DNA of 64,000 bases. It comes from Candidatus Nitrosothermus koennekei (GTDB lineage Archaea; Thermoproteota; Nitrososphaeria; Nitrososphaerales; Nitrosocaldaceae). The stretch covers positions 186,001 through 250,000 of the forward strand of contig JACAFH010000002.1 in the NCBI GenBank assembly GCA_013538715.1. The letters are read 5' to 3'. Positions 1-64,000 of the stretch are shown piece after piece. The translations under genes and the position numbers were made by a program. The stretch's first letter is position 1. The number at the start of each line of letters is the position of its first letter. A model generated the notes under the pieces. That model did no database searches and was not told the origin of the DNA. It was given only the letters and a program-made list of their open reading frames with translations.

Positions 1-266
1 ACAAGAATGGTAAAATGGTAATACCAGATATACTTGCTAATGCTGGAGGAGTTACTGTTAGTTACTTCGAATGGGTTCAAAATCTAACAAGAGACTATTG
101 GAGTCATGAGAAAGTTATCAATATGTTAGAAGAGAAGATGGTTAATGCATTTAATGATGTATATAATACTGCTAATGAATATGAAAAAGAGCTAAGAATG
201 GGAAGTATGATACTTGCAATAAATAGAGTAGTAGAAGCGATAAATGATAGAGGCATATGGCCCTAA
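1..266 (+). CDS. gdhA: Glutamate dehydrogenase, C-terminal fragment
   Basis: Partial: the gene starts before the window and only about the last 87 codons are present. The frame reads through [20 protein letters not shown] and then YFEWVQN, which is the very conserved C-terminal segment of the Glu/Leu/Phe/Val dehydrogenase family. Members oxidatively deaminate glutamate to 2-oxoglutarate and ammonia, or the reverse, as soluble hexamers. The residues after YFEWVQN form the closing helices ([14 protein letters not shown], then [15 protein letters not shown]) and end in RGIWP, as expected for the family. The enzyme fits the nitrogen theme of the window (GlnA, Amt, PII). Coenzyme choice cannot be judged because the Rossmann domain lies outside. 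Confidence 0.93.
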
Positions 267-282
267 ACATTTAAATTATTTT

Positions 283-798
283 TTAAAAAAATAGAGGAGT
301 TATTCTCTTAAAGAGTCCTACTACAGCTCTATTACTATAATGATTACAGCTACTATTATTTACTATCGTTCTATCATACACCCAGATCTCTACTATATAA
401 CCGCTCTTGGCATACCAGAAGTATCTAACTTTCATGTGCCACTCTCACCAGTTGTAGGAACTGTAGGATATGATCTTGTGATGGAGTTATGCTTCCTCCT
501 AAAGCTGGTTGCACACCTATACTTCCAAAGTATTCTGTATCATATGCGTTATAAGTTCCTGTTATTGTATCGTCGATCTTGAAATCTGCACATAATCCTC
601 GCCATAAGTAATAGTTATTGATGCTCTTGGTGCTTTATTATTGATCATTACATATCCTATATCACTATAATATGTATTGTTCATATCATCTTTTACTTCC
701 ACCTTGATTCTGTATAATCCTTGTTTACTACCAGTATCCCATATTGCTAATACATTCTCTGCAACATGTCTTTGATAAGAACTTGTAATATATCATAT
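283..798 (-). pseudogene. Broken secreted/surface protein with PKD-like domain
   Basis: No open frame covers this stretch, but the minus strand carries consecutive coding fragments in different frames. Reading from high to low coordinates, one frame gives QRHVAENVLAIWDTGSKQGL, then YRIKVEVKDD and YYSDIGYVMINNKAP, a beta-rich pattern typical of PKD/cadherin-like or Fn3-like modules of archaeal surface proteins. A shift near 585 leads to ADFKIDDTITGTYNAYDTEY. A further shift near 450 leads to MKVRYFWYAKSGYIVEIWVY and a tail stopping at 283. At least two frameshifts and one in-frame stop occur. No start codon or N-terminus remains; a stop precedes the fragment near 800. It is therefore a truncated, decayed remnant. 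Confidence 0.7.
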
Positions 799-892
799 AT
801 TTAAAGTATAAAATGTTCTATCAACATATTTTTGATAGTATTATCTATATCTGAAACGATAGAATAAATAAGAGATTGAAATTAAATTATCT

Positions 893-1459
893 GTGAGTAA
901 AGAACTGTATGTATATCCTGGTGATAGACTAGCAACAATAGAAGAGTTTGAAGGAAAAGAAGGTACTTATGAAGATGATGGAATCGTAAGAGCAAGTATA
1001 ACAGGTAAGGCTATATATGATATAAAGAGTAGAACTATTACTGTAATACCATTTAGCACTAATGTAAATATGCCAAAACATGGAGATATAGTAAAAGGGT
1101 TAATAACCATGGCAACACCAACGATGATAGAGATGAGAATATTATACATTAATAACAATAAAGAGGAAGTTAATCTCTCTGCTATATATTATAGCAAGAC
1201 AAAGAAAGATACCCAATTTAGAGTTGGAGATTTAGTAAGGGCGAGTGTTACTAATATATTAAATTCGTTCATACATGTAACATTCAGAAATAAGCGACTA
1301 GGAGTTATCTATACACGCTGTCATTTATGTCATGGTAAGATGGTTAGGATAGATAATGCTCTTAAATGCACTGAATGCAATACAAGAGATGAGAGGAAGC
1401 TAGCAGAGGATTACGGTTCTATAGAGAATATATTGCCAATCTATAGTGTAGTAACATGA
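893..1459 (+). CDS. csl4: Archaeal exosome cap subunit Csl4
   Basis: 188 residues, GTG start. The N-terminal domain opens with VYPGDRLATIEEFEGKEGTY, the usual Csl4 beginning. A central S1-like RNA-binding barrel follows (about 65-135, with HGDIVKGLITMATPTMIEM and RVGDLVRASVTN). The C-terminus is a zinc ribbon with CHLC and CTEC pairs (about 143-162). Csl4 forms, with or in place of Rrp4, the RNA-binding cap on the Rrp41/Rrp42 exosome ring that degrades RNA 3' to 5', and in archaea recruits DnaG. The stop overlaps the start of the next gene by four bases, so the two are probably co-transcribed. Family assignment is firm from domain order and zinc ligands. Confidence 0.9.
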   Translation: MSKELYVYPGDRLATIEEFEGKEGTYEDDGIVRASITGKAIYDIKSRTITVIPFSTNVNMPKHGDIVKGLITMATPTMIEMRILYINNNKEEVNLSAIYYSKTKKDTQFRVGDLVRASVTNILNSFIHVTFRNKRLGVIYTRCHLCHGKMVRIDNALKCTECNTRDERKLAEDYGSIENILPIYSVVT

Positions 1460-2265
1460 AGGTAGCATATCAAGGAGAGAGAGGGGCATATAGTGAGATA
1501 GCATCAATAAAATATTTTGGTAACAATGCTACACTAATTCCCTGTAAGACATTATCTGATCTATTTGATATGACAGACAAAGTTGATTATGCTATAGTGC
1601 CAATAGAGAACAGTATTGAAGGGAGTGTTAATGAGGCAAACGATCTTTTATTAACTACTAATCTTAATGTAATAGGTGAGATTTATGTTAGGATTATCCA
1701 TTGTTTAATAAGCTATGAAGAAAATAATATAGAGGATATTAAACGTGTATATTCTCATCCTCAGGCACTTGGACAATGTAGAAGATTCATAAACTCTCAC
1801 GGCTTTGAGACAATTCCGTATTATGACACTGCAGGAAGTGTTAAAATGCTTGCTAGTAGTAATCTAAAAGATGCTGCTGCAATAGCAAGTGCTAGAGCTG
1901 CAGAAGTTTATAACATGAAGATAATTAAAGAAGGGATTGAGGATGATAAGAATAACTATACACGTTTCATTATATTGGGTAGAGATGATACAAAGCCTAC
2001 AAATAATGATAAGAGTATGATTATATTTGCTACAAAACATATTCCTGGGACATTGTACAATGTGTTAGGTGAGTTTGCAGCTAGAAATATAAATCTTACA
2101 ATGATAGTGTCTAGACCTATCAAAGGTAAACCATGGGAATATAACTTTTACATAGATTTTGAAGGGCATAAGGATGAAGAGCGTATAAAAGAATGTCTTG
2201 AAAATATAAAAAATAAAGTAACATTTTTTAAGTTCTTAGGTTCTTATCCAAAGTTTACTCTCTAA
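1456..2265 (+). CDS. pheA: Prephenate dehydratase
   Basis: 269 residues, single-function dehydratase without chorismate mutase. It decarboxylates and dehydrates prephenate to phenylpyruvate for phenylalanine synthesis. The catalytic domain spans about 1-185 (GERGAYSEIA at the start, NSIEGSVNEA, SHPQALGQCR, and the key T-R-F in NNYTRFIILG). A C-terminal ACT domain (about 190-269) contains GTLYNVLGEFAARNINLTMI and then VSRP where most family members have ESRP, the phenylalanine-binding signature, so feedback control may be altered. It starts inside the stop region of csl4 and overlaps the convergent NHL-protein gene by 11 bases at its end. Confidence 0.93.
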   Translation: MKVAYQGERGAYSEIASIKYFGNNATLIPCKTLSDLFDMTDKVDYAIVPIENSIEGSVNEANDLLLTTNLNVIGEIYVRIIHCLISYEENNIEDIKRVYSHPQALGQCRRFINSHGFETIPYYDTAGSVKMLASSNLKDAAAIASARAAEVYNMKIIKEGIEDDKNNYTRFIILGRDDTKPTNNDKSMIIFATKHIPGTLYNVLGEFAARNINLTMIVSRPIKGKPWEYNFYIDFEGHKDEERIKECLENIKNKVTFFKFLGSYPKFTL

Positions 2266-3682
2266 TCTTTAAGGTATCAAGTATATTGGTATCTAAATTA
2301 TATACTCTTATTAAATGATTATTTGTATCTGATATGTATAATCTCCTCTTATAATACTTTATACCTGTAGGCTCATATAGCATCAATGTATTACACTCTT
2401 CAGGTGTACATTTAATATTACTAGAGATTAGAGTATATATACTATTATTATATATTACTCTTATAGCATGATTATATGTATCTGCTACATATATCCTCTC
2501 ATCATTAATATCTAAACCCATTGGATGCTGTAATAATGCATCACTTAATCTACCATCCTTATAGCCAAATATGAACAAATCTTTACCAACTATAGTCTTT
2601 ACTATCTCATCTTTAAGATCTATCGCCCTTATAGATGAAGTTTCGCTATCCGCCACATATAATTTGTCATCACTTATAGATAATCCACTAGGTTGAGCAA
2701 ATTCAGCTTCTTCTATACTCCCATCCATTAATCCTTCGTATCCATTACCAGCAAATACTTCAATCCTTTCCCTCTCTATATCATATCTCCATATTTGATG
2801 TAACCCTGCCATTGCTATGTAAAGATAACTGTCTTTAAATGCTAGATCCCATGGAGAGTTTAATAACGCATAATGAGCATCATTACTTGTAAGGTAAAAA
2901 CCTTCTTGCCCATTACCTGCTAATGTTTTAACTATCTTCTTCTTCAAGTCTATCTCTCTTAACGCATGGTTCCAAGTATCTGCAACATAGATTTTATTAT
3001 CTAACCATAATACACTTTGTGGTTTATGAAATCTTGCATTCTCTAACTCTCCATCCATAAACCCTTTCTCTCCTCCAACGATCTCTTCTATCTTTCCATC
3101 AACAGATGCTATCAGTACTCTATTATTGTTTGAATCTGCTATTGCTAACATTTCGTTATTAAATGAGATCTTAGCTGGAAATGATAATATCCTTTTATTT
3201 TTGATATTGTTCTTCAGCTTAAATGGTTCCTTTACAATCCTGTGTCTTGCTAATAAAGTATCTATCGTATCCTTTATGTACTCATCTTGACCTTCTCCTG
3301 CTTGTTTGTATATTATGTAACCTTTTGGGTCTATTATAACTATTGTAGGCCATGCATTTACACCATACGCACGCCAGATCTTCATATCCTTATCAAGAAC
3401 AACTGGATGTTTTATCTCATATCTCTCAATCGCTTGTTTAACATTCTCTTTTATCTGCTCATTATAAAACTTTGCAGAATGTATGCCTATAACAACTACT
3501 GGCTTATTACTATAGATCTCTTCTATATTCTGGAGAGTGTTTATCATATGCATACAATTTATGCAACAATATGTCCAGAAATCAAGTACTATGATATATC
3601 CATTAAGTTCTTTTAATGTTAATGATTTATCTGTATTAAGCCATTCAAAATTACTTATCTCTGGTGCTTTACTTCCAATCAC
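2255..3682 (-). CDS. Thioredoxin-like/NHL beta-propeller protein (NHLRC2-like)
   Basis: 475 residues. The N-terminal 150 residues are a TlpA/AhpC-type thioredoxin fold with the unusual motif DFWTYCCINCMHM near residue 35-47 (CxxC = CINC), the hallmark of NHLRC2-type proteins. The remaining 320 residues contain about five or six NHL propeller blades, seen as repeated KPQSVLWLDNKIYVADTWNH, QPSGLSISDDKLYVADS and HPMGLDINDERIYVADTYNH units. There is no signal peptide, so it is cytoplasmic. The family is widespread, but its reaction is not established; a thiol-disulfide or peroxide-related role is inferred. It is transcribed toward pheA and overlaps its end. Confidence 0.85.
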   Translation of the reverse strand: MIGSKAPEISNFEWLNTDKSLTLKELNGYIIVLDFWTYCCINCMHMINTLQNIEEIYSNKPVVVIGIHSAKFYNEQIKENVKQAIERYEIKHPVVLDKDMKIWRAYGVNAWPTIVIIDPKGYIIYKQAGEGQDEYIKDTIDTLLARHRIVKEPFKLKNNIKNKRILSFPAKISFNNEMLAIADSNNNRVLIASVDGKIEEIVGGEKGFMDGELENARFHKPQSVLWLDNKIYVADTWNHALREIDLKKKIVKTLAGNGQEGFYLTSNDAHYALLNSPWDLAFKDSYLYIAMAGLHQIWRYDIERERIEVFAGNGYEGLMDGSIEEAEFAQPSGLSISDDKLYVADSETSSIRAIDLKDEIVKTIVGKDLFIFGYKDGRLSDALLQHPMGLDINDERIYVADTYNHAIRVIYNNSIYTLISSNIKCTPEECNTLMLYEPTGIKYYKRRLYISDTNNHLIRVYNLDTNILDTLKIRE

Positions 3683-3714
3683 ATGGGATATATTATATGT
3701 ATTATATTTAAAAT

Positions 3715-4248
3715 CTATCTATATATCTCTCCTTCATATAATTCATAACACTTATCACATAACTCAGAGATTATACCATTATAATTTGTCTTAAGATCTA
3801 TAGATCTATCACAACATTTACAATTCATCGAAGCATATTCTATATTAACAAGTTCAAGTATATCACTGATATGATCAGATTTGTTCTTTATCAATTTGTA
3901 ATATGTATTTGTCATCTTCATAGCATGAGATAGATTGATTATTGACATTAATGTTAGACCAAATAGCTCGTATATGTCTTTTACAATCTCATATTCAGTC
4001 TTGTAAGAAGCATTACCAAACATGCTATATAGCACACTTCTAATTGTATCTGGCTGTAAGCACATATCATATATTGTGAGACTAAATCTCTTTAGATATG
4101 AGTTTAATGCATGTATAAATGCAGCCCCAAATTTATTCTCAAGACTCTTTGTTATATGAAAACATATTATGTCATTATATTCCTTAATTGTAAGGTGAGT
4201 GTCTTTTTCAACTGATATCATACCATTAATCAGTATTACATAATACAT
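3715..4248 (-). CDS. DUF3227/NitrOD5-like domain protein with zinc-binding tail
   Basis: 177 residues; a start at the internal ATG giving MISVEKDTHL (4221) is also possible. The central region (about 35-100: KSLENKFGAAFIHALNSYL, then a segment ending IRSVLYSMFGNASYKTEY) resembles the small helical DUF3227/NitrOD5 domain that is frequent in Nitrososphaeria, where members look like ALxxYLxxxxxLxxxD...FGxGAxxxE. The C-terminus carries two Cys pairs, CKCC and CDKC (about 143-166), suggesting a zinc ribbon. Function is unknown; the domain is thought to act in regulation. It stands alone, 33 bases from the divergent-facing end of the NHL gene. The assignment rests on pattern similarity only. Confidence 0.5.
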   Translation of the reverse strand: MYYVILINGMISVEKDTHLTIKEYNDIICFHITKSLENKFGAAFIHALNSYLKRFSLTIYDMCLQPDTIRSVLYSMFGNASYKTEYEIVKDIYELFGLTLMSIINLSHAMKMTNTYYKLIKNKSDHISDILELVNIEYASMNCKCCDRSIDLKTNYNGIISELCDKCYELYEGEIYR

Positions 4249-4301
4249 ATTATTTTGTCTGTTATAGATGTTACACTTGAAGAAGAAAATAATAAGATGT
4301 T

Positions 4302-5732
4302 TTACATCACATTTACATCATGTGGCATACTTTCAATATAACCTGCAGTTGTCATTTTAATAAATGTGGCATTTCTTTGTAATTCTTGTATGTTAGTTGC
4401 GCCACAATAACTTAAACCTGACCTTAATCCACCTGCAAGATGTCTAACTATCTCTATAACACTTCCTTTATATTCTACAAGAGCCTCTACACCCTCTGGA
4501 ACATAATCGTTCAAATCTTCATCTATACTAACCTCTCCTTCTTCTCTAAACTTTCTTCCAAGTGAAGCATAAAATGATGCCATACCTCTATAGATCTTGT
4601 ATTTCTTACCATTCTTTGTTATATTTGCACCAGGACTCTCGTCAGTACCTGCAAGTAGACTACCAACCATGACAGACGATGCGCCAGCGGCGAGTGCCTT
4701 TGTTATATCACCTGAGTTTCTAATACCACCATCTGCTATTATTGGCACATCATAATCCTTTGCTACCTTTGCACAATCCATTATTGCTGTAAGCTGTGGT
4801 ACTCCTGATCCTGTAACTATTCTAGTTATACATATAGAACCAGAACCGACGCCAACTTTAACAGCACTCGCTCCTGCCTCTATTAGGTCTTTTGTACCTT
4901 CTCCTGTAGCAACATTACCTGCAATCAGTTCACAATCTGGAAATGCCTTCTTTATCATCCTCATAGCATTTATAGCATTCTCACTATGACCATGTGCAAT
5001 ATCTACAACTATAACATCAGCCTCTGCATCTAACAATGCTTCAGTTCTCTCCATAAAATCTCCTTTAACACCTACTGCTGCTCCTACTAACAATCTACCC
5101 TTCTTATCTTTTGATGCTAACGGATACTCTTCCATCTTTTTTATATCTTTTGCAGTTATCAAACCGGTTACTCTCTCCTTCTCATCTACTAATGGCAGTT
5201 TTTCTATTCTATGCTTATGTAGCAGCTCTTTTGCCTCTTCAATACTTATATTACTCTTTGCTTTTATTATACTCTTTGTCATTACACTGGATATCTTCTT
5301 TTTATCAGATTCGAATTGAACATCACGCCTTGTTACTATACCAATCAACTTATTATTCTCATCTACTACTAATAAACCTGATATACCTAGATTCTTCATC
5401 ATGTTCTTTGCTTCATATATAGTAGAGGTTGGCAAGATAGTATATGGTTGTTCTATTATTATACTCTCACTCCTCTTTACCTTCTTAACCTCTTCGACTT
5501 GTTGTTCCACAGACATGAATCTATGAATTATACCTATGCCTCCTTCTCTAGCTAAGGTTATTGCCATATTTGCTTCTGTTACAGTATCCATATTAGCACT
5601 TATTATAGGAAGATTTAAGCTAATATTCCTCGATAGTCTTGTGCGAAGATCTGTATCTTTTCTAGATATTATATGTGATCTCTTTGGAACAAGTAACACA
5701 TCATCAAACGTTAATCCTTCCCTTATACTCAA
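4302..5732 (-). CDS. guaB: IMP dehydrogenase
   Basis: 476 residues, TTG start chosen because [19 protein letters not shown] is the canonical N-terminus. It oxidizes IMP to XMP with NAD, the committed step to GMP. The TIM barrel is split by two CBS domains (about 95-210: [20 protein letters not shown] and [20 protein letters not shown]). The catalytic Cys sits in GSGSICITR, followed by the phosphate-binding [12 protein letters not shown] and the flap region. The C-terminus ([10 protein letters not shown]...FIKMT) is standard. It is full length and monocistronic, preceded by about 400 bases without a gene. Confidence 0.97.
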
Positions 5733-6128
5733 CTAATCCCTTCTTTTACTTTCTCAAAAATCTATTATAAGTTTTTTGATATGTTTAATACCATATAGAT
5801 TATACTAGATTATTTAATAATATCTTAATAATATATAAACTTTATAAATAATTACAAGTTTTTCTATTAGAGAATATAATACTAATATACAAAATATTAG
5901 AAAGATAAATATAGAAAGGTTAGATGAAGACAATTCTACAATTGAATATAATACATGTCAAATCAATAGAAATTCATCGTATTTATGTTATTCTATGACT
6001 CAATAATGAACGTTATGTTGATTGCAATCGAAAAAGTTCCGATAAGTGAATTGAGAGTAAAATATATGTTACAAGATCTTAATATAATAGCATACCTACT
6101 TTTGTTGTATTAGCCATAAGTAATATAA
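5733..6128. other. Gene-free stretch between guaB and the HD operon
   Basis: About 400 AT-rich bases. The part next to 5733-5830 must hold the guaB promoter. Two very short plus-strand frames (24 and about 35 codons, near 5924 and 6008) run one after the other. They have no recognizable motif and are broken by stops, so a decayed gene is possible but unsupported. No repeat, tRNA or C/D box pattern was found. Confidence 0.4.
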
Positions 6129-6452
6129 TTATAATGGTATCTTTATCTTCTTGGTATAGAGTGATAATCCATCCTTCTTCATCTTCTCTATGATTATATC
6201 TTTATCTCTTTCATTATACCATGATGCTATAGCTTTAGCATTTCCATCATTATCACATATACATATTATAAACCCATTATCTTGTTTGACTGCTCCAACA
6301 TAGTTTTCTTCACCTACAGGCTCCCATACTCCATCAATCTTACTCTCTCTTAATGCTATTGCTGGCATTGCATTCTCAACATATCGCTTTAATAAAGCCG
6401 TTGCATCCCTTATCCTTTGTTGACCTATCTTTAATGCTTGAAAGTATTGCAT
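6129..6452 (-). CDS. Conserved hypothetical protein
   Basis: 107 residues, not recognised. It is a small mixed alpha/beta protein: an N-terminal helix (ALKIGQQRIRDATALLKRYV), then strands (NGFIICICDNDGNAKAIASW) and a basic C-terminal tail. No signal peptide, membrane segment or metal motif. The start lies four bases after the stop of the upstream HD-domain gene, so the two are almost certainly one operon and may act together in nucleotide metabolism. That link is inferred only from the spacing. Confidence 0.6.
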   Translation of the reverse strand: MQYFQALKIGQQRIRDATALLKRYVENAMPAIALRESKIDGVWEPVGEENYVGAVKQDNGFIICICDNDGNAKAIASWYNERDKDIIIEKMKKDGLSLYTKKIKIPL

Positions 6453-6456
6453 ATGT

Positions 6457-7005
6457 TTATAGAGTTTCGTCCTTTTTTAAATCTTTTATTAATCCTTTAA
6501 TATATTCATCTCTAATATATCTTAGTGCAGAATCATGAAACTCTCTTAATAGAACTTTATTATATCCCATCTTCTCATACCTATATGCTTGTATACTCAT
6601 CTCTAACTTATCAACCTCATGAACTAATACAGCTTCTTTACTATTGTTATTAAGATACTCTCTCCATAAAGTTGTATAACTTATCCTCAGATCATCTGGT
6701 AAAGAATCTAGTATTTCTCTCATAGCTTTATCTTCTATCTTATGCTTCACATCTTCATCTATCTCTTCTGGTGTATAATCTCCTATTATAGATTCTGCCA
6801 GATCATGTAACAATGCTATCTTTATTGCCTTATAAGTATCAAGACCTTTCAGATCAGATAATAACATAGTTATTAATGTTGTTAAATATGAATGATCTGC
6901 TACTGACTCTGCATCCAACATGTCTATAGAGACTTTCTTTATCCATCCTTTTCTAGTGATAGATTTTAATCTATATGCTAGATCAATGATATGTAATATG
7001 CTCAT
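6457..7005 (-). CDS. HD-domain nucleotide phosphohydrolase (YfbR/HDDC2-like)
   Basis: 182 residues. Metal-binding HD-domain residues are visible in order: R-K at KSITRKGWIKK, H in ESVADHSYLTTLI (about 36), HD in KIALLHDLAESIIGDYTPEE (about 66-67), and a distal D in VHEVDKLEMSIQAY (about 130). This pattern and length match the 5'-deoxynucleotidase YfbR/HDDC2 group, which removes phosphate from dNMPs in the cytoplasm. It is the first gene of a two-gene operon with the 107-residue unknown. Substrate specificity cannot be read from the sequence. Confidence 0.82.
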   Translation of the reverse strand: MSILHIIDLAYRLKSITRKGWIKKVSIDMLDAESVADHSYLTTLITMLLSDLKGLDTYKAIKIALLHDLAESIIGDYTPEEIDEDVKHKIEDKAMREILDSLPDDLRISYTTLWREYLNNNSKEAVLVHEVDKLEMSIQAYRYEKMGYNKVLLREFHDSALRYIRDEYIKGLIKDLKKDETL

Positions 7006-7081
7006 TTAGTGATCATATAAATTACTAAATATGAACTTTAATCAATTTATATTAAGTTTCTTTATCTCATCCATTATCTCT

Positions 7082-7201
7082 TTATATATATTTCCATTTA
7101 TAAGATCTTTTATCTATCTTTATATTATCTATTACCTTATTATTAATGAATAATACATCTATAATCAATGCTATTAAACTTGCTGCTACAACTATAGCCA
7201 T
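7082..7201 (-). CDS. Possible small single-TM peptide
   Basis: A 39-codon frame in the 289-base gap upstream of the HD operon. It opens with MAIVVAASLIALIIDVLFIN, a clear hydrophobic helix, followed by a polar Lys-rich tail. After its stop, a neighbouring frame continues with DLINGNIYKEIMDEIKKLNI up to about 7050, so it may be the front half of a slightly longer gene broken by a one-base change. It is too short to weigh confidently. Confidence 0.3.
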   Translation of the reverse strand: MAIVVAASLIALIIDVLFINNKVIDNIKIDKRSYKWKYI

Positions 7202-7294
7202 AGCGGATATTATAAGGTATCATATGCTTATGCATATTGTATTATTCTATCTCTTTACTAAGATTTAATATCTATTACTACTAATAATTCTATA

Positions 7295-7846
7295 TTGGGA
7301 AAGATATATACAAAGAGTGGAGATAAAGGAGAGACATCATTAATAGGTGGAGCGAGAGTATCTAAAGCATCAAAAAGGATAGAAGCGTATGGGGAGGTAG
7401 ATGAATCTAATGCTATGCTAGGGTTTATAATAGCAAGTATAGAAGACGAAGATATAAAGCTCATACTCAATAAAATACAGAACGAACTATTTATATTAGG
7501 TTCAGACCTTGCTGATACGTCATATCCTAATAATCTATACAATATACCAAGAATAACTAAGGATATGGTAGAGTATATTGAAAAGATAATTGATGAATAT
7601 GAGAAAGAGGTAGAAGAGATAAGATATTTTATATTACCTGGAGGAAGTAAAGAAGGAGCATTGTTACATATAGCAAGGACTATAGTAAGAAGAGCAGAAA
7701 GGAGTATAGTAGAATTAGCAGAAAAAGAGAATATCAACCCTTTCATTATAGAATACATTAATAGATTATCTGATCTACTGTTTATTCTTGCAAGAACTGT
7801 CAATAAAAGGAGAGGAATTAATGATACCCCTTGGAGAAAGAAATAA
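7295..7846 (+). CDS. ATP:cob(I)alamin adenosyltransferase (PduO type)
   Basis: 183 residues, TTG start chosen because GKIYTKSGDKGETSLIGGAR is the conserved N-terminal ATP-binding loop and no ATG precedes it. It transfers the adenosyl group of ATP to cob(I)alamin, making coenzyme B12. Further family motifs: EAYGEVDESNAMLGF, the helix with FILPGGSKEGALLHIARTIV, then RRAERSIVELAE and SDLLFILARTVN. It is soluble and trimeric in relatives. In Nitrososphaeria it would serve the B12-dependent methylmalonyl-CoA mutase of the carbon fixation cycle (pathway knowledge, not seen here). Followed after 18 bases by a membrane protein. Confidence 0.93.
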   Translation: MGKIYTKSGDKGETSLIGGARVSKASKRIEAYGEVDESNAMLGFIIASIEDEDIKLILNKIQNELFILGSDLADTSYPNNLYNIPRITKDMVEYIEKIIDEYEKEVEEIRYFILPGGSKEGALLHIARTIVRRAERSIVELAEKENINPFIIEYINRLSDLLFILARTVNKRRGINDTPWRKK

Positions 7847-7864
7847 AACTGGTTTTGAAGAAAT

Positions 7865-8290
7865 ATGAGTATGTTAGATTATATATTTCCTTTAATTCTA
7901 ACACTTTTAGGATTATGGGTTGTTGTATCTATACCTGTATGGATCTCTGCAAAGATATTTACAGCTGGTAGAGTAGGCTTTGGTCAGGCAATGGGTGCTA
8001 CTCTTCTTGGACCACTAGCATATATCATAGTATTCTCCATCCTTAATGTTATTCAAACATTAATAATAAATAATGTATTGTTCTCAACGATCTCATTCAT
8101 AATAGCAATATTATCATGGCTAGGCACCTTTAAGGTTATATTTAAGACTGGTTGGCTAAAGACTATAGTTATAGTAATAGTAGCGATAATAATATTTATA
8201 GTTGGTTCTATAGCTGCAAGTATGTTGTTACTAACGCTTATTCCGGAAATGCCAAGCAATGTATTGCCAGTTCCGAGGATGTATGTATGA
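7865..8290 (+). CDS. Small multi-pass membrane protein
   Basis: 141 residues, about four transmembrane helices: YIFPLILTLLGLWVVVSIPV, GATLLGPLAYIIVFSIL, TISFIIAILSWLGTF and TIVIVIVAIIIFIVGSI. Not recognised beyond membrane topology. Its stop overlaps the ATG of the amidotransferase gene by four bases (ATGA), so the two are translationally coupled. No catalytic or metal motif is visible. Confidence 0.7.
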   Translation: MSMLDYIFPLILTLLGLWVVVSIPVWISAKIFTAGRVGFGQAMGATLLGPLAYIIVFSILNVIQTLIINNVLFSTISFIIAILSWLGTFKVIFKTGWLKTIVIVIVAIIIFIVGSIAASMLLLTLIPEMPSNVLPVPRMYV

Positions 8291-8922
8291 GATCTTTGGT
8301 TATACAAAATAAAAGATGTGAGGGTCTAGGATCATTAAATGGATTATTTAATTATGACATTATACATGCAGATGAAGGAGAGAGTATACCGCACTTGCAT
8401 AATTATGATGCATTAATAATACTTGGAGGACCTGTTAGTGCTTATGATAATTTACCATATTTAAGGAAGGAAGAAGAAATTATTAAGGAAGCAATAAAAT
8501 TTAACATACCTACATTAGGTATATGTTTAGGTGCACAATTGATAGCAAAAGCATGTAATGCTAAAGTGTATAAAGGAGATAAGAAGGAGATAGGTTGGTA
8601 CGATGTTAATTTACATGGCATCTTAAAGAAGAGTTTTAATCTAGATAAGATGAAGGTATTCCAATGGCATAATGATACATTCACTCTGCCATCTAATGCT
8701 GAACTATTAGCATCCTCATATTCTTATCCTATACAAGCATTTAGGATCAATAATGCATTTGCAATACAATTTCATCTTGAGGTTACAAGAGATGATATAT
8801 TAGAATGGATAGATGAGTATAAGGATGAGATAAATGGATTTGATATAAATTCACTCTTAACAATTAGCGATGAATATAAAATATATTCAAAGTTATTATG
8901 GAATATTATTTATAATATATAA
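8287..8922 (+). CDS. Class I glutamine amidotransferase domain protein
   Basis: About 211 residues from the ATG at 8287; the frame is open further upstream, but that part lies inside the preceding gene in another frame and does not look coding. Nucleophile Cys in TLGICLGAQLIAKA (about 80), and catalytic His-Glu in FAIQFHLEVT (about 163-165), form the GATase-1 triad. The oxyanion region IILGGPVSAYDNLPYL resembles stand-alone GMP-synthase-like amidotransferases. It releases ammonia from glutamine or hydrolyses a gamma-glutamyl bond; the acceptor is unknown. Convergent with and overlapping the DUF2283 gene by 27 bases. Confidence 0.87.
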   Translation: MRSLVIQNKRCEGLGSLNGLFNYDIIHADEGESIPHLHNYDALIILGGPVSAYDNLPYLRKEEEIIKEAIKFNIPTLGICLGAQLIAKACNAKVYKGDKKEIGWYDVNLHGILKKSFNLDKMKVFQWHNDTFTLPSNAELLASSYSYPIQAFRINNAFAIQFHLEVTRDDILEWIDEYKDEINGFDINSLLTISDEYKIYSKLLWNIIYNI

Positions 8923-9105
8923 TTTTCTATTTAATTCATCTAATAAGCCTTTATTTCTTGCATTCTTTATACCTATTCTACATATGTTACCCTTACTATC
9001 CATATAAAGTATTAATGCCTTTGTGTTAACACTCTCTACGTAATGTTCTTCAGAGAGTGATATATACAATACGTCGTCTATCTCATCATATGATATCTTT
9101 TCCAT
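8896..9105 (-). CDS. DUF2283 family small protein
   Basis: 69 residues. The opening KISYDEIDDVLYISLSE, with VDTKALILYMDSKGNICRIG-like continuation (here NTKALILYMDSKGN), matches DUF2283, small beta-strand-rich proteins of unknown function, often found beside toxin-like genes. No toxin partner is visible here. Its 3' end overlaps the end of the amidotransferase gene. Confidence 0.75.
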   Translation of the reverse strand: MEKISYDEIDDVLYISLSEEHYVESVNTKALILYMDSKGNICRIGIKNARNKGLLDELNRKLYIINNIP

Positions 9106-9215
9106 ATCGCTAGTATATTATAGCTCTTATATATATCTTTATAATTTCAAAATATTAACAAGAAAATACATCATATATAATATATATCAACTATTATTAT
9201 AAAAATTATATGCTA

Positions 9216-10431
9216 ATCATATTTGAAGAGTAGATTTTAATGGTAAAGCAAAGTTTGTCTGAACATAGTTTAGCAAACATTATTAGCATACTCTGTATGT
9301 ATAGGTATAACTCTTTTAGGTTTTATCTCTTCTAAAATAGATCTAAGCTCTAAAGGCATTATATAACCTGATGAATGTATATGATATATTGGTAAAGTGA
9401 TCAAGCCAATTAATAAATCTATTAAACTCTATCTCACTCTCCTCATTAAATGGTTCTGATGAAGAATATATGTAGCAACTTCCATTAGATGGTTTTATGT
9501 CTATCAATTCTCTAATAACACAATTGTAATACTAAAAGTATCTCTTTTGTTTATCTCTAATTTATCTATTATATCTGTTAAATAACTCCATATTAATAAT
9601 AACGTTTCTTCCTCTTCTTATATACTAATATGTCACCCCTTACCATTATTTACTTCTTTAAGCTCTGTTATGAGATATGCTTGTTCTGTAGTTATTACTA
9701 TCTCCAATTAGTCTATGCTGCATCATAGAATGTTCTAGATTTATCTATATCTACTATCGAGAAACCTGCTATGGCTAGTCCTTGAATTAAGTGTAGTATC
9801 TCTTTAAACTTCAAGAATACATCACTCCTGGTATTTCCTTCCATAAGATTAGTTCTTCACATAATATTGCATTTATATCTGAATCGCTTTACAAAATCTC
9901 TAGTTAGATCACTTTTACTTCCATATATCATTATATCACCAGTGTATGAAATAGAACCATGAATTATAAAGCCATATGATGCGGGAATAGAGTGATCTAT
10001 ATGTATAGGCTCTATAGATAATGAACCTATCTTAATTACATCCTTGCTAGAAAATGTATTCCATACTATATCAGAAATACTATTCTCTAGAATATCTTAT
10101 TATATTAAACGCATCTAGTATAGATTCTGTATCTTTACTACAATACATCTTTATACTTCTATTCAAAAATGATCATATTTGTAACGATCGATATGTGCAT
10201 GAGAAAGAAAGAATGCGTCTACTAAAGGTTCTTCATCAAATCTATAGATACCTTTTATCTTAGGCAATATATTAAACTCTAGAAGATTTTTTGGAATAAG
10301 CCATGGACCAGAATAAAACCTTGCTCTATCTCTGTAACTCATAAAATCTAACAGTATCTTTGTATAGATATCCTCTAGAAGTATCTCATTACACCTATTT
10401 CGTTAACTCCTCCATGTATAGTTATATTCAT
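9216..10431 (-). pseudogene. MBL-fold/beta-CASP nuclease (RNase J-like), multiply frameshifted
   Basis: No long ORF exists, but the minus strand can be followed through several frames. From ATG 10431: MNITIHGGVNEIG, one lost G, then NEILLEDIYTKILLDF and SYRDRARFYSGPWLIPKNL. Next is the MBL motif FFLSHAHIDRYKYD (HxHxD with the following H degraded to R). A shift leads to SIEPIHIDHSIPASYGF, then YTGDI, and another shift to DSDINAILCEELI. The end reads HSSGYIMPLELRSILEEI and KPKRVIPIHTEYA, the beta-CASP C-terminal Arg/His segment. At least six disruptions are present. Intact homologues are metal-dependent RNases that process or degrade RNA. Size (about 400 codons) is near that of intact short members. 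Confidence 0.82.
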
Positions 10432-10479
10432 AAATAGTATAAGTTACATATTTATTATTTACATATTTAAATCTGAGAT

Positions 10480-11271
10480 ATGTTAGATATATTAAAAGAT
10501 GCATGCATAAGAGTTAGAGAGAGCGTTAAAGACATGATCGGAATGAAAGAGGCTGGAGAGGCTCTTGGAAGAGGAGCTGGGGGAGATATATCTAGAAAGA
10601 TAGATATAGTTGCAGAAAATGTTGCTATCAACACATTCAAAGAGGCTGGTTTAAGATGTACAGTGATAGCAGAAGAAGCTGGAGAAGTAAGATTAGGTGA
10701 TGATGATGGATATATAATACTCGATGCTATAGATGGCACTACTAATGCTATTAGAGGCTTCCCATTTACATGTTGTTCAATAGCATATTCTAGTGGCTAT
10801 AGATTTGATATAAAGTATTCTGCTATAATAGACCTTATCAATGGCGACATGTATTACTCTTCAAAAAATAATGGAGCGTACCTTAATGGAAAGAGGATAA
10901 ACGTTAAAGCCTCATCATATATAATAGGGATAAATCTTTCAGGAGCAAGTAATCGTGTGATAGACATGGTTAAGCCTATACTAAATAAATCAAATCATCT
11001 TAGACATTTAGGTGCTAATGCATTAGAACTCTGTTTCTTTGCTAATGGATTAATGGATGCTTATATAGATCTTCGAGGAAAATTAAGAGTAACTGATTTA
11101 GCTGCTGCATATCTTATAGTAAATGAGGCAGGAGGCATAATAATAAATGAAGATGGTTCTATGTTAGATGCATCACTATCAATTAACGAAAGATTATCAT
11201 TTATAGCTGCTGCTAATAGAAGTATATTGGAAGAGATAGCAGACGATCTTAATATAAGATTAAAGATATGA
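10480..11271 (+). CDS. Inositol monophosphatase-family phosphatase (archaeal FBPase/IMPase type)
   Basis: 263 residues. Metal-binding motif I is in TVIAEEAGEV (about 64-72) and YIILDAIDGTTNAIRGFPF (about 80-98); the third Asp is in LRVTDLAAAYLIVNEAGGII (about 209). Archaeal family members dephosphorylate inositol-1-phosphate, fructose-1,6-bisphosphate or NADP. Which one cannot be settled from sequence, although the helical start and short length resemble the dual FBPase/IMPase enzymes. Its stop overlaps the next start (ATGA). Confidence 0.9.
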   Translation: MLDILKDACIRVRESVKDMIGMKEAGEALGRGAGGDISRKIDIVAENVAINTFKEAGLRCTVIAEEAGEVRLGDDDGYIILDAIDGTTNAIRGFPFTCCSIAYSSGYRFDIKYSAIIDLINGDMYYSSKNNGAYLNGKRINVKASSYIIGINLSGASNRVIDMVKPILNKSNHLRHLGANALELCFFANGLMDAYIDLRGKLRVTDLAAAYLIVNEAGGIIINEDGSMLDASLSINERLSFIAAANRSILEEIADDLNIRLKI

Positions 11272-11918
11272 GTTATTCTATAGTTAAGAGGTTCTTCTTA
11301 AATACATCAGATTCTTATGATAGGGTAGTTGCCATAACAACCTTTAATAGAGATAAAGCATGGAAGAAATATATAATCTCATTATTACCTAAAATAGATT
11401 ATTGTTTAGATCTTGCTTGTGGAACTGGCATATTAACAACTATGCTAAGAGAGAAAGCGAATAATATTATAGGTTTAGATATAATCTATTCTAGCATAAG
11501 CATAGCAAAGAGAAAAGGTAATAAAGTTATACAAGCAGCTGCTGAATATCTACCGTTTAAGAATAATAGCATGGATGCTATAGTTACGTCTTATCTTCCA
11601 AAATACTGTAATGTAGATCTTACAATTAGAGAATGTGCTAGAGTGCTTAGAGATGGAGGATTTATTATTATGCATGACTTTACGTATCCATCATCATATA
11701 GTATAAGAATAGTATGGCATATCTATTTTATGATATTAAAATGCATAAGAGTGAAGAGATGGAAGATTATATTTGATGAATTGGATAAACTTATCATGGA
11801 GAGTAGATGGCTTGAAGAGATAATAGAAGAGATGAAGAAGAATGGTTTTGTGGATATAAAAACTAAATCGTTAACATTTGGAACCTCAGCAATATTATAT
11901 GCTAGAAAGCTTAGATAA
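11268..11918 (+). CDS. SAM-dependent methyltransferase (UbiE-like class I)
   Basis: 216 residues. The AdoMet-binding motif I is YCLDLACGTGILTTML (about 43-58), motif II acidic residue in IIGLDIIYSSI, and motif IV in AAAEYLPFKNNSMDAIVTSY. The post-motif ECARVLRDGGFIIMHDFTYP is typical of quinone or small-molecule C-methyltransferases. Substrate is unknown. It is coupled to the IMPase gene and ends 24 bases into the convergent epimerase gene. Nearby membrane and chorismate-lyase-like genes make a quinone-related role conceivable, but this is only inference. Confidence 0.8.
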   Translation: MSYSIVKRFFLNTSDSYDRVVAITTFNRDKAWKKYIISLLPKIDYCLDLACGTGILTTMLREKANNIIGLDIIYSSISIAKRKGNKVIQAAAEYLPFKNNSMDAIVTSYLPKYCNVDLTIRECARVLRDGGFIIMHDFTYPSSYSIRIVWHIYFMILKCIRVKRWKIIFDELDKLIMESRWLEEIIEEMKKNGFVDIKTKSLTFGTSAILYARKLR

Positions 11919-12782
11919 GATATCATCTACGCCACTCATATAATTTGGAAACTTTAGGTTAAAGCCTAATTCGTGTTTTATCTTTCTATTACTTGCCTTT
12001 ACTGATCGAGTTAACAATCTTAACATATCAGAACCTATTACTAACTTTGCTATAAATTCTGGAACATTACCTGGTCTGTTTACCCCTAATCTATCTGCTA
12101 CATAATATACAAACTCTGAAAATTTGGATGGATGATCATCACATATTATATAATAACCATTACTCTCATTCTCTCCTAACAACTTTAATGCATTAGATGC
12201 ATCATATACATGTACAAATGATCTGTAGTAATCTCCTTTTCCGGGTATTCTAAATCTATTCTCTTTTAATCTTTTTACAATCATATCTACAAACCAACCT
12301 TTAGAACCATATACATCTCCTAAGATCGCTATACATATATTGAAATTACCTCTCTCATTCAATAATATATCTTCTGCTTCCAATCTTATCTTTGCAAATT
12401 CTGTATATGGATTTCTCTTACTCTCTTCAGTTATCTCTTCATTATCAAATATACCCATACCTTGTGCATATATGAAGTTTTTAACATTACATTCTCTCGC
12501 TAAATTTATTATATTCTTCATTCCTTCTACGTTAACTTCTCTTTGCATCTTTTTATCCTTGAACAATGGATTTAATGCTGCTAGATGATAGATTGTATCT
12601 ATCTCTAATCCTTTAAATTGTCTTAAATCATATCTTATATCTCCAATAATATAATCAGCCTTAATAGACAGATCTATCTTCTTCTTATCTCTTATTAAGC
12701 ATATCAATTTATAACATTCCAATAATCTTGCTAATTCTGAGCCTATCAAACCCGATGCTCCTGTTATCAATATCCTCTTCAT
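11895..12782 (-). CDS. NAD(P)-dependent sugar epimerase/dehydratase-family protein
   Basis: 295 residues, extended SDR. Rossmann motif ILITGASGLIGSELARLL at the N-terminus, acidic stretch DYIIGDIRYDL, and the catalytic Tyr-Lys in NPYTEFAKIRLEAE (YxxxK, about 134-138). IYHLAALNP is the usual NAD-side motif. The substrate domain SFVHVYDASNALKLL is standard for atypical SDRs of the NAD-epimerase class. Acts in the cytoplasm on a nucleotide sugar or similar compound; exact substrate is not determinable. Confidence 0.87.
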   Translation of the reverse strand: MKRILITGASGLIGSELARLLECYKLICLIRDKKKIDLSIKADYIIGDIRYDLRQFKGLEIDTIYHLAALNPLFKDKKMQREVNVEGMKNIINLARECNVKNFIYAQGMGIFDNEEITEESKRNPYTEFAKIRLEAEDILLNERGNFNICIAILGDVYGSKGWFVDMIVKRLKENRFRIPGKGDYYRSFVHVYDASNALKLLGENESNGYYIICDDHPSKFSEFVYYVADRLGVNRPGNVPEFIAKLVIGSDMLRLLTRSVKASNRKIKHELGFNLKFPNYMSGVDDILSKLSSI

Positions 12783-12836
12783 ATCATCATATAATTAGAT
12801 AATAGTTAAAAGCATAATTATTCTATTTATATATAT

Positions 12837-13526
12837 ATGAGTAGGATAGATGAATGGTTCGTTCCAAAGATTGGTCCTTTAAGGTTTAGAATATTCATAG
12901 GTATGTTATTTCTTCCCTATACTGGAATATGTATATCATTTACTATCATAGGCTCATTGCTTACTGAGAACGTATATTGGGATAGATTATATGCTATCAC
13001 AATCATATATTTTTCAGGTTTAGGGGTATCAGCACACTTGTTCGATGCTATAGGCTCTAAGATAAAGCCATGGGGTAATTACTTTAATGAGAAGTATCTA
13101 TTGCTTATTGCTCTTATATCTCTCATTCTTGCCTATGTTATAGGCATATATTATATAATTACCTATTCGCTTTATATATTAGCAATCATAGCAATACTAG
13201 AAGGTTTCTTTCTTTTTGCATATAATCTTGAATTATTCAATTCCAGATTCCATAATAATATATCATTTGCGTTCTCTTGGGGTTCGTTACCATTACTCGC
13301 AGGGTATTTTATACAAACCAATCAGATAACTCTTCTACCAATGTTAGTATCTCTTCTAACAGGAGCTTTAAGCTATTTAGAGATTAAGATATCTAAAAGA
13401 TATAAAGAAATTAAGAGAAATAAATCTACTGACTTCAAGTCTTACGAATCTATATTAAAAATTCTTACTATTACTATTATAAGTACTTCATTTCTACTTC
13501 TTATTAATAAGATGTTAAATGATTGA
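12837..13526 (+). CDS. Polytopic membrane protein, distantly UbiA-like
   Basis: 229 residues with six or seven hydrophobic helices (for example IFIGMLFLPYTGICISFTI, YLLLIALISLILAYVIGIYY, LYILAIIAILEGFFLFAY). The segment YFSGLGVSAHLFDAIGSKIK in helix 2-3 resembles the loop of UbiA-like prenyltransferase relatives, but the full NDxxD motif is not present, so catalytic activity is uncertain. The gene overlaps the following chorismate-lyase-like gene by eight bases, suggesting a joint function. Confidence 0.55.
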   Translation: MSRIDEWFVPKIGPLRFRIFIGMLFLPYTGICISFTIIGSLLTENVYWDRLYAITIIYFSGLGVSAHLFDAIGSKIKPWGNYFNEKYLLLIALISLILAYVIGIYYIITYSLYILAIIAILEGFFLFAYNLELFNSRFHNNISFAFSWGSLPLLAGYFIQTNQITLLPMLVSLLTGALSYLEIKISKRYKEIKRNKSTDFKSYESILKILTITIISTSFLLLINKMLND

Positions 13527-13947
13527 TACTATTGCTGCAATAAATGATTTAGAAAGTAAGATTGGAAAACTAGATCCTATTTGTAAGATATTACTAGTAT
13601 ATGATGGCACATTAGAGTATATCTTGAGTGTGATAAGTAATAATATAAGATTTGAGGTCATTAAGCAGATAGAATATGAACAATATATAGAGAGAGAAGT
13701 TAGATTGGAGGGTCGTTTTATAATAAATGCTACTTCAATTATATATAAAGATGCCTTACCATCTAAAGCACTTGATGCTATTAGAGATAGAAGACATGGT
13801 ATAGGAAAGATACTTAGAGAGTATAGAATTGAGACATTTAGAGATATAATAGAGATTGGTTTTGATAAAACGCTATATAGGATTTATGATATAATACATC
13901 GTGAAAAGATAGCATTCAGAATAAGAGAAGATATATTATGTAAATAA
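13519..13947 (+). CDS. Chorismate lyase-like (DUF98/UbiC-like) protein
   Basis: 142 residues. LDPICKILLVYDGTLEYILS near the start and GIGKILREYRIETFRDIIEIG in the second half match the DUF98/chorismate-lyase-like family, in which the Gly-Ile-Gly-Lys/Arg and later Glu residues form the ligand site. Bacterial members cleave chorismate to 4-hydroxybenzoate and pyruvate. It overlaps the upstream membrane protein. If that is a prenyltransferase relative, the pair would resemble UbiC-UbiA; this is inference. Slightly shorter than typical UbiC, but complete at both ends. Confidence 0.65.
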   Translation: MIDTIAAINDLESKIGKLDPICKILLVYDGTLEYILSVISNNIRFEVIKQIEYEQYIEREVRLEGRFIINATSIIYKDALPSKALDAIRDRRHGIGKILREYRIETFRDIIEIGFDKTLYRIYDIIHREKIAFRIREDILCK

Positions 13948-14417
13948 TTTTACGGTATAAACATTAAGGTTATAGCAAGATTATGTGAATATAAGAAATT
14001 TAGATAGTGATTTATCATTAGTCTTATTTGCCCATTAAACATAATAAGAAATTAATATAAAAGAAATAGCAAAGAGTAGAACACTTAAATATTAACATAA
14101 TCTCTATGTATAGATTCACAGAAGCATTTATACTCTTCTATAACTTGTTATATTAAAACTCGTCTAAAAAGTATATTAAAAACAGAAAATCCAGTATAAA
14201 CATAATATTAATAGATCTTAGCATCATATGTTGTTTTGTTGTATAGATATGAAATTAGTTATATGCGAGAATATATATCGATAATAACATAACAGATTTG
14301 CTGAAGCAGTTTATAGATGACTAGTGCAAAAGCTTCATATATCATTATCTAATAATAGCCTTATAATAATTAAAATTATTCAAATAACACAAATTAATAT
14401 ACTCTATAAATAAAATA
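13948..14417. other. Gene-free AT-rich stretch of about 470 bases
   Basis: No ORF of note, tRNA, or clear repeat. A very short frame at about 14249-14284 (MKLVICENIY then a stop) followed by NNITDLLKQFIDD in another frame could be a decayed gene end, but I cannot identify it. Both flanking genes point toward this gap, so it mainly holds their 3' ends. Confidence 0.45.
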
Positions 14418-15116
14418 TTAAATTGATGCCTCCATCTTTTTCTTAGATTTAGTTGATGGAAGATCGGGATATCTCTTTGTACTCTTTTTTACATTAGAAG
14501 TTGGTTTTACTTGCATATTACTAGGTAACTCTGGTAATTTACCCTTAACGTCCATCTCTAACACTTTACTAGCCTCTTCTAATATCTTCTCTGTATCTTC
14601 ATTGATAGGTAATTCTGCTATATTACTGTCTTGCATATTTGAACTTATTATTAACTCATTTAGAATACTTGTAACATTATTCATTTCATCATGAGTTTCT
14701 GGAGTAATCTTGAGTACATCATCCTTGATACTATTAACTATACTCATAGCAGGTCTCAAAGAGACTATAACCTCTCCTACGTCTGTCATAGTTCCTAACC
14801 TTAATTCTATCTGCTCTAATGCCATCTTAAAATTATTAACCATCCTCTTTATCTTCCTAATCTGAGTAAGCTCATTAGATAATATAATAGCATGCTGTTC
14901 ATCTCTTTTTTGCATATCGTTCACAACTTTGTTAAATAGCATTTTGTCTTTCTCATCCAGTTTCATACTTATAGAGTTAAGTTTCGAGATGTTTAATTGC
15001 AATATCCTTCTAGTCTCTTCTAACTGTGGCTTGATAGGCTTATCATCCTTCGATTTAAACATATCTTTGATTCTATCCTTCATACCTTTATCTTTATCAT
15101 ACCACTTTATTGTCAT
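14418..15116 (-). CDS. ESCRT-III (CdvB/Snf7-like) protein
   Basis: 232 residues. Basic, helical N-terminus (WYDKDKGMKDRIKDMFK) followed by the long alpha1-alpha2 hairpin (about 30-110, with KMLFNKVVNDMQKRDEQHA and RKIKRMVNNFKMALEQIELR), then helices 3-4 (SLRPAMSIVNSIKDDVLKI). This is the ESCRT-III core of archaeal CdvB proteins, which polymerize on the membrane at division. The C-terminal region has KLPELPSN and RYPDLPST, proline motifs resembling MIM2 tails that bind the MIT domain of CdvC (Vps4). No CdvC or CdvA gene is adjacent, so this is probably one of the several paralogues. Stands alone, facing the biotin pair's end. Confidence 0.85.
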   Translation of the reverse strand: MTIKWYDKDKGMKDRIKDMFKSKDDKPIKPQLEETRRILQLNISKLNSISMKLDEKDKMLFNKVVNDMQKRDEQHAIILSNELTQIRKIKRMVNNFKMALEQIELRLGTMTDVGEVIVSLRPAMSIVNSIKDDVLKITPETHDEMNNVTSILNELIISSNMQDSNIAELPINEDTEKILEEASKVLEMDVKGKLPELPSNMQVKPTSNVKKSTKRYPDLPSTKSKKKMEASI

Positions 15117-15153
15117 GTAATGAATAAAACATCTAGCGTTATAAAGTTGAATG

Positions 15154-16275
15154 TTACTTTAGACTTGAATTCAAAGGTAACAACTTGAACTTTATAAGTA
15201 TATCATCTATATATGGATGATGAAGTGATGTTAATGTTAATCTTAGCCTTGCATTATTCATTGCTACAGTTGGGTATCTTATTGCTTGTATAAATATACC
15301 ATTCTCAAGCATATAATCAGATATATTCAAAGCTGTTATCTCAGAACCAATCATTATAGGTATTATATGAGATTCTCCTTTTATCCTAAAACCTAGATCT
15401 GTTAATCCTTTCTTGATCTTACTTACACTCTCTAATAATATCTTCTGTTTACTCCCTTCTTTAGATATCTTTAAAGCCTCAAGAGATGCTGCTGCTAGAT
15501 ATGATGGCAAAGCAGATGTATATATGAAACTTCTAGATCTGTTGATCATATACTCTATTATCTCTTTTCTACTTGCTATATATCCACCAAATGTACCTAA
15601 AGCTTTGCTCATACTACTTATGATTATATCAGCATCTATACGTAACTCCTCTTGTATACCTTTAAAATTACTACCATAAATAAAATCTCCATGCGCATCA
15701 TCTACTACTAACAAGGCTCCATTTTCTCTTGCTATCTTAGCAATATCTCTCTTCATAAAATCTCCATCCATACTAAATACACCTTCTGTAACTACTAACT
15801 TACTTCTCCCCTTCTCCTTTAGTTTTCTATCTAGATCTTCAAGAGAGTTATGTTTGTATACTAAGACTCTTGCTTTAGATAACTTACATGCATCAATAAT
15901 GCTAGCATGATTAAGTTCGTCACTCAATATAAGATCATCTTTATTTACTAAAGAAGAGATTGCGAGATTAGCCATGTAACCGTTAGGATATACTAGCGCT
16001 CTATCATACCCTTTATGTTTAGCAAGTTCGTATTCAAACTCTTCAATTAATGGATCGTTTCCAGCAATCAATCTAGAACTACACTGAGATAGATGAGATA
16101 GATGCTCTTTTGCAGCATTAATTACTCTAATATCACTAGATAATCCTAAATAATCATTGGAACATAGTAGTAAACACTTTCTACCATTAACATATGCAAA
16201 TGGATTCTCTATCTTAATGCTCTTTAAACTTCTGTATAGATTACTCTTCTTTAATTCTTCTAACTCTTCTTTCAT
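15154..16275 (-). CDS. bioF: 8-amino-7-oxononanoate synthase
   Basis: 373 residues, alpha-oxoamine synthase family (PLP). It joins pimeloyl-ACP/CoA and alanine, the first ring-forming step of biotin synthesis. Visible motifs: LCSNDYLGLSSDIRVI, SQCSSRLIAGND, VDDAHGDFIYG (PLP pyridine Asp), and the PLP Lys in SMSKALGTFGGYIAS (about 225). C-terminal LTSLHHPYIDDI is standard. It overlaps the stop of the upstream bioB by one base, so the two are one operon. The set is incomplete here (no bioA/bioD in view). Confidence 0.92.
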   Translation of the reverse strand: MKEELEELKKSNLYRSLKSIKIENPFAYVNGRKCLLLCSNDYLGLSSDIRVINAAKEHLSHLSQCSSRLIAGNDPLIEEFEYELAKHKGYDRALVYPNGYMANLAISSLVNKDDLILSDELNHASIIDACKLSKARVLVYKHNSLEDLDRKLKEKGRSKLVVTEGVFSMDGDFMKRDIAKIARENGALLVVDDAHGDFIYGSNFKGIQEELRIDADIIISSMSKALGTFGGYIASRKEIIEYMINRSRSFIYTSALPSYLAAASLEALKISKEGSKQKILLESVSKIKKGLTDLGFRIKGESHIIPIMIGSEITALNISDYMLENGIFIQAIRYPTVAMNNARLRLTLTSLHHPYIDDILIKFKLLPLNSSLK

Positions 16276-17243
16276 TACACTTCTAAGCCTAAATTTCTTA
16301 TCATAGATAGATCTCTACTCGCTTCGTTACCCCCTACTGTTAAATAACCGCCTGTTATTATCCCATTTGCTCCTCCTAGCAATGCCATCGATTCAAATTC
16401 TTTTAAATGAACTTCTCTTCCTCCCGCTAGCTTAATGATAGTTTTTGGCATTATGAATCTGTAGATAGAGATCATCTTTATTATCTCTAAAGGATCCAAG
16501 GTTCTATTCTTTGCTAAAGGTGTATTCTCTCTTGCTATGAGTATATTAAAAGGAAATTCATCCGGTTCTAACTCTTTTGCTTCAAACGCTAATTCCAATC
16601 TCTGCTCTAAACTCTCTCCTAAACCTATTATACCTCCTGAACATAATTCTAATCCTACAGATTTTACAATCTTGGCAGTTCTTACTCTATCATTATAGTT
16701 ATGAGTGCTACAGATCTTATCAAAATAACTCTTACATGTTTCTAAATTATGATTATACCTTTTAACACCTACATCTTTTAACCTTCTAGCTCTCTTCTCT
16801 GTCATAAATCCTAGAGAACAGTTTACATCTATCCCAACTTTATCTTTAATATAAGAAATGATATTGCATATAGCATTAAAGTCATCTTCTGGAGGTTCTC
16901 TATATGCACATACTAAACAGAAACTAGATGCTCCAGATTTCTTTGCCTTTTCTGCAGATTCTGTTATTGTATATTTATCTAATAATGGATATCGCTTAAT
17001 ATTAGTATTATATCTTGCTGCTTGAGCACAAAAGTAGCAATCTTCTGGACAATTGCCAGATTTAGCATTTATTAAAGATTCTACATCTACTTTATTACCA
17101 TTGAATTCTCTACAGATTATGTTAGCAGCCTCTGCTAATTCAGACACATAATTAGAACTTATAGATGCTAGTGTTAATGCTTCCTTCATTGTAATAGATT
17201 TACCATTCAATACTTTATTCATGCAATTCTCAATCAGTTCCAT
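16275..17243 (-). CDS. bioB: Biotin synthase
   Basis: 322 residues, radical SAM enzyme inserting sulfur into dethiobiotin. The [4Fe-4S] SAM cluster motif is GNCPEDCYFCAQAARY (CxxxCxxC, about 63-70); the second [2Fe-2S] cluster ligands fall at SSFCLVCAYREPP, VDVNCSLGF-like (here IDVNCSLGF), and the Arg in the later FPFNILIARENTP. CSGGIIGLGESLEQR is the standard SAM-contacting Gly-Glu segment. First gene of the bioB-bioF operon. The family is bacterial in most archaea that have it, so past transfer is likely, but base usage looks like the neighbourhood. Confidence 0.95.
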   Translation of the reverse strand: MELIENCMNKVLNGKSITMKEALTLASISSNYVSELAEAANIICREFNGNKVDVESLINAKSGNCPEDCYFCAQAARYNTNIKRYPLLDKYTITESAEKAKKSGASSFCLVCAYREPPEDDFNAICNIISYIKDKVGIDVNCSLGFMTEKRARRLKDVGVKRYNHNLETCKSYFDKICSTHNYNDRVRTAKIVKSVGLELCSGGIIGLGESLEQRLELAFEAKELEPDEFPFNILIARENTPLAKNRTLDPLEIIKMISIYRFIMPKTIIKLAGGREVHLKEFESMALLGGANGIITGGYLTVGGNEASRDLSMIRNLGLEV

Positions 17244-17296
17244 TACATACCGTACTTGTAAACCATTACTTAAAGTTTAGTTTACAATATATTATA

Positions 17297-18001
17297 TTAG
17301 ATTTTAAGATCTAACTTGAGATGTTTAATTATCATACTCTTAATAATATTAACATCTATAATCTTACCATGCTCATGATATCCCTTTAATTCGTGATCAT
17401 AACACAAACTTATCAATTCTCTATTTGGAGGATCTTTGCTCAATGCTAATAATCCTTCTATAAGAAATTCATTAGAGCCTATCTTGCTCATCACCTTGCT
17501 TAGCTTATCCTTGAAACTTTTAGATGCTGGTTCTATCCATAGTTCAAGATAATCTTTTAGATCATTCTGATCTATTATGGTAAGAGTATCAATAGCTCTA
17601 ATTACTGTATTACTATTTAACGAGATTATACCTTTATTCATGGAAGGACTATAAAGTGTTACACTTGGTTCATTGAGAATAAATTTAAGATTAAACGGAG
17701 TAGGATAGATTATGGGATCTATCTCAACTATTAGAGATCTTTCATCAGATATTCTTCTTACAGAGATTGTAGATTCTTTCCTATTACTTTTAATAAGATA
17801 AATATTATTCTCTTCTATATCAAATTCTTTAATCTTCTCCTCGGCTTTTGATAGTAATTCATTCTCTGCATCTATAAACTTTCTAAATATATCTTCTCTA
17901 GTTTGTTGTTGATATGTTCCTACTACGAACTGTTGCCTTTTCTTCATTGAAATTATCTCTTCTTCAACCATCTTTAGTGTGTTATGAATATTTAGTGGCA
18001 T
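17297..18001 (-). CDS. Conserved hypothetical protein
   Basis: 234 residues, not recognised. An N-terminal helical segment (EEEIISMKKRQQFVVGTYQQ onward through about 80) precedes a beta-rich middle (VEIDPIIYPTPFNLKFILNE, about 110-150) and a helical C-terminus. No signal peptide, membrane helix or metal motif. It is soluble. It lies 31 bases downstream of another unknown on the same strand, with which it is probably co-transcribed. Confidence 0.6.
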   Translation of the reverse strand: MPLNIHNTLKMVEEEIISMKKRQQFVVGTYQQQTREDIFRKFIDAENELLSKAEEKIKEFDIEENNIYLIKSNRKESTISVRRISDERSLIVEIDPIIYPTPFNLKFILNEPSVTLYSPSMNKGIISLNSNTVIRAIDTLTIIDQNDLKDYLELWIEPASKSFKDKLSKVMSKIGSNEFLIEGLLALSKDPPNRELISLCYDHELKGYHEHGKIIDVNIIKSMIIKHLKLDLKI

Positions 18002-18032
18002 ACTATACCATTCTTCTTAATTAAATAATAAT

Positions 18033-18539
18033 TTATCCTTTCAGATCTGTACTAATATTTGAACCTATGCCATCTAATAATCCTAACAGTCCCTTCTCTT
18101 TTAATCTAACCTTTGCATATTTTTCATACTTCTCCTCAATCTTGAGCTCATCTACTGTACGTGCGTCCAATGCACCTTCAAAGAAGAATTTATATCTCTC
18201 GTCTTTTAACTTTAGCAGTTGCTCTATATACTTCCATTGCCAATTTGCTGCTATAATATATACTCTACTTTGAAACTCATTCTTCTTAATTATTGACCAT
18301 ATTATATTGCTCATCTCTTCTATATTAGATGAGTCATACTCTTCTACCATCTCTCTTGGAAGATATTCATATGCTTTGTTTATATCATTGATACCAAATA
18401 TCAATATCTTTATATTGTTAGTATATGAACTTACAAGTCTACTATATACTTCCTTAGCCTTTCTTAATATGTTAGATATGGTATAATCTGACATCGTTTT
18501 ATGTGACTTGCAATATACAGCAATGTACTTATACTCCAT
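18033..18539 (-). CDS. Conserved hypothetical protein
   Basis: 168 residues, not recognised. Alternating strands and helices (KYIAVYCKSHK, NIKILIFGINDINKAYEY, SRVYIIAANWQWKYIEQL) suggest a Rossmann-like alpha/beta fold. C-terminal Lys/Glu-rich helices end in GLLGLLDGIGSN. It sits directly downstream of the translation operon ending with infB and upstream of the 234-residue unknown. No function can be proposed. Confidence 0.6.
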   Translation of the reverse strand: MEYKYIAVYCKSHKTMSDYTISNILRKAKEVYSRLVSSYTNNIKILIFGINDINKAYEYLPREMVEEYDSSNIEEMSNIIWSIIKKNEFQSRVYIIAANWQWKYIEQLLKLKDERYKFFFEGALDARTVDELKIEEKYEKYAKVRLKEKGLLGLLDGIGSNISTDLKG

Positions 18540-18626
18540 GATATCTCTTTACTAGTCTATTATATTTAATTAATTTGGTTTAATATTTACATGTAGTTCA
18601 TATACTAAACTAGCATAGATAAGATG

Positions 18627-20411
18627 TTAGAGTTCTACATTATATCCATATAACGCTTCTACCTTTCTTCTCTTCTCTATTATCTCATTAAGTAAATGTA
18701 TTTCTTCCTCGCTTAATCTATTCCTAAACTTTTCAAGTAGCATATTTACATGCTCATTTTTAGGATATGTATAAAGTGTATTATCCTCATCTATCTGTCT
18801 ACCTACTGTAGGTTCCTGCATAGATATAGCTACTTGCATCCCTTTCGTAGCTTCTTGTAATGTAACACCCTTATCTTGTATTTGATGAATTAGACCTATA
18901 TCCTTGCCTTCTTCATTCATCACTTGACTCTTCTGCCTAATCCTTCCTTCTAAAATCTCTACTCCTACAACAGCTGGTTTGCTCTTTCTAAATACAAACC
19001 CTTTCATTATTCTAAATTTTGATGGTAATGTTATTTGAGAGAATATATAGCTCTCCTCTCTCTTCTTCTCTTCTTCAACCCATTCTGTATATATTCTTAT
19101 TAGATTATAGATTATATTCTCTTTGAATATCTTGATAGATCTAGAATTAGCTTCCTCTTCAGCATCTTGCAATACTTTTGTGTTAAATGCTAATATTACC
19201 CCAAGATATCTATCATCTTCTTTCACTGTACTTGCTTCTATTACATCATGTCTTGTTACAGCACCTATATCTGCTTTCCTTATTGGTATCTTTGCATCTT
19301 TGAGCATATCTACTATAGCCTCTAACGAACCTAGAGTATCGCATTTCAATGTTATTCCTACTTTATCCGTATCTATAATTAGACTCTTTATCTCACTCTC
19401 TAAAAGTTCTTTTAATTTATTTATCTCATTCCTCTCTCTAATTACATATAATGGCATACCAGCTAATACTCCGTCCATATCTGGAGATACAATCTTTACA
19501 CCTATTGCTGCAGATACCTCTGACACTGCTACAAATTTATCTCGAGGATCCCTCATTTCATCCAAAGGTTTTGGTAATAACAATGCTTTCACTTTTGTTA
19601 TAACGGCACCATTCTTCTTTGCAAGTATTATTTCATCCCCTTGTCTTAGCTTTCCATCCAATAATATAGTATTTGCAGTAATCCCTAATCCTTCTTCCTC
19701 TTTGACTTCTAATATTATACCTTTTGTAAAGTCACTTACCTCTAACTTCTTCTGAAGATATTGTTGTGTTAATCCAATTAGCATCGCTAGCAATTCTGCT
19801 ATACCTTCCCCTGTTCTCGCACTTACTGGAATTATAGCTACTTGCTTTCTAAAATTCGTAATCCTATAGAATGCTTCTGATTCAAACCCTATCCTTGATA
19901 ATACACCAACAACATCATATATCTTCTTATCAAGCTCTTCTATAACTGATTTATCTTGCTTCTTTAATGATTCTATGATTAGATTACTCTTACTATCTCT
20001 CCAGCCTTTAATCATATCTATCTTATTTAATGCTATTAAAAATGGAACCTTTCTATTCTTTAATATCTCTATACTCTCATATGTTTGTGCTTCAAACCCT
20101 TTATTAACATCTATTACTACTATTGCTATATCTGCAGCAGAACCTCCTCTAATTCTAAGATTACTAAATACTTCATGACCTGGAGTATCTATAACAAGTA
20201 AACCTGGAACTTTGAGCTGTGCACCAAATTTATCAAATAATCTTCCACAAATATCTTTAATCACATCCAAAGGAAAAAAGCTTGCTCCTATATGTTGAGT
20301 TATACCTCCTGCCTCTCTTGCTTGCACAGCTGTACCTCTAATCTTATCTAATAATGATGTCTTTCCAGAATCTACATGACCTAATACAACTACTACTGGC
20401 TGCCTAATCAA
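18627..20411 (-). CDS. infB: Translation initiation factor aIF5B (IF-2 homologue)
   Basis: 594 residues, GTPase that promotes subunit joining and initiator tRNA placement. G1 GHVDSGKTSLLDKIR, G2 TQHIGAS, G3 DTPGHEVFSN, G4 NKIDMI, followed by barrel II (about 225-330), the alpha/beta domain III (about 345-440), and barrel IV, ending in the C-terminal helices typical of archaeal/eukaryotic members rather than bacterial IF-2. Its start overlaps the stop of ndk by four bases; it is the last gene of the L7Ae-S28e-L24e-NDK-aIF5B operon. Confidence 0.96.
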   Translation of the reverse strand: MIRQPVVVVLGHVDSGKTSLLDKIRGTAVQAREAGGITQHIGASFFPLDVIKDICGRLFDKFGAQLKVPGLLVIDTPGHEVFSNLRIRGGSAADIAIVVIDVNKGFEAQTYESIEILKNRKVPFLIALNKIDMIKGWRDSKSNLIIESLKKQDKSVIEELDKKIYDVVGVLSRIGFESEAFYRITNFRKQVAIIPVSARTGEGIAELLAMLIGLTQQYLQKKLEVSDFTKGIILEVKEEEGLGITANTILLDGKLRQGDEIILAKKNGAVITKVKALLLPKPLDEMRDPRDKFVAVSEVSAAIGVKIVSPDMDGVLAGMPLYVIRERNEINKLKELLESEIKSLIIDTDKVGITLKCDTLGSLEAIVDMLKDAKIPIRKADIGAVTRHDVIEASTVKEDDRYLGVILAFNTKVLQDAEEEANSRSIKIFKENIIYNLIRIYTEWVEEEKKREESYIFSQITLPSKFRIMKGFVFRKSKPAVVGVEILEGRIRQKSQVMNEEGKDIGLIHQIQDKGVTLQEATKGMQVAISMQEPTVGRQIDEDNTLYTYPKNEHVNMLLEKFRNRLSEEEIHLLNEIIEKRRKVEALYGYNVEL

Positions 20412-20818
20412 GAATAATCAGGAAAGACTACTCTAACCTCTCTTATGAAGCTTTCATGAGAGTCTGAGGCATGTATAGCATTCTCTGTTATACTGCTACC
20501 AAATTCTCTCCTTATAGTTCCTATCTTGGCTTCTGAAGGTTTAGTACTTCCTATCAATTCTCTAACTCTTTCTATAGCATTATCTCCCTCTATTATTGCT
20601 GCTACTATAGGACCAGAAGTAATAAAATCTACCAATTCGCTAAAGAATGATTTATTTTTATGCACAGAATAGAAATCACTTGCTTCATCTCTATTAAGTG
20701 TTAACATTTTTAATCTCTTGATCTTGAAACCATTCTCTTCAAATTTAGCAAGGATCTTACCTATATAATTCTTTCTTACTACATCAGGTTTTAATAATAT
20801 CAGTGTATCCATATTCAT
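20408..20818 (-). CDS. ndk: Nucleoside diphosphate kinase
   Basis: 136 residues. It exchanges phosphate between NTPs and NDPs through a phospho-histidine. DTLILLKPDVVRKNYIG at the start and the active-site ENAIHASDSHES (His about 119) are diagnostic; Kpn-loop GPIVAAIIEGDNAIERVREL is present. Located between rpl24e and infB with four-base overlaps on both sides, the usual archaeal arrangement. Confidence 0.96.
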   Translation of the reverse strand: MNMDTLILLKPDVVRKNYIGKILAKFEENGFKIKRLKMLTLNRDEASDFYSVHKNKSFFSELVDFITSGPIVAAIIEGDNAIERVRELIGSTKPSEAKIGTIRREFGSSITENAIHASDSHESFIREVRVVFPDYS

Positions 20819-21030
20819 CTACTCTTAAGCTTTATTCCTCCTTTAACATACTTATTTGTCCATTTAAGTTTTCTTGGTTCTCTCTTGAGTTTAAACATAT
20901 TCTTCTTACATTTGGCTGAGCATAGATATATTATGCTCCCATCATTCTTAACAAGCATTATACCAGTTGCTGTCTTGATCTTTCTATTACAAAATGAGCA
21001 AATTTTAGTGCTTAAACTCATCAGTATCAC
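20815..21030 (-). CDS. rpl24e: Ribosomal protein eL24
   Basis: 71 residues; internal starts ([10 protein letters not shown]) are possible, since the family begins close to the first Cys pair. The zinc ligands CSFC and CSAKC (about 11-14 and 36-40) and the sequence [30 protein letters not shown] define L24e of the 50S subunit. Third gene of the operon; overlaps neighbours by four bases each. Confidence 0.95.
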
Positions 21031-21239
21031 TTTATCTTTCTAGCCTCTCTCTCTGTCTCTCTTAGCATTAATATATCATTCAATCTCACTGCACCTTTTA
21101 CATTTCGTGTTATTATCCTACCTTTATCTTTACCTTCCATTATTCTAACCCTAACTTGTGTTATCTCTCCTGCAATACCAGTCTTTCCTATTATCTGTAT
21201 AACCTCAGCAGGAGTAAGTTCTTCTTCACTTTTACTCAT
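21027..21239 (-). CDS. rps28e: Ribosomal protein eS28
   Basis: 70 residues, complete. Small beta-barrel protein of the 30S subunit with [20 protein letters not shown] and the nearly invariant end [18 protein letters not shown]. It lies nine bases after rpl7ae and overlaps rpl24e. Confidence 0.97.
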
Positions 21240-21248
21240 AATCTACCT

Positions 21249-21611
21249 TTACCTCTTTATAGAATTTATTATCCTTTCCAATACTTGCTTACCTTCACCT
21301 GCATCTATTATACATGCTGCTGCTGTTCCTATATCTATCCCTAATGCTTTACCTAATTCTTGCTTAGAAGGTACATATACATAGTGACATTTTCTCTCTT
21401 CGCATATTATAGGGAGATGCGCTACTACTTCTGGAGGTTCCACATCTTCTGCAATTATAACTAGTTTTGCTTGTCCTCTCTCTATAGCTTTGGTAGTCTC
21501 ATTAGTTCCTTTTCTAACCTTGCCTGTTTGACTTGATACTCTAACCAACTCATATATCGCATTTACCAACTCCTTAGGTACATCAAATTTTACATAGTAT
21601 GGTTTACTCAT
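21249..21611 (-). CDS. rpl7ae: Ribosomal protein L7Ae (kink-turn binding)
   Basis: 120 residues. Contains the K-turn recognition strand GTNETTKAIERGQAKLVIIA and EDVEPPEVVAHLPIICEERK, then YVPSKQELGKALGIDIGTAA. In archaea the protein is also the core of C/D and H/ACA guide RNPs and of RNase P, so it links to the C/D sRNA at about 29.5 kb and RNase P RNA at about 50 kb in this window. First gene of the five-gene translation operon. Confidence 0.97.
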   Translation of the reverse strand: MSKPYYVKFDVPKELVNAIYELVRVSSQTGKVRKGTNETTKAIERGQAKLVIIAEDVEPPEVVAHLPIICEERKCHYVYVPSKQELGKALGIDIGTAAACIIDAGEGKQVLERIINSIKR

Positions 21612-21615
21612 TCAA

Positions 21616-21664
21616 ATCACCTTTTGGGCTCATCCCTATTTATCACCATCATGGTATTTAAAAA
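21616..21664 (-). promoter_or_regulatory. Promoter and ribosome binding site of the L7Ae operon
   Basis: Upstream of the rpl7ae ATG the minus strand shows a TATA-like TTTTTAAATACC (21654-21664), about 45 bases before the start, and AGGTGAT (21616-21622) as a Shine-Dalgarno sequence. Unlike several genes in the window that look leaderless, this operon seems to have a short leader with an RBS. Confidence 0.5.
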
Positions 21665-21858
21665 TGTTATCGATGAATTAGATTATCTAACGGTAACTAG
21701 TTATTTGTTACATGATAGATTTGATAAGCATAATACTAAAAGTTACAATGATAATTAATATTAATTATTAGTAAACGTATATTATGTTTAATAAAAAATA
21801 CATATATTTCTGTTAATAATAAATAATACAAAAATGTATTATATTTATGAGAATATAA

Positions 21859-23190
21859 TTAACCAAGTAATCTACTAATCTTACCCTTATATTCGTTAAT
21901 TATCTTCTCAAGCTTAAGCTTATCTTTAGCCTCAGCATATAGTCTTATTATAGGTTCTGTACCGCTCAGCCTAACCATGATCCAACTATCATCATCTATC
22001 CATATCTTTACACCATCTAACGTATCTACCCTTTCACCCTCCTCTATTAAACTATTTATTATCTTACTCGCTTTTTCTTTACTGCATGGAAACTTGGTCT
22101 TGTATGAGTAATACTTTGGCAATCTATTAATTAATTGAGAATATCTCTCCTCTAATATTGCTTCTAACATTAATGCTGTACTCATTGCTCCATCCCTAAC
22201 TGCTATATGTTTACCATACATGAACCCTCCGTTCTCTTCTAATCCAGCAATAGCATTACTCTCTGCCATCTTCCTAGATACCTCTACGCTTCCTACCTTT
22301 GTCTTTATTACTTTGCATCCATACTTCTCTGCTATAATGTCGATTATTACAGATGAGTTAATTGGAGTTACTATTGTTCCTTTATATTTTGATATAACAT
22401 GCTCTAATAGTATTGCGCCCGATCTGTCACCAGCAGTGATATTTCCATACTCATCACAAAAGATACTTCTATCGCCATCACCGTCATATGCAACTCCTAT
22501 GTCTGCTTCTTCTTTTCTTACACTCTCTGATAATTGTTGAAGATTATCTAAAGTAGGCTCTGAACCTCTGCCAGGAAATGAACCATCTATATTCTCATTT
22601 ATCATTATAACTTTACAACCTAATTCTCTTAGTAATTGTGGAGCAGTAACTGCTTGTGCTCCGTTACCTAAATCTAGAACAACTTTGAAATTTCTCTTCT
22701 TTATCTTCTCTATATCCACCATAGATTTTATTCCATCTATGTAATTTCTTGTTACTTCTATCTGCTCGTCCTTCCCAATCTTAGTAGAGTATCTAAAGTT
22801 TTTATTAAAGTATATATCTTCTATTCTTAATTCGTTATCTCTTGAGAGTTCAATACCATCAGATTCCATAACCTTAATTCCATTATATTCTGGTGGGTTA
22901 TGACTTGCAGTTATCATTACCCCACCTTTATAGTTAAGACTCTTTGTTGCATATTGCAAGCAAGGAGTTGGTATTAAACCAGCATCTACTGTATCTAATC
23001 CAATGGAGTTAATTCCTGCTCTTACTATTCTTGAGAGTATGGTATTGGAGTTTCTCCCATCATAACCTACTATTACTTTACCATCATTATAATACACTCC
23101 CAATGCATATGAAACTTTTAAAGCTAGTTCTAATGTTAGATCCTTGCCAAAAACTCCTCGTATACCATTTGTACCAAATAATTTAGCCAT
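21859..23190 (-). CDS. Phosphoglucosamine/phosphomannomutase family protein
   Basis: 443 residues, alpha-D-phosphohexomutase. Starts with LFGTNGIRGVFGKDLT; the phosphoserine loop is MITASHNPPEYNGIKV (Ser about 94); Mg-binding DGDGDRSIF; sugar-binding EENGGFMYG; phosphate-binding RLSGTEPIIRLYAEAKDK. These archaeal enzymes act on glucosamine-, mannose- or glucose-phosphates for nucleotide-sugar supply. The exact specificity is not readable. Monocistronic. Confidence 0.92.
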   Translation of the reverse strand: MAKLFGTNGIRGVFGKDLTLELALKVSYALGVYYNDGKVIVGYDGRNSNTILSRIVRAGINSIGLDTVDAGLIPTPCLQYATKSLNYKGGVMITASHNPPEYNGIKVMESDGIELSRDNELRIEDIYFNKNFRYSTKIGKDEQIEVTRNYIDGIKSMVDIEKIKKRNFKVVLDLGNGAQAVTAPQLLRELGCKVIMINENIDGSFPGRGSEPTLDNLQQLSESVRKEEADIGVAYDGDGDRSIFCDEYGNITAGDRSGAILLEHVISKYKGTIVTPINSSVIIDIIAEKYGCKVIKTKVGSVEVSRKMAESNAIAGLEENGGFMYGKHIAVRDGAMSTALMLEAILEERYSQLINRLPKYYSYKTKFPCSKEKASKIINSLIEEGERVDTLDGVKIWIDDDSWIMVRLSGTEPIIRLYAEAKDKLKLEKIINEYKGKISRLLG

Positions 23191-23256
23191 ATAAAATTTA
23201 TATAAATAGAGAGATAAATTTGTTACGATTTCTATTCAACCTAATAAATAAAAGAA

Positions 23257-23370
23257 TTAATATTCTTCTTCGAAATCTTCTTCTTCGAAATCTTCTTCGA
23301 AATCTTCTTCTTCGAAATCTTCTTCGAAATCTTCTTCAAACTCTTCTTCTTCAGACTCTTCTTCTGACAT
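23257..23370 (-). CDS. Acidic microprotein of repeated FEE(E)D units
   Basis: A 37-codon frame encoded by the TTCGAAGAAGA tandem repeat. It begins MSEEESEEEE and continues with the units FEED, FEED, FEEED, FEED, FEEED and a final FEEEY. About 26 of 37 residues are Glu or Asp; there is no Lys, Arg or Cys. A TATA box (AAAATATTTATAAGG, 23395-23409) lies about 30 bases before the ATG, so the message would be nearly leaderless. Tandem DNA repeats alone could create such a frame by chance, but the matching promoter, start, and clean stop right after the repeat argue for a gene. Predicted to be disordered and cytoplasmic; function unknown. Confidence 0.6.
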   Translation of the reverse strand: MSEEESEEEEFEEDFEEDFEEEDFEEDFEEEDFEEEY

Positions 23371-23394
23371 ACTTGGATGGATAAAAACTAGTTA

Positions 23395-23409
23395 CCTTAT
23401 AAATATTTT
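23395..23409 (-). promoter_or_regulatory. TATA box of the acidic microprotein gene
   Basis: AAAATATTTATAAGG on the minus strand, centred about 30 bases before ATG 23370. It is the best archaeal TATA match in the 350-base gap and points at the microprotein rather than at the opposite-strand Sua5 gene. Confidence 0.5.
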
Positions 23410-23540
23410 CGTTCATATAAGAGTAATATATACAATTATTTATTATATGATCAACCTCTATAGGTGTCTGAAAGTTATGATAATTATTATAATGATATAT
23501 ATTATATGAAGAGTTAACATTAAATATATGATGAAGAATT

Positions 23541-24167
23541 ATGACGATCCTAAACATAGATGAATATAGTATAGAATTAGCATCAAAGTATGTAAAAGAG
23601 GGAGGAATAATAATATACCCTACAGATACTGTATATGGTTTAGGTTGTGATCCATACAATAACTATGCGATAAAAAGAGTTTATGAGATCAAAGGAAGAG
23701 AGAAAGGTAAACCACTCCCGTTGTTATGCTCTTCAATTGAAGATGTAAGACGGATTGGGGAGTTAAATAGTGATGAGGAGAAGCTAATAAAAAAACTATG
23801 GCCTGGAGCACTTACACTTATCATCAAGTTAATAGATACTAAATTAAATGATATCCTTGAGGCAAATTATAAGATAGGAGTAAGAATACCAAATAATCCT
23901 TTGACGCTAAAACTTGTAAAGACATGTGGTGGTATATTAGTTGGCACAAGTGCAAATTTATCTGGAATGAAGAGTGCTAAGAGTGTAAAGGAATTGGATA
24001 AAAGATTGTTAGAAGATGTTGAGATTATACTAGATGGTGGAGAGAGTAAAGGTGTAGAATCAAGTGTAGTAGATGTTAAAAGAAGAAAGATTGTTAGAGA
24101 AGGATATGTTAAGAAATATGAGATAGAGATGATATTAGGATATGAATTTAATTGCAACTACTTATAG
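23541..24167 (+). CDS. Threonylcarbamoyl-AMP synthase (Sua5/YrdC)
   Basis: 208 residues. It makes threonylcarbamoyl-AMP from threonine, bicarbonate and ATP, the first step of t6A37 in ANN-reading tRNAs. YrdC motifs: GGIIIYPTDTVYGLGCDPYN, IKGREKGKPLPLLCSS, LWPGALTLIIK, VGTSANLSG. It lacks the long Sua5 C-terminal domain, so it is the YrdC/TsaC-length form. Start chosen at the ATG before the canonical N-terminus. It overlaps the THUMP-protein gene by 26 bases, and the KEOPS subunit Cgi121 is encoded convergently just downstream. Confidence 0.93.
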   Translation: MTILNIDEYSIELASKYVKEGGIIIYPTDTVYGLGCDPYNNYAIKRVYEIKGREKGKPLPLLCSSIEDVRRIGELNSDEEKLIKKLWPGALTLIIKLIDTKLNDILEANYKIGVRIPNNPLTLKLVKTCGGILVGTSANLSGMKSAKSVKELDKRLLEDVEIILDGGESKGVESSVVDVKRRKIVREGYVKKYEIEMILGYEFNCNYL

Positions 24168-24660
24168 GCATGCAGAGAACAAAGTTATAATGGAATTAAA
24201 GGAGATACTAGGAGAATTAGGAGATAACAATGCAAAAATAGAGTATACAAATATATCTGGTTTAGTAAGATGCTCAACAAAACTAGATGCTAAAGATGTT
24301 ATAAGAAGAGTAAAAGAGATTATTAATGAAGAACCATGGAGATTTAGATTTATACTTAGATTAATACCAATAGACATCGTTACTAATACAGAGATTAGCA
24401 AGATAAGAGATATTGCTATAAAATTATCTAGTAACATAAAAGAGGGTGAGAGTTATAAAATAGAGATCGAGAAGAGATTTACCACTCTTAAGAGTAAAGA
24501 TATAATATCAAGCATAGCAGAAGCAATAGATAGAAGAGTAGATCTAGAAGAGCCAGACTGGATAATACTTATCGAGATAATTGGAAGAGATACTGGTATA
24601 TCATTATTGAAAAAGGATGAGATCTTTAGTTTAGTTAAGAGTAAAAGATCAATAGATTAG
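24142..24660 (+). CDS. THUMP-domain protein (Tan1/THUMPD1-like)
   Basis: 172 residues. MNLIATTYRHAENKVIMELK and the later EEPWRFRFILRLIPIDIVTN, plus the C-terminal EEPDWIILIEIIGRDTGISL, correspond to the ferredoxin-like plus THUMP arrangement of Tan1-type RNA-binding proteins. The eukaryotic relatives help acetylate C12 of tRNA-Ser and tRNA-Leu. A catalytic acetyltransferase is not in view. Overlap with the Sua5-type gene implies a shared tRNA modification transcript. It ends 12 bases inside the convergent cgi121 gene. Confidence 0.8.
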   Translation: MNLIATTYRHAENKVIMELKEILGELGDNNAKIEYTNISGLVRCSTKLDAKDVIRRVKEIINEEPWRFRFILRLIPIDIVTNTEISKIRDIAIKLSSNIKEGESYKIEIEKRFTTLKSKDIISSIAEAIDRRVDLEEPDWIILIEIIGRDTGISLLKKDEIFSLVKSKRSID

Positions 24661-25125
24661 ATTAGCTTTTTCAGCAAGTAATAGTGATAATCTATTATTC
24701 ATAGCATATAGTTCATCTTTACCTATGTTATGATACATGATTAATGCTTCGCTCCTCTCTTTAGAGTATTCTAAATCCTCAAGCTTTAAAGATCCGGTAT
24801 CTATCTCTTTCTTACTTAATATTACAAGCACTGCTTTACTATCCCTCTTAGCAGAAGCAAACTTCATGGCTTTTGATATCTGGTTTGTACATGCTACTCT
24901 TAAGATCGTCTCTATTTCTACATGCTCTGCAATCATTACGCCTCTCTTATGTGCCTCTAAAACCTGTTTCACTATCTCTTCTATATGCTCTATATCAACT
25001 ACACTGTTAAGATCTAATAAGATAATTATATCATCATTCTTCTTCTTTAGAATATCTTCTGGATCCTTGATATTAACAGTAGCAATCAATAGATTAAAGT
25101 CTTTAAGATTCGTAAGATAAACCAT
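24649..25125 (-). CDS. cgi121: KEOPS complex subunit Cgi121
   Basis: 158 residues. The C-terminal half has the tRNA 3'-end-binding sequence ILRVACTNQISKAMKFASAK, matching the RLAGTRQIxEAI-type motif of Cgi121; the N-terminal half shows the strand/helix order LIATVNIKDPEDILKK and IEEIVKQVLEAHKRGVMIAE. In KEOPS it recruits tRNA and activates Bud32 during t6A formation. It abuts the stop of the upstream ubiquitin-like gene with no gap, so the two are co-transcribed. Confidence 0.85.
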   Translation of the reverse strand: MVYLTNLKDFNLLIATVNIKDPEDILKKKNDDIIILLDLNSVVDIEHIEEIVKQVLEAHKRGVMIAEHVEIETILRVACTNQISKAMKFASAKRDSKAVLVILSKKEIDTGSLKLEDLEYSKERSEALIMYHNIGKDELYAMNNRLSLLLAEKANLIY

Positions 25126-25341
25126 CTAACCACCATGTATTATAGATGCTATAGTTACAACATCATTAGTATCTAACCTCTTCTTATCTATTAAAGATAA
25201 TTCTACATTGTTAATAGCTATTACAACATCATTAGTATCTAAACCATTCTCTTTTAGTATACTTATAAGCTCATCTATATCATTAACTATTAGATCTCCT
25301 ATTACTTTCTTTATATTACCTAATGCTTTTACCTTTGCCAT
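25126..25341 (-). CDS. Ubiquitin-like sulfur-carrier/modifier protein (MoaD/ThiS/SAMP-like)
   Basis: 71 residues ending in IIHGG, the diglycine C-terminus used for thiocarboxylate formation or isopeptide linkage. The beta-grasp pattern is visible in KVKALGNIKKVIGDLIVNDI (strands 1-2 region), the helix IDELISILKENGL and the strands VVIAINNVEL and VVTIASI. Its distinguishing feature is an exact in-phase repeat of 22 bases (25155-25176 and 25221-25242) encoding LDTNDVV twice. Directly upstream of cgi121 with no spacer. MoaD-, ThiS- or Urm1/SAMP-type use cannot be told apart here; no E1-like or MoaE gene is adjacent. Confidence 0.8.
   Translation of the reverse strand: MAKVKALGNIKKVIGDLIVNDIDELISILKENGLDTNDVVIAINNVELSLIDKKRLDTNDVVTIASIIHGG
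25155..25242 (-). repeat. Two exact 22-base direct repeats inside the ubiquitin-like gene
   Basis: The same 22 bases occur at 25155-25176 and 25221-25242, spaced 66 bases (22 codons), both encoding LDTNDVV in frame. This is much better conserved than protein constraint requires and suggests a recent internal duplication or gene conversion. Confidence 0.85.
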
Positions 25342-25667
25342 ATGAATATATCTAATCTACATCTAAAATATCTTTGTTCTCGTTTATTGATATATAATAA
25401 ACTTCTATGTGTATAATATGAATAATAATATGGATCTATAAATACATACTATTAATGATAAATCGAGTAGTTATTCATCTTATACAATATACCGAAGAGC
25501 ATTTACGTAATGATACGATTTATCTTATTATCTGTTTATCTCTATCTACATCTCATGTAGCATTATGCGTATATCTGATATGTTATTAATTATAATATTA
25601 TATGATCTAATAAACTATTTAGAATACTTATAGTGTACCATAGGTATTAGAAACATAAATAATATAT
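25342..25667. other. Intergenic stretch of about 325 bases
   Basis: AT-rich; contains the promoter of the ubiquitin-like/cgi121 pair near 25345-25400. I see no tRNA, sRNA boxes or ORF worth reporting; the short minus-strand frame that runs into 25615-25667 is a shadow of the downstream gene. Confidence 0.5.
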
Positions 25668-26201
25668 TCAGAAAGATATATCGCCTAAATCTCCAAAGTC
25701 CCCAACATCTGAACCTTGGTCGCCTCCTTCCATGCCTTCCATTCCTTCTGAAGGTACTGAACTCTCCATGCCTTCTGGTACAAAATGATTCATTGCTAAG
25801 CCCATTAGACTTAACATACTCATAAACATCATCATATCTATTATACCAAACATCATCATAGGTAAGATCCACGATCTATTATTCTCAGCATATCTCTGTA
25901 ATTCCTGAGTATTACCGTTGTTTGCTAGATTTACCATCCTCTGCCATTTCTGTTCCAATTCATATCTCCTTTCCTGCAGCTCTTTAAAACCCTTCTCAGT
26001 TAATCTAATCTTGATCTTCTTACCAAAGAAACCTTTCTTCTCTTCTCTTATAGCTAAACCTCTTGCTATAAGTCTCTCAATAGTACCTATAACATCAAAC
26101 ATAGAGAGGCCTGTCATCTTTGCTATACTCTTTTCATCACTCTTTCCTTTGCTTAATGCATTTAGAACCATTACGTCTTTTGGCTCGTCTCCTAGTTCCA
26201 T
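25668..26201 (-). CDS. Winged-helix protein with hydrophobic segment and acidic Gly-rich tail
   Basis: 177 residues. The N-terminal 75 residues are a winged helix (VMVLNALSKGKSDEKSIAKM with recognition helix MFDVIGTIERLIARGLAIRE and wing KIKIRLTEKGFKEL). A linker is followed by a Met-rich hydrophobic helix (WILPMMMFGIIDMMMFMSML, about 112-131). The tail is Gly/Asp/Glu-rich (GMEGMEGGDQGSDVG). A DNA-binding domain joined to a possible membrane or hydrophobic interaction segment suggests a sensor-like regulator, but the ligand is unknown. Single gene facing away from the shikimate genes by 57 bases. Confidence 0.65.
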   Translation of the reverse strand: MELGDEPKDVMVLNALSKGKSDEKSIAKMTGLSMFDVIGTIERLIARGLAIREEKKGFFGKKIKIRLTEKGFKELQERRYELEQKWQRMVNLANNGNTQELQRYAENNRSWILPMMMFGIIDMMMFMSMLSLMGLAMNHFVPEGMESSVPSEGMEGMEGGDQGSDVGDFGDLGDISF

Positions 26202-26258
26202 GATATATACTATTACTTTATCATATTTATAAGTTAATAATAAAAATGTTATTCTGCC

Positions 26259-27305
26259 TTACTTCTCCATTATATATTCATTAACTGCCATACCAAAATG
26301 TCTACCTTTACCTTCTTGCACACTAACAAATACCCGATCTCCTTTCCTTAATTCTGTAACTGATGCTAATGAACCATCACCTTTTACAAATCTTATAGTC
26401 TCTGCATTTTGAACAATTATACTACCTACCTCATCATCATATATAGCCTTTATAAGTATCATTGGTCTTGTCTCTATCTTTGCCCTCCCTACTGTAACAC
26501 TTCTAGCACTCCCATCCTTACTAACTATTAGCACTTCGTCACCGCTCTCTATCTCTGAGAGATATTTTGTTTTTCCATTAGGAAGTAGAGTGTAGCAATG
26601 CACAGCACCAGCATTAACTCTGAATGGTCTAGGTGATGTGAATGAAGAACCTATAGATTCATTATGTACTAGAAAGAGGAAGTTTGATCTATTTCCTATA
26701 AGCATACCTTCACCATATTTAAGAATTGAGATCGTATCTACACAAACTCTCTCCCCACTAGCACATTCCATAATATCTGTAATCTCTGCTACTTTTAGAT
26801 CTACCTTTATACTTGAGATATATGCTAAAGATCTTCTTATAGTTGAAGGATCTGTTGTGTTAAGAATTACACCGTCTACTCCTAATTGTAGCACATTAAA
26901 CATAGTTCTAACTTCTTCAGCGTTATTTGCTAGTGTATATATCTTTGTGTTACTCTTCTCTAATCTTGCTATTATATTCTCTAATGGTATTATCTTCCAG
27001 TCATCTGCCTCTACTATGATAAACTTTGCTCCTTTACCTACTGCTTTTGTAATTGTCTCTTCATCTTCTTTACCTTTTACTCTTATCTTGAATCCAGATC
27101 TATTATTATCTATTATATCTTCTAATCTATCATACACTATATAATCTGCATCATTTGATTCTGAGATTATCTCGAATCCTTCTCTATCTATCTTTGATGG
27201 ATCATGAGTATATATCTTCTTGATATTAGCACTATTCAATACATCTCTTAATTGTTCATTAATTGAATTAGTATATACTATTAGTTCTCTATCCCTCAAT
27301 CTCAT
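26259..27305 (-). CDS. aroB': 3-dehydroquinate synthase II (archaeal type)
   Basis: 348 residues. This is the archaeal enzyme that turns 2-amino-3,7-dideoxy-D-threo-hept-6-ulosonate into dehydroquinate, oxidatively with NAD and release of ammonia. Family segments are AKFIIVEADDWKIIPLENII, GVDGVILNTTDP, and the C-terminal ETIRFVKGDGSLASVTELRK with KGRHFGM. It overlaps the upstream ADH synthase gene by 17 bases, reproducing the classical archaeal pair that replaces DAHP synthase and AroB. Confidence 0.93.
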   Translation of the reverse strand: MRLRDRELIVYTNSINEQLRDVLNSANIKKIYTHDPSKIDREGFEIISESNDADYIVYDRLEDIIDNNRSGFKIRVKGKEDEETITKAVGKGAKFIIVEADDWKIIPLENIIARLEKSNTKIYTLANNAEEVRTMFNVLQLGVDGVILNTTDPSTIRRSLAYISSIKVDLKVAEITDIMECASGERVCVDTISILKYGEGMLIGNRSNFLFLVHNESIGSSFTSPRPFRVNAGAVHCYTLLPNGKTKYLSEIESGDEVLIVSKDGSARSVTVGRAKIETRPMILIKAIYDDEVGSIIVQNAETIRFVKGDGSLASVTELRKGDRVFVSVQEGKGRHFGMAVNEYIMEK

Positions 27306-28098
27306 TCAACGCCTCTTTTGGTTCAAACTTATCAAATATTACCCTTTTTAATGCTTTAACCATTGATGGTGGATTATTATGCTGAAATATATTCCTGCCA
27401 AATGTTACTCCAATAGCACCTGCTTCCATTGCTCCTTCTACCATCTCTAATATTGCTAGATCATTCTCTGCTTTTGGTCCTCCTGCTATAACTATAGGAA
27501 CTGGGCAACTTCTTACTACTTGCTTAAACGTATCTGGATCACCAGTATAAACCGTCTTTACTATATCAGCTCCTGCTTCTGCTCCTATCCTAGCTACATG
27601 TGCAACTATCTCTGGTTCATGAGGATTCTTTATATTCTCACCTCTAGGATACATCATTGCTATGTATGGAATATTCCATTTATCACACTCATCTGCTACA
27701 ATTCCTAGTTTTACAAGCATCTCTGGCTCAGTCTTTGAGCCAATATTTATATGAACTGATACACCATCAGCACCAAGTCTAATAGCCTCTTCTACACTTC
27801 CCATTAAAACTTTTTTATTAGGGTCTGGACCTAAACTAGTGCTTCCAGATACATGTATTATTGTACCTATTCTTGGAGGCTTTGGTAAACTCTTCATTAT
27901 ACCTTTATTTATTAATATGCTTGTTAAACCTTGTGTCTCACACGAGTATATGATGTGATGAATATTATCTATTCCTTTGATAGGACCAGAGCTTATTCCA
28001 TGATCCATTGGTATACATAACATCTTACCGTTCTTCAATATTCTTGACATCCTTATATCTTTACCATTCACCATAACATATAGAATTAACCTACCCAT
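27289..28098 (-). CDS. aroA': 2-amino-3,7-dideoxy-D-threo-hept-6-ulosonate synthase (class I aldolase-like)
   Basis: 269 residues as drawn; the ATG at 28074 ([13 protein letters not shown]) is the likelier true start, since family members begin about there. TIM-barrel aldolase that condenses a deoxy-ketohexose phosphate and aspartate semialdehyde. Characteristic parts: [33 protein letters not shown], the Schiff-base Lys in [15 protein letters not shown], and [17 protein letters not shown]. Co-transcribed with the following DHQ synthase II. Confidence 0.92.
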
Positions 28099-28151
28099 TT
28101 AAAAGTAATACGAATAAAGATAAGAATTATTTTAATGTGACATAAGATCAC

Positions 28152-28370
28152 TTACTCTATCCTTTCGGCGGTAGCAAATCTATTACCTACTTGTAATATC
28201 TTTATCTTACATTCTTGTCCTACTTCTCCTCCTTTGACGAATATAACAAAACCTTGAATCTTTGCTATGCCATCTCCTCTTCTGCTAGTCTCTTCAATCT
28301 TCACAGTATACTCTTTGTCCTTCTCTACTGGTTTTGGTCTAAAACCGCCGAAACTTCTCTTTTCGCTCAA
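28152..28370 (-). CDS. TRAM-domain protein
   Basis: 72 residues. A disordered basic lead (KRSFGGFRPKPVEKDKEY) precedes a single TRAM beta-barrel: TVKIEETSRRGDGIAKIQGF, VIFVKGGEVGQECKIKIL, FATAERIE. Stand-alone archaeal TRAM proteins bind RNA and act as RNA chaperones, cold-shock-like. Monocistronic, 53 bases before the ADH synthase gene start on the same strand side. Confidence 0.92.
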   Translation of the reverse strand: MSEKRSFGGFRPKPVEKDKEYTVKIEETSRRGDGIAKIQGFVIFVKGGEVGQECKIKILQVGNRFATAERIE

Positions 28371-28430
28371 TATAACACCTCCGTTTTACTTACCAAAATA
28401 ATATATATAAATCATTTGAAAAATAAAAAA

Positions 28431-28976
28431 TTAATAATCTAATACTACTATGTCTTTACTTTCATCTCTTAGTATGTCTTGTAATCTTATCATAAATGGA
28501 TGGCTATCTATCTCTATACTTGGTAGCATATCCTCTGGTTTAAGGTTATTATGTGCTATACAATGACTACATGCAATTACTCTACCACCCTCTGCTATGA
28601 AGGTCTTTAATTCTTCATTAACTCCTTGTAATTCTCTTGGTACATTCTTTGCACCTATTAAAACCCCTTCTACATCAAGGAATATTACTACATTAAAGCC
28701 ATTTCTATGCCACTGCAAACTATGCTCAACGCCCATAGTTGCTGAATGTAATTGATGAGAATCTGCTGGATTACCACTTGTTATGTGCATAACAAGCACT
28801 TTCCTACCTTCATGAGGAGCCATAATTGTTGTACTAGATGAATGCTCTTGTGAAAATGCTCCGTTTATTGTTATCATAACTATAGCTACTACAGCTATCA
28901 CAGCAATTATAGAGTATTTTATATTTGACTGCATATCATTAGTTTGTATTAATAATATATATGATTTGTAGTACAT
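28431..28976 (-). CDS. Secreted or membrane-anchored DsrE/DsrF-like protein
   Basis: 181 residues; start at the later ATG (28934, MQSNIKYSIIAVIAVVAIVM) gives a typical signal/anchor helix, so that start is preferred. The mature part is DsrE-like: RKVLVMHITSGNPADSHQLH, then NGFNVVIFLDVEGVLIGAKN, and a Cys pair in GRVIACSHCIAHNNL (CxxC). DsrE-fold proteins bind or relay sulfur or thiols. Exported location and CxxC suggest an extracytoplasmic redox or sulfur function (inference). Confidence 0.75.
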   Translation of the reverse strand: MYYKSYILLIQTNDMQSNIKYSIIAVIAVVAIVMITINGAFSQEHSSSTTIMAPHEGRKVLVMHITSGNPADSHQLHSATMGVEHSLQWHRNGFNVVIFLDVEGVLIGAKNVPRELQGVNEELKTFIAEGGRVIACSHCIAHNNLKPEDMLPSIEIDSHPFMIRLQDILRDESKDIVVLDY

Positions 28977-29021
28977 TTTTAGCTGTGTACTAATATATGG
29001 TTATATAACAAGTAATATTAC

Positions 29022-29482
29022 ATGAGAAGGAAGCATAAAATAGATAGAAGAGAGATTGTACTTCATATAATAGAACATTTTCCGGCTATAAAATATAAAG
29101 AATTGATACGATTATCTAAATCATCCCACGGTTCTCTAAGCTATCATATTAGTATGCTAGAGAAGGAAGGATTAATAATTGTAGAACGTGGAAAGAGTAC
29201 TAGGTTATATAGTATAAATGTCAATAATAATGATAGAATAATTCTTAGGAGTGTAAGGAACAACACACGTAAATCGATAATAAATACATTGATTGATGGA
29301 GAGAAGAGCCTAGAAGAGATAAATAGTGTTATAAAAAAGTAGGTCTACTTTATTATGGCATATAAACTACCTAATAAAGGAAGAACTAGTAATTAAAAAG
29401 AAAGTTAATAGACATAATTATTATTTATTAAATAATAGAGGTATGATTATAAGTACATTAAGAAGATATCACATAAGGTGAT
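29022..29482 (+). pseudogene. Double winged-helix transcriptional regulator, broken by one frameshift
   Basis: The first 106 codons (to TAG 29340-29342) give one ArsR-like winged helix (YKELIRLSKSSHGSLSYHIS, then MLEKEGLIIVERGKSTRLY) plus the start of a second (SLEEINSVIKK). In another frame, directly after the A6 run at 29333-29338, the second domain continues: SRSTLLWHINYLIKEELVIK, then NYYLLNNRGMIISTLRRYHI to TGA 29480. A +1 shift restores a normal tandem wHTH protein of about 152 residues. The lesion is one base in a homopolymer, so it may be a real mutation or an assembly error. It is divergent from the DsrE-like gene, a plausible target. Confidence 0.75.
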
Positions 29483-29495
29483 ATATAAATAAAAG
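29483..29495 (+). promoter_or_regulatory. TATA box of the C/D box sRNA
   Basis: TATATAAATAAAA, centred about 25 bases before the predicted sRNA 5' end at 29514. It overlaps the tail of the wHTH reading frame. The spacing fits archaeal transcription. Confidence 0.5.
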
Positions 29496-29513
29496 TTATG
29501 CAAATATAAGATA

Positions 29514-29574
29514 GCAGCAGTGAGGACTCAGAGTTAAACTGATAGTTATGATGAGATGGCATTTGTCTGAGCTG
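29514..29574 (+). ncRNA. C/D box guide sRNA
   Basis: About 60 bases with all four boxes in order: C GTGAGGA (29520-29526, one mismatch to RUGAUGA), D' CTGA (29539-29542), C' ATGATGA (29548-29554), D CTGA (29567-29570). Guides are 12 bases each (29527-29538 and 29555-29566), and the D'-C' spacer is 5 bases. The ends CAGC/GCTG can pair to close the kink-turn. Box order, guide length and spacing are typical for archaeal 2'-O-methylation guides bound by L7Ae, Nop5 and fibrillarin. The rRNA or tRNA targets were not determined. Confidence 0.85.
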
Positions 29575-29617
29575 TTATATAGATAATATTCTAATCTATT
29601 TGGATATAACTAATCTG

Positions 29618-30454
29618 CTATTGGTCATATATCGAAGTGTAAAGTGGATATTCCTCTCCACTCTCATGTAATTTATAACTACCTTCACTTTGAAATTTAC
29701 GTTTATGCATATCATCTAAATTCTTATAAACTTCTTCACCTATTACTATCTGATTCGGTTTTGCTTTGCTCATTATCTTTGCAGCCCTACTTATTACATG
29801 CCCTAATAGATCTGGTTCTGAACCAAGTACTATGATCTGATTATAGCCTGCGTCTATAGATATTCGTGCTTTTATCTTTGGTAAATTCTTCTGAAAAAGC
29901 ATATCATTTATCGATCTCTCAATTATATACATCATACTATAGGAGCACTCTATAGTATTTGCACATGTGTTTATAAGATCAGGATTTGGAGGAAAGAATG
30001 CTATAACAGCATCTCCAGCGTATTTTAATACATATCCACCAAATCTACTAATTATTATAGACATCTCTTGACAGAAAGTTCTTACTAATTTTGCAACCAT
30101 CTCAATAGAAATAGTTGCTGCTAAGGCAGTAGAGCCTACCAGATCTATATAGAGTATTACAAATACATCATTCTTATTACTATTCTTTAGTAAATATGAA
30201 TGAGATAAATGCATCAAGAATATTTGTGCATATGTATCATTATCCAAAGAATCACTCTCCAAGTTATTTAAGACTCTCCTTTGACTATTGACTATATCAT
30301 TAGTATCTATAGGTTTGTATGATGGTTTTACTTCATCAAATAATATCTTGAGCGTCTTTTCTGCTATGAATACTCTAGCTATCTTATCATAATAACCTTG
30401 AGTAGCTCCAACTCTATACTTCTCAAATCTTGTGCTATCTATCTCTATTGACAT
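29618..30454 (-). CDS. Class III adenylate/guanylate cyclase-like protein
   Basis: 278 residues. An N-terminal helical region (about 1-100) precedes a cyclase homology domain. Both metal-binding Asp residues are present: FVILYIDLVGSTALAATISI (about 108) and YVLKYAGDAVIAFFPPNPDL (about 150). ARISIDAGYNQIIVLGSEPD, then HVISRAAKIMSKAKPNQIVI completes the domain. No transmembrane helix, so it is a soluble enzyme. Nitrososphaeria carry several such proteins; the product nucleotide and the receptor are unknown. Confidence 0.87.
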   Translation of the reverse strand: MSIEIDSTRFEKYRVGATQGYYDKIARVFIAEKTLKILFDEVKPSYKPIDTNDIVNSQRRVLNNLESDSLDNDTYAQIFLMHLSHSYLLKNSNKNDVFVILYIDLVGSTALAATISIEMVAKLVRTFCQEMSIIISRFGGYVLKYAGDAVIAFFPPNPDLINTCANTIECSYSMMYIIERSINDMLFQKNLPKIKARISIDAGYNQIIVLGSEPDLLGHVISRAAKIMSKAKPNQIVIGEEVYKNLDDMHKRKFQSEGSYKLHESGEEYPLYTSIYDQ

Positions 30455-30484
30455 ATAATAGTTTCTATTAAATGGGTAAATAAA

Positions 30485-31012
30485 CTATACCTTTCTCCAT
30501 CTGTTATCTATATAATGATATTCATTTCCATTATGATCTATAACCTTGCCAATGCTCCATCTATAATCTTTAAGTTCAAGTATAACTCTCTTTATATTAT
30601 CAATATCTATACTTCTTAATTGGAGAATTATACTATCAGCCAAATATTCTATAATATCCACTGCTTTATTCATTGCTAGATCTGATGATGTTAGTAATGA
30701 GAATTCTACATCTGGATTATCCTTGAAACATAAGCTAAACCTAAATCTCTTATTACCTCTTCTCCACTTGATATTCTTTAATAATGTCTTGAGATCTTCC
30801 CATCGGTCAAAGCCAAATATCTTAAAGAATTGTGGTTCATATCTAAAATGCATCTCTATATTAATCATACTACTATATTCTTCACTTAATTCTTCTTCCT
30901 TCTCTTCAACTCCAAATTGTTGAAAGAGTTTATATATAGTCTCTACTTCTGCTTGTGACAAACCTGCATATGTTAATTTGATCAATTTAGTAGAATGGCC
31001 AAAGTGGAACAA
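30485..31012 (-). CDS. Conserved hypothetical protein
   Basis: 175 residues, not recognised. Soluble alpha/beta protein with repeated strand patterns (MINIEMHFRYEPQFFKIFGF, then RFRFSLCFKDNPDVEFSLLT). It overlaps the start-side end of the next gene upstream (30987-31556) by 26 bases, so both are translated from one message. It lies just before the cyclase gene (31 bases), all on the same strand. Confidence 0.6.
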   Translation of the reverse strand: MFHFGHSTKLIKLTYAGLSQAEVETIYKLFQQFGVEEKEEELSEEYSSMINIEMHFRYEPQFFKIFGFDRWEDLKTLLKNIKWRRGNKRFRFSLCFKDNPDVEFSLLTSSDLAMNKAVDIIEYLADSIILQLRSIDIDNIKRVILELKDYRWSIGKVIDHNGNEYHYIDNRWRKV

Positions 31013-31556
31013 GCGCTAATATTCTTAATAAACCCCATAAGCCAAGTGAAGCAAGTGTTATAGACAATGGTATCCATGGCATAGGTATTGGCTTCCCTTT
31101 TAGTTTTAGAATGCGATCTTCCCTAATATGAGCTACATATCCTTCTAACTTTGTACTCCATATCTTGTAATCAATCCCGTGTTTCTTAAAGATGTTAATT
31201 ACCTCATATATTATAGGTGCTCTTTCGCTAATAAGATGTTGTATATATCTTCTCGATATCTCTACCTCTGCATGTATAGCAATTAATCCATGTTTAACCT
31301 CAAATAATCTAACATGCATCTCCCATGTCCTTGTCAACATCTTAGTAAAACCATCGCCAAGTTGAGAAGGTTTCTTATTCTCACATAACCTTACTCTATG
31401 AAATCCTTCTTTCTTTAATATATTTATGATATCATCAACACTCGCCTTAACTACTATATAAAGAGGATCGTTATTAAGTTCTTCACTCTTTATTATCTCA
31501 CTTCTGCCTTTCATTAGATCGATTCTCTTTGGATATGATACAAGATAGTCTCCCAT
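30987..31556 (-). CDS. Conserved protein with C-terminal membrane anchor
   Basis: 189 residues. A soluble alpha/beta portion (about 1-150; SVDDIINILKKEGFHRVRLC, WEMHVRLFEVKHGLIAIHAE) is followed by a single C-terminal helix PLSITLASLGLWGLLRILAL (about 163-182), giving a tail-anchored topology with the bulk in the cytoplasm. Not recognised. It begins a short same-strand run (this gene, the 175-residue unknown and the cyclase). Confidence 0.6.
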   Translation of the reverse strand: MGDYLVSYPKRIDLMKGRSEIIKSEELNNDPLYIVVKASVDDIINILKKEGFHRVRLCENKKPSQLGDGFTKMLTRTWEMHVRLFEVKHGLIAIHAEVEISRRYIQHLISERAPIIYEVINIFKKHGIDYKIWSTKLEGYVAHIREDRILKLKGKPIPMPWIPLSITLASLGLWGLLRILALVPLWPFY

Positions 31557-31601
31557 ATTATTTCATCTTTAACTTTCTATATTAAAACGCTTTGTCAAAT
31601 A

Positions 31602-32378
31602 TTATAGTCTAAGGCTCTTCATATATATACACTCTTCATGATTTATAGCAAGATCACTCCATGAAAGATCTGCATCATTCCATTCAACATTTGCATCTCT
31701 CACAATGACTAGAGGTATTGATTCGTTACTCTCTCCCATGAGAAGGTTTGCTGCAGTCGCTATGCTATCTGCAACAGCTTGTAATGTAACTCTTAATTTA
31801 TTACCAAATAGATCTTCCCTTCCTCTAAAGTCTTTTACTGGTTTAAAGCCTGCTACTCCTATAGCAACTCCTATAGTACCCCTTCTAGTAGGCATAAGCC
31901 TACTATCATTTAATATTATACCCACATTCTTCCCATCTTGTTTAAATCTATTCCTTAATTCCTTTGCTATAATAAACGGTTCCTTAGGATGAGTTATGAT
32001 ATAACCATTCGTTATATTCGATTTATCTATTCCAGCATTTGGAGCAAGCACACCATCTTTTACTGCAAGTATAAATCCTTCTATCCCTCCAAGTATATCA
32101 TCTGACTCATCTATTACTATCTGTGCTATTCTACTATCTAGTGAATATCTAGCTCCTAAACTCTTTGCTCTCTCACTTGGAATGATGTTCTTTATCTCAA
32201 GGATAGAACCTTGACTCATAGCAACAAACTTACTTGATATTACAAGTATGTCATTACTCTTTATAGCCTCATTATTATCCCTTACACCATTAATTAAAGT
32301 AGTGTATAGATCAAATCTTCCGTTCATAAGAGGCATTTTTATAGGTATGAGTTGCATGATTAGCATATACCTAAACAT
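31602..32378 (-). CDS. cofE: Coenzyme F420-0:L-glutamate ligase
   Basis: 258 residues as drawn; the start at the internal ATG giving MQLIPIKMPLMNGRFDLYTT fits the family better. GTP-dependent ligase that adds glutamates to F420-0. Motifs include NDILVISSKFVAMSQG, GGIEGFILAVKDGVLAPNAGIDKSN, then ILNDSRLMPTRRGTIGVAIG and GFKPVKDFRGREDLFG, which carry the metal- and GTP-binding residues. Nitrososphaeria have F420. Monocistronic. Confidence 0.92.
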   Translation of the reverse strand: MFRYMLIMQLIPIKMPLMNGRFDLYTTLINGVRDNNEAIKSNDILVISSKFVAMSQGSILEIKNIIPSERAKSLGARYSLDSRIAQIVIDESDDILGGIEGFILAVKDGVLAPNAGIDKSNITNGYIITHPKEPFIIAKELRNRFKQDGKNVGIILNDSRLMPTRRGTIGVAIGVAGFKPVKDFRGREDLFGNKLRVTLQAVADSIATAANLLMGESNESIPLVIVRDANVEWNDADLSWSDLAINHEECIYMKSLRL

Positions 32379-32505
32379 AATTTAATACTATTGTCAGATG
32401 TTATAATCTTCAATATGAAGAATTGTTTTAGCATCACACACAATTATAATCAATCATATCTACTATATTACAATTAGTAATATAATGAAAAAAGACTTTA
32501 TAAAA

Positions 32506-33804
32506 TTAATACATGTTCATGTATTTCTCTCTTTCCCATTCAGTAACATGCATCCTAAACTCATCCCATTCCTTTATTTTTATACTTAGATATCTATTAA
32601 AGAGATACTCACCAAATGTATCTTTAATTAATTTACTAGATTTCATCTCCATTAATGCCTCAATAAGCGAGGAGGGTAACGTATCTATATTCTTATCTCT
32701 ATCTGTTTCTGCTAGTTGATAAACGTTCTCTTCTACAGGTTCTGGAGGTTCGAGTTTATTCTTTATACCATCCAGACCAGCCTTAAGTAATACTGCAAAT
32801 GCAAGATATGGATTGCATGTAGGATCTGGACATCTTAATTCTATCCTAGCAGATTTAGGTTTTTGCTCAAACCATTTGGGTATTCTTATTAGAGCAGATC
32901 TATTCATACTTGCCCATGTTATGTATACAGGGGCTTCGTAACCTACTACAAGCCTTTTATAAGAGTTTACTGTAGGGCATAATATTGCACATAATTCTTT
33001 GATATGCTTCATCTGTCCAGCCATAAAATTATATGCTAAATCTGATAATCTATAATCATCATTTGCATCATAAAAGAGGTTTTCGTTATTTAGATTAAAG
33101 AGACTTTGATGTATATGCAATCCTGAACCTGCTTTCTTCATTAATGGTTTTGCCATGAATGTAGCATGCAAAGAGTTCATCTTCGCAACCTTCTTTACTA
33201 TATATTTTAATGTAACAAGCCTATCAGCTGTTATAAGTGCAGGAGCGTATTCAAAGTCTATCTCATACTGACCTGTTCCAACTTCATGATGAGCATTCTC
33301 TACATGCATGCCAAAACGTTGGAGAATTATGATCATATCTTTTATTATGGTATAATTACTTGATAGATCGAAATAACCTTCTCGATCTATTGGAATATCA
33401 TCTTTGAATAGATAAAACTCTGGTTCTGGTCCTGTATTATATATAAAACCCATCTCTGTTGCTTCATTAATAACATTCTTTAACACTAATCTAGGATCAC
33501 CTTCAAATGGCGTGCCATCTGGATTATATATCTCGCAAATTAATCTTGCTGTATTCTCACTAGCTGACCATGGAAGAACTATATAAGTATTAGGATCTGG
33601 TTTTAGATAGAGATCACTCTCTTGTATCCGAGAAAATCCTTCTATAGACGAACCATCAAACCATATACCACTCTTTAAAGCTGTTTCTAACTCTTCAACT
33701 GGTATTATATTCTCTTTAACTACTCCATGAAGATCTGTAAATTGTAATGTAATAAATTTTACATCGTCTCTAACTACTCTCTCCATAAGTTCATTAACAT
33801 TCAT
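32506..33804 (-). CDS. glnA: Glutamine synthetase, type I
   Basis: 432 residues. ATP-dependent amidation of glutamate; dodecameric in relatives. Beta-grasp N-domain with FTDLHGVVKENIIPV and GIWFDGSSIEGFSRI; the catalytic barrel has AHHEVGTGQYEIDFEY, KAGSGLHIHQSLFN, NSYKRLVVGYEAPVYITWA and the substrate-contacting RIELRCPDPTCNPYL. The NLYxLP adenylylation site of bacterial GSI-beta is not present (the region reads PVEENVYQLAETDRDK), so control is presumably not by adenylylation. Monocistronic. Confidence 0.97.
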   Translation of the reverse strand: MNVNELMERVVRDDVKFITLQFTDLHGVVKENIIPVEELETALKSGIWFDGSSIEGFSRIQESDLYLKPDPNTYIVLPWSASENTARLICEIYNPDGTPFEGDPRLVLKNVINEATEMGFIYNTGPEPEFYLFKDDIPIDREGYFDLSSNYTIIKDMIIILQRFGMHVENAHHEVGTGQYEIDFEYAPALITADRLVTLKYIVKKVAKMNSLHATFMAKPLMKKAGSGLHIHQSLFNLNNENLFYDANDDYRLSDLAYNFMAGQMKHIKELCAILCPTVNSYKRLVVGYEAPVYITWASMNRSALIRIPKWFEQKPKSARIELRCPDPTCNPYLAFAVLLKAGLDGIKNKLEPPEPVEENVYQLAETDRDKNIDTLPSSLIEALMEMKSSKLIKDTFGEYLFNRYLSIKIKEWDEFRMHVTEWEREKYMNMY

Positions 33805-33899
33805 GATCTAATTTCCTTACTCCCTTTAAAATATTTAACTGCTTATAGAGTATAAAGATAATTCTATTATAAGCGCAATAAATTTATACTTAAAAAATA

Positions 33900-34085
33900 G
33901 TGATATCAAACATGGAAGTAGATGGTGTATTTGTGGCGGGAGGTTCTATAGTAGTATTTGGTATAATACTTCTAGCATTAGGATTTCTTGCGCCAGATCT
34001 AATGCCTGTGCTATGGCCAGTTGCTGCAGTGCTAATAGCTTGCGGAATAGCTATGAAAGTTATCTCTGTAAAACATGCTACATAA
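33900..34085 (+). CDS. Small two-helix membrane protein
   Basis: 61 residues from GTG 33900 or 57 from ATG 33912 (MEVDGVFVAGG, preferred). Two hydrophobic helices: GGSIVVFGIILLALGFLAP and MPVLWPVAAVLIACGIAMKV. Conserved-looking but not recognised. It is divergent from glnA by 95 bases and lies just before the MIP18-like gene. Confidence 0.6.
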   Translation: MISNMEVDGVFVAGGSIVVFGIILLALGFLAPDLMPVLWPVAAVLIACGIAMKVISVKHAT

Positions 34086-34127
34086 TAAGAGCTATAGTTA
34101 AATATAATGATATTTTATTCTTTAGTT

Positions 34128-34430
34128 ATGAGTACAAACCTACAAGTGTTAAGAAAGAGGATATTTGAAGAATTGGTTAAGATAGTAGACCCAGAGATAA
34201 ATGTATCTATAATAGAGTTACAATTGATAGATAATGTACAGATAGATAATGGAGATATAAATGTAGACCTTCATCTAACTAGCCCATTTTGTCCAGCAGT
34301 ATTTGGATTCAAGATTGCACAAGATATAAAGAATAATCTAGGAAAGATAGAAGGCGTAAAGAAGGTTAGAGTAAATGTGAGTAATCATTTCATGGCAGAA
34401 GCTATAAATAAACAAGTTAATGAGAACTAA
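34128..34430 (+). CDS. MIP18/DUF59-family Fe-S assembly protein
   Basis: 100 residues from ATG 34128 (MSTNLQVLRKRIFEELVKIV); a start at 34107 is possible but weaker. DUF59 pattern: EELVKIVDPEINVSIIELQL, VDLHLTSPFCPAVFGFKIAQ and VKKVRVNVS. The conserved Cys sits in SPFCPA. Family members (MIP18, SufT, PaaD) help assemble or deliver Fe-S clusters. The gene converges on the succinate dehydrogenase operon, whose SdhB needs three Fe-S clusters, and overlaps its end by 14 bases. Confidence 0.82.
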   Translation: MSTNLQVLRKRIFEELVKIVDPEINVSIIELQLIDNVQIDNGDINVDLHLTSPFCPAVFGFKIAQDIKNNLGKIEGVKKVRVNVSNHFMAEAINKQVNEN

Positions 34431-35166
34431 TATATAACACTGCTTTTTCTTCTCCCTTCTTTGAGAATCCTAATAAATAAGAGCGTAGTAACTGTATACC
34501 TAATGCTGGATCTACGCCTTTTGGACATACATTAGAGCAAGAGCCAGCAAAATGACATCTCCATATACCATGCCTATTATCTATTATCTCTAACCTCTTT
34601 CTACTTGCTTGATCTCTACTATCTATCATATACCTATACATTTGAGCTAGTGCTTGAGGACCTGGGAACTCCTTGTCCATTGCAGTAGTTGGGCATGCAG
34701 CGTAACACAAGCCACATTTTATACAATAAGAGAATTGTAAATACTTCTCAACTTCGTCTGGTTTTTGTATGAATTCTCTATGAATATCATCCATCTTTCT
34801 ATCTGTCTTCTCATTTATTATATAAGGCATCATATTTTTATGATTAGTAAAGAATCTATCAAAGTTTGTTGCAAGATCTCTTATAATAGGAAAGTTTGGT
34901 AATGGTTCACAAATTATTTCATTACTATTAAGTTCAGATATCTTAGTATAGCAAGCGAGTCTAGGTTTGCCATTTATAAGCATACCGCATGAGCCACAAG
35001 AAGCCATTCTGCATGAATATCTCAATGCAAGAGAATGATCAACATATGCTTTAACATAAAGTAAGGCATCAAGTACTGTAGTCCAACGTTGATATGGCAC
35101 TTCAAATGTATCATAACGTTTACCTTCTTTGGGTGAGTATCTTAAGATCTTTAGATTTACACTCAT
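34417..35166 (-). CDS. sdhB: Succinate dehydrogenase iron-sulfur subunit
   Basis: 249 residues. N-terminal [2Fe-2S] domain with CRMASCGSCGMLINGKPRLAC (spread over about 52-72). C-terminal cluster motif YCIKCGLCYAACPT (about 147-160) and CHFAGSCSNVCPKGVDP (about 207-223) give the [4Fe-4S] and [3Fe-4S] centres. It passes electrons from SdhA to the membrane subunits. Last gene of the operon; its start overlaps the stop of the upstream membrane subunit by one base. Confidence 0.95.
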   Translation of the reverse strand: MSVNLKILRYSPKEGKRYDTFEVPYQRWTTVLDALLYVKAYVDHSLALRYSCRMASCGSCGMLINGKPRLACYTKISELNSNEIICEPLPNFPIIRDLATNFDRFFTNHKNMMPYIINEKTDRKMDDIHREFIQKPDEVEKYLQFSYCIKCGLCYAACPTTAMDKEFPGPQALAQMYRYMIDSRDQASRKRLEIIDNRHGIWRCHFAGSCSNVCPKGVDPALGIQLLRSYLLGFSKKGEEKAVLYISSH

Positions 35167-35513
35167 TATACTTCACCAGTAAGACTAGCAAGTATTATAG
35201 TTCTAGTGCCATACGCTATTATTGAAGCAGCGCCTATTATACATAGCCACGTCATGCTTTTCTCCCACACTCTTCCTTGTCTAAGCTCTATAAGAATTAT
35301 TCTCAAACCATTGAAACCATGTATTGCTACAGTAACAAGCACTAATTCAAGCACTATAGTATAAGGAAGATTTTTATAATTTGCTATAACATTTTCATAT
35401 TCTAAACTTGCTCCATATGGCATAATTAATCTAAACATAATATGAATAGCAACTAAGATTATTGCAGATATACCAGTAATATAATGTATCTTCATTATAT
35501 TACTCTCTCTCAT
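35166..35513 (-). CDS. sdhD: Succinate dehydrogenase membrane anchor subunit
   Basis: 115 residues with three helices: IHYITGISAIILVAIHIMFR, TIVLELVLVTVAIHGFNGLR, and SMTWLCIIGAASIIAYGTRT. His residues at about 18 and 65 could coordinate heme or line the quinone site. The gene lies two bases after the stop of sdhC and overlaps sdhB. Confidence 0.87.
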   Translation of the reverse strand: MRESNIMKIHYITGISAIILVAIHIMFRLIMPYGASLEYENVIANYKNLPYTIVLELVLVTVAIHGFNGLRIILIELRQGRVWEKSMTWLCIIGAASIIAYGTRTIILASLTGEV

Positions 35514-35515
35514 CT

Positions 35516-35941
35516 TTACTCACCAAATAATATACTTGCTCCATACATCATTGCTAGTGCTGCTAATGCTATACTGACCCATATGCATGCCTTCATCTTG
35601 TTATTAAGACTTAATGGATTGTATGGATACTCTGGTCTTCCTGCTTTGCCTAAACCTTTTCCTCCTTCAGCAAAATATAACCTAACTCCATTTGCAGCAT
35701 GGAATACACACATACCAATAACTAGCGTAAGTATTATATGTCCTTGGGTAGTTTGTGTTAGTTCTAGCATCTTATCCCATGCTATCTTCCCATTAACTAT
35801 ATTACTAGTCTCTATTACATGTGCTATAAAATATACTAATAAACCTACACCCGTCCATCTCTGAAGCCAATAAGCAAACCTAGGTAAACCATACTTGTAT
35901 GGCCTTAACCAACCTTTGATACCTTCTCTATTCTCCTTCAT
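35516..35941 (-). CDS. sdhC: Succinate dehydrogenase cytochrome b subunit
   Basis: 141 residues. Opens with the sdhC signature FAYWLQRWTGVGLLVYFIAH (R-W-T-G plus His), then ILTLVIGMCVFHAANGVRLY (second His) and ACIWVSIALAALAMMYGASI. Three membrane helices with two likely heme-b ligands. It lies eight bases after sdhA and directly before the second membrane subunit. Confidence 0.92.
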   Translation of the reverse strand: MKENREGIKGWLRPYKYGLPRFAYWLQRWTGVGLLVYFIAHVIETSNIVNGKIAWDKMLELTQTTQGHIILTLVIGMCVFHAANGVRLYFAEGGKGLGKAGRPEYPYNPLSLNNKMKACIWVSIALAALAMMYGASILFGE

Positions 35942-35949
35942 TATACCAC

Positions 35950-37659
35950 CTAATAATGTCTCTCTGCAGGTTTATATTTTGTTATCGTCACAGGATGATA
36001 AGTTATCTTTGGGCTATCACCAGTATAATATGCTAGTGTGTGCTTTAAAAAGTTGACATCATCTCTTTTTGGATAATCTATTCTTGCATGAGAACCTCTT
36101 GATTCCTTCCTTAAATATGCACCCATTAATACAACTTCACAAGTTCTTAACATAGCATCTATCTCTAGCACATTAATAAAATTTGTATTATACTCTTTTG
36201 ATTTGTCATCTACTCTCTTCCATGACTTTGCCTTTAATTCTTTAATCTTTCTTAAACCTTCTTGCATACCTTTTTCATCTCTAAATATATAAGCACTCTC
36301 TTGCATATTCTTAGTTAGTTCGTCTCTTAGTTCATATGGATTAATATCTCCAGAACCATGAAATATCTCATCGTAGATCCTCTTCTCTTCATCCTTGATC
36401 TGTTGATTCTCAATCTCTAGATAAGAATTAGAGAGAGTATATTTAGCAGCGAACTCTCCTGTATATCTCCCCCATACTAGACATTCAGCAGTAGAGTTTG
36501 CTCCTAACCTATTTGCGCCATTTATACTAACACATGCTGCCTCGCCAGCACTCCATAATCCTTTCATTTCAGTAGCACCATCTATATTACAATGTATACC
36601 ACCCATCATATAATGACATACTGGTCTAACTGGTATAGGTTCATCTATAGGATCTAAACCAGAGAATTTCATGCATATCTCCCTTATACCAGCAAGTTTT
36701 GTCTTTATCTTCTCTTCACCTAGATGTCTAAGATCTAACAATACATAAGGCATCTGAGTAGCTTCATCAAAGAATCCTCTTCCTTCCAATATCTCACTAT
36801 ACATTGCACGAGATACAACATCTCTTGATGCTAACTCTAATTTATTAGGAGCGTACTTTTTCATAAACCTCTCACCATCTTTATTAAGAAGATAACCTCC
36901 CTCTCCTCTTGCTCCCTCGGTTATCAATATTCCTGATGGTAGTATACCTGTAGGATGGAACTGAACAAACTCCATATCTTTTAGTGCTAGACCAGCTCTA
37001 TAAGCCATATCTATTCCGTCTGGTGTTGATGAATGAGCATACGTCGCAAATGGATATATCCTTCCAGCTCCTCCCGTTGCTATTATTCCTGCTTTACCTT
37101 TGAATACTACAAAGTTACCAGTTGCTATCTCTATAGCAGTAAAACCTACAAAGTGATGATCATTAGATAATATTGAGGTTAAAAACCACTCATTATAAAA
37201 GTGTATATTATCATATTTTAAACATGTATCATATAAAGTCTGCATCTCATAGAATCCTACTTTATCTTGAGCATAAGTTGCTCTAGGATAACTATAACCA
37301 CCAAAAGGTCTCTGATCTATTCTTCCATCCTCTCTTCTGCTCCATGGCATACCCCAATGCTCTAATTGATAAATCTCATTAGGCATGCTATAGACTAATC
37401 TCTCTACACAATCCTGATCTGCTAAATAATCACTCCCTTTTATAGTATCGAAGATGTGAGATTCAAAATTATCTCCAAGCTCTGGGAAGAGTACAGCTGC
37501 AGTGCCTCCTTCTGCAGATACTGAATGTGACCTCATAACTTGAACTTTAGATATAACTGCTATGCTTATCTTATTACTTGTTCTTGCTGCTTCTATTGCC
37601 GCTCTCAAACCCGCTATACCAGAGCCAGCAATTAATAAATCATGCTTAATTGTATCCAT
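35950..37659 (-). CDS. sdhA: Succinate dehydrogenase flavoprotein subunit
   Basis: 569 residues. FAD-binding DLLIAGSGIAGLRAAIEAA at the start; covalent FAD His in RSHSVSAEGGTAAVL (about 44); active-site His/Arg in FVQFHPTGIL, TEGARGEGG and PVCHYMMGGI with Arg-dependent SSTAECL-like NSTAECLVWGRYTGE. Oxidizes succinate to fumarate (or the reverse). First gene of sdhACDB. A TATA box stands about 26 bases before the ATG, so the transcript is probably leaderless. Confidence 0.96.
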   Translation of the reverse strand: MDTIKHDLLIAGSGIAGLRAAIEAARTSNKISIAVISKVQVMRSHSVSAEGGTAAVLFPELGDNFESHIFDTIKGSDYLADQDCVERLVYSMPNEIYQLEHWGMPWSRREDGRIDQRPFGGYSYPRATYAQDKVGFYEMQTLYDTCLKYDNIHFYNEWFLTSILSNDHHFVGFTAIEIATGNFVVFKGKAGIIATGGAGRIYPFATYAHSSTPDGIDMAYRAGLALKDMEFVQFHPTGILPSGILITEGARGEGGYLLNKDGERFMKKYAPNKLELASRDVVSRAMYSEILEGRGFFDEATQMPYVLLDLRHLGEEKIKTKLAGIREICMKFSGLDPIDEPIPVRPVCHYMMGGIHCNIDGATEMKGLWSAGEAACVSINGANRLGANSTAECLVWGRYTGEFAAKYTLSNSYLEIENQQIKDEEKRIYDEIFHGSGDINPYELRDELTKNMQESAYIFRDEKGMQEGLRKIKELKAKSWKRVDDKSKEYNTNFINVLEIDAMLRTCEVVLMGAYLRKESRGSHARIDYPKRDDVNFLKHTLAYYTGDSPKITYHPVTITKYKPAERHY

Positions 37660-37679
37660 GCACTTCTAACACGTAAAAG

Positions 37680-37691
37680 CCTTATATATTC
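37680..37691 (-). promoter_or_regulatory. TATA box of the sdh operon
   Basis: GAATATATAAGG on the minus strand, centred about 26 bases upstream of the sdhA ATG at 37659. The distance fits a leaderless mRNA. Confidence 0.5.
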
Positions 37692-37838
37692 ATATATCGA
37701 AGATTTAAATTTATAACATACATAAAATGATTATGTCTTTAATATATGATGCATTATAGATCCAGTTTAGAATAGAAGATTAGTATTAGCTTATACATGA
37801 CCTGAATTATTTTATATGAGTTCAAATGATGCATAAGT

Positions 37839-38183
37839 ATGGATAGGATCGATGAATTAGAATGGTATGTAAGAGACCATATCTCAAGATATTATAATCT
37901 CCCTAATACAATAGTTAGGAAAGAAGCGTTAGTAGATGGTTTAATTAAACATATTAGATATAAGGGATCATCAAGAGAGGAAATAAGTGTTCTAATGGAA
38001 GAGGTATTAAGAAGATTATATACAAAAGGCATTATAGATAAAGAGAAGAGTATCATGCTTCATATGTTAGAGAGGTATAAGTGTAAAGATTGTATGTATG
38101 TTTCGTATATATCAGATGTAGAAGAGATGATATGCATTAGATGTAACTCACATAACATAGAGAGATTTATAGTAAAGAAATGA
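37839..38183 (+). CDS. Small zinc-ribbon protein, coupled to an SDR
   Basis: 114 residues, not recognised. The first 80 residues are helical (DELEWYVRDHISRYYNLPNT, SREEISVLMEEVLRRLYTKG); the end is a zinc ribbon with CKDC and CIRC (about 85-88 and 101-104). The stop overlaps the start of the SDR gene by four bases. Possibly a nucleic-acid or protein-binding adaptor (inference). Confidence 0.6.
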   Translation: MDRIDELEWYVRDHISRYYNLPNTIVRKEALVDGLIKHIRYKGSSREEISVLMEEVLRRLYTKGIIDKEKSIMLHMLERYKCKDCMYVSYISDVEEMICIRCNSHNIERFIVKK

Positions 38184-38977
38184 AGTTTAATGATAAGATT
38201 GTACTTATAACTGGAGCCTCTAGTGGAATAGGAGAAGAGGCTGCTTATCTATTTGCAAGTAAAGGTGCTGATCTAATATTGATAGGAAGAAGGGTTGATA
38301 GATTAAATCAAGTAAAAGTTAGAATAGAGGAGAAGTATAGAGAACAAAGATGTAAAGTAATAAGATGTGATGTAAGCAAGAGAGAAGAGGTATTAGAGAT
38401 GAGTAAAGATGTTCTAAAAGATTTCAAATATATAGATATATTAGTAAATAATGCAGGATTTGCTATATTCAGTAATGTAATAAATACTAGCATAGAGGAG
38501 ATAAAATCCCAGATTGAGACTAATCTACTAGGTGCAATCTACTGTATAAAAGCCTTTTTACCTATTATGCTAGAGAGAAATTTTGGACGTATAGTTAATG
38601 TAGCAAGTTTAGCAGCTAGTATTGGAGTACCAAATCTTGCCTCTTACTGTGCATCAAAATTTGGTTTATTAGGATTCTCACAAGCATTATACCATGAACT
38701 TCATGGAACAAATGTTAGAATAAGTGTAGTAAGTCCTATAACTGTAAAGACAGAATTCTTTAATCATCAATCATTCAAGAGTATTGAATTAGAACCAAAA
38801 ATAGCATTATCTGCAAACAGTGTAGCAAAGGCAATACTTCGTGCTATAAACTCTAAGAGGTTAGAGATAACAGTTCCATTTTATGCACGAGGTGCAATAT
38901 GGTTAACACAAACCTTACCTTATCTTACAAACCCTATTGTACGAGAGCTATTCATAAGATTTAACAAAAATAGATAA
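38180..38977 (+). CDS. Short-chain dehydrogenase/reductase
   Basis: 265 residues. Classical SDR: cofactor motif VLITGASSGIGEEAAYLFAS, DVSKREEVLEMS, VNNAGFAIF, catalytic Ser in RIVNVASLAASIGVPN (about 141) and YxxxK in SYCASKFGLLGFS (about 155-159). RRVDR after strand 2 suggests NADP use. The C-terminal helix (FYARGAIWLTQTLPYLTNPI) may associate with membranes. Substrate unknown. Confidence 0.9.
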   Translation: MKFNDKIVLITGASSGIGEEAAYLFASKGADLILIGRRVDRLNQVKVRIEEKYREQRCKVIRCDVSKREEVLEMSKDVLKDFKYIDILVNNAGFAIFSNVINTSIEEIKSQIETNLLGAIYCIKAFLPIMLERNFGRIVNVASLAASIGVPNLASYCASKFGLLGFSQALYHELHGTNVRISVVSPITVKTEFFNHQSFKSIELEPKIALSANSVAKAILRAINSKRLEITVPFYARGAIWLTQTLPYLTNPIVRELFIRFNKNR

Positions 38978-39114
38978 GTATATAATATTAAATATCTTAT
39001 ACTAGTCTTACTACAGATATAGATATATCTTGTTAATGCATTAAAAGTGATATAATAATAATGAAGATTAAATAACCGATAAATTAATTTAGTAATACAG
39101 AGTAAGTATATTAG

Positions 39115-39342
39115 ATGAGTGAAGATAAAGATAATGAGAATTACGAAGAGTATATGACTGAGAGTGATTATGTAATGATGTATAGAGATCTGGAAGAGAG
39201 ACTGGAGAGTTTAGAAGAGTTAGTAGCAAAACTATCCAGGGAAGTATCAGTAATGAAGAAAGCACTTAGAAATCAGATAGTACGATATGAGATAAATCTA
39301 ATAAAACAAGGTAATAATATAAATTCTATAATAGATGATTAG
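39115..39342 (+). CDS. Small acidic coiled-coil protein
   Basis: 75 residues. Acidic start (EDKDNENYEEYMTESDY) then one long heptad helix (DLEERLESLEELVAKLSREV, SVMKKALRNQIVRY). No other motif. Likely a soluble oligomer. It ends four bases into the convergent Cas4-like gene. Confidence 0.55.
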   Translation: MSEDKDNENYEEYMTESDYVMMYRDLEERLESLEELVAKLSREVSVMKKALRNQIVRYEINLIKQGNNINSIIDD

Positions 39343-39953
39343 GACTCTTTTCTACCTAATAATCTGGCGATGAACGAATCATCCTGTTCCCATTTACGAA
39401 TGTAACATCTTATATTATATTGACATTCCCTACACGAACTACTAGGTTCTATCACAGGAGTTTTTCCATCTCTTAATAAGGTATTAAATATCTTAACTCG
39501 TCTTATTAGCTCATTGAATACCTTTTTATCCCTTCCTAATGTAAACTCTATTGTATCACCTTCTCTATTAACATATATAATTATTCCATATTCTACCTCA
39601 AATATAAACAGATTAGCGTTTAATGATAATATATCTTCTGGAAATGGTTCTTTTGGTAGATCGTTAACATATATTATATCAAATAATACTCCATCCATTA
39701 TAGCATATGCATAACCTACAAGTTTGATACCATCAATCTCACACTCTTTCTTCTCACTCCTTAAATCTAATATACGCTTCATTTTTTCTTTTCTAGATGG
39801 TAAAGGTTCTTTCCTATCGTAATAAGATCTCCTTAAACATCTTATGCACTCGTCTACTGATATTATATTTATATCATCTATCTTTGTAATTTTATTATAC
39901 TTATCTTTAATCATCTTATCAATTAATTCCTTCCAATCCCTTTCTCCTAACAT
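39339..39953 (-). CDS. Cas4/RecB-like Fe-S protein, apparently shortened core
   Basis: 204 residues. The N-terminus VDECIRCLRRSYYDRKEPLP has the Cys of Cas4/DUF83 proteins, and the C-terminus carries CRECQYNIRCYI (CxxCxxxxxC), which with the first Cys would bind [4Fe-4S]. Between them the nuclease core is reduced: DGVLFDIIYV may supply the GxxD-type Asp, and NANLFIFEVEYGIIIYVN matches the post-motif strand, but the ExK motif expected after the Asp is not visible. No CRISPR array or other cas gene is in the window. Nuclease activity is uncertain; an Fe-S DNA-binding role is possible. Confidence 0.6.
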   Translation of the reverse strand: MLGERDWKELIDKMIKDKYNKITKIDDINIISVDECIRCLRRSYYDRKEPLPSRKEKMKRILDLRSEKKECEIDGIKLVGYAYAIMDGVLFDIIYVNDLPKEPFPEDILSLNANLFIFEVEYGIIIYVNREGDTIEFTLGRDKKVFNELIRRVKIFNTLLRDGKTPVIEPSSSCRECQYNIRCYIRKWEQDDSFIARLLGRKES

Positions 39954-40005
39954 AACATTTCACTCTTACGTAATATTTATTATCATATATTATATTAAAT
40001 TATAC

Positions 40006-40173
40006 ATGAGGATAGAAAGAACTAAAGCTAAAAGGGTAGCAATTATACTCTTTGGTGTTGGAGTATGGGGCATAGGCATGAGTGTATATCTTCATAATTC
40101 CTTCTTATTGTTTTTTGCAGGAATAGATCTAGCAATGGGTGTAATATTTCTCATGAGTAAAAAAGATAAGTGA
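40006..40173 (+). CDS. Small two-helix membrane protein
   Basis: 55 residues from ATG 40006; the longer upstream frame runs inside the opposite gene and is not used. A basic start (MRIERTKAKR) is followed by VAIILFGVGVWGIGMSVYLH and SFLLFFAGIDLAMGVIFLMS. Its stop TGA is the first part of a TGATAATCA element. No known family. Confidence 0.55.
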   Translation: MRIERTKAKRVAIILFGVGVWGIGMSVYLHNSFLLFFAGIDLAMGVIFLMSKKDK

Positions 40174-40203
40174 TAATCAATAAGTTAATAAATGATTATC
40201 ATT
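40171..40203. promoter_or_regulatory. Pair of TGATWATCA elements before the 38-residue membrane protein
   Basis: TGATAATCA at 40171-40179 and TGATTATCA (within AATGATTATCATT) at 40193-40201, centres 22 bases apart (two helical turns). A TATA-like TTAATAAATG lies between them, so the sites flank the promoter of the gene starting at 40214. The same nine bases occur four times in front of the amt gene at 41822. Confidence 0.55.
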
Positions 40204-40213
40204 AATATATATT

Positions 40214-40330
40214 ATGGCGGAAGCTTCAATAACAAGCGTCGCAACTATGATTGTAATATTTGCTATCTGTGCAGGTATATGGTTTGCAGTACGTGCAGCA
40301 AGACCAAAAATAAAGAGCACGCAAACATAA
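40214..40330 (+). CDS. 38-residue single-pass membrane protein
   Basis: MAEASITSVATMIVIFAICA continues as a hydrophobic helix to GIWFAVRAA and ends with a basic tail RPKIKSTQT, so the C-terminus should stay inside. Too short for database-style recognition. Its promoter carries two TGATWATCA elements identical to those at the nearby amt gene, which argues that it is a real, co-regulated gene rather than noise. Its start lies ten bases after the second element. Confidence 0.6.
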   Translation: MAEASITSVATMIVIFAICAGIWFAVRAARPKIKSTQT

Positions 40331-40397
40331 TTTTTTATTATATTTATCGATATTAATTGTATCAATAATTAGATATCAATAAACAATAAAAAATAGA

Positions 40398-41822
40398 TTA
40401 TTCTTCGACGTATGCACGTTCACCATGTTGCGCTATATCCAATCCTACCTCTTCTTCTCTTGGCGTTACTCTAATTCCTCCAGGCCATACTAGATCCATA
40501 ACTTTAAAGATAAGTAACGAGAGTCCAAACGAGTATGCTATTGCTACAGCTGCGCCTAGAGTATTAACTCCTAGTTGTGCTATATCACCTTCCCATGCTC
40601 CATCAAATCCATTTATGTGTGCATTTGCTAATATTCCTGTTAGTATAGCACCAACTGTACCTCCTGTTCCATGTACGCCCCATACATCTAATGCATCATC
40701 CCAACCTCTTCTATTCTTAAATATTACTGCACCATAACATACCATTGCAACTACAAACCCTATTATCATTGCACCCATTGGTGCTACAAATCCTGATGCT
40801 GGAGTTATACCTACTAGACCAGCTACTGCACCAGATGCAGCACCAACTATACTAGGTTTGCCAGTATGTGCCCAGCTCATAAGCATCCATGTAACTGCTG
40901 CTGTACCTGTAGCGAGATTAGTTACAACCCATGCACTTGCTGCTAAACCACTTGCTGCTACTGCACTACCTGCGTTAAATCCAAACCAACCAAACCATAG
41001 TAACGATGCACCAAGTATAATCATTGGTATATTATGAGGTTCCATTGGGACTTTACCTAAACCTAACCTCCTGCCTAATACCAATGCACCTGCCAATGCA
41101 CTCCAACCTGAAGATATATGTACAACTGTACCTCCTGCAAAATCTAATGCACCTAGATCGAAGAGGAATCCTCCTCCCCATACCCAATGCGCGAGTGGAT
41201 CATATACTACTGTAGCCCAAATTACTACAAATATTGCAAATGCACTAAACTTTATCCTATCAACTAAACCTCCCACTATAAGTGCTGGTGTTATTATAGC
41301 GAATGTTAGTTGGAACGCCATGAATGTTTGATGGGGTATTGTCATTGGGAATAATGGACCCTCTAGTGGTGCTTTATGAGATACACCGTTTAAGAATGCA
41401 TATGAGAAATCTCCAACAAAGTCATGTTGTCCATTTATAGCTGGACCAAATGCTAAACTATATCCATATAGTGTCCACTGAACTGTTATTATACCCATGA
41501 CTATAAATACCATCATTATAGTAGAGTTCACACTCTTCCTTCTAGCTAATCCTGCATAGAAGAATGCGACGCCTGGTGTCATCAATAGTACTAATGCAGA
41601 TGATGTTAACATCCATGCATTATCTCCTGTATCTATAGGACATGGATTTCCTGCCTCATCTCTACATTCATAAGGGTTCTCCTCAGGACCAACAAAGAGT
41701 GGTATGCTTCCATTCTCATTTGGTTGTGCTTCATTTGGTAAAATCTGAACTTCGCCATATGCTGCTATGTATGATATGCTTAGAATAGTTACTAGTATAG
41801 CCCATGTAGTCTTCATCTTCAT
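40398..41822 (-). CDS. amt: Ammonium transporter, canonical paralogue
   Basis: 474 residues, 11 transmembrane helices after an N-terminal signal-like helix (TWAILVTILSISYIAAYG). An unusual extracellular lead follows with a likely disulfide pair in NPYECRDEAGNPCPID. Conserved Amt residues: NAWMLTSSALVLLMTPGVAF, FYAGLARRKSVNSTIMM, QWTLYGYSLAFGP, the first pore His in GGTVVHISSGWSAL, and the second in DVWGVHGTGGTVGAILTG. The cytoplasmic tail (EEEVGLDIAQHGERAYVEE) is short. Takes up ammonium or ammonia. Its promoter carries four TGATWATCA elements. Confidence 0.96.
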   Translation of the reverse strand: MKMKTTWAILVTILSISYIAAYGEVQILPNEAQPNENGSIPLFVGPEENPYECRDEAGNPCPIDTGDNAWMLTSSALVLLMTPGVAFFYAGLARRKSVNSTIMMVFIVMGIITVQWTLYGYSLAFGPAINGQHDFVGDFSYAFLNGVSHKAPLEGPLFPMTIPHQTFMAFQLTFAIITPALIVGGLVDRIKFSAFAIFVVIWATVVYDPLAHWVWGGGFLFDLGALDFAGGTVVHISSGWSALAGALVLGRRLGLGKVPMEPHNIPMIILGASLLWFGWFGFNAGSAVAASGLAASAWVVTNLATGTAAVTWMLMSWAHTGKPSIVGAASGAVAGLVGITPASGFVAPMGAMIIGFVVAMVCYGAVIFKNRRGWDDALDVWGVHGTGGTVGAILTGILANAHINGFDGAWEGDIAQLGVNTLGAAVAIAYSFGLSLLIFKVMDLVWPGGIRVTPREEEVGLDIAQHGERAYVEE

Positions 41823-41830
41823 TAATCATT

Positions 41831-41896
41831 TGATAATCATTTTATTATAAAAATATTTTTTATTTTGATTATCAAATGATAATCAAATGATAATCA
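41831..41896. promoter_or_regulatory. Four-copy TGATWATCA operator array at the amt promoter
   Basis: Copies at 41831-41839 (TGATAATCA), 41866-41874 (TGATTATCA), 41877-41885 and 41888-41896 (both TGATAATCA). The last three are spaced exactly 11 bases start to start, that is one per helical turn on the same face. A TATA-like ATTTTTATAATAAAA (minus strand, about 41843-41857) lies between copy one and the other three, so the array brackets the promoter of the gene starting at 41822. This is a typical layout for a cooperative transcription factor. The protein is unknown. Confidence 0.7.
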
Positions 41897-41953
41897 TTTC
41901 TGATTTGAAAGTGTATTCCTGTTGTACAGAATTTTATTGATTTAAAAAAATGA

Positions 41954-43180
41954 TTATGTTATATTATATGATTTCTCTCCATGCAGTGATACATCTTCGC
42001 CTATCTCTTCCTCTTCTGGATTTACTCTTATTGGTTTGACAGCATTGATTATCCTTAATAGTACATAAGTTCCTACAAATCCAAATGAAGCTCCTACTAC
42101 AGTTCCTAGTGCTTGTACTCCAACTAGTGATGTAGAACCATATACTAAACCTACTGCAGCATCATTTGTTATCATCGGAGATGCAAATATTGCTACACTC
42201 ATTGTTCCCCAGACACATGTCATTCCATGTATAGATATTACATCACATACATCGTCTACTTTCAACCTGTCTTTGAAGAAGAGAACTCCAACGTAGAATA
42301 CTACTCCTGCAATAAGCCCTATGACCAATCCAGCCCATGGTTCTATATAACCCGAAGCAGGAGTTACAGCTGCTAAGCCTGCTATTGGACCATTTGCCCC
42401 TAAACTTGCACTTGGTTTCTTTGTTACTGCCCATCCTGCTAGTATTGTAGATAATCCAGCACCTGCAGCAGCAAGATTCGTAGCTACCATTGCAGATACT
42501 GCTATACCATTTGCAGCTAATGCACTACCACCATTAAATCCATTCCAACCAAACCATAGCAGAAAGAGCGCTAAGAACTGATATGTTACATTATGGCCGC
42601 TCATAACAGATGGTGTTCCAAATCCTATTCTTCTTCCAAGTATTAGTGCAGATGCTAAAGAACCGAATGCTGCTGAGAGATGCACAACTATGCCCCCTGC
42701 AAAGTCCAACACTCCTACCTTTGCTAACCAACCACCGCCCCAGACCCAATTTGCTAGAGGTGCATAGATCAATACTATCCATATTGGTATAAATACCAAC
42801 CATGGACCGAATCTCATCCTTTCTGCTAAGCCTCCAGTTATTAATGCTACAGTTATTGCTGCAAACATTCCTTGATAGATGAAGAAAAGATAACCCGGTA
42901 TTGTGTGATTACTGAATAGAGGCTCTGTAGTTACATTATTCAATGCTATATAGTCTAATGCTCCTATCCATCCATTTGTATTACCAAATGCTATTGTAAA
43001 GCCGAGAATAAACCATGCTATAAGCCCTATAACTGCAGTGAAAAGCACTTTCATTATTATACCAGATGCATTTTTTGCTCTAATCAATCCTGCTTCGAGA
43101 AAACCAACGCCACCTATCATTAGAAATACTAGCCCAGTTGAGACTATTATCCATGCGGTATCTCCTGTATCTATAGGCAT
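41954..43180 (-). CDS. amt: Ammonium transporter, divergent paralogue
   Basis: 408 residues, no signal peptide, 11 helices. It shares IDTGDTAWIIVSTGLVFLM and FGFVGTYVLLRI-type helices with the family, and the first pore His in GGIVVHLSAAFGSLASALI. The second His segment reads ISIHGMTCVWGTMSVAIFA where canonical Amts have VHGTGGTVGAI, so the pore exit is altered. GVGFLEAGLIRAKNASGIIM replaces AFFYGGLVRRKN. Nitrososphaeria commonly have two Amts of different affinity; which is which cannot be told. Followed by the canonical paralogue 131 bases downstream on the same strand. Confidence 0.93.
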   Translation of the reverse strand: MPIDTGDTAWIIVSTGLVFLMIGGVGFLEAGLIRAKNASGIIMKVLFTAVIGLIAWFILGFTIAFGNTNGWIGALDYIALNNVTTEPLFSNHTIPGYLFFIYQGMFAAITVALITGGLAERMRFGPWLVFIPIWIVLIYAPLANWVWGGGWLAKVGVLDFAGGIVVHLSAAFGSLASALILGRRIGFGTPSVMSGHNVTYQFLALFLLWFGWNGFNGGSALAANGIAVSAMVATNLAAAGAGLSTILAGWAVTKKPSASLGANGPIAGLAAVTPASGYIEPWAGLVIGLIAGVVFYVGVLFFKDRLKVDDVCDVISIHGMTCVWGTMSVAIFASPMITNDAAVGLVYGSTSLVGVQALGTVVGASFGFVGTYVLLRIINAVKPIRVNPEEEEIGEDVSLHGEKSYNIT

Positions 43181-43799
43181 ATAATCAAGTATTATTGCTT
43201 ATTTTTAAGTTTTATGGCTATAGCTAAATTTTTATTAATTTCTAATTAGATACACGCATATATTTATTAGTTTATCATTTGATAATTGAATTATAATCAT
43301 ATAGTTATATTATTATATATCGCTTATAATAGTGTTACTATAATCAGGATCTGATTATTAGTAGATATAAAACCTTGTTATCATAAAAAGCTTGATACAC
43401 TCATTTGTTAGTTGCTAGCAGATGCAATTAAATAATCATATAATAGTCTCGTATTTATTAATGAATATAATATGTTTTAACTCTTTATATATTTTAACCA
43501 TAAATAATAGCATAAGCTGACATTATTCTATTATTGTCTTAATCTACTATTAATGCTATAAATGTTATTTACTCATCTTTGTCTCTTGAAATCTTTTACA
43601 TCTGCTATAATTAATAAAATGAGACTAATTGCAAAATGTTATCAAATTATTGCTTAATATCATCTTCAAATTGTAGCATTCTTTAGTGCTAGAATATGAG
43701 GATCTCTCGTTCTCTTCTATGACTTGCTATTATCATTAGTTTATCTGCTGTTCCATTCTCGTTTAATTCTCTATAGAGATATTATCAATGAATAAAATA
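43181..43799. other. Intergenic stretch of about 620 bases with a possible decayed gene
   Basis: Near 43272-43285 the sequence TTATCATTTGATAA has the same half-sites and spacing as the amt operator array but is not an exact copy; it lies about 95 bases before the divergent amt start. From about 43560 to 43790, minus-strand fragments RELNENGTADKLMIIASHRR and then RDPHILALKNATI in a neighbouring frame look like a coding remnant split by frameshifts. I could not name it. The rest is AT-rich with nothing visible. Confidence 0.4.
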
Positions 43800-44783
43800 T
43801 TATTGAGAGTTTTTAAACATAATTATCCTTTTCTCTACCTCATCTATTGGCATACCTTCTTGTAATTCTCTGCCTTTTACTATACCATCTTTAATATGAT
43901 ATAATTCTTTCCCAACATAACTATAACCGTCATAGAATGGATCGTCATCATTTACTATGAAGAAGAGGTATCTATCTCCTATACCACCTATATAACCTCC
44001 TCCTGCTATCCTAAAGTCCCTCAGATCAGTAACGACCTTTACCTCTTCCTTATCATATGTACCTATTAGATACTTCTCTACCTTAAGAGTAATATATACA
44101 TTAGTATGTGGTTCACTAAGATATAAATCAGTAATATTTAAATTAGTAATATCGTATACTTTACTTTCTGCATCTACACTTTTAAGTGTTATGTTAACAA
44201 CTCTCCCTATACCTATATATTTAGATTCTAATGTAGCGTATTTTAACCTATCCTCTCTTGCTCTATATATAGCATCAATAGTCTCATTTAATGGTTTACC
44301 ATCACGTAGATCTTGACCATATACCTTATCATTAACTATCTTGTATAATCCATATAGACCTCCTAATAGATAATAATTATTACCCCATACTGTATGAGGT
44401 TCTTTATCTGCTATGAATGCTAATACTCTATCTCCGCCTTTTATCCATGATGTTCTAACGCTAGAAAAGTATATCCTGCTACCATTATAACTTCCTGTAA
44501 GCTCTTTCTCTATCTCTATACCTGTTCCACTTTGATACTCTTCTATATCATCTGATACCTTATATGTGTAATCTGATTGGTCTATTATCTTTCCTATAAC
44601 AATATATCGTGCTATCTTAGAGCTTATTTCTAGATTGACACGTCCCTCTGCGAAAAGATCTGGGACGTCTGTCTCATTAAGATTAGTCTTTATCACATTT
44701 TGATTATTTTGCATATTATATGTTATCAATATTATTGATATTGTTATTGCTATTATTGGTGCTATGATGATTAGCCTATTCAT
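43800..44783 (-). CDS. Secreted or membrane-anchored protein with two similar halves
   Basis: 327 residues with an N-terminal signal/anchor helix (LIIIAPIIAITISIILITYN). The mature part holds two related segments: VIGKIIDQSDYTYKVSDD ... GTGIEIEKELTGSYNGSRIY ... GGDRVLAFIAD ... YYLLGGLYGLYKIVND, and GIGRVVNITLKSVDAESKVY ... VYITLKVEKYLIGTYDKEEV ... IGDRYLFFIVND ... YVGKELYHIKDG. Each ends in a line with DLRDGKPLNET or ELQEGMPIDEV. Thus an internal duplication of a beta-rich domain, outside the cell. Not recognised. Seven bases after the protease-like gene. Confidence 0.7.
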   Translation of the reverse strand: MNRLIIIAPIIAITISIILITYNMQNNQNVIKTNLNETDVPDLFAEGRVNLEISSKIARYIVIGKIIDQSDYTYKVSDDIEEYQSGTGIEIEKELTGSYNGSRIYFSSVRTSWIKGGDRVLAFIADKEPHTVWGNNYYLLGGLYGLYKIVNDKVYGQDLRDGKPLNETIDAIYRAREDRLKYATLESKYIGIGRVVNITLKSVDAESKVYDITNLNITDLYLSEPHTNVYITLKVEKYLIGTYDKEEVKVVTDLRDFRIAGGGYIGGIGDRYLFFIVNDDDPFYDGYSYVGKELYHIKDGIVKGRELQEGMPIDEVEKRIIMFKNSQ

Positions 44784-44789
44784 CTCTTA

Positions 44790-45410
44790 TCACCCATATA
44801 TTATCGTTAGAGAATAGCTATCATGAGGCTTTATAGAATCTCTATAGTTACAATTATATGAATGATACATTACTGAATTCTCACTAGTATGCCTAAATGC
44901 TACCCAATGACCAAATTCATGTCTTGCAACATAATTTAGTGCCCATGGACCAACTTTATTATATGGTGAAGCACACTGTCTACTTGTAGACCATTTATCA
45001 TCAGCATTAAATGTTATAGAAGCCTTTACTATATTACCAGATGGCATATTCTGAGAATCATAATAACAACTTCCTATCCAATTTATACATAGCATTGTTT
45101 GTGCTATAAACTCATCTCCTCTATAAGTTGCATATGCCCAATTATCACAAGTATCTTTTTTATTTAAAGTGAATATGGATTGTAACCTATTCCAATCATT
45201 CCTTGCTATATCAAGTTGCTGTGCAACTTTTGAGTATTGATCACCTTTATCATCTAACACAATATTCTTTAGAGAATATGAGTCATAACATACATCTATG
45301 CTATATGATGACCATCTATTACCAGTATAATAGTGTGTAGCATATACTTGCATTACTGTTTGAGTTATTAATAATATTATGCTTATACTTGCTATCATCA
45401 TTGCCTTCAT
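44790..45410 (-). CDS. Secreted metzincin-like metalloprotease
   Basis: 206 residues with a signal peptide (MMIASISIILLITQTVMQVYA). The Zn-binding motif is YVARHEFGHWVAFRHTSE: HEFGHWVAFRH fits HExxHxxxxxH, with Ala where metzincins have the Gly of HExxHxxGxxH. It is followed by NSVMYHSYN, a Met-turn-like segment. Four or more Cys residues in the mature part could form disulfides. Probably cleaves extracellular protein. Its upstream 112 bases are duplicated before the propeller gene at 47165. Confidence 0.75.
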   Translation of the reverse strand: MKAMMIASISIILLITQTVMQVYATHYYTGNRWSSYSIDVCYDSYSLKNIVLDDKGDQYSKVAQQLDIARNDWNRLQSIFTLNKKDTCDNWAYATYRGDEFIAQTMLCINWIGSCYYDSQNMPSGNIVKASITFNADDKWSTSRQCASPYNKVGPWALNYVARHEFGHWVAFRHTSENSVMYHSYNCNYRDSIKPHDSYSLTIIYG

Positions 45411-45517
45411 TATCTATCTTAACTAATAAGGGATATATATATATCGAAATTTAAAGTATAATTTATCTATTATCTATCTATATTGAAGAGATTATCATTA
45501 ATTAGATAAAATATTAT
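45406..45517 (-). repeat. Duplicated promoter segment, copy A
   Basis: 112 bases from the start codon of the protease-like gene outward. It matches 47161-47268 almost base for base: four substitutions and one 4-base difference in the ATATAT run. It contains the TATA-like CTTTAAATTT, an AT-alternating stretch, and GATTATCATT near its far end, close to the stop of the upstream gene. Confidence 0.85.
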
Positions 45518-46191
45518 TATGGAAGTTTATAATCTGTAATACCTATATCTGCCGAGTCTGGTGAAGTTAAATCGTCATATGCTAAATTATAATCATATCG
45601 TATACCAACACTAATGGTATCTATTGTCATATTTAATAGCTCTACATTCCATTTACCTCTTATCATTGCAGATAATGACTCTTCTGGTTTAAGCATATAT
45701 GCTTCTACAATAGAAGGTTTAGGATAAGGATCTATGTCAGGAGAATAACCTGCATCGATCGCTCTTACTGTTAAAGGCATTGGACCATTCTCTATACCGC
45801 CTCCTATTATAAATCCTGTTATATAAAATGGCTTTTTGCTAATATTTGTTATAGTAGCAGCTATTATCTTATCATCTGCATTAGCATATTTGAGTGAGAA
45901 TTCTGCTTCATCGTTCTTATATATTATATCAAATGTGCCATTCTCTCGTTTTAATGCACTACTTGTTCTAGTTACATATATCTGCTCTAATCTTATACCA
46001 TCTACTTCGTCTATTTTACCTTTTATAATAGTAGCATTAGAATATATAGGCTTTAGAGAATTTGCTAAATCTGATAAAGTATAATTCTTTATTGTTGTAG
46101 GTGCGCTTTCTTGAATATAATTCTCAGCTTGTATTGTTATTATTGTAATACATGTTATTGCTATAGATAGTATCAATAATAATTTCTTCAT
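45517..46191 (-). CDS. Secreted beta-rich protein
   Basis: 224 residues with a signal peptide (LLLILSIAITCITIITIQAE). The mature part is beta-rich with FSLKYANADDKIIAATITNI, then FYITGFIIGGGIENGPM and ESLSAMIRGKWNVELLNMTI, a pattern seen in Ig-like or DUF-type archaeal extracellular domains. Not recognised. It overlaps the propeller gene's stop by four bases, and its own stop touches the duplicated promoter segment. Confidence 0.65.
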   Translation of the reverse strand: MKKLLLILSIAITCITIITIQAENYIQESAPTTIKNYTLSDLANSLKPIYSNATIIKGKIDEVDGIRLEQIYVTRTSSALKRENGTFDIIYKNDEAEFSLKYANADDKIIAATITNISKKPFYITGFIIGGGIENGPMPLTVRAIDAGYSPDIDPYPKPSIVEAYMLKPEESLSAMIRGKWNVELLNMTIDTISVGIRYDYNLAYDDLTSPDSADIGITDYKLP

Positions 46192-47165
46192 GTGAATGAG
46201 CCCACCACCAACTTTGAACCATTAGGACTACGCAAAGCAGCATAATATGTCTTACTAGAGTATATAGTATCTATGCCAAATCCTTCACAATTACTACACT
46301 CGCTAGACAAATCATCTACTATCCATTGATCAGTGCTATAATCATACTTTGCTACTTTTGGAACGTCTACAAATGTTACTACAGCATAACCATAACTACC
46401 TATAACTGCTACGTCGTATACTCTATTTGGAGCAGTTGTAGACGTCTCTGCTACTAAGCAACTTAATGTTCCTACAGCTCTAATCTTCTTCTCTTCCATG
46501 AATGTCACCCATAAGAAATCTTGAGAATCATCTACTGCAATAAACCATGGTTTTGACCTCTTAAAATCTACACATAACGTAAATTGACCAGTACTTACAT
46601 TGAATTTGTAGAGCTTGTTATTCCTCTGGTCAACTATAAACATTCCACTTATATCAGTGCTCTTATCTATACCTTCTGGATTAGAATTTGACTCAGGTAG
46701 AGTATATGATGTAATTGTGCAACTGTTACCATTTTTAACCGATTTGATAACCTTCCCAGTATTATAACTTGTAAAGTATTGTAAGTTAAAGGAGTAACTA
46801 TCTATATCGTCTGCACCGTTAATACTGTTGTTAGTACAATCTAGTTGTGTATTATTACTTGCATTATAATATGTAATCTTATTATTTATATGCTGTGTAA
46901 AAGCTATCTTTGAATTTGATTGTACGTCTATGAAGTGAGGATCTCCATTAACAGTATAAGATGTTACACTACAATTACTAGTATTGAACTTTTGTAACCT
47001 GCCTGCATCAATAGCAACCCATACATTAGAACCATATACCTCAACTCCTTTTGGTGCTGATTGTGTAGAGCAACTTCTTATCTTTGTTGCTTCTACATCG
47101 TTTAGATTTATTATGATCATTACTTGTAATAACAGTATTATCAACAATATTCCAGCTATCTTCAT
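46188..47165 (-). CDS. Secreted beta-propeller protein (virginiamycin B lyase/SMP-30-like)
   Basis: 325 residues with a signal peptide (IAGILLIILLLQVMIIINLN). The mature part has repeated units: PKGVEVYGSNVWVAIDAGRL, KPWFIAVDDSQDFLWVTFME, NPEGIDKSTDISGMFIVDQR, which are Vgb/NHL-like propeller blades, giving about six. Six or more Cys suggest disulfides (for example SSECSNCEGFG near the end). Probably binds or modifies an extracellular ligand. First gene of a two-gene unit. Confidence 0.75.
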   Translation of the reverse strand: MKIAGILLIILLLQVMIIINLNDVEATKIRSCSTQSAPKGVEVYGSNVWVAIDAGRLQKFNTSNCSVTSYTVNGDPHFIDVQSNSKIAFTQHINNKITYYNASNNTQLDCTNNSINGADDIDSYSFNLQYFTSYNTGKVIKSVKNGNSCTITSYTLPESNSNPEGIDKSTDISGMFIVDQRNNKLYKFNVSTGQFTLCVDFKRSKPWFIAVDDSQDFLWVTFMEEKKIRAVGTLSCLVAETSTTAPNRVYDVAVIGSYGYAVVTFVDVPKVAKYDYSTDQWIVDDLSSECSNCEGFGIDTIYSSKTYYAALRSPNGSKLVVGSFT

Positions 47166-47268
47166 TATCTATCTTAACTAATAAAGGATATATATCGAAA
47201 TTTAAAGCATGATTTATCCATTATCTATCTATATTGAAGAGATTATCATTAATTAGATAAAATATTAT
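47161..47268 (-). repeat. Duplicated promoter segment, copy B
   Basis: 108 bases directly before the propeller gene start, almost identical to 45406-45517. Both copies begin at the ATG, so the start, leader and promoter were copied together, while the coding regions downstream are unrelated. Confidence 0.85.
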
Positions 47269-47541
47269 GAGGTTAATGCTTCTTATCGATTCTTCCTCTA
47301 ATGCTATAAAGTTCTTATTATCTCAATTCAATAATTACTATACTTAGAAAAGAATTACATTATATGAAAGAAATATTGAATCCTTATTCATAAATCTTCT
47401 CTATCTTTAATACTAGCAATATATCCATTATTCTGTAAGAAACATACTCATGAATAAAGCATTCATGATTCATCTTTTTATAATGATAGGAAGAGCATTC
47501 TATAGTTGTGTATGCTAGACACTTGGCCCAATATATAATAG
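47269..47541. other. Intergenic stretch before tRNA-Ser
   Basis: About 270 bases without a supported gene. The small minus-strand frame at 47384-47584 runs into the tRNA and is not a gene. No further repeat or RNA was found. Confidence 0.5.
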
Positions 47542-47649
47542 CGCCGGGAGAGGGATTTGAACCCTCGAGAGCTATAAAGCTCATCGGCTCTCAAGGCCGA
47601 CGCATTAGTCCACTCTGCCTTCGGTATTTATAATCCCGGCTATCCCAGC
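47542..47649 (-). tRNA. tRNA-Ser(UGA) with non-canonical intron or duplicated acceptor strand
   Basis: Read on the minus strand: anticodon arm TCGGC-CTTGAGA-GCCGA with anticodon UGA, a serine-type variable arm GAGC-TTTATA-GCTC, T arm GAGGG-TTCAAAT-CCCTC, acceptor 3' strand TCCCGGC and discriminator G; CCA is not encoded. Before the D arm (GCA-GAGTGGACTAA-TGC) there is extra sequence. Two 5' acceptor strands are present: outer GCTGGGA (47643-47649, one G-U) and inner GCCGGGA (47634-47640, perfect). With the outer one, about 22 bases must be removed between U8 and G9; with the inner one, about 13. A TATA box (CATTTAAGG, about 47673-47681) fits transcription from about 47649. Confidence 0.9.
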
Positions 47650-47681
47650 GCATAAGTAGATTAGAATTGCTTCCTTAAATG

Positions 47682-48623
47682 TTATTCTAGCATTCCTTTA
47701 ATTACTTCACTCCATGCTTTGGCAATATTAAGCCTATTGTAACCACCTCCTCCTAGTGCTATAATCCTACCATTGGCATGTTTATGTGCAATTTTATGCA
47801 ATATACTAGAAGCGTATCTATGAATCTCTTCACTATATGTTAGATGAGTTAATGGATCACTCTTTAATCCATCAGCACCACATTGGAATATTACTAGTTG
47901 AGGATTTGCATTATCTATGAATTCTTCCACTCTCTTAAACGCATCAACGAATTCTTTATCTCCAGAGTATGGCATCAATGGTATATTAAGTTTGGTTCCT
48001 TTTGCTTCTTCTTCTCCATCCTCGTAAGTAAATCCAGTACCTGGATATAGATATCTCCCATCTTCATGTATATCTGCTATCGTAATACTTTTATCTTTAG
48101 CATATTCATAGTATACTCCATCACCATGATGTGCGTCTATATCAATATATGATATCCTCTCTATGTTGTAGATGCTTCTAGCACATTCTATAAGTATGCC
48201 TATATCATTAAATACACAGAAACCTCCCGCTCTATCTCTTCTAGCGTGATGCAAGCCACCTATAGGGTTGAATGCATGGTCTACTTCTCCTTTCATAATC
48301 AGTTCTAATCCTTTTAATGTTGAACCAACTACATATGCTGCTGCCTCATATACCCCTCTATATGCTGGTGTATCACCATAGTCTAGAAAACCATACCCTA
48401 ATATTGATGCCTTCTTAACATATTCTACATATGCTTTATCATGAAAGGCCAATATAACCTCTTCATCTGCCATCACTGGCTCTTCTATTCTTACAAATTT
48501 ATCAAGATCTGCTTCATGAAAAAACTTCCAAAACGCATCTAATCTATCCCTCCCTAATGGATGTGGTGCATCAAAGCCATACTTAGCTAGTTCTTTACCA
48601 TAAAATAATGCTATTCTATGCAT
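47682..48623 (-). CDS. Histone deacetylase/AcuC-family protein
   Basis: 313 residues, zinc-dependent arginase/deacetylase fold. GLHHARRDRAGGFCVFNDIG, then the double-His plus Asp ISYIDIDAHHGDGVYYEYAK (about 160-175), QLVIFQCGADGLKSDPLTHL and the catalytic-loop GRIIALGGGGYNRLNIAKA. Cytoplasmic. In archaea these may deacetylate proteins such as histones, Alba or acetyl-CoA synthetase, or act on acetylpolyamines; the substrate is not known here. It starts 27 bases from the SRP19 gene on the same strand. Confidence 0.93.
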   Translation of the reverse strand: MHRIALFYGKELAKYGFDAPHPLGRDRLDAFWKFFHEADLDKFVRIEEPVMADEEVILAFHDKAYVEYVKKASILGYGFLDYGDTPAYRGVYEAAAYVVGSTLKGLELIMKGEVDHAFNPIGGLHHARRDRAGGFCVFNDIGILIECARSIYNIERISYIDIDAHHGDGVYYEYAKDKSITIADIHEDGRYLYPGTGFTYEDGEEEAKGTKLNIPLMPYSGDKEFVDAFKRVEEFIDNANPQLVIFQCGADGLKSDPLTHLTYSEEIHRYASSILHKIAHKHANGRIIALGGGGYNRLNIAKAWSEVIKGMLE

Positions 48624-48650
48624 AAGATTATTAATAATATATTTTAATAT

Positions 48651-48938
48651 TTACTTTCTCATCTTCTTTATCTCTTTTGCTAGCTCTCTAATTATCAACT
48701 CTTTGTTATCATCCTTCTCTATCATTATATAAGCGGATCTCTCATACCATCTCTTAGGATATCTAGCATTTGTATTATTTGTAATCTCTTTATAACCTAG
48801 ATTCTTTGCTGCATTGATTAACTCTTCGATCTTTGGTTCAAACACTGATAATTCTTTACTAACTCTTCTTCCCTGCTTTCTACTTGAGTTCTTATCAAAA
48901 TAATCTAGCCAGATAATTATATGCTCGTAATCCTTCAT
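48651..48938 (-). CDS. srp19: Signal recognition particle protein SRP19
   Basis: 95 residues. EHIIIWLDYFDKNSSRKQGR then RRVSKELSVFEPKIEELINA, ARYPKRWYERSAYIMIEK. These are the 7S-RNA-binding tetraloop contacts of SRP19, which helps SRP54 assemble on the SRP RNA. Four bases after rps8e, so same operon. Confidence 0.93.
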   Translation of the reverse strand: MKDYEHIIIWLDYFDKNSSRKQGRRVSKELSVFEPKIEELINAAKNLGYKEITNNTNARYPKRWYERSAYIMIEKDDNKELIIRELAKEIKKMRK

Positions 48939-48942
48939 ACAA

Positions 48943-49320
48943 TCACTTAAGTAATACCGAGTTTATAGTTCCGTCCTGACCCGGTCGTGAAACTACTCTT
49001 GCTTTTCCTAACTCTGTCTCTATTATTGCGCCTTTTGTTATAACTCCTCTTCTAGCATAATCTCTATTTGCTGCATTCTCAATAACTCTAATTATCTTTA
49101 CCTTGGATACCTTTGTTTGATCTGCAACGTTTGTAAATTCTCCTCTTTTTACTGCTACCTTTATATTATTGCCTCTTACTCTTCTACACACTATCTCCTC
49201 TTTTCCAACAATTGGTTCTGATGGGTATCTATCTATCTCAAACTTTCTTCTAGCTCTATAACTATTTCTTCTTCCTCCACTAGGTTTTCTCTTATTTAGA
49301 TTCTCAACGCTTTTTCTCAT
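48943..49320 (-). CDS. rps8e: Ribosomal protein eS8
   Basis: 125 residues. Basic start (KPSGGRRNSYRARRKFEIDR), VCRRVRGNNIKVAVKRGEFT, and the conserved C-terminus RRGVITKGAIIETELGKARV with SRPGQDGTINSVLL. A 30S subunit protein. Co-transcribed with srp19 and the scpB gene upstream. Confidence 0.96.
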   Translation of the reverse strand: MRKSVENLNKRKPSGGRRNSYRARRKFEIDRYPSEPIVGKEEIVCRRVRGNNIKVAVKRGEFTNVADQTKVSKVKIIRVIENAANRDYARRGVITKGAIIETELGKARVVSRPGQDGTINSVLLK

Positions 49321-49344
49321 ACCATTAATTTTATGGATACGTTA

Positions 49345-49866
49345 TTAAGTCTTTTCTAGAATAGGCATACCATCTTTTGATATTATCTTCTCTATACCAA
49401 AATAATCTTGAAATTTCTTAGTTGTCCTATAAACTTTATTTCTATTCACCTTCTCATACTTTATGAATTCTGATTGTAGTAGTAGTTTTAGATGAGAATA
49501 TACTTGTGAACCTCTTATATTTACTAACTCTTTTGCACTTACAGGTTGCATATATGCTATACATGATAATGTCTTTAGCACACTATTTGAGAGTAAAGGC
49601 TTACTTGCAAACCTCCTAACTATGCTATTATACTTTAGTTTTAATTGTAAAACAAAAGACCCGTCTTGTAACTCTACCACTTCTAATGCTTGGAGATTTG
49701 AATTGATGACTTTTGCTACCTCTCTAGCTAATCTTGCAGCCTTACTAACAGACTCTGTTCCAGCAGCATATTGTATATCTTTTATGCTTAGCGGTTTACC
49801 AGCAGCATATAATGCTGCTTCTATCCTTGCCATCATCTCTATCTCATTCATACTAATTAATATCAT
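49345..49866 (-). CDS. scpB: Segregation and condensation protein ScpB
   Basis: 173 residues; start at the second Met (MNEIEMMARIEAALYAAGKP) is likelier. Two winged helices: EMMARIEAALYAAGKPLSIK to about 75, and LSNSVLKTLSCIAYMQPVSA to the end. ScpB dimers work with ScpA and SMC in chromosome organization. No scpA or smc is nearby. It is the first gene of the scpB-rps8e-srp19 run; its start lies 58 bases from RNase P RNA. Confidence 0.87.
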   Translation of the reverse strand: MILISMNEIEMMARIEAALYAAGKPLSIKDIQYAAGTESVSKAARLAREVAKVINSNLQALEVVELQDGSFVLQLKLKYNSIVRRFASKPLLSNSVLKTLSCIAYMQPVSAKELVNIRGSQVYSHLKLLLQSEFIKYEKVNRNKVYRTTKKFQDYFGIEKIISKDGMPILEKT

Positions 49867-49923
49867 ATAGTTATGATTTAATATATGCTTTAATTATTGT
49901 TAATAAATAACTAAAATAAAATT

Positions 49924-50205
49924 GCGTGCTAGTTGTAACCCTCCTTCTGTTTTAGGCAGGATTCGACTATGCGGCCTACCTGAACCTCGTGCAAAGGCTC
50001 ATTGGTTCAATATTTGGCCTTGCTCCATATAGAGCTGCAGTTTCATTCCTTGTTAGGAACTTCAGCTTTTTAGCATCATCATACCCTAACTCGGATTACT
50101 TTTCTGTGCAGTTGTCAGCTATCTCTAGCTATCCATCGCTGGATTATATCTTTGCATGGAGGGAGGAGTTTCCTCTGTTAGACAGTAACCTGCCCACTAG
50201 CTCGC
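49924..50205 (-). ncRNA. rnpB: RNase P RNA (archaeal type)
   Basis: About 282 bases read on the minus strand. P1 is formed by GCGAGCTAGT (50205-50196) pairing with ACTAGCACGC (49933-49924). CR-I reads ACAGAGGAAACTCCTCC and the matching CR-V near the end reads ACAGAAGGAGGGTTAC, together forming P4; GGAGCAAGGCCAAAT and GGTTCAGGTAGGCCGC lie between. This box order defines RNase P RNA, the ribozyme that cleaves pre-tRNA 5' leaders. A plus-strand ORF across it is spurious. It lies between scpB and a PAP2 phosphatase. Confidence 0.9.
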
Positions 50206-50234
50206 ACTATATCTTCTACAAAAATTATATAAAA

Positions 50235-50882
50235 TTATTTTGTAAGTAAAGGCTTATCTATCTTTAATAGTTTTGTAAATATACTTGCTATTATTAATCC
50301 TAGTAATATGCCACCTATAACATCAGTAGGATAATGTACGCCTACATATACTCTACTAATGCTTACACCAATTGGGAATAACCATATTGACATGGATAAC
50401 CTTCTCTTAGGCAATACATATTGTATTATATATGCAAATATTGTACTCCTTGCTGCATGACCTGAAGGATAAGAACCTGTGAAGATGTTAGTATCATCAT
50501 CATCAATCTTGAAACTTAGATACTGACTGTAATCTGGTCTCTCTATATATAATAATGATTTTAGTTGCAGTGTTATAAATACTGCTATTATAAGGGTTAC
50601 CAGTAGTATAGCGCCTACCTTTCTACTCTTATGTCTTATAAGAAGTATGAACGATATTATAAGCAATGGTGAAAAGTAGAATGGATATATATCCGCTGTA
50701 AAACTAAATGCTAACATTATAGCATCTAATATTGAATTACCTCTAGTAACTCCTCTTACTATAGAATCATCTATATCTCTAATTGTATTAGATACTACTA
50801 TAATGCTTGTTATTATGAACAATCCTACTATTACTACAAATATTTTAGACCTTATCTTAATTAACATGCTCATTTGTATCAT
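50235..50882 (-). CDS. PAP2-family membrane phosphatase
   Basis: 215 residues, six transmembrane helices. The three phosphatase motifs are present: KSLLYIERPDYSQY (KxxxxxxRP, about 113-121), SYPSGHAARSTIF (PSGH, about 138-141) and ISRVYVGVHYPTDVIGGI (SRxxxxxHxxxD, about 178-189). The active site faces outside the membrane and would dephosphorylate a polyprenyl or glycerolipid phosphate. The start may be the second or fourth Met. Its end lies 30 bases from RNase P RNA. Confidence 0.9.
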   Translation of the reverse strand: MIQMSMLIKIRSKIFVVIVGLFIITSIIVVSNTIRDIDDSIVRGVTRGNSILDAIMLAFSFTADIYPFYFSPLLIISFILLIRHKSRKVGAILLVTLIIAVFITLQLKSLLYIERPDYSQYLSFKIDDDDTNIFTGSYPSGHAARSTIFAYIIQYVLPKRRLSMSIWLFPIGVSISRVYVGVHYPTDVIGGILLGLIIASIFTKLLKIDKPLLTK

Positions 50883-51249
50883 TATGTCTATTATTATTTA
50901 ATCCATTATATTCTAATTTCTCTATACTAGATTGTATCATTTATCATCTATTAAATAAGCTAGAGATTCTATAGATATCTAAAATGTTAATTATTATGTA
51001 ATGCTGGAATGATAATTCATTATAACTTTTTATTTCAATTCATTATACTGAGCGTAATCATAATCTACAAGATAAATGTAGATGACCTAAGGAGAGAATA
51101 AAGATGTATAAATAAAATTAATCTACCCTCTATTCAATCAAATATATTAGTTCACTAATTTGTATCATAAAACAATAATATTAAGTTTTCTTTACTCTAG
51201 ATTATATACAACAATAATAATTATTAACCAAAACAAATAGATTAAGGAT
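50883..51249. other. Divergent intergenic stretch of about 370 bases
   Basis: Between the PAP2 gene and dppB, which point away from each other, so it must hold both promoters. AT-rich. A short mixed-sequence patch near 51001-51110 has no box or tRNA pattern that I can name. Confidence 0.45.
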
Positions 51250-52314
51250 ATGAATGAAGAAAAGAGCTCTAACCAATTTAAAAAGTTTGTAATAAAGAGA
51301 ATTATAAATATGTTCATAGTATTATTTGCGACTTTATTAATAACTCTAATTCTAGTAGGACCTACAATGGATAACATATTGAAGAGAACTATTGAATTCG
51401 AGGTTAACGAAGAGATTAGAAATACGAAAGGACTAGTCTTTAATAGTGAGTCAGAACTGCAAGAGTATAAGAAGGAGAGAATAGAAGCACATATAAAGAG
51501 TTTAGGTTTGGATGAAGCATGGTATTCTCCAAAGAGATTATGGTTAACACTAATCAAGGTAATGAGCTTAGATTTTGGGCGAGCGTATACACTAACTAGT
51601 TTCTCTGGTTCTGCAAAAGTTATAGACATAATAATGGAAAGATTGCCAAGAACTATATTATTATTTACATCTTCTACAGTAATTGTAACCATAGTTGGAT
51701 TGTTATTAGGAGCATTATCTGCTAGTAAGGTAGGTTCGCTAATAGATAAATTAACCTCAGGATTTGCCATAATTAGTAGTAGTTTCCCATTATGGTGGAG
51801 TGCTATGATAATGATACTCTTATTCTCGTTTACATTCTCAATATTCCCTGCTAGAGCTACGCCTTTGATCTCTAGCACAGATCCAGCTTACATTTCGGCA
51901 TTACTTTATCATATGATCTTACCATTAATAACATTAGTTATCTTTAGTTTCGGTACATGGGCATATATAGTTAGAAACTTTATGATAGGAATCATGGGCG
52001 AGGATTATATAATGGCAAAGAGGGCTGAGGGAATACCAGAGAAAAAGATAATATATTCTCATGCTTTAAAAAATGCTGCACCGCCAATAATAACTGTTGT
52101 AGCATTATCACTATCTGGTTCAATAGGTGGTGCCATAATCTCAGAAGCTGTATTCGATTGGCCAGGAATAGGTAAACTATATTATGATGCAATAAGTGTA
52201 TTTGATCTGCCAGTAATAATAGGTTTAACTTATATAACTACCATAGTATTTTTGATAAGTATATTCATTGCTGATATACTATATGGCTTCTTTGATCCAC
52301 GCATAAGGGTATGA
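51250..52314 (+). CDS. dppB: ABC transporter permease, DppB type
   Basis: 354 residues, six transmembrane helices. The first is FVIKRIINMFIVLFATLLIT, followed by a long extracytoplasmic segment, as in DppB/OppB. The EAA loop, which touches the ATPase, is EDYIMAKRAEGIPEKKIIYS then HALKNAAPPIITVV (about 255-285). C-terminal GGAIISEAVFDWPGIGKLYY matches peptide/nickel transporters. It lies three bases upstream of dppC. No substrate-binding protein or ATPase gene is adjacent. Confidence 0.92.
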   Translation: MNEEKSSNQFKKFVIKRIINMFIVLFATLLITLILVGPTMDNILKRTIEFEVNEEIRNTKGLVFNSESELQEYKKERIEAHIKSLGLDEAWYSPKRLWLTLIKVMSLDFGRAYTLTSFSGSAKVIDIIMERLPRTILLFTSSTVIVTIVGLLLGALSASKVGSLIDKLTSGFAIISSSFPLWWSAMIMILLFSFTFSIFPARATPLISSTDPAYISALLYHMILPLITLVIFSFGTWAYIVRNFMIGIMGEDYIMAKRAEGIPEKKIIYSHALKNAAPPIITVVALSLSGSIGGAIISEAVFDWPGIGKLYYDAISVFDLPVIIGLTYITTIVFLISIFIADILYGFFDPRIRV

Positions 52315-52317
52315 CAG

Positions 52318-53649
52318 ATGAGTGCATTATCTCTCTCAAATATATGGAATGAGTTAAAGAATAGTAAAGGAGGAATTACTGGTTTATCAATATTAGCAAT
52401 ATTGTTAATAGCATCACTTATAGCATTTGTTTCCATACCGTTAGACACATTTAAAGAGTGGAGGAATCAATCGTATTGGTTAGAATACCCTAGAGCAGCA
52501 ATGCCATCGTGGGTAAACATATTTACTTCTAATAAATTACCAGAGCATATAATACTAAAAGGAGAAAGGGAAGAAAGTATAGATGAGAATATAAAGGTTG
52601 TAACATATACTTATAAATTTGATTATATATTTGATAAAGAACCGAACGATTTTATGTTAAGATATGATGCAATATATAATAGTAGCTCGTTATTACACTT
52701 CTCAATTACAAGACCTGATGGAATGGAGATCGAATTGGCTAGAATAACACTTCCTCCAGCAAAAGAACGAGTTACAGGAATATTATTCTCTACTGACGAT
52801 GTTATTAGGAAGAGTATTAGTAAATATGGTTCTAATGAGCCTCTCGATGTAATATTTAGAGATAAAGATGGAGATATACTTAAAGGAGTTTATGAAGCAA
52901 AGATGAGTATATTCTTCTTTAATATGAATGATGAGATTATAGATAGTAAGTTTATTGTAGGTGGTAAAGTATATGGTCTATTCGGCACTGATGAGTTGAG
53001 AAGAGATCTTGCGATAAGTATAATCTGGGGAGCACCAGTAGCATTATTCATAGGCGTATCAGTTGCTATACTCGCTGTTGTTATCGGACTTATATATGGT
53101 GTAATTGCAGGTTATAGTAGTAGAAGTATTGATGAGGTCATGATGAGAGCAAATGATATTGTATATGCATTACCAGCATTACCATTACTAATATTATTAG
53201 CAGTATTCATAGGGAAGAGTATATTCTTAATGATAGGTTACCTTGTGATATTTAGTTGGGTAGGAGTGGCAAAGGTAGCAAGAAGTATGTCTCTTCAGAT
53301 AAGGAATATGCCATATATAGAGGCAGCAGAGCTGATAGGAGAATCAAAGATCAGAATAATATTCAAGCATATAATACCTCAGCTCTTACCATATACATTT
53401 GCCAGTATTGCTATATCTGTTCCTGGTGCTATAATAACTGAAGCGGGTTTGAGTTTCTTAGGATTAGGTGATCCAACATTGCCTACTTGGGGTCAGATAT
53501 TACATGATGCAAATACATACGGTGCTTCCGCAAGAGGATTATGGTGGTGGATAATACCCCCTGGATTAATGATAACATTAACAGGTTTAGCATTTGTACT
53601 CATTGGAGATACTTTAAATACTATAGTAAATCCTAGGTTAAAGAGGTGA
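52318..53649 (+). CDS. dppC: ABC transporter permease, DppC type, with large extracytoplasmic insert
   Basis: 443 residues, longer than the usual 290-300 because about 150 residues are inserted between helix 1 (ILAILLIASLIAFVSIPLDT) and helix 2 (about 60-210). The insert is beta-rich (KVVTYTYKFDYIFDKEPNDF, FSITRPDGMEIELARITL). The membrane part has FGTDELRRDLAISIIWGAPV and the EAA loop PYIEAAELIGESKIRIIFKH. Inserts of this kind occur in other archaeal DppC. It ends 12 bases inside the convergent methyltransferase gene. Confidence 0.92.
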   Translation: MSALSLSNIWNELKNSKGGITGLSILAILLIASLIAFVSIPLDTFKEWRNQSYWLEYPRAAMPSWVNIFTSNKLPEHIILKGEREESIDENIKVVTYTYKFDYIFDKEPNDFMLRYDAIYNSSSLLHFSITRPDGMEIELARITLPPAKERVTGILFSTDDVIRKSISKYGSNEPLDVIFRDKDGDILKGVYEAKMSIFFFNMNDEIIDSKFIVGGKVYGLFGTDELRRDLAISIIWGAPVALFIGVSVAILAVVIGLIYGVIAGYSSRSIDEVMMRANDIVYALPALPLLILLAVFIGKSIFLMIGYLVIFSWVGVAKVARSMSLQIRNMPYIEAAELIGESKIRIIFKHIIPQLLPYTFASIAISVPGAIITEAGLSFLGLGDPTLPTWGQILHDANTYGASARGLWWWIIPPGLMITLTGLAFVLIGDTLNTIVNPRLKR

Positions 53650-54336
53650 GAGTTTAGTTCTTATCCTTTCTTCAAGTAAAGAATTGATCTCTATGCCAAT
53701 ACATCTCCTCTTTAATAGTATACAATTCTTCATAGTAGAACCAGAGCCTAAGCATGGATCTACTACAAGATCTCCTACATTACTAGATGTTTTTATACAC
53801 TTTGCAACTAGCTCATCTGGCAATTCATTACCTGCAGTCTTTACTCCTCTATTATATGATCGCTTTATATACCATACATCTTCTGCATAATGTTCTGGCT
53901 TGTTAAATACGTAATTAGAGGCATTCTTTACTGCCAATAATAGATGGTAATGTGATGTAACAAAACGCTTCTTTGTAAATACGCCAAATTGATAATGCCA
54001 TATACAGTGGTTTAGTAAATAAAATCCTGCATCTTCTATAGCATTTAGCACATGTCTAAGATTATTCCATCCTGAGACTAGCCATAAAGAACCATTACCT
54101 TTTAAATTATTGTAACACCATCTTATTAACTCATTTATAAATGATGGATAATTATCCTTTCTTATCTCTACATATGATAAGGCATCTGGTTTTCTATTAT
54201 AAGTCTGCATGTTAGCATCAAAACCTATCCCAAATGGAGGATCAGCAAATATAAGATCTGCCTTCTCTTCTATTATTACTTCTCTAAAATCAGCAAATAT
54301 TATTTTATGATGATCATCAATCCTTAATTCCTTCAT
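53638..54336 (-). CDS. DNA methyltransferase, beta class (N4-C or N6-A)
   Basis: 232 residues. Motif IV LIFADPPFGIGFDANMQTY (DPPF, about 32-36) precedes the AdoMet motif I DLVVDPCLGSGSTMKNCILL and RRCIGIEIN (about 195-218), the order of the beta class. The target-recognition region lies between (about 60-180). No restriction endonuclease gene is nearby, so it is probably a solitary modification enzyme, though an unrecognised one may exist elsewhere. It overlaps argF by 20 bases at its start and dppC by 12 at its end. Confidence 0.87.
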   Translation of the reverse strand: MKELRIDDHHKIIFADFREVIIEEKADLIFADPPFGIGFDANMQTYNRKPDALSYVEIRKDNYPSFINELIRWCYNNLKGNGSLWLVSGWNNLRHVLNAIEDAGFYLLNHCIWHYQFGVFTKKRFVTSHYHLLLAVKNASNYVFNKPEHYAEDVWYIKRSYNRGVKTAGNELPDELVAKCIKTSSNVGDLVVDPCLGSGSTMKNCILLKRRCIGIEINSLLEERIRTKLSPL

Positions 54337-55216
54337 TTCTTAACAATCTAACTAATAATGCTTTCTGAGTATGTAATCTATTTTCTGCTTGTCTCCATAC
54401 CACAGATCTCTCTCCGTCAATAACTGCATCTGTAACCTCTTCTCCTCTTTTTGCAGGCAAACAATGCATAAAGATAGCATCCTTCTTAGCTAATGAGAAT
54501 AATTCTTCGTTTACTTGATAGTTAGGAAGAAATGCTTTTAATCTCTCTTCTCTCTCGCTTTCCTTTCCCATAGATACGAATGAATCTGTATATACTATAT
54601 CAGCATCTTTTATAGCTTCTTTAGAATTATGAATTATCTCAACACTCTCTCTTGCAAACCTTATTGCATCTTCACAAGGTTCGTAACCTTCTGGGCAACC
54701 TACTCTAATCTTTATACCAGCTAGATGACATCCTATGATTAATGAATTACATACATTGTCTCCATCACCAATCCATGCTAGAGTTAGATCCTTCTCCTTC
54801 TTATACTCTCTAATTGTTAAGAGATCTGCTAGCGTTTGACATGGATGATATAGATCAGAAAGCATATTTATAACAGGCACTCTTGACACTTTTGCTAATC
54901 TCTCTACATCTGAATGAGAATATACCCTTGCACCTATTGCATGAGAGTATAATGCCAATGTTCTAGCAGTGTCTTCTATACTCTCTCCTCTTGAGAGCTG
55001 TATATCACTAACATTAAGCGCTATAGCATGCCCTCCTAGTTCTAACATAGCTACTTCAAAACTAACTCTTGTTCTTGTAGATGCTTTCTGGAATATCATA
55101 GTAAATATCTTATTCTTTAATAACTCTCTCCTCTCACTCTTTAAGATTATAGATAGTTCAAGCAGATGCTCCAATTCTTTTTTGTCAATCTCCATTAGTG
55201 TTAATAAATTATACAT
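54317..55216 (-). CDS. argF: Ornithine carbamoyltransferase
   Basis: 299 residues. Transfers the carbamoyl group to ornithine to make citrulline for arginine. Carbamoyl-phosphate-binding FQKASTRTRVSFEVAM (STRTR, about 46-50), HPCQTLADLLTIRE, and ornithine-loop FMHCLPAKRGEEV (HCLPA). The stop-proximal overlap with the methyltransferase and eight-base overlap with ftsY show a tight gene string. Confidence 0.96.
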   Translation of the reverse strand: MYNLLTLMEIDKKELEHLLELSIILKSERRELLKNKIFTMIFQKASTRTRVSFEVAMLELGGHAIALNVSDIQLSRGESIEDTARTLALYSHAIGARVYSHSDVERLAKVSRVPVINMLSDLYHPCQTLADLLTIREYKKEKDLTLAWIGDGDNVCNSLIIGCHLAGIKIRVGCPEGYEPCEDAIRFARESVEIIHNSKEAIKDADIVYTDSFVSMGKESEREERLKAFLPNYQVNEELFSLAKKDAIFMHCLPAKRGEEVTDAVIDGERSVVWRQAENRLHTQKALLVRLLRNEGIKD

Positions 55217-56114
55217 TATTGCTCACCAATAATGAATCGACAAATTGTTCAGCATTGAATCTTGTTATATCGTCATACTCTTGACCAGTTCCAATATATA
55301 TTATAGGCTTTTGAGTTACATATACTATGGATAGTGCTGCACCACCTTTAACATCAGCATCTGTCTTTGTTAGTATTGCAGCATCAAAATTTGTATAATT
55401 GTAAAACTCTTTTGCTTGATTTATAGTATCATTACCAGCAAGTGAGTCACCTATGAAGATCTTTAGATCTGGTTTGACTACTCTAATTATCTTACTCATC
55501 TCATCCATTAGATTCTTACTAGTCTGCATCCTCCCTGCAGTATCTACAAGTACTACATCAATCTTATGAGCCTTAGCATATAATACAGCATCTTTGCCAA
55601 CAGCAGCTGGATCTGCTCCATATCTTTGTGTAATAACCCTTATACCCAATCTCTCTCCATGTGTTGATAATTGCTCTATTGCACCTGCTCTATGAGTATC
55701 ACCTGCTGCTATGACTACTGTAAACTCTTTCTTAAGCATATTTGCTATCTTTGCTATGGTAGTAGTCTTACCAGTCCCATTTATACCTAAAAAGAGTATT
55801 GTATAAGGCTTATTAGAGACTCTTATCCTCTCTACTATATCTATACTTCCAGCCTTATTAAATAAATTAAGCATATAATCCCTAAGCCAGTTTCTTATTA
55901 TAATTTGTGCACTATCATTACTTTCAAATTTTTTGCCTACTAGCTCTTGTTTCATTCGCTTCTCTAGATCTTCTATAACATCTTGTGCTACATCACTCTC
56001 TATTAATGATAATTCTAATTCTCTAAATATCTCATCTATCTCCTTCTCGGATAACTCTTTTGTGCTTACCTTCTTTATTACATTTGAGAAAGCTTTCTTT
56101 ATTCTATCAAACAT
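55209..56114 (-). CDS. ftsY: Signal recognition particle receptor FtsY
   Basis: 301 residues. N-domain helices (KKVSTKELSEKEIDEIFREL) and the G-domain: GINGTGKTTTIAKIANMLKK, AAGDTHRAGAIEQLSTHGER, VDTAGRMQTSKNLMDEM, TKTDADVKGGAALSIVYVT. It docks SRP-bound ribosomes at the membrane. Short acidic/basic lead before the N-domain. Located right after the prefoldin gene, an arrangement common in archaea. Confidence 0.96.
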   Translation of the reverse strand: MFDRIKKAFSNVIKKVSTKELSEKEIDEIFRELELSLIESDVAQDVIEDLEKRMKQELVGKKFESNDSAQIIIRNWLRDYMLNLFNKAGSIDIVERIRVSNKPYTILFLGINGTGKTTTIAKIANMLKKEFTVVIAAGDTHRAGAIEQLSTHGERLGIRVITQRYGADPAAVGKDAVLYAKAHKIDVVLVDTAGRMQTSKNLMDEMSKIIRVVKPDLKIFIGDSLAGNDTINQAKEFYNYTNFDAAILTKTDADVKGGAALSIVYVTQKPIIYIGTGQEYDDITRFNAEQFVDSLLVSNNV

Positions 56115-56118
56115 GATA

Positions 56119-56553
56119 TCATCCTTGTTTTTGCATCTTCATAACTAAAGCATTTGCATTCCTCCTAATTTCTTCCATAGACTCTTCTACTTGCCTCTTC
56201 TGTGCTACTGTACTATTCAAAGCAGCCTCAAGTTCCCTTAACCTATTCTCTATAAATAGAGTTGCGTCTGTTCTGTTCTTCTCTATAGATATACCAGAAC
56301 CTACATTAACTAGAAATTTTGTATCTGGCTCTATTGTAGATTGTGCATATATACCTAAACCTATTGGCATCATGACACTAAACTTCTCATTACCGTCTAA
56401 AGCCTTTAATGCATCTAGTGCTGCCTTACCTTCCTCAATCAGTCTCATTATAATAGACTCTTTTGATACAAGTTCACTTAGATAAACCTCCATACTCTTC
56501 AATTGTGTAATCATAGTTTGTAGTCTTTCTGTATCGCTCATATACTCATGCAA
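56119..56553 (-). CDS. pfdA: Prefoldin alpha subunit
   Basis: 144 residues. Two long coiled-coil helices (about 5-50, RLQTMITQLKSMEVYLSELV; and about 95-140, RLRELEAALNSTVAQKRQVE) with a beta hairpin core between (KFSVMMPIGLGIYAQSTIEP, then FLVNVGSGISIEKN). It holds unfolded protein for the thermosome as the alpha2beta4 hexamer. Four bases before ftsY. Confidence 0.92.
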   Translation of the reverse strand: MHEYMSDTERLQTMITQLKSMEVYLSELVSKESIIMRLIEEGKAALDALKALDGNEKFSVMMPIGLGIYAQSTIEPDTKFLVNVGSGISIEKNRTDATLFIENRLRELEAALNSTVAQKRQVEESMEEIRRNANALVMKMQKQG

Positions 56554-56581
56554 TGCATGACTGATTTATAAACGCTTTAGA

Positions 56582-57727
56582 TCAGCTCCATAGCCTTTCT
56601 TTAAATGTAAACTTCTTATTAAAAAGGAAATTACCTATAGATGCTAATCCAACAGATATTAACAATGCTATCTCGTATTCAACTCTATCCATTAATAGAT
56701 TTGTTATCATGAATTGTATAAAGGCACCAACTGAACTAAATAGTAAGTATAACCCATATTGCTTTAATATTCTTTTTATACCGAAGTTCTTATCCTCAAA
56801 AGTCCATAGCTTGTTCAATATGAAATTGCTTGTTATTGATGCTGATATACCAGCAAGCATTGCAGAGTTATGATCTATGAATGATGCTAATATCATAGAT
56901 AATCCATAATTCACAAACAATCCAGAGAAACCAATAGTATAGAATCTTGATGCTTTTGATAGAAATAGCACTGAACCTCTTCTCTCATTACTATTCTTCC
57001 TCCCATATCTATATAATCGCCATATAGATCTTAGATAATCCATTATAGTTGTGATATCTAACTTACTTGCTCCACTCTTTCTATTTGTGAATGTATAAGG
57101 AATCTCTTTTATGCTTGCATTATGTACTTTGATTATTATCTCTAGTAAGAGTTTATATCCTAATCCATCAAATTTTGTCATAGATATTATGCTCTTCTTA
57201 AATCCAAAGAATCCAGATAATGGATCTTTTATTCCATCTATCTTAAGTATAAGCTCAGCAATCTTCTTTGCAAGATTACTTAACAATTTACGCTTAAGAG
57301 GCCATCCTACTATTCTTCCTCCATTTACATATCTAGATGCTATAACAAGATCGTTATGTTCTAACTCTTTTAGCATTAATGGTATGAGTGAAGGGGGATG
57401 AGAGAAATCGGCATCCATAACAAGTATATTCTCGCCTTCTGCAATTGATATACCATCTATTATAGCACTTGCTAAGCCGTTCTTTCCTTTTCTATGAAGA
57501 ACTCTAATTGTATAATTAACTCTTTTAGCATACTCATCAACTATAAAACCTGTTCCATCTGGAGAATTATCATCTACTACTATTATCTCCCTCTCTATAT
57601 TATTAGTTAAAAGAGAAGAGTTTATCTCTTCAATAAGCTTTATTATATTATCAGACTCATTATAAGTTGGAATTATTATAGATAGTTTTCTCTTTATAGA
57701 ACTTAGTTCTTCTATTTGACTATGCAT
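56582..57727 (-). CDS. Polyprenyl-phosphate glycosyltransferase (GT2) fused to GtrA domain
   Basis: 381 residues. GT2 domain about 14-245: LSIIIPTYNESDNIIKLIEE, VVDDNSPDGTGFIVDEYA, VMDADFSHPPSLIP (DxD-like) and the DPM1-type IASRYVNGGRIVGWPLKRKL and KDPLSGFFGFKKS. Then a GtrA domain with four helices (FYTIGFSGLFVNYGLSMILA, then ASITSNFILNKLWTF and ASIGNFLFNKKFTF). It would make dolichol- or undecaprenyl-type phospho-sugars and flip them for N-glycosylation or surface glycans. Fusions like this are common in archaea. Confidence 0.92.
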   Translation of the reverse strand: MHSQIEELSSIKRKLSIIIPTYNESDNIIKLIEEINSSLLTNNIEREIIVVDDNSPDGTGFIVDEYAKRVNYTIRVLHRKGKNGLASAIIDGISIAEGENILVMDADFSHPPSLIPLMLKELEHNDLVIASRYVNGGRIVGWPLKRKLLSNLAKKIAELILKIDGIKDPLSGFFGFKKSIISMTKFDGLGYKLLLEIIIKVHNASIKEIPYTFTNRKSGASKLDITTIMDYLRSIWRLYRYGRKNSNERRGSVLFLSKASRFYTIGFSGLFVNYGLSMILASFIDHNSAMLAGISASITSNFILNKLWTFEDKNFGIKRILKQYGLYLLFSSVGAFIQFMITNLLMDRVEYEIALLISVGLASIGNFLFNKKFTFKERLWS

Positions 57728-57759
57728 ATATGATATTATAAAATGCCTCTATAAATTAT

Positions 57760-58662
57760 TTGTTAAAACTATTTATGGATATATTAATCAAATCTAATTA
57801 CGATGATACTATGAATACTATATATGAGCAATTGGTTGCAAAGATTGCAAAGAGATGGATTGCTGGAGTAGAGTTAGATGATGCTATTATGGCATGTAAA
57901 GAAGCTAATTCTATTGGGTTACATGGTATTATAAATTATCTTGGTGAAGATATACTAGATAGAGATATCGTTAAAGGTGCTGTTAAAGAGTATAAATCTA
58001 TCTTAGATGCTATAGAAGAAGAGAGACTGGATTGTAGTATATCTCTAAAATCTACTCAGATTGGGCTTGCTATAGATGAAGTAGAATGCAGAAATAATCT
58101 TAAAGAGATACTAGAATATGCTTCTTCGTACAGGAAGTTTATATGGATAGATATGGAATCGTCAAAATATCTAGAAAAGGTCGTCAATATGTATATAGAA
58201 GTTAGAAGAAGTTATGAGAACGTAGGTATAGCATTGCAATCTTATATAAGAGATGCACCAATCTATCTTGCTCAATTATTAGATGCAAATGCAATAATAA
58301 GACTTACTAAAGGTGCATATAGAGAAGATGCAAGTATAGTATTTAAATCAAAAGATATGATAGATAGAAATTATATAAAATTAATGGAGTTTCTCTTTAA
58401 GAATAGTAATGATAACTTTGCAATTGCAACACATGATCCAAAGATCATAGAATTAGCAGAGAATCTTAGTAAGATGTATAGATGCAAATTTGAGTTTCAA
58501 ATGCTTAGGGGTATAAGAGATGATTTAAAGAAGATCTTAGTAGGGAAAGGTTATGCGGTAGGAGAGTATATACCATATGGAGGTAAAGCGTTAGAATACT
58601 CCATTAGGAGAATAAAAGAACATCCTACAAACATCTTCTTATTAATAAGATCTATTGTATAG
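57760..58662 (+). CDS. putB: Proline dehydrogenase
   Basis: 300 residues as drawn from TTG 57760; ATG 57775 (MDILIKSNYDD) is an alternative start. FAD-dependent (beta/alpha)8 barrel that oxidizes proline to P5C. Visible are IWIDMESSKYLEKVV, the RLTKGAYREDASIVF segment with the FAD-contacting Lys/Arg/Glu, FAIATHDPKIIELAEN (His), FEFQMLRGIRDDLKKIL and VGEYIPYGGKALEYSIRRIK, whose double Arg binds proline carboxylate. It is near the P5C dehydrogenase gene, which lies convergently at 58845. Confidence 0.92.
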   Translation: MLKLFMDILIKSNYDDTMNTIYEQLVAKIAKRWIAGVELDDAIMACKEANSIGLHGIINYLGEDILDRDIVKGAVKEYKSILDAIEEERLDCSISLKSTQIGLAIDEVECRNNLKEILEYASSYRKFIWIDMESSKYLEKVVNMYIEVRRSYENVGIALQSYIRDAPIYLAQLLDANAIIRLTKGAYREDASIVFKSKDMIDRNYIKLMEFLFKNSNDNFAIATHDPKIIELAENLSKMYRCKFEFQMLRGIRDDLKKILVGKGYAVGEYIPYGGKALEYSIRRIKEHPTNIFLLIRSIV

Positions 58663-58731
58663 ATGAGCTAATTATTATAACAAGTTTATTATGCTAATGT
58701 ATATATATCATTATTTAGGAAGAGTTAAAGG

Positions 58732-58860
58732 ATGCAAAAAAGCGATGCTAGATACATATGTATCCATTTATGGAGATTAGGTAAATGGTGCTATTGTTGT
58801 AATCATTGCACGGAATGTTGCAAGGATACAAAATGTAATTGTTATTATTGCAAACATTGA
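58732..58860 (+). CDS. Cysteine-rich microprotein, metallothionein-like pattern
   Basis: 42 residues from ATG 58732 with a preceding AAAGG Shine-Dalgarno-like run. Ten Cys in about 30 residues, arranged as C, then C-x-CC-xx-C-xx-CC (CYCCNHCTECC), then C-x-C-xx-C (CNCYYC), plus three His. This density of CxC, CC and CxxC groups is typical of metallothioneins and small zinc- or copper-binding peptides. A TATATATA run lies 30 bases upstream. It ends 16 bases into the convergent P5C dehydrogenase gene. No family is recognised. Confidence 0.65.
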   Translation: MQKSDARYICIHLWRLGKWCYCCNHCTECCKDTKCNCYYCKH

Positions 58861-60404
58861 GTTCTACTCTGCTCTCTCATGAACAATGGAAGATAATATT
58901 TACTCCCACTACCTTTACCACTTATTCCAGAGTATTTCCATCCTACAAAAGGTTGTGCCCCTACCATTGCTCCCGTAGTTGCACTTCTCTCTCTATTCAC
59001 ATATAATACACCAGCCTCGTGTTCATTAAAAAATCTCTCTATCTCATCTTTATTGTTAGTGAAGATGCCAGCAGTAAGCCCATAGTCAACACTATTTGCT
59101 ATCTCTATAGCCTCATCAAATCTTTCATATTCTATAATTGTTAATACTGGCAAGAATAGTTCTTCCTTTACAAATTCATGATCTTTAGAAAGTCCATCTA
59201 TTATCATAGGTGCTACATAATATCCATGTTTTAGTTCATCTACAATTCTTCCAAATAATACTTTACCATCTTTTGACGCTTTCTCTAATACATTACCATA
59301 CTTCTTATATGCATGATAATTTATAACTGGTCCTATGAATGTATCTCTCTCTATAGGGTTTCCTATCTTTAATTTCGTGGTAAATGACAATAATTTATTA
59401 ACAAACTCATCCTTTATACTCTTATCTATTATTAGTCTTGAGCATGCACTACATTTCTGTCCAGAATAACCAAATGCTGCTCGTGCTATTGCTACTACTG
59501 CTTTCTCAATCTCTGCATCTTTACTAACTATACATGCATTCTTTCCTCCCATCTCTGTTATTATTGGTTTTGGAGACTCTGCGTTAGTCTTAAATATACT
59601 TAAACCAACATCTCGTGAACCTGTAAATACTATACCATCTATCTCTCTACTCGTAACAAGTAAATTACCTACATCCTTACCAGAGCCAGTGACTAGATTT
59701 ATTGCTCCATCTATAACCCCTGCCTCCATGAATATTCTTACAATTTTGATAGCACTTATGGGCGTATCACTTGAAGGTTTTAGTACAACTGTATTACCAG
59801 TTATCAATGCTCCTGTACACATGCCAGTAGTTATTGCTATTGGGAAGTTAAATGGAGAGATTACAGCAAATGTTCCATATGGCCTCATAACGCTATAGTT
59901 CTCTTCATCAGCATAGCAGCTATTCATCTTTTTTATGTATCCATTATTATCTTCCATCTCATCAGCATAATATCTAAGAAAATCTATTGCTTCATCAACA
60001 TCTGCAATAGCTTCATATCTGTTCTTACCATTCTCATATGTTATTAGTGCAGCGAGCTCGTATTTCTGTTTACTCATTATATCAGCAGCTTTGAGCATTA
60101 TTCTAATCCTTTCTTTATAATCAATCCTCTTCCACTCTCTATAAGCATTCTTTGCACTCTTTATTGCACTTGTTATATGTTCTTCATTAGCTCTTGAAGC
60201 ATATCCTACTATTATCCTCGTATCTATTGGTGATATATCTGGAAATATATCATCCGTTATTATCTCTCTTCCATTAATTATTATTGGATGATTCTTTCCT
60301 AATTCTTTATCTATTGTTGATATAGCACTTTCATATTTGTTATGAAATATCTCTTCTTCTTTCATCATAACAGCCCTCATAAATGTAAGTTCATTCTCAA
60401 ACAT
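58845..60404 (-). CDS. putA2: 1-pyrroline-5-carboxylate dehydrogenase
   Basis: 519 residues, aldehyde dehydrogenase superfamily, PutA/RocA-like. NAD-binding VISPFNFPIAITTGMCTGAL, VVLKPSSDTP, VFTGSRDVGLSIF; catalytic Glu in ITEMGGKNACIVSKDAE (about 284) and catalytic Cys in FGYSGQKCSACSRLII (about 316). C-terminal GAQPFVGWKYSGISGKG is specific for P5C/ROCA enzymes. Together with putB it takes proline to glutamate, linking to GDH and GlnA in the window. Confidence 0.95.
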   Translation of the reverse strand: MFENELTFMRAVMMKEEEIFHNKYESAISTIDKELGKNHPIIINGREIITDDIFPDISPIDTRIIVGYASRANEEHITSAIKSAKNAYREWKRIDYKERIRIMLKAADIMSKQKYELAALITYENGKNRYEAIADVDEAIDFLRYYADEMEDNNGYIKKMNSCYADEENYSVMRPYGTFAVISPFNFPIAITTGMCTGALITGNTVVLKPSSDTPISAIKIVRIFMEAGVIDGAINLVTGSGKDVGNLLVTSREIDGIVFTGSRDVGLSIFKTNAESPKPIITEMGGKNACIVSKDAEIEKAVVAIARAAFGYSGQKCSACSRLIIDKSIKDEFVNKLLSFTTKLKIGNPIERDTFIGPVINYHAYKKYGNVLEKASKDGKVLFGRIVDELKHGYYVAPMIIDGLSKDHEFVKEELFLPVLTIIEYERFDEAIEIANSVDYGLTAGIFTNNKDEIERFFNEHEAGVLYVNRERSATTGAMVGAQPFVGWKYSGISGKGSGSKYYLPLFMREQSRTQCLQ

Positions 60405-60477
60405 AATAATAAATAATTATTAACTCTCTTAAAAAGTTACAGATATACTTAAATAAGTTATTGTAAATGAATTATAT

Positions 60478-60807
60478 ATGAAGAGTGTAGAAGCTATAAT
60501 TAGAGTTGAAAAGGCTATAGAAGTTAGAACAGCTCTTATCAATAAAGGCTATAGTGCAATGTCAATAAGTACTGTTATAGGAAGAGGAGAGCAAAAAGAG
60601 AGGGAATATAGTATGGCTTTAGGGATTGAAGTAACATATGATCTATTTGCACGAACATATATAATGCTTATAGTTGATGATGAGAAGGTTGATGAGGTTG
60701 TAGATATAATACAAAAGAGTGCTACTACTAATTCTAGAGGGGATGGAATAATATTTGTTAGGCCTATAGAAAAGGCTATTAGAATAAGAAATGGAGAAAA
60801 ACTATAG
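60478..60807 (+). CDS. PII signal-transduction protein (GlnK/GlnB-like)
   Basis: 109 residues. MKSVEAIIRVEKAIEVRTAL at the start, T-loop STVIGRGEQKEREYSMALGI then EVTYDLFARTYIMLIV, B-loop TNSRGDGIIFVRPIEKAIRIR, that is the GDGxIFVxPxExxxRIRxG signature. PII proteins sense 2-oxoglutarate and ATP/ADP and gate Amt or regulate enzymes. It is divergent from the P5C dehydrogenase and not adjacent to amt. A TATA-like ACTTAAATAAG stands about 30 bases upstream. The T-loop Tyr-51 position is not clear. Confidence 0.9.
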   Translation: MKSVEAIIRVEKAIEVRTALINKGYSAMSISTVIGRGEQKEREYSMALGIEVTYDLFARTYIMLIVDDEKVDEVVDIIQKSATTNSRGDGIIFVRPIEKAIRIRNGEKL

Positions 60808-60941
60808 AATATTTTTAGTATATCATATAATATCTTATAGAATGAACTAATCAAGATTAATCGTCTATAATTTATAGGTAAGCAGTCATATATCTTCATG
60901 TCTCAGAATTTAAATATGGTTTAGAAAGTATAAATAGTGTA

Positions 60942-62021
60942 TTGAGTAGCAAGGATGAGAGTATATTTAGTAAAGAGAGTTTAATGAGCACAACTGCTGG
61001 AAGAGATATATTGAAACATGCGATGATTAAGAGTAAACAATATAGACAATTTCAATATTATAAGGAGTATGCTGATACAAATCTGCCTATATTTATAGAT
61101 AGATTTACTCAAGAATTATATAACTGCATAATAAGTGATGAAGAACCAGAAGTTACTCTGAAAAGATTTGTTAACGAGGTAAAGAGCACAGATCTTATGT
61201 TAGATTATACTACTATAAATAATGTTAAGAAGAGATTAGAGGATAAGAGTATATTGAATGATAGAGTCAGAAGAATAACCGATTCAAACTTTGTAAAGAT
61301 GACATATCCAGTATTTAGAGCATTGGTAGATGGCACTAATGTTTATTTATCATTAAATTTGGACGAGAGAATGAAAGATGCCCTTGTAGATGCTCATATA
61401 ATAGCGATAGATCTAAGCGAGCCTATGGATAGAATAATAGATGGCGATGAAGATATAGAATATTTAGACGATTATAAACTTATGAATCCTTATATATTAA
61501 ATATAGCACGTAATAAAATAGCACAATTTGGGGAAGGTGTGAGTAGTTCATTTGAGGAAGGATTTGAGGATGCTATGAAAGGGCAATATATGGATCACAG
61601 GCTAAAGATAGCCAAGCAGATAGATTATGAATCAATGAATCTCTGCTATAAGAAATATAGAGCAATAATGGGCACTAGTGGGAGAAATATGGCTTTGACA
61701 GCAAACCCTCTTGCAGAGATACTTTATTATGGTATGGCTAAAGCTGGAGAATGTGTAGGTTGTGGTAATGAAATGGAAGACTCTTTTAAATATAGGATGA
61801 TCAAAATCCCTTCATGGCCACTTTATTATAAACAACTAGTAAATGATAATAAGAAAGCGTTTTCGTTAACACTACAAAGGGCAGAATTATATTTGGAAGA
61901 AGCGAAGCAAGCATTAAGTATGCTTCCTGATGATTTCATTACTAAGCCATTTATTGAGTTTCTATTCCTAATAGTTAAACATTATAATCAATATTGGTAT
62001 AATCAAGTAGTCAAACTCTAA
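60942..62021 (+). CDS. Conserved hypothetical protein with CxxC
   Basis: 359 residues, TTG start, with TTTAAATAT about 30 bases before it (leaderless). Mostly helical (TLKRFVNEVKSTDLMLDYTT, AIDLSEPMDRIIDGDEDIEY). One Cys pair in AKAGECVGCGNEMEDSFKY (about 272-282), which would bind a metal with partners elsewhere, and a C-terminal helix (ELYLEEAKQALSMLPDDF). No enzyme motif recognised. It lies 33 bases upstream of the RFC-L gene on the same strand, so may be in its transcript and perhaps linked to DNA handling (inference). Confidence 0.6.
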   Translation: MSSKDESIFSKESLMSTTAGRDILKHAMIKSKQYRQFQYYKEYADTNLPIFIDRFTQELYNCIISDEEPEVTLKRFVNEVKSTDLMLDYTTINNVKKRLEDKSILNDRVRRITDSNFVKMTYPVFRALVDGTNVYLSLNLDERMKDALVDAHIIAIDLSEPMDRIIDGDEDIEYLDDYKLMNPYILNIARNKIAQFGEGVSSSFEEGFEDAMKGQYMDHRLKIAKQIDYESMNLCYKKYRAIMGTSGRNMALTANPLAEILYYGMAKAGECVGCGNEMEDSFKYRMIKIPSWPLYYKQLVNDNKKAFSLTLQRAELYLEEAKQALSMLPDDFITKPFIEFLFLIVKHYNQYWYNQVVKL

Positions 62022-62053
62022 TCTTTTTATTATTCTTATACTCATAATATAGT

Positions 62054-63235
62054 ATGTGGAGCTCCAGGTATAGACCAACTAGAGTTGAGGAGATGGTTGG
62101 TAATGAAGATGCAAGGATTGAAGTTGTTAAATGGTTAAAGAGATGGAAGATAGGAATGAAGCCATTATTACTTATTGGTCCTCCTGGAGTTGGAAAGACT
62201 ACGCTAGTTAAGGCTCTTGCTATCCAATTCAATTTAGATCTAATAGAGTTAAATGCTAGTGATACTAGAAGCAAGGAGAGATTAGAGGGTATAATTATCC
62301 CATTATTGTCTAACAAAGGCATAATGGATAGAAGAGTCATATTATTCTTAGATGAAGTGGATGGTATATACAGTAATTCTGATAGAGGAGGTTTGTCATC
62401 ATTGTTAACATTTGCTAAAGAGCCTAGTATACCAATTATCATGGCTGCTAATAGAGAGAATAACGCATTAAAAGAGTTAATTAAAGTTTGCAAGATAGTA
62501 AAGTTTTATGAGATACCGCCACGATTGACACTATTATATTTAGAATATGTATTAAGGAAAGAGAATGTAACAATTAGTAGAGGTGAAGAGATCAACATAG
62601 TTAGAAAAAGTGGAGGAGATATGAGGAATCTATTGAATACAGTAAATTCTATAATAGCTTTAGGCTCAAGTGGCAATGAGCATAAAAGCAAAGTCCCTCT
62701 TCAAGAAGCAATTAATAACTTTTTTAATACATTAGATAAGTATTCAGCGTTAGATTCTTTATCCAATGCTGAAGGTTTCTATTACGATCCACGCTTCAAT
62801 AGAGATTATGAAGTTGACAAGTTAGACGTATTATTTAGTAGTGTAATAAATAGTACTAATGATATAAATAAACTTGCTACTATTCTCAACATTCTATCAG
62901 AAGTAGATATCATAATAGCAAGGATGAATTCTAGTAAAGAATGGAGAATGCTTAGATATATAGATACTATATTAGCATATTCACTCTTTAATTATACACG
63001 AGGCTTCAACTATAATCAATATAATATACCATATACATTAGCAAATAAGATCTTCAAAGATGGTAGAGCAATAAATAAATTATTAACAGAACTTGCTACT
63101 CTCTTACATGCATCTAAAAGGAGAATAGCAGTGATGCTACCATACATAATGCTAATATTAAAGGATAAATCAGAATTGCTAGATAAGATAGATAAATCTA
63201 TCTTAGAGAGTATGAATGGTGTATATAATGATTAG
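62054..63235 (+). CDS. rfcL: Replication factor C large subunit
   Basis: 393 residues. Loader of the PCNA clamp. Box II SSRYRPTRVEEMVGNEDARI, Walker A LLIGPPGVGKTTLVKALAIQ, Walker B VILFLDEVDGIYSNSDRGGL, sensor 1 PIIMAANRENN and the sensor-2-like KSGGDMRNLLNTVNSI. The C-terminal collar follows, with a helical tail (about 220-393). A shorter form than some large subunits. ATG 62054 is the natural start at the canonical N-terminus. Confidence 0.95.
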   Translation: MWSSRYRPTRVEEMVGNEDARIEVVKWLKRWKIGMKPLLLIGPPGVGKTTLVKALAIQFNLDLIELNASDTRSKERLEGIIIPLLSNKGIMDRRVILFLDEVDGIYSNSDRGGLSSLLTFAKEPSIPIIMAANRENNALKELIKVCKIVKFYEIPPRLTLLYLEYVLRKENVTISRGEEINIVRKSGGDMRNLLNTVNSIIALGSSGNEHKSKVPLQEAINNFFNTLDKYSALDSLSNAEGFYYDPRFNRDYEVDKLDVLFSSVINSTNDINKLATILNILSEVDIIIARMNSSKEWRMLRYIDTILAYSLFNYTRGFNYNQYNIPYTLANKIFKDGRAINKLLTELATLLHASKRRIAVMLPYIMLILKDKSELLDKIDKSILESMNGVYND

Positions 63236-63599
63236 ATTGCAAAGAAATATACCATTTAAATTACCTAGATTAGGTTCTGATACATTCTCTAAACTTATGC
63301 GTGCAAAGCTAAAGTATGATAAGAAGAATAGTACGTTTGAGATAACTGATGATACAGAGATAACAAGTATAATATCGATACTAAGTAATGTATTAAATAA
63401 AGAAGTTGTATTAGAGTTGGAATGTATTATATGCTCGAAAAGTACTAACTGTGCAGAGTGTGAATATGCAGATGTATGTGATAGAAGTAAAGTATCGTCA
63501 TATTGCATATGCAGAGAATGCATAGATAACGGAGATGCATATGAGAATTATAAGAAGAGTATCTTCAAAAGATTAAAATTAAATGATATTGAAGGATAA
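63228..63599 (+). CDS. Small Cys-rich conserved protein downstream of RFC-L
   Basis: About 123 residues from ATG 63228 (MIRLQRNIPFKLPRL); the frame extends four codons further upstream. It overlaps the rfcL stop by eight bases. Two lobes: an N-terminal part (LMRAKLKYDKKNSTFEITDD) and a Cys-rich part with CIICSKSTNCAECEYADVC and CICREC, which could bind one or two zinc ions or an Fe-S cluster. Not recognised. Directly followed by a coiled-coil protein. Confidence 0.65.
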   Translation: MIRLQRNIPFKLPRLGSDTFSKLMRAKLKYDKKNSTFEITDDTEITSIISILSNVLNKEVVLELECIICSKSTNCAECEYADVCDRSKVSSYCICRECIDNGDAYENYKKSIFKRLKLNDIEG

Positions 63600-63604
63600 T
63601 AACA

Positions 63605-63811
63605 ATGTCAACGTTATATGAAGATAACATAAGAAAGATGCTAATGGAGAAACGGGCTAGGTTAAAAGAATTGGAAGCAAGTGAGAAACTAGATCAGAAT
63701 GAAATAGCTAAACTTACAGAAGAGATAGGAGCGTTAGAGCGTTTATACGAGAATTATGTAAGTAATATGGGTGCGTTTAGAAGAACAAAAGGGACTAGAA
63801 TACATACATGA
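63605..63811 (+). CDS. Small coiled-coil protein
   Basis: 68 residues. One charged heptad helix (MLMEKRARLKELEASEKLDQ, IAKLTEEIGALERLYENYVS) with a basic tail ending TKGTRIHT. Five bases after the Cys-rich gene, so part of the rfcL string. Function unknown. Confidence 0.65.
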   Translation: MSTLYEDNIRKMLMEKRARLKELEASEKLDQNEIAKLTEEIGALERLYENYVSNMGAFRRTKGTRIHT

Positions 63812-63948
63812 TTTAAGTTAGATGTAAATTATTATTGTTATTATCATTAAATAATAGATTAAGAAAAGTTATTAGTTTATAACTTTTGGTATATAATGTT
63901 TAACATTCTTATGGTAAAAAGATATATACTATTGCTCTCTAACCTTAT

Positions 63949-64000
63949 ATGACTATGAAAACTATCGCATATGGAGTAGTATTAGCACTTGTAGTATCGT
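63949..64000 (+). CDS. Start of a secreted or membrane protein (cut by window end)
   Basis: ATG at 63949 (or 63955) begins MTMKTIAYGVVLALVVS, a signal-peptide or anchor start, and runs off the window. GATATATACT about 30 bases earlier is a possible TATA box. Nothing more can be said. Confidence 0.5.
   Translation, partial: MTMKTIAYGVVLALVVS

Follow-up and report, generated by a model that had tools for sequence, protein, structure and literature searches.

The start of amt1, the first of two ammonium transporter genes in the 64,000-nucleotide stretch of Candidatus Nitrosothermus koennekei DNA analysed here (referred to as the window), is preceded by regularly spaced copies of the 9-mer TGATWATCA. 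This raises the question of which signal these copies answer to and which protein reads them. The features of the amt1 promoter are as follows:

41866-41874, 41877-41885 and 41888-41896, minus strand: upstream array of three exact TGATWATCA units that repeat every 11 bp; relative to the start codon of amt1 they lie at -52, -63 and -74
41840-41865, minus strand: AT-rich TATA-box region of amt1, read from the sequence, with operator units on both sides
41831-41839, minus strand: fourth exact unit, downstream of the TATA region, at -17 to -9 from the start codon of amt1
41820-41828, minus strand: imperfect fifth unit (coding strand: TGATTAATG) that overlaps the start codon of amt1
40398-41822, minus strand: amt1, ammonium transporter of 474 aa (PF00909, E=1.2e-117; TIGR00836)

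The preliminary description of this DNA had reported exact copies at amt1 as well as a pair ahead of a 38-aa open reading frame, and we confirmed both, the former at 41831, 41866, 41877 and 41888 with three of them 11 bp apart, the latter at 40171 and 40193, 22 bp apart. At a distance of 11 bp, the imperfect fifth unit and the 41831 copy form a pair with three mismatches (C18:227820-227839). In dinucleotide shuffles of the 131-bp region upstream of amt1, none of 5000 sequences contained more than one 9-mer, compared to four observed, three of which are in phase. Two 9-mers, the number observed in the region before the 38-aa frame, were likewise reached in 0 of 5000 shuffles; these statistics apply to the local regions only, the genome-wide figures below being drawn from pattern searches and short stretches.

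We found that the single 9-mer is not enriched, and it was dropped as a unit of evidence. The window contains six copies compared to 2.8 expected, a number reached by 10 of 100 shuffles, and the genome (1.458 Mb) contains 35 copies compared to 46 for a reversed-pattern control. Isolated copies elsewhere in this genome are mostly intragenic; one TGATTATCA (L020:2883) is located about 210 bp upstream of a gene for a 998-aa secreted, possibly surface-layer, protein. The tandem form behaves differently. Exact pairs at 11 bp occur three times in 1.458 Mb and never for the reversed control, and when up to three mismatches are allowed the counts are 23 and 10, respectively. Single copies are therefore frequent and unphased in the same genome, a finding that had been named in advance as one that would speak against an operator, but this does not hold for the tandem form. 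The signal is the 11-bp phasing, not the single 9-mer.

Two of the three exact pairs belong to the amt1 array. The third (G000:C24:168689-168708) precedes a PII gene (L016:8209-8553, PF00543), at 137-156 bp from its start codon, and the divergent gene on the opposite side of the pair has a more distant start. Such a location links the operator with nitrogen and not with metal. The alternative, that a Fur-like protein makes these promoters answer iron or another metal, derives from TGATAATCA, the core of the Fur box, which is contained in the classical Fur consensus. However, the units repeat every 11 bp and not as overlapping GATAAT hexamers, and 9-bp units with AA, TT or AT spacers do not form the 19-bp GATAATGATAATCATTATC-type box (7-1-7 or overlapping GATAAT). 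Moreover, the exact tandem sites lie at amt and PII genes, and no metal gene is found among the tandem sites of this genome. This period and these locations do not support the Fur-like reading, and we regard regulation by metal as highly improbable. An earlier suggestion of one shared regulator for an ammonium or a metal response thus survives in its nitrogen half, which is strongly supported by the PII gene site and by the amt2-glnK spacers described below.

The second ammonium transporter gene of the window is also preceded by operator-like sequences:

41954-43180, minus strand: amt2, ammonium transporter of 408 aa (PF00909, E=6e-114)
43269-43299, minus strand: array of three degenerate units, some 90-120 bp ahead of amt2, read from the sequence

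The looser motif noted earlier before amt2 does comprise degenerate copies, but it is better described as this three-unit array, AGTTTATCA-TT-TGATAATTG-AA-TTATAATCA, with 2, 2 and 1 mismatches by sequence reading. It is not significant alone, since the pattern search scored only its 43280-43299 pair, with three mismatches.

In order to place the operator in a broader context, we compared it with related genomes. Seven genomes represent the own family, Nitrosocaldaceae, six of them in the sister genus Nitrosocaldus. Exact 11-bp tandem pairs are absent from these six genomes; their amt1 promoters contain a degenerate unit (TGATTACCA/TGATTACTA) between TATA and start, matching the position of the fourth unit, and an exact single TGATTATCA is located upstream of amt2 in five of the six. 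Across the order, the tandem motif (up to one mismatch) was detected in 74 of 400 genomes, compared to one for the reversed control. The expected conservation of the array is therefore seen in the tandem form kept within the order, while the sister genus retains a degenerate form only. Among the first 29 tandem loci fetched, 25 lie between or beside amt2 and glnK, and at one further locus (L101) the tandem motif is located upstream of a gene for a PII-fusion protein itself. Chance was assumed for the tandem matches in L069, L082 and L092 and for those in f7, g41 and g59 genomes, which are situated within or next to unrelated genes.

In Nitrosopumilaceae, the operator is situated between the divergent amt2 and glnK genes, with two to three units in many genomes. 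In 62 of these spacers the units are found at about -74, -63 and -52 from both amt2 and glnK, mostly within 1-3 bp. These are the positions of the units at the Nitrosothermus amt1, which has one unit more, between TATA and start. These constant positions place the units on the same side of the helix in each case, directly ahead of the TATA region. Overall, the site recurs from genome to genome at genes for ammonium transport and PII, as expected of a nitrogen operator, and we consider the operator and its nitrogen context well supported. A San Francisco Bay bin of Nitrosopumilus (G311; named record L381) has 11 exact tandem copies of TGATAATCATT between glnK and amt2 (L114:7068-7186), compared to two to three units in its relatives; this array has either expanded recently or arisen through assembly. 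In Nitrosopumilus-like genomes, the gene immediately after amt2 is a DUF6659 gene (L103:9214-9582, L104:6144-6509).

Beside glnK, most operator loci encode a protein of about 193 aa that combines an N-terminal PII domain with a highly conserved C-terminal domain of about 65 residues, containing the block KRSR(L/F)VPLQK...RIKSFSDFVN-C. The own-genome homologue (171 aa; L309:3781-4296, corresponding to G000:C32:38780-39295) is encoded outside the window and adjoins neither amt nor any operator. It scored 29.8 bits against PF00543 and four relatives scored 33.9-41.8 bits, so that all five pass the cut-off of 25. The best structure matches of the fusion protein are PII proteins (E=4.7e-6). Alignment revealed that the GKIF(V/I) stretch is retained in the fusion proteins, and the GRGK stretch of GlnK was not found in them. 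AlphaFold models show the PII part followed by a helical C-terminal part. Another PII fusion is possibly encoded by open frames (about 420-439 aa) that include a PII domain, as seen at G199:C5:4386-4703, G292:C11:274743-275066 and comparable positions of g41 genomes.

The C-terminal domain had no significant Pfam or PDB match. Its only PDB match was a non-significant one (E=6.2) to ParB of pCXC100 (3no7), which we take to be a ribbon-helix-helix protein, and searches of PDB sequences and of viral structures returned nothing significant; a virus-borne form of the domain was searched for and none was found. By eye, the block resembles a ribbon-helix-helix, with a basic extended stretch, a helix, and a further helix with an S-x-S-D cap. 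An AlphaFold monomer consulted as a check of the ribbon-helix-helix fold has an extended start and helices at 8-23, 25-31 and 37-67 (pLDDT 89.7). Standalone homologues of 57-70 aa without PII were observed in other families of the order (L308:1375-1548, L307:1110-1322), and the 57-aa homologue L308 matched RHH_5 at E=0.04, below the cut-off. With these profile and structure results, the ribbon-helix-helix assignment is a weak one.

Of 232 Nitrosopumilaceae genomes, 62 contain both the fusion gene and the tandem motif, 33 the fusion gene only, four the motif only and 133 neither; these are raw genome counts, uncorrected for relatedness. The same pattern is seen inside the genera g37 and g27, and in one motif-only genome (G368) the contig ends just past glnK, at the expected place of the fusion gene. 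The fusion gene often adjoins the operator, so that the co-occurrence could reflect loss of the entire cluster; we therefore tested the amt2-glnK spacer itself. All 38 spacers fetched via the fusion gene had 0-3 mismatches, whereas all 19 fetched via glnK from genomes without a detected fusion gene, in which amt2 and glnK are present, had 4-8 mismatches (shuffle background: up to three mismatches in 0.6%). Another 19 spacers, also from genomes with the fusion gene, were mostly picked for having missed the strict pattern; 17 of them scored 2-4 and the other two 6 and 7. Spacers that are weak despite the fusion gene include those of G170 (4 mismatches) and G193 (6 mismatches); Nitrosopelagicus spacers have 4. 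In a second collection, which overlaps the first, the domain was present at 77 named loci. Almost all of these are recorded as ammonia-oxidising or other Nitrososphaeria archaea, and among the 61 with amt nearby, 55 had a tandem site with up to two mismatches.

These observations bear on the possibility that the arrays are chance or low-complexity repeats of an AT-rich genome. The lack of enrichment of the single 9-mer would be compatible with such an origin, and the 11 exact copies at L114 resemble a repeat expansion. Yet the order-wide excess over the control, the constant gene context and position, the shuffles and the missing operator where the fusion gene is missing all argue in the other direction. 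The conservation data already contradict chance, to which we give next to no credence.

Operator and fusion protein also vary together. The G356 spacer (score 7) reads TGTATAACA-AA-TGTATTACA, an 11-bp tandem of near-palindromic 9-mers, and its fusion protein contains GRNRFVSLQ...SFNDF; in G336, the spacer TGTTATACA-AT-TGTTATACA accompanies TRNRLVSLQ...SFNDF. Compared to the common form KRSR(L/F)VPLQ...SFSDF, both proteins are changed at near-invariant residues, and in both genomes the operator is altered with its period unchanged. The remaining tabulated fusion proteins all have PLQ and SFSD, and KRNRLVPLQ members have a half-changed array, for example TGTATATCT-TT-TGATTATCA. This covariation points to direct contact between the two, although perhaps no more than one or two evolutionary events underlie it.

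Another regulator might nevertheless bind the nitrogen operator, either a CopG-like protein or an unlinked helix-turn-helix protein, with the PII fusion being a signalling partner inherited with the cluster. Short tandem palindromes fit ribbon-helix-helix proteins, and at several loci a CopG-like gene follows amt2 (L098:5982-6569, L099:8996-9583, L100, L196). This gene is, however, not beside amt2 in the Nitrosopumilus-like loci that were read, even though the operator is present there. In Nitrosotenuis (g10), the fusion gene is unlinked to amt2-glnK, and the operator is found in the amt2-glnK spacer of six pattern-positive genomes; this case and the covariation favour the fusion protein over the CopG-like gene. 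Overall, we consider a different operator-binding protein unlikely. The CopG-like gene of Nitrosarchaeum-like genomes, directly after amt2, encodes 195 aa and is PF12441-like below the cut-off.

Taken together, comparative sequence data make it likely that the PII fusion binds the operator and controls amt and glnK by nitrogen status. TGATWATCA is a two-fold symmetric unit whose 11-bp repeat corresponds to one helical turn, which would align regulator dimers along the same side of the helix immediately before the TATA box. The N-terminal PII domain (PF00543) would sense nitrogen or energy status, the candidate signal being 2-oxoglutarate, ATP/ADP or the partner GlnK, and the C-terminal domain would contact DNA. 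Its targets would be the ammonium transporter and PII (glnK) genes and, in Nitrosothermus, also the 38-aa membrane gene. Because the units lie upstream of TATA, we slightly favour activation under nitrogen scarcity over repression. At the Nitrosothermus amt1, the additional unit that follows TATA may damp or shut off the promoter. In the field, Amt2 was the top-expressed gene of ammonia-oxidising archaea, with a nearly tenfold rise during a bloom at low ammonia (PMC11334935). This rise agrees with nitrogen control, and such swings in Amt2 transcripts could be explained by the operator and the PII fusion.

Several known systems share parts of this arrangement. In NikR, a ribbon-helix-helix domain is joined to a ligand-sensing domain of the ACT type with a ferredoxin-like fold, and the candidate would similarly unite a small ferredoxin-like-fold sensor and a small dimeric DNA-binding domain, and thus sensing and binding, in one molecule. 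In contrast to the nickel-binding ACT sensor and the two distant half-sites of NikR, it combines a PII sensor and a predicted C-terminal DNA-binding domain with 9-bp palindromes at 11 bp. Operators of the MetJ and Arc type, which are read by ribbon-helix-helix proteins, likewise consist of short palindromic subsites in tandem, about one helical turn apart and suited to side-by-side dimers. MetJ has its own sequence and spacing with 8-bp boxes, whereas the ribbon-helix-helix fold of the candidate is only putative. The NrpR operator is a GGAA-N6-TTCC-type palindrome, which was not found in the amt1 upstream sequence read. NrpR/NrpA of methanogens differ in operator sequence, have no such tandem layout and are distinct from a PII fusion, but the targets are the same, as glnK1/amtB1 are under NrpR in Methanosarcina (PMC10714827). 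In bacteria, PII also governs amt and glnK transcription by nitrogen status (NtrB, PipX-NtcA, TnrA or AmtR with GlnK); there it acts via a separate DNA-binding protein, whereas the candidate has PII and a probable DNA-binding domain in one chain.

We found no paper in a literature search that names a nitrogen transcription factor or operator of ammonia-oxidising archaea. These organisms depend on ammonium, and an operator, its targets, its geometry and a candidate sensor-regulator are now proposed for them. The PII fusion is a previously unremarked protein and the first concrete candidate for their nitrogen regulator; if the proposal is true, nitrogen sensing and promoter control are united in one molecule that serves Nitrosocaldaceae and much of Nitrosopumilaceae, among the commonest archaea of the ocean. 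PII is familiar as a carrier of signals to the proteins it binds, and the comparisons suggest that it can act directly on DNA. That it would do so as a sequence-specific transcription factor, as PII oligomers whose C-terminal DNA-binding dimers sit side by side on helical-turn repeats, appears rather more probable than otherwise.

The remaining operator units of the window belong to the small gene convergent with amt1:

40171-40179, plus strand: operator unit upstream of the probable TATA region, at -43 from the 38-aa gene
40193-40201, plus strand: operator unit at -21, downstream of the probable TATA region and ahead of the 38-aa gene's start
40214-40330, plus strand: 38-aa protein with one hydrophobic segment, convergent with amt1

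Homologues with an identical MAEA start adjoin amt1 in five of the six sister-genus genomes, and on account of this synteny we consider the frame a real gene. The earlier claim that a tiny membrane gene shares the operator holds with regard to the gene; operators ahead of its homologues were not found in the sister-genus genomes, and because the two units occur in Nitrosothermus only, its membership in the regulon has no support from conservation. A 55-aa open reading frame with two hydrophobic stretches (40006-40173), which had no match in a Pfam search, ends right before the first of these units. AmoY and AmoZ (9.6 and 12.8 kDa; PMC10030591) were excluded by size as the identity of the 38-aa protein. 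A possible parallel is sP36 of Methanosarcina mazei, which is also tiny and tied to nitrogen status and an ammonium transporter, but has no transmembrane helix (PMC10714827), in contrast to the one hydrophobic segment found here. By analogy, we would guess that the 38-aa protein might be a small partner of Amt.
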